The notes under the pieces are model-generated. The model worked only from the letters and a program-made list of their open reading frames with translations. It was not told where the DNA came from and ran no database searches. The translations under genes and the position numbers were made by a program. Below are positions 1 through 5,733 of a stretch of DNA of 5,733 bases, one piece after another. Origin of the DNA: Deltaproteobacteria bacterium (GTDB taxonomy: Bacteria > Desulfobacterota > DSM-4660 > Desulfatiglandales > HGW-15); NCBI GenBank assembly GCA_016926135.1, contig JAFGPH010000475.1, forward strand, positions 1 through 5,733, in the 5' to 3' direction. Every line of letters starts with the position of its first letter. The first letter of the stretch is position 1.

Positions 1-117
1 CTGATCACCAGGAACGTGGACAGGGAGTTTGAGCACGGCCCTGCCGTGATCAGGGCGGTTCCCCTGTGGCGTTTTCTGCTTTCCGCACCAGCCTATCTGG
101 GGTCCGCGAAGACCTGA
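1..117 (+). CDS. C-terminal end of an unidentified protein (partial, 38 codons)
   Basis: The first frame is open from base 1 to a TGA at 115-117 and begins outside the window. Third codon positions are about 76% G or C (29 of 38), as expected for a real coding frame in this GC-rich sequence. The peptide starts LITRNVDREFEHG and ends PLWRFLLSAPAYLGSAKT, a mixture of charged and hydrophobic residues that looks like a genuine protein tail. I do not recognise the family. If the tmRNA-derived attachment site at 327-353 is read correctly, this gene belongs to the native chromosome downstream of ssrA rather than to the integrated element. The main doubt is its shortness; the missing upstream sequence would settle it. 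Confidence 0.5.
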   Translation: MITRNVDREFEHGPAVIRAVPLWRFLLSAPAYLGSAKT

Positions 118-326
118 CAGAACGTGAATGCGCCAAATAAGGGCCTGCGCACAAATAACTCGAACAGATCGGCTTGCCCAAGTGAGCACCTGCTTACTGA
201 ACATCGTTGACAAATCCAGAGGTCGAAATTCATGGAGGAGTGTAGCAAGGCAGGAGAAAAATGTGGCCCAAATGAGGCCCAGGCACAAGGTTGATTTCCT
301 ATGTGCCGGGTTTTACAGTTACATTC
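118..326. other. Gene-free stretch left of the attachment site
   Basis: I see no convincing gene here. A 75-codon open frame (128-355, +) crosses the region, but it ends inside the tmRNA fragment and resembles no known protein. The only structure noted is the 11-bp tandem repeat at 260-281, next to a GGCACAA at 282-288. There is no obvious terminator with a T-run behind the partial gene that ends at 117. Confidence 0.4.
260..281. repeat. 11-bp tandem direct repeat beside the attachment core
   Basis: AATGTGGCCCA (260-270) is followed at once by AATGAGGCCCA (271-281), a repeat with one mismatch. The period is about one helical turn. It sits about 46 bp from the tmRNA-derived core at 327-353. 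A related GGCACAA follows at 282-288, and the same word recurs twice on the other side of the core (495-501 and 507-513). This arrangement would fit integrase arm-type sites, which is inference from position and spacing. Confidence 0.5.
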
Positions 327-353
327 TGGTGGAGGCGGGGGGAGTCGAACCCT
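327..353 (-). other. Attachment-site remnant: 3' end of tmRNA (ssrA)
   Basis: Read on the minus strand, this segment has the typical bacterial tmRNA 3' end: the T-loop GGGTTCGACTCCC, then the acceptor strand CGCCTCCA and the encoded CCA (327-329). The outer two T-stem pairs are not complementary, and the sequence beyond 353 has no tmRNA features, so only about 25 nt of the gene are present. Integrases commonly use the ssrA 3' end as a target and leave such a partial duplicate at one end of the element while rebuilding the full gene at the other. From its orientation the element should extend to the right of this site, with the intact ssrA further right outside the window. A tRNA origin is less likely given the acceptor sequence. 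Confidence 0.7.
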
Positions 354-400
354 AAAAAGGTAAATTATATCAAATGCTTATCTGTTAGGAACGATGATTT

Positions 401-416
401 ATGATGATAACATCAT
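401..416. repeat. 6-bp inverted repeat, 4-nt loop
   Basis: ATGATG (401-406) and CATCAT (411-416) are perfect reverse complements around ATAA. A second, 4-bp inverted repeat follows at once (TGGC 417-420, GCCA 427-430, around TTTTTC). It lies about 50-60 bp from the attachment core. It could be a protein-binding site or a weak hairpin; the low GC of the first stem argues against a strong terminator. Confidence 0.35.
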
Positions 417-494
417 TGGCTTTTTCGCCACAGGCCATTCTGGGCCGGATGTCACCCGATATCATTCAGAATCACCGTTCTTCACCCAAAAATT

Positions 495-514
495 GGCACA
501 ATTTTAGGCACAAT
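495..514. repeat. Direct repeat GGCACAAT, 12-bp period
   Basis: GGCACAAT occurs at 495-502 and again at 507-514, separated by TTTA. A GGCACAA is also present at 282-288 on the other side of the tmRNA-derived core. Short directly repeated words on both sides of a core are typical of integrase arm sites. That role is inference. Confidence 0.4.
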
Positions 515-611
515 CCCCATAGTTTTCAAAAAAGCCATGCATCGCAGGCTCGCCTTTCTTGAGGAATATGGAACGACCTTCCTACTGCAATTGCGACTGG
601 CCATGGCTAGA

Positions 612-646
612 ATCGTTCACAATAGTTGACAATATCATTCACATAT
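612..646. promoter_or_regulatory. Possible operator: direct repeat flanking the -35 box
   Basis: ATCGTTCACA (612-621) and ATCATTCACA (634-643) differ at one base and start 22 bp apart, about two helical turns, placing them on the same face of DNA. The -35 hexamer (626-631) lies between them. The layout would suit a dimeric regulator controlling the ATPase gene. No regulator gene is evident nearby, so the factor is unknown. Confidence 0.35.
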
Positions 647-654
647 CGTATACT
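626..654 (+). promoter_or_regulatory. Sigma-70 promoter of the ATPase gene
   Basis: A perfect -35 TTGACA (626-631) and a -10 TATACT (649-654, five of six consensus bases) are separated by exactly 17 bp. Transcription should start near 661, giving a leader of about 47 nt before the ATG at 708. No clear Shine-Dalgarno sequence precedes that ATG, so strong transcription may be paired with weak translation initiation. Confidence 0.75.
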
Positions 655-707
655 TCACCTTACGGAATTCTCCAATTTCCATCGATAAGTGTACATGGTT
701 TATTCAT

Positions 708-1922
708 ATGATTGATATCACTGAATTTTTAAGCATACAAGCCGCTCTCCTGAGTCTCGTTCCAAGAGAAAGGGCCCGCTATCTCAGGGAGAAAATAGAC
801 TGGGGTTCCCGCCTCACAGGAATTGTCGGCGCGAGGGGTACCGGAAAAACTACCATGCTCCTGCAACAGCTCGCCGAGCTGGAGGCGACCGGCAAGGAAG
901 AACTTTATCTGACGGCCGACCATATCCGCATTCAGGCGAACGGCCTTTATGAGACTGCTGCCTATTTTTTCAGGCTCGGAGGAAAGAGGATTGTCATCGA
1001 TGAGGTCCACAAGTACGCCAACTGGCAACAGGAATTGAAGAACCTATATGATTCCTTTCCCTCGGCAAAAATCATCTTTTCGGGAAGCTCGACCCTGGCT
1101 TTGCAGAAAGGAAAGGCGGATCTCTCACGCAGGGTGGTCTTTTACACCCTTCCGGGCCTCTCCTTCAGGGAATACCTCTCCTTTTCTCAGGGTGTGGAGT
1201 GGCCTCCTGTTTCCCTGTCTCAATTGCTCAAGGGGCATGTAGAGCTGGCTGCGAAGGTTGTAGAGAAAGGACCGATCCTGGGGCATTTCAAAGATTATCT
1301 GGACCATGGGGCATATCCTTTCTTCCTGGAGGGTACCGCAGGCTATGTTCCCAAACTGCTCAACGTCATCGAAAAAGTGCTGTACGAGGATATCCCCTCG
1401 GCGATCGGGATCAGGATGGCAAGCGTCCCCGTATTGAAACGGGTCTTATGGCTGCTGGCGACCTCCCAGCCTTTCACACCAAATATCGAGAAGATGTCCC
1501 GAGACTTGAAGGTCTCCAAAGAATACCTTTACACGTATCTTGACTCCCTGGAACGGGCGGGCCTCATCATCGGCCTGCTGCCTGCTGAAACCGGGTACCG
1601 GCTTGTACGGAAACCCTCAAAGATCTACATGGAGAACACCAACCTCCTCCGGGCTGTGGCCGGAGACATGGGGATGAGCACGCAGGTGGGCGCCGTGCGG
1701 GAGACCTTCTTCGCACATCAAGTCCGGAGCAGCGGCATGCACATCACAGTGCCGAATCGGGGAGACTTCCTGGTAGAAGGGAAGTTCCTCTTCGAAATCG
1801 GAGGCAAGGCAAAGAAAAAGAAGCAGATCAAGGAAGCCCCAGACGCCTATGTTGTGAGGGATGACATCGAGGTAGGTTTTGAGAGAGACCTTCCCCTTTG
1901 GCTCTTCGGGTTCCTCTACTGA
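708..1922 (+). CDS. AAA_14/DUF4143-type ATPase, 404 aa
   Basis: This is a P-loop ATPase of the AAA_14 plus DUF4143 family, common in bacteria and archaea, usually in accessory regions and of poorly known cellular role. Visible motifs are Walker A GARGTGKT (residues 41-48), Walker B RIVIDEVH (94-101, D98 and E99), a sensor-1-like strand IIFSGSST (122-129) and the family's LSRRVVFYTLPGLSFREYL segment (139-157). A winged-helix-like stretch follows at about 259-288. The C-terminal part carries the DUF4143 pattern: RETFF near 331, then D353, E363 and K367, which suggests a restriction-endonuclease-like fold. Length and the ending WLFGFLY fit an intact protein. The ATG at 708 is chosen because the ATPase domain follows directly; it lacks a good Shine-Dalgarno sequence. 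The gene has its own promoter (626-654), and its 3' end meets minus-strand ORFs. The family is fairly certain; substrate and role are not known. Confidence 0.9.
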   Translation: MIDITEFLSIQAALLSLVPRERARYLREKIDWGSRLTGIVGARGTGKTTMLLQQLAELEATGKEELYLTADHIRIQANGLYETAAYFFRLGGKRIVIDEVHKYANWQQELKNLYDSFPSAKIIFSGSSTLALQKGKADLSRRVVFYTLPGLSFREYLSFSQGVEWPPVSLSQLLKGHVELAAKVVEKGPILGHFKDYLDHGAYPFFLEGTAGYVPKLLNVIEKVLYEDIPSAIGIRMASVPVLKRVLWLLATSQPFTPNIEKMSRDLKVSKEYLYTYLDSLERAGLIIGLLPAETGYRLVRKPSKIYMENTNLLRAVAGDMGMSTQVGAVRETFFAHQVRSSGMHITVPNRGDFLVEGKFLFEIGGKAKKKKQIKEAPDAYVVRDDIEVGFERDLPLWLFGFLY

Positions 1923-2035
1923 GCATCCCATTCCTGGCGGGCGGAAATCTGTGGTGTGAGCCAGCTGGAATTCCTCCCCACACTGGAAGAATACGAGGTG
2001 TCGGTGATCCAATACGATGCGCCTTGATAGGTCAT
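1916..2035 (-). CDS. Doubtful 39-aa ORF coupled to the antitoxin-like gene
   Basis: The start codon overlaps the stop of the antitoxin-like gene as ATGA (2032-2035), the classic layout of the second gene of a toxin-antitoxin pair. The frame ends after 39 residues, inside the last 7 nt of the convergent ATPase gene. The product begins MTYQGASYWITDTSYSSS and does not look like a RelE, ParE or YoeB toxin. In the neighbouring minus frame the words LSRRIVLDHRHLVFF vaguely recall the YoeB C-terminal pattern SRRI..EHRLVY, which might mean a toxin gene collapsed by deletion and frameshift. It may also be nothing; overlapping readings on the + strand are equally open. Confidence 0.25.
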   Translation of the reverse strand: MTYQGASYWITDTSYSSSVGRNSSWLTPQISARQEWDAQ

Positions 2036-2265
2036 TTTCCAAAGACCTGTTCGTGAGAGAGCAACTGGACACGACCTTTTCGCGCCTCCCCTCGCAGTTC
2101 AACGAGGTCTTTCCATAGTGGGGATCCTTCCTCAATCTCCCAGTCCTCCCCGGACGCTAACTTGCTGAGTTCATCGTGCACGACCTCGCGCACCACCTCA
2201 CGCAGCATCGTTCGCAACTCGCGCTTTGAGATCGTCACGGTATCGGCACTTGTCGTCTTTCCCAT
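2032..2265 (-). CDS. Antitoxin-like small protein, 77 aa
   Basis: The 77-residue product is highly charged. An N-terminal helix-forming part (KRELRTMLREVVREVVHDEL, residues 14-33) precedes an acidic linker and a tail containing DWEIEEGSPLWKDLVELR. This build, with a DNA-binding or dimerising N-terminus and a tail able to wrap a toxin, is that of small type II antitoxins found next to RelE/ParE-type toxins. The assignment comes from general pattern and recalled similar sequences, not from a catalytic motif. The ATG at 2265 has a good Shine-Dalgarno GGGAGG six bases upstream and a promoter at 2300-2328. The stop overlaps the start of a 39-aa ORF, but no proper toxin is visible, so the antitoxin may be orphaned. 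It converges on the ATPase gene and diverges from the primase-helicase gene. An unrelated small regulator is the alternative. Confidence 0.65.
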   Translation of the reverse strand: MGKTTSADTVTISKRELRTMLREVVREVVHDELSKLASGEDWEIEEGSPLWKDLVELRGEARKGRVQLLSHEQVFGK

Positions 2266-2271
2266 GGCAAG

Positions 2272-2277
2272 CCTCCC
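2272..2277 (-). promoter_or_regulatory. Ribosome binding site of the antitoxin-like gene
   Basis: On the minus strand GGGAGG lies six bases before the ATG at 2265. It fixes that start and is the best Shine-Dalgarno sequence in the window. Confidence 0.7.
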
Positions 2278-2299
2278 GTCCCTTTGGTCTTCATATGGA

Positions 2300-2328
2300 A
2301 TCGTATTTCATCTACTTGGAACTGTCAA
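2300..2328 (-). promoter_or_regulatory. Minus-strand promoter of the antitoxin-like gene
   Basis: On the minus strand a perfect -35 TTGACA (2328-2323) is followed after 17 bp by TACGAT (2305-2300), which matches four of six -10 bases. Transcription would start near 2293, giving a leader of about 28 nt. It is back to back with the + strand promoter at 2403-2431, so the two start sites are about 145 bp apart. Confidence 0.6.
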
Positions 2329-2402
2329 CGCAGGCCTTGAAGGGGAGCACACATGAGCATACATACCGATACGGGCAAAACACCCAAGAATCTATGGATT
2401 CG

Positions 2403-2431
2403 TTGACATATGATCCAAGCACCTGTATTTT
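2403..2431 (+). promoter_or_regulatory. Promoter of the primase-helicase-nuclease gene
   Basis: A perfect -35 TTGACA (2403-2408) and a -10 TATTTT (2426-2431, four of six consensus bases) are 17 bp apart. The start site would be near 2438, giving a leader of about 89 nt before the ATG at 2527. The inverted repeat at 2443-2457 lies right after the predicted start and could regulate it. Confidence 0.55.
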
Positions 2432-2442
2432 CAAAAGTAATG

Positions 2443-2457
2443 TTGCTCGAAGAGCAA
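2443..2457 (+). promoter_or_regulatory. Perfect inverted repeat just after the predicted transcription start
   Basis: TTGCTC (2443-2448) and GAGCAA (2452-2457) are perfect reverse complements around GAA. The position, 5 to 20 bases downstream of the predicted start site, fits a repressor operator or a small 5' hairpin in the mRNA. It is too far from the ATG (about 70 nt) to hide the ribosome binding site. Confidence 0.4.
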
Positions 2458-2512
2458 TCTAACGTGCTTCCATGTGTTATCAGTCCGAAGCCTGAAGTCC
2501 ATTTGGAATAGT

Positions 2513-2518
2513 GGGGAA
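2513..2518 (+). promoter_or_regulatory. Probable ribosome binding site of the large gene
   Basis: GGGGAA lies eight bases before the ATG at 2527. A second purine run, AGGG at 2521-2524, is too close to the start to serve well. The match is moderate. It supports the ATG at 2527, which is also the first start codon after an in-frame TAG at 2509-2511. Confidence 0.45.
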
Positions 2519-2526
2519 CAAGGGTC

Positions 2527-5337
2527 ATGGCAGAAGCAACCGTCCACCGCCATTCCCCGCCTGAAGCCAAGGTCGCTTTGTTCCGAAGCCTCTTCCGGGG
2601 ACGCGATGATGTCTATCCCCGCCGCTTTGAAAGCCGTAAGACGGGCAAGTCCGGTTATCAGCCTGCCTGCGGCAATGAATGGGACAGAGTTCTCTGCGAC
2701 AAACGAAGGGTCAAGTGCCCGGACTGCCCGAACCGTCGTTTTTTACCCTTAACCGACGAAGTGATCCGCCGTCATCTTTCCGGCAAGGATGAAGCCGGCC
2801 GAGATTTTGTGGTTGGCGTTTACCCGATGCTCCGGGATGAGACGTGCTTTTTCCTGGCCGTGGATTTTGACAAGGAACACTGGCAGGAGGACGCAGGCGC
2901 ATACCGGGAAACATGTTGCCTTCTGGGCCTTACTGCATCCCTGGAGCGTTCGCGCTCCGGCCGTGGCGGCCACATCTGGCTATTTTTCCTGGAGCCCATA
3001 CCTGCCGGGCTGGCACGGAGGCTTAGTGCCCACATCCTGACCGAGACCATGGAACGCCGGCCGGACATGGGCCTGGATTCCTATGACCGCTTTATTCCCA
3101 GCCAGGACACGTTACCCAAAGGTGGGTTCGGGAACCTCATCGCGCTCCCCCTCCAGAAGGAACCGCGGGAACGCGGGAACAGTGTATTTCTGGACGAAGA
3201 GTTCAATCCTTACCCCGACCAATGGGCCTTCCTCTCGACCATTCGAAGGATGGGCCGTGGCGAGGTGGAGGGGATTGTTCGTGGGGCCGAAGATCGCGGC
3301 CGGGTTGTGGGGGTGCGGCTTGCCTCAACGGATGAGGATGGCGATGCCCCCTGGACGGCGCCACCTTCGCGCTGGCGAAAAGAGCCTTCCCTCGCAGGAC
3401 CGGTGCCGGAGAGCATGGAACTGGTTCTCGGTGACCAGATCTATATCGCTAAAGACTCTTTGCCCCCAGGGCTCAGGAATCGCTTGTTCCGCCTGGCGGC
3501 GTTTCAGAATCCAGAGTTTTACAGGGCCCAGGCAATGAGGCTGTCGACCTATGGGAAGCCACGCATCATTTCCTGTGCCGAGGACTATCCCAACCATCTC
3601 GGTTTGCCGCGCGGCTGCCTTGAGGATGTGAAAGAGCTTCTATCGGATCTCAAGATCAAACCAGTAGTCCGAGACGAGCGCTTTCAAGGAAGGCCGTTTG
3701 ACGTTTCCTTTCACGGAGTTCTGCGGCCCGAACAGAGGCTTGCGGCAGAGGCGATGGGCCGTCATGATACAGGGGTGTTGTCCGCCACTACGGCTTTTGG
3801 CAAGACTGTGATCGCGGCCTGGCTCATCGCGCAACGGGGCGTAAACACCCTTGTGCTCGTTCACCGTATCCAGCTGTTGAAACAGTGGGTGGAGCGATTG
3901 TCAACATTTCTGGGGCTGCCCACAAAGGCCATCGGAAGAATCGGCGGTGGGAAGAAGAAGCCGTCAGGCATGCTGGATGTTGCCCTCATTCAGAGTGTGG
4001 TTCGAAAAGGGGTGGTGGATGACCGGGTCGGTGAATATGGTTTTCTCGTTGTAGATGAATGCCACAGGCTATCCGCACCCAGCTTCGAGCAGGTGACCAG
4101 GAGGGCAAAGGCAAGATTCGTTACGGGCCTTTCCGCCACGGTCACGCGCAAGGACGGCCATCATCCGATCCTCTTCATGCAGTGCGGACCGGTTCGATAT
4201 CGTGTGGATGCGAAGAAACAGGCCGGACTGCAGCCCTTTTCGCACACGGTCGTTGTTCGTCCCACAGGGTTTCATCCCAAGCGTGCGGCCGACCCAAACC
4301 CTCGAAGCCAATTTCATGAGCTCTATGATGAATTGGCTGAGGACCCAGCACGCAACGGGCTCATCTGCCACGATGTCATGCAGGCGTTACGCGAAGGCCG
4401 GTCCCCTCTCCTCTTGACGGAACGGACGAGCCATCTGGAACGGCTGGCGGAGATGCTTGCCACTGGGATTCGCCATCTGATTATTCTGCGAGGCGGCATG
4501 GACCGGAAGGAACTGGACGCCGTGATGGGTCAATTGGCAGGCATCCCTGAGGATGAAGAGAGGCTACTGCTGGCAACAGGGCGTTACATCGGAGAAGGCT
4601 TTGATGACGCAAGACTGGACACTCTGTTCCTGACGCTGCCGGTTTCCTGGAGAGGGACCATTGCCCAGTATGCCGGCCGATTGCATCGGCTGCATGATCG
4701 GAAGCGCGAAGTCCGCATTTACGATTACGCGGATCTCAACGTGCCCATGCTCGCAAGGATGTTCGACCGGCGTTGCAGAGGGTACGAGGCGGTCGGCTAC
4801 ACCATCGTGCTGCCGGCAAGTGCCATACCGGGATGGCCGGCCAACGTGGCACTTCCCGTCGATCCTGAATGGAAGAGCGATTACGCCGCCAGCGTCCGGA
4901 GGTTGGTTCGCGACGGGGTGGACACGCCGCTGGGGACCTTGTTTATGCACGCGACTCGCTCTTTTCCTGCTGATGCAGAAGGGGCTGATCGGGCGCGAAG
5001 CGCCAGCGAGGCATTCCTGTATCGCCGGCTGGAGACACTGCCGGAGACCGCCGGGAAATTCCGCTTGAACGCTGAGCTCCCGATTCCCTTCGACAACCGG
5101 GGAAAAATGGAGGTCGATCTCCTTTGCGCCGATGCCGGTCTGGCGATCGAGTTGGACGGTGCTCAGCACCTGTCCGACCCGGAGGCTTACCGCCGCGATC
5201 GTCGCAAGGACTTCCTGCTCCAGCAATACGGCTATTTCGTGCTGCGGTTCCTGGCAGAGGATATGGGTACACACCTGGATGAGGTCTTGGACACAATCCT
5301 ACAGACCTTGGTGAGGCTGAACCTGCATAGACCTTAA
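2527..5337 (+). CDS. TOTE-type AEP primase / SF2 helicase / DUF559-like nuclease fusion, 936 aa
   Basis: One polypeptide appears to combine nucleic-acid synthesis, unwinding and cleavage. Residues 20-80 hold a conserved N-terminal region with a C48-x8-C-x6-C-x2-C67 zinc-binding pattern. The AEP primase-polymerase module (about 85-260) shows AVDFDKE (D113, D115), SGRGGHIW (H149) and PSQDTLPKGGFGNLIALPLQ (191-210). A linker domain (about 290-390) precedes an XPB-like SF2 helicase: motif I ATTAFGKT (420-427), motif II DECH (510-513), SAT (536-538) and motif VI QYAGRLHR (714-721). The C-terminus is a DUF559/Vsr-like PD-(D/E)XK nuclease: E828, MEVD (D864), AIELDGAQH (E875, D877) and YRRDRRKDFLLQQYGY. 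All key residues are present, so it looks intact. Proteins with this AEP-helicase core are called TOTE conflict systems and are proposed to act in defence; this is recalled family knowledge, and the actual activity here is inference. The start is the first ATG after a TAG; the gene has its own promoter and overlaps the next gene tail to tail. Confidence 0.93.
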   Translation: MAEATVHRHSPPEAKVALFRSLFRGRDDVYPRRFESRKTGKSGYQPACGNEWDRVLCDKRRVKCPDCPNRRFLPLTDEVIRRHLSGKDEAGRDFVVGVYPMLRDETCFFLAVDFDKEHWQEDAGAYRETCCLLGLTASLERSRSGRGGHIWLFFLEPIPAGLARRLSAHILTETMERRPDMGLDSYDRFIPSQDTLPKGGFGNLIALPLQKEPRERGNSVFLDEEFNPYPDQWAFLSTIRRMGRGEVEGIVRGAEDRGRVVGVRLASTDEDGDAPWTAPPSRWRKEPSLAGPVPESMELVLGDQIYIAKDSLPPGLRNRLFRLAAFQNPEFYRAQAMRLSTYGKPRIISCAEDYPNHLGLPRGCLEDVKELLSDLKIKPVVRDERFQGRPFDVSFHGVLRPEQRLAAEAMGRHDTGVLSATTAFGKTVIAAWLIAQRGVNTLVLVHRIQLLKQWVERLSTFLGLPTKAIGRIGGGKKKPSGMLDVALIQSVVRKGVVDDRVGEYGFLVVDECHRLSAPSFEQVTRRAKARFVTGLSATVTRKDGHHPILFMQCGPVRYRVDAKKQAGLQPFSHTVVVRPTGFHPKRAADPNPRSQFHELYDELAEDPARNGLICHDVMQALREGRSPLLLTERTSHLERLAEMLATGIRHLIILRGGMDRKELDAVMGQLAGIPEDEERLLLATGRYIGEGFDDARLDTLFLTLPVSWRGTIAQYAGRLHRLHDRKREVRIYDYADLNVPMLARMFDRRCRGYEAVGYTIVLPASAIPGWPANVALPVDPEWKSDYAASVRRLVRDGVDTPLGTLFMHATRSFPADAEGADRARSASEAFLYRRLETLPETAGKFRLNAELPIPFDNRGKMEVDLLCADAGLAIELDGAQHLSDPEAYRRDRRKDFLLQQYGYFVLRFLAEDMGTHLDEVLDTILQTLVRLNLHRP

Positions 5338-5582
5338 TCAGTGAAAAAGTGACGGTTGGCAAAGGCATGTCCGGAGCCGGATTTCAGATAGCGTTCAAAG
5401 CGCTGGGCCTGTTCCAGGGTTTGGAAGGCCACGTACAGCTTCAGTCTCCAGGGCTTGAAGTTGTCGGTATGACTGCATTTTCCTCTATTGTGCTCTTTCA
5501 GGCGGGCTTTCAGATCGGATGTGTGGCCAACATAACGTTCACCGGGTTTTGTTTCGCTTTCCAGGATGTAAGTGTAGTACAT
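5334..5582 (-). CDS. Small GIY-YIG nuclease-domain protein, 82 aa
   Basis: The product is a stand-alone GIY-YIG domain of the short kind often annotated as a GIY-YIG or excinuclease-like protein. The paired motifs are YTY (residues 3-5) and YVG (17-19). They are followed by R27 and H31 in LKARLKEHN, E63 in the helix AQRFERYLKSGSG, and N76 near the C-terminus, which match the conserved catalytic and metal-binding positions. The length fits the minimal domain. The ATG at 5582 is chosen because the domain begins there; the frame stays open 50 codons further upstream to 5732, but that part (residues VNRLVHFAHELRMAGR and beyond) carries no domain. No clear Shine-Dalgarno sequence precedes the ATG. 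The gene converges on the large primase-helicase gene, and their stop codons overlap. Whether it is a working nuclease, and on what DNA, is not known; such genes are often repeated within genomes. Confidence 0.85.
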   Translation of the reverse strand: MYYTYILESETKPGERYVGHTSDLKARLKEHNRGKCSHTDNFKPWRLKLYVAFQTLEQAQRFERYLKSGSGHAFANRHFFTD

Positions 5583-5624
5583 GGAGGCGACCGGTGGAGA
5601 CTGGCACTGCGATAGAAAGACAAA

Positions 5625-5653
5625 GTCCTCCTTCGCACAAGGCTTCGGAGGAC
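5625..5653. repeat. 7-bp inverted repeat upstream of the GIY-YIG gene
   Basis: GTCCTCC (5625-5631) and GGAGGAC (5647-5653) are perfect reverse complements around a 15-nt loop. On the minus strand the inner arm reads AAGGAGG, a textbook Shine-Dalgarno core. It lies more than 40 nt before the ATG at 5582 and has no suitable start codon behind it, so it is more likely part of a structured element. Confidence 0.5.
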
Positions 5654-5659
5654 ACCATC

Positions 5660-5718
5660 CTTCGCTCGTTCCCTCTCTTCGGCCTGCCATCCGTAGCTCG
5701 TGAGCGAAGTGAACGAGC
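5660..5718. repeat. Nested inverted repeats at the right end of the window
   Basis: CTTCGCTC (5660-5667) pairs with GAGCGAAG (5702-5709), and the overlapping GCTCGTTC (5664-5671) pairs with GAACGAGC (5711-5718). GCTCGTGAGC (5696-5705) is itself a small hairpin sequence, and GCTCGT (5696-5701) also matches ACGAGC (5713-5718). Several alternative foldings therefore share the same bases, as in REP-like or other dispersed structured elements. The segment lies 78-136 bp upstream of the GIY-YIG start and may travel with it. Confidence 0.5.
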
Positions 5719-5733
5719 CTATTGACTCGCATC

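Follow-up and report, generated by a model that had tools for sequence, protein, structure and literature searches.

The question raised by this locus is what a single protein with predicted primase, helicase and nuclease activities does, and whether it serves the cell or a mobile element. The stretch of DNA analysed, called the window below, is 5.7 kb long (5,733 nucleotides). The initial annotation had described its 936-residue reading frame as a TOTE-type AEP-helicase carrying a nuclease, with a defence or mobile role beside an ssrA attachment site.

Domains and conserved active sites

From sequence motifs, the chain had been credited with a zinc-binding pattern, an AEP primase (DxD, SGRGGH), an SF2 helicase (ATTAFGKT, DECH, SAT, QYAGRLHR) and a DUF559-like nuclease with its likely catalytic residues. 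Profile searches and structure prediction, which had been suggested as a check, recovered the AEP, helicase and nuclease folds. It is nearly certain that the protein combines an AEP primase-polymerase, an XPB-type SF2 helicase with a DRD-like region and a DUF559/Vsr-type nuclease (Table 1).

Table 1. Positions of the features in the window
Feature	Position	Strand	Remarks
CDS, 936 aa	2527..5337	+	ATG start; AEP primase-polymerase, XPB-type SF2 helicase, DUF559/Vsr-type nuclease
C48-C57-C64-C67, putative zinc knuckle	2668..2727	+	Cys conservation
AEP (PrimPol) domain, residues 15-248	2569..3270	+	PF22548; D113, D115, H149, D187
Region 276-390, aligned with the XPB part preceding the helicase core	3352..3696	+	presumably DRD-like
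SF2 helicase core, residues 391-765	3697..4821	+	PF04851; Walker A K426, DECH 510-513, QYAGRLHR 714-721
DUF559/Vsr-type PD-(D/E)xK nuclease, residues 825-930	4999..5316	+	E828, E862, D864, E875, D877, Q880, H881
Sigma-70-like promoter match, TTGACA-17-TATTTT, 10/12	2403..2431	+	weak
Remnant of ssrA (tmRNA) 3′ end, likely attachment-site duplicate	327..352	-	match to L015 ssrA end
AAA_14 + DUF4143 ATPase (PADLOC PDC-S01-like), upstream neighbour	708..1922	+	profile matches
GIY-YIG protein, downstream neighbour, tail-to-tail, 4-bp overlap	5334..5732	-	ORF and Pfam

The first domain matched the AEP-TOTE family of Pfam (PF22548) at E 5.1e-95, with 317.9 bits against a cut-off of 27. In all 48 aligned sequences, D113, D115 and D187 as well as the SRSGxGGH block (S142, R143, S144, G145, G147, H149) were invariant. 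The model of this domain superimposed on the CAPP structures 7nqd/7nqe with a TM-score of 0.78-0.80 by target length (Foldseek), and CAPP structures were also matched by sequence at E 6e-13. D113/D115 and H149 align with the CAPP residues that we take to be the D-x-D and the motif-II His. With this catalytic DxD and His in an AEP fold, the domain is predicted to belong to the AEP/PrimPol superfamily (CAPP branch). The four cysteines, each kept in at least 90% of the 48 sequences, may bind zinc.

ResIII (PF04851) was detected at residues 399-540 (E 2.1e-18). The helicase motifs T422-A-F-G-K426-T427, D510-E-C-H513 and Q714-Y-x-G717-R-L-H-R721 were conserved in the same alignment, and in the SAT block A537 and T538 were invariant while S536 was kept in at least 90% of the sequences. 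Sequence matches in the PDB were to XPBII and RAD25, and both sequence and model fold matches placed the helicase closest to XPB. Its motifs and predicted fold are those of an XPB-type SF2 helicase; since it scored 53.9 bits against a cut-off of 610 with the curated XPB equivalog, it is a relative of XPB and not an ortholog. For the region preceding the core, DRD-like is our presumed label.

DUF559 (PF04480) was found at residues 859-928 (E 7.1e-11). Among 66 C-terminal sequences, E862, E875 and D877 were invariant, and E828, D864, Q880 and H881 were kept in at least 90%. The nuclease model matched NGO0050, I-Bth0305I and Vsr and, more weakly, TnsA and a chain of the XPB-Bax1 complex; with Foldseek alone, it gave no match under E 0.001. 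The fold of the model and the conserved, probably catalytic residues point to a DUF559/Vsr-type PD-(D/E)xK nuclease. In seven pairs of sequences, dN/dS was 0.063-0.242 for the nuclease, 0.120-0.221 for the AEP domain and 0.085-0.247 for the helicase, and all three domains are under purifying selection. The promoter match upstream of the gene is weak because three such sites were found in 2260-5733 as compared to 1.2 expected.

Genomic setting and spread of the gene

The proposed ssrA attachment site was retained as a remnant. Positions 327-352 (minus strand) are identical at 25 of 26 bases to the 3′ end of the real ssrA gene of an acidobacterial relative (L015). The tmRNA covariance model aligned there with 19.2 bits, below its curated gathering threshold of 47 (E 4.9e-6; 321 bases searched), and no intact tRNA or tmRNA was found in the 5.7-kb window. 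The site is a remnant of ssrA and not an intact gene. As the 3′ end of the remnant faces lower coordinates, an island inserted there would, with the usual geometry, occupy the higher coordinates, where the gene sits. The L015 relative is flanked by the ssrA gene on one side and by a partial repeat of the ssrA end on the other; the bounded stretch also holds an AbiEi-cluster protein and a nucleotidyltransferase, and no integrase was recognised among the three proteins scanned. A duplicated ssrA 3′ end, as expected at the border of an ssrA-integrated island, is thus present in the window, and copies flank the relative. The window shows neither an integrase nor another att repeat, and the other end of the island would lie outside it. 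The island or mobile setting claimed initially is supported by the remnant, by this second ssrA-bounded relative and by differing contexts within one genus (see below).

The window genes next to the reading frame were considered as partners and rejected: distant homologs of the AAA_14 ATPase occur in just 3 of 80 related loci (E 1e-4), and the GIY-YIG protein and a small ORF at 2032-2265 have none in these 80. The window holds no CRISPR-like repeat array or cas gene. Inverted repeats around the gene look like chance, as judged without a shuffle.

No conserved operon partner emerged from ORF clustering of 80 genome loci and the window: no neighbour family occurred in more than 4 of the 81 loci, and the first cluster reaching four consisted, judging by position, of fragments of broken gene copies. 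Among 122 immediate neighbours (110-900 aa) of nuclease-carrying relatives, 17 families occurred at least twice and 25 families were listed, including AbiEii (4), PIN (3), ParE (2), AlbA_2 (2) and an integrase arm domain (2). In a control set of 122 proteins taken from the same contigs, 11 families had two members; none of the five was among them, and BREX-type and type IIG genes appeared as single matches. Toxin-antitoxin and restriction genes are mildly over-represented in the neighbourhood. No cas family was among those found at least twice in the 122 neighbours, and no conserved toxin, sensor or modification gene was found nearby.

Relatives are very common, with at least 7,999 scored proteins, all passing E 1e-3; some of the best are on contigs of 41-68 kb. 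Among the matches listed, 120 of 120 carry PF22548, PF04851 and PF04480, other domains being variable; given these numbers, the three-domain chain is not due to chance. In one phylum, the AEP domain was detected in 35 of 148 genomes. In one Accumulibacter genus, 11 of 28 genomes have a match (E 1e-20), eight of them full length, and at least four different contexts were found for the gene. Contexts A and B of this genus have a stretch in common that begins about 50 bp before the start codon and ends just beyond the stop codon. In the most closely related informative pairs (Accumulibacter A/B and L022/L042), the shared unit extends from approximately the -10 box to the vicinity of the stop codon; the close pair L035/L036 has at least 160 bp of upstream DNA in common. 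Inspection by eye of the DNA on either side of the gene, in the Accumulibacter copies and in further relatives, revealed neither a common terminal repeat nor a target-site duplication; among the further relatives, this comparison left out L027 and L060, in which no gene start was found, and covered the downstream side up to L039. Small N-terminal fragments in other genomes, considered as a separate gene, read as remnants in the six cases examined, two of which (L102, L147) are decayed copies with large internal deletions.

Carriage by phages was also considered and rejected. Of 50,697 phage records, 587 had a tblastn match and, with a second query, 1,101, none at 80% coverage in either case; among the matches listed for the first query, only the helicase part was involved. 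IMG/VR gave seven loci, six of which match only as far as residue 754-765. The seventh (L105) is full length and probably chromosomal, since it is 98.7% identical in DNA to a genome locus (L075), flanks included.

Overall, the gene seems to move horizontally without its neighbours. The patchy presence, differing contexts, decayed copies and lack of a recurrent neighbour family speak for an accessory gene.

Comparison with known systems

A better-studied relative of the primase domain is CAPP, the CRISPR-associated PrimPol, for which structures are solved. Passages of PMC8211822 describe a CAPP-Helicase type and relatives standing by Cas1-Cas2, as well as non-CRISPR CAPP-helicases in mobile elements. 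Like these, the window protein has an AEP catalytic domain, then a helicase. Unlike CAPP, its gene is not in an operon, has no CRISPR or cas gene in the window and adds a C-terminal DUF559/Vsr-type nuclease.

Archaeal XPB-Bax1 (6p4o, 6p4f) consists of two proteins, whereas the window protein is one chain with a primase, and its nuclease is closer to DUF559, I-Bth0305I and Vsr than to that of XPB-Bax1. The likeness to Vsr, DUF559 and I-Bth0305I is one of predicted fold and sequence. In the window protein, the nuclease forms a single domain of a chain that also has primase and helicase parts.

The PrimPol of Thermus ICETh2 (Ppol) is linked, in passages of PMC7693054, to defence against environmental DNA. 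Like the window protein, it is a mobile-element PrimPol linked to a helicase; Ppol is also tied to interference with incoming DNA and to a tRNA-bounded element. However, its helicase is a separate gene, a fused nuclease is not described in these passages (PMC7693054), and the kinship is at the level of the AEP superfamily.

TOTE is expanded in passages of PMC12458937 as TPR, OB, TBP, Effector. The window protein has the primase domain named after these systems, but their TPR, OB/CSD and TBP partners were not found. No TBP, TPR or CSD domain occurs in the four window proteins scanned, which include the gene's own neighbours, and, among the families listed, none of these models occurs in more than one of the 122 flanking genes. 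TBP (PF00352, E 1e-3) was found in none of 24 carrier genomes, where a very divergent TBP could escape, as compared to 4 of 14 control genomes, all archaea. The designation "TOTE-type" thus holds for the primase domain only, and membership in a TOTE system is not supported.

Proposed role and alternatives

We propose that the protein processes DNA on its own, is encoded by a gene that moves horizontally, and probably acts against incoming or replicating foreign DNA; for this host-protective role, our confidence is about even. This reading is supported by the three predicted folds, the conserved active sites, purifying selection, the lack of a partner gene, the island setting and the relocation without neighbours. 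The defence and toxin-antitoxin families among the neighbours, the ssrA-bounded stretch of L015 and the lack of phage records matching at 80% coverage also speak for it. From its fold, the XPB-type motor would load on a fork, a junction or other distorted DNA and translocate. The PrimPol domain, if it acts like CAPP, would initiate or elongate DNA chains where single strands are exposed, and thereby produce or copy double-stranded stretches. The Vsr/DUF559 nuclease, judging by fold and conserved residues, may then nick or cut the processed DNA. In this scheme, the helicase and nuclease parts would act as a one-chain counterpart of XPB-Bax1 to which a primase has been joined. Against host protection, the defence signal is modest, with 13 matches to the listed families in 122 neighbours and BREX-type and type IIG genes in the control, and no conserved toxin, sensor or modification gene lies nearby that would explain how self-DNA is spared.

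The relatives on plasmids that lack the nuclease, which most simply was gained once, also fit service to a mobile element. Recombinase or transposase genes adjoin in 12 of 23 annotated cases, a raw count from hand-chosen neighbourhoods in match lists, several of the 12 being close kin and no random-gene control being included. Eight of the 12 adjoin tyrosine recombinases or an integrase, three TniQ, and one is flanked by a recombinase gene and a Tn3 transposase. The L112 genes follow one another as TnsA-like (weak, E 0.0084), transposase, TniB, TniQ and AEP-helicase, with a 4-bp overlap. Together with the Cas1-Cas2 and mobile-element settings of CAPP kin, this makes it possible, if on the unlikely side, that the AEP-helicase core helps mobile elements by copying DNA, filling gaps or making repairs at intermediates of recombination and integration; the nuclease is fused in the clade of the window, and recombinases or transposases often adjoin in the plasmid clade. 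However, the other 11 of the 23 have no such recombinase or transposase set beside them but toxin-antitoxin, restriction, conjugation or phage-like genes, or an IS element; the integrase arm domain is found in only two of the 122 neighbours in the nuclease clade, and the Thermus PrimPol is, in passages of PMC7693054, dispensable for replication of its element.

The helicase being closest to XPB, and the nuclease resembling Vsr and more weakly the XPB-Bax1 chain, a host enzyme of DNA repair or damage tolerance has also to be considered, in which the PrimPol domain would reprime. PrimPol domains elsewhere act in damage tolerance. The patchy presence within a genus, the differing contexts, the decayed copies and the lack of a recurrent neighbour family argue against such a role, which we consider improbable.

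The shared unit from about the -10 box to the stop, and a nuclease fold near I-Bth0305I and more weakly TnsA, would fit a self-relocating single-gene element. Its primase-polymerase, translocase and homing-endonuclease-like nuclease would cut a target and copy the gene in, from promoter to stop, with no need for a transposase, an integrase or terminal repeats; in the plasmid branch that lacks the nuclease, recombinase trios, TniABQ or Cas1-Cas2 would have taken over the cutting and joining. Neither a target-site pattern nor an end motif was seen, L035/L036 share more upstream DNA than such a unit, and ordinary recombination in islands could equally explain each relocation. We consider this reading highly unlikely. 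A true TOTE effector with its TPR-OB-TBP partners beyond the window is, despite the high AEP-TOTE score, the least credible reading, given the lack of TBP in the carrier genomes, of TOTE models in the flanking genes and of any recurrent neighbour family.

For annotation, it matters that the TOTE name of a gene does not by itself make it part of such a system. The family is common, and no paper on the three-domain chain was found in the open-licence literature, in agreement with the initial statement that the biochemistry of TOTE-type AEP-helicases is little studied. Because priming, unwinding and cutting are predicted in one molecule, a part of primase-polymerases in defence could be tested on a single protein with three mutant sets. 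The nuclease-fused branch in genomes and the nuclease-less branch on plasmids, often by recombinases, would offer a way to ask whether such enzymes protect the cell or serve the element.

Domains, active sites and selection

The initial annotation had described the gene product as a primase, helicase and nuclease in one chain. An AEP (primase-polymerase superfamily) domain, an SF2 helicase and a DUF559 nuclease were each recovered by a Pfam profile, as claimed.

Coding sequence and Pfam domains of the 936-aa protein
Feature	Position	Strand	Evidence
CDS, 936 aa	2527-5337	+	ORF call
AEP-TOTE (PF22548)	residues 15-248		Pfam 5.1e-95
ResIII (PF04851)	residues 399-540		Pfam 2.1e-18
DUF559 (PF04480)	residues 859-928		Pfam 7.1e-11

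Using NCBIfam, the CRISPR-associated PrimPol (CAPP) model was matched at 75.9 bits against a cut-off of 200 and the XPB model at 53.9 bits against a cut-off of 610. Because both scores are far below the cut-offs, the protein is a relative, not an ortholog, of CAPP and XPB. By sequence, relatives in the PDB were XPBII, RAD25 and RadD for the helicase and CAPP for the primase. The C-terminal profile matched the DUF559 protein NGO0050 (3hrl) at 3.6e-8 and I-Bth0305I at 0.058.

Across 48 aligned relatives, primase residues D113, D115, H149 and D187, Walker A residue K426, DECH-box residues D510 and E511, and the QYxGRLHR motif were invariant, while conservation of cysteines 48, 57, 64 and 67 was at least 90%. 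The motifs first read from the sequence (zinc-pattern cysteines, DxD, Walker A, DECH, QYAGRLHR) are thus conserved. A DxD and a histidine of CAPP align with D113/D115 and H149. Among 66 C-terminal sequences, nuclease residues E862, E875 and D877 were invariant, in agreement with the catalytic role first proposed for E875/D877, and E828, D864, Q880 and H881 nearly so. In seven pairs compared by the Nei-Gojobori method, dN/dS of the primase lay at 0.120-0.221, that of the helicase at 0.085-0.247 and that of the nuclease at 0.063-0.242; the DRD-like part before the helicase core had 0.152-0.307. The one stretch to reach 0.77, and this in a single pair, was the linker of 55 residues that precedes the nuclease. 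Primase, helicase and nuclease all appear to be maintained by selection.

Distribution, phylogeny and relation to TOTE systems

A protein search scored at least 7,999 candidates, all passing. Among the 120 matches listed, identity was 72-85% and PF22548, PF04851 and PF04480 were present in all. We analysed 80 genome loci, taken from at least 575 encoding a relative, in Verrucomicrobiota, Acidobacteriota, Planctomycetota, Pseudomonadota and other phyla. The best match extended to residue 900 or beyond in 73 of the 80. It stopped at residues 760-769 in four loci (L077-L080) and was shorter in L048, L068 and L074, in L068 because of a contig end.

A FastTree tree of 100 rows, with its root placed for drawing only, grouped 78 rows together with 99% local support. 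This group holds every row matching past residue 900, plus L048, L068 and L074; outside it are 22 nuclease-less rows (plasmid, viral-contig, Chloroflexota/Desulfaltia). The simplest reading of this tree is that the nuclease was fused to the AEP-helicase in one event. The tree requires 16 phylum changes (least 8, shuffled mean 43), indicating clustering by phylum and, probably, gene transfer across phyla alongside it. In the phylum of one deltaproteobacterial carrier, PF22548 was found in 35 of 148 genomes, at 39 places. Eleven of these were open frames of 795-847 aa, which leaves no room for the nuclease, three were frames of 944-1068 aa and the remaining 25 were shorter (136-724 aa). These frame lengths, from 136 to 1068 aa, show that the domain occurs in several architectures.

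TOTE denotes TPR, OB, TBP and Effector (PMC12458937). The primase domain is common to TOTE effectors and the 936-aa protein, and to this extent the TOTE-type assignment of the initial annotation stands. The partners were not found: TPR, CSD and TBP models were absent from the families with at least two members among 122 neighbours, and TBP was detected in none of 24 whole genomes carrying a relative, with control matches in four archaea. Therefore, the gene is not to be filed as a TOTE system.

Genomic setting and relocation of the gene

The 26 bases that end an ssrA gene recur, with a single mismatch, at window positions 327-352 (-). This supports the island setting first proposed, the repeat being probably a duplicate of the attachment site; a tmRNA model aligns there with a score below threshold. 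An acidobacterial relative, 69% identical (L015), is bounded by an intact ssrA (6119-6472) and a copy of its end. Two such copies match at 21/26 (13145) and 22/26 (6599), and between ssrA and the distal one lie the gene (9995-12850), an HTH protein clustering with an AbiEi_2 protein of L018 and a nucleotidyltransferase-like protein. A scan of the window together with 80 loci, 1.04 Mb in all, gave seven sites with up to five mismatches. Three fell in L015 and one in the window, while L010, L047 and L070 had a single site each, those of L010 and L047 being tRNA ends. Twenty control stretches (0.38 Mb) gave one site, in L125, and shuffled loci none. tRNA or tmRNA genes occurred in 10 of 60 loci scanned, all gene-bearing; in L004, L054 and L073 they lay no more than about 200 bp from the gene.

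In the genus of one Accumulibacter genome (G004), 11 of 28 genomes had a match at E 1e-20 and 17 had none at this threshold. Eight matches were full length, one was cut by a contig end, one lay in three broken frames and one was a remnant. The full-length copies were found in no fewer than four contexts, whose flanks are not shared, as if the gene had moved alone. Contexts A (G036, G004, G031) and B (G033, G034) have in common a stretch of DNA, 90-93% identical, that begins about 50 bp before the start codon and ends a few bases after the stop; outside this unit, one 58-bp match (78%) was found, at a different relative position. The blocks flanking context A were 169 bp apart in G040, 237 bp in G033, where the gene is present in context B, and 3.7 kb in G036. 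The corresponding distance in G026 was 5.8 kb, yet no gene copy was found in the genome.

Thirteen nuclease-clade pairs with DNA identity of at least 80% were compared, a flank match being at least 400 bp at 80%. No flank match was seen in 11; the two matching pairs (L055/L056, L075/L105) were near-identical records. Since most pairs are only 81-86% identical, old common flanks could have decayed past detection; the 86-91% pairs say more. In this group, the similarity of L022/L042 ended some 45 bp upstream and close to the stop codon, whereas that of L035/L036 continued for at least 160 bp upstream, where a contig ends, and for about 20 bp after the stop. Nuclease-less plasmid pairs often had longer common flanks, for instance 8.3 kb in L113/L118.

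Decayed copies with large internal deletions were seen at L102 ~4861-5222 (residues 15-87, then 716-761) and L147 ~1172-2225 (residues 6-64, then 463-760). A helicase fragment (residues 415-454, 78%) lies about 0.8 kb downstream of an intact Accumulibacter copy (L009 13630-13702; G005 C111 139995-140114). By eye, another Accumulibacter copy (L099) carries a palindromic insert of about 120 bp between a promoter-like sequence and the start codon.

Neighbours, plasmid forms and proposed function

No conserved partner was found: leaving the gene itself aside, each family recurred in at most 4 of 81 neighbourhoods. The 122 immediate neighbours (110-900 aa; 127 passed the filter and five gene pieces were removed by hand) included 17 families with at least two members, the commonest being AbiEii (4), sigma-70 region 2 (3), sigma-70 region 4 (3) and PIN (3), with ParE, AlbA_2 and the integrase arm domain at two each. 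For comparison, 122 control proteins were taken from 20 stretches (20 genomes) on the contigs that carry the gene, at least 3 kb away from it. They contained 11 two-member families, with no defence or toxin-antitoxin family among these; BREX-type and type IIG genes were present as single matches. PADLOC models matched at 1e-10 numbered 88 in the neighbour set versus 42 in the control, models being counted, not genes. The enrichment of defence and toxin-antitoxin genes beside the gene looks real but modest.

In the window, an AAA_14/DUF4143 ATPase (708-1922, +) matches the PADLOC candidate defence family PDC-S01 (4.2e-25). A distant relative of it immediately precedes the gene in L004 (8762-9961), and others are present in L018 and L059. 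A GIY-YIG protein (5334-5732, -) stands tail-to-tail with the gene and overlaps its stop codon; in L144, a GIY-YIG-like ORF (by eye) immediately precedes a gene remnant.

Matches were found in 199 plasmid records. Among 60 listed across the ranking none passed residue 801, so that no nuclease-bearing form was seen on these plasmids. We hand-picked 24 plasmid stretches, one without annotation; counts over the other 23 concern gene-bearing plasmids only, many mutually related. Tyrosine recombinases or an integrase lay beside the gene in eight (three with one small gene between) and TniQ in three, while in one it was flanked by a recombinase-family gene and a Tn3 transposase. The remaining 11 had neighbours of other kinds: genes of toxin-antitoxin, restriction, conjugation or phage-like type, or an IS element. 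On a Sphingobium plasmid (L112 2029-10298), an apparent operon comprises TnsA-like (weak match), transposase, TniB and TniQ genes and, last, the nuclease-less AEP-helicase, which overlaps TniQ by 4 bp.

On alphaproteobacterial plasmids (L113, L114, L117, L118, L121, L156, L157) the nuclease-less AEP-helicase adjoins a row of three tyrosine recombinase genes; in L114 and L121 a DUF736 gene separates it from them. On an Aeromonas plasmid (L160 5039-14187) the neighbours of the AEP-helicase are an NYN/LOTUS-domain protein on one side and, on the other, a WYL protein with type I restriction genes beyond it.

In a 2021 study (PMC8211822), AEP-helicase proteins outside CRISPR loci are described as typical of mobile elements. 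Such proteins are already known; for the three-domain primase-helicase-nuclease chain, no paper was among the matches listed in the open-licence literature. Database labels among the relatives listed include helicase / very-short-patch-repair endonuclease and TOTE primase-domain proteins. That the enzyme serves mobile elements is possible, though we consider it doubtful, and a role in DNA repair seems improbable. We give about even chances to the gene product being a host-protective, anti-invader DNA-processing enzyme. Judging from its folds, such an enzyme would load on DNA, its primase domain would prime and its nuclease would then cut.
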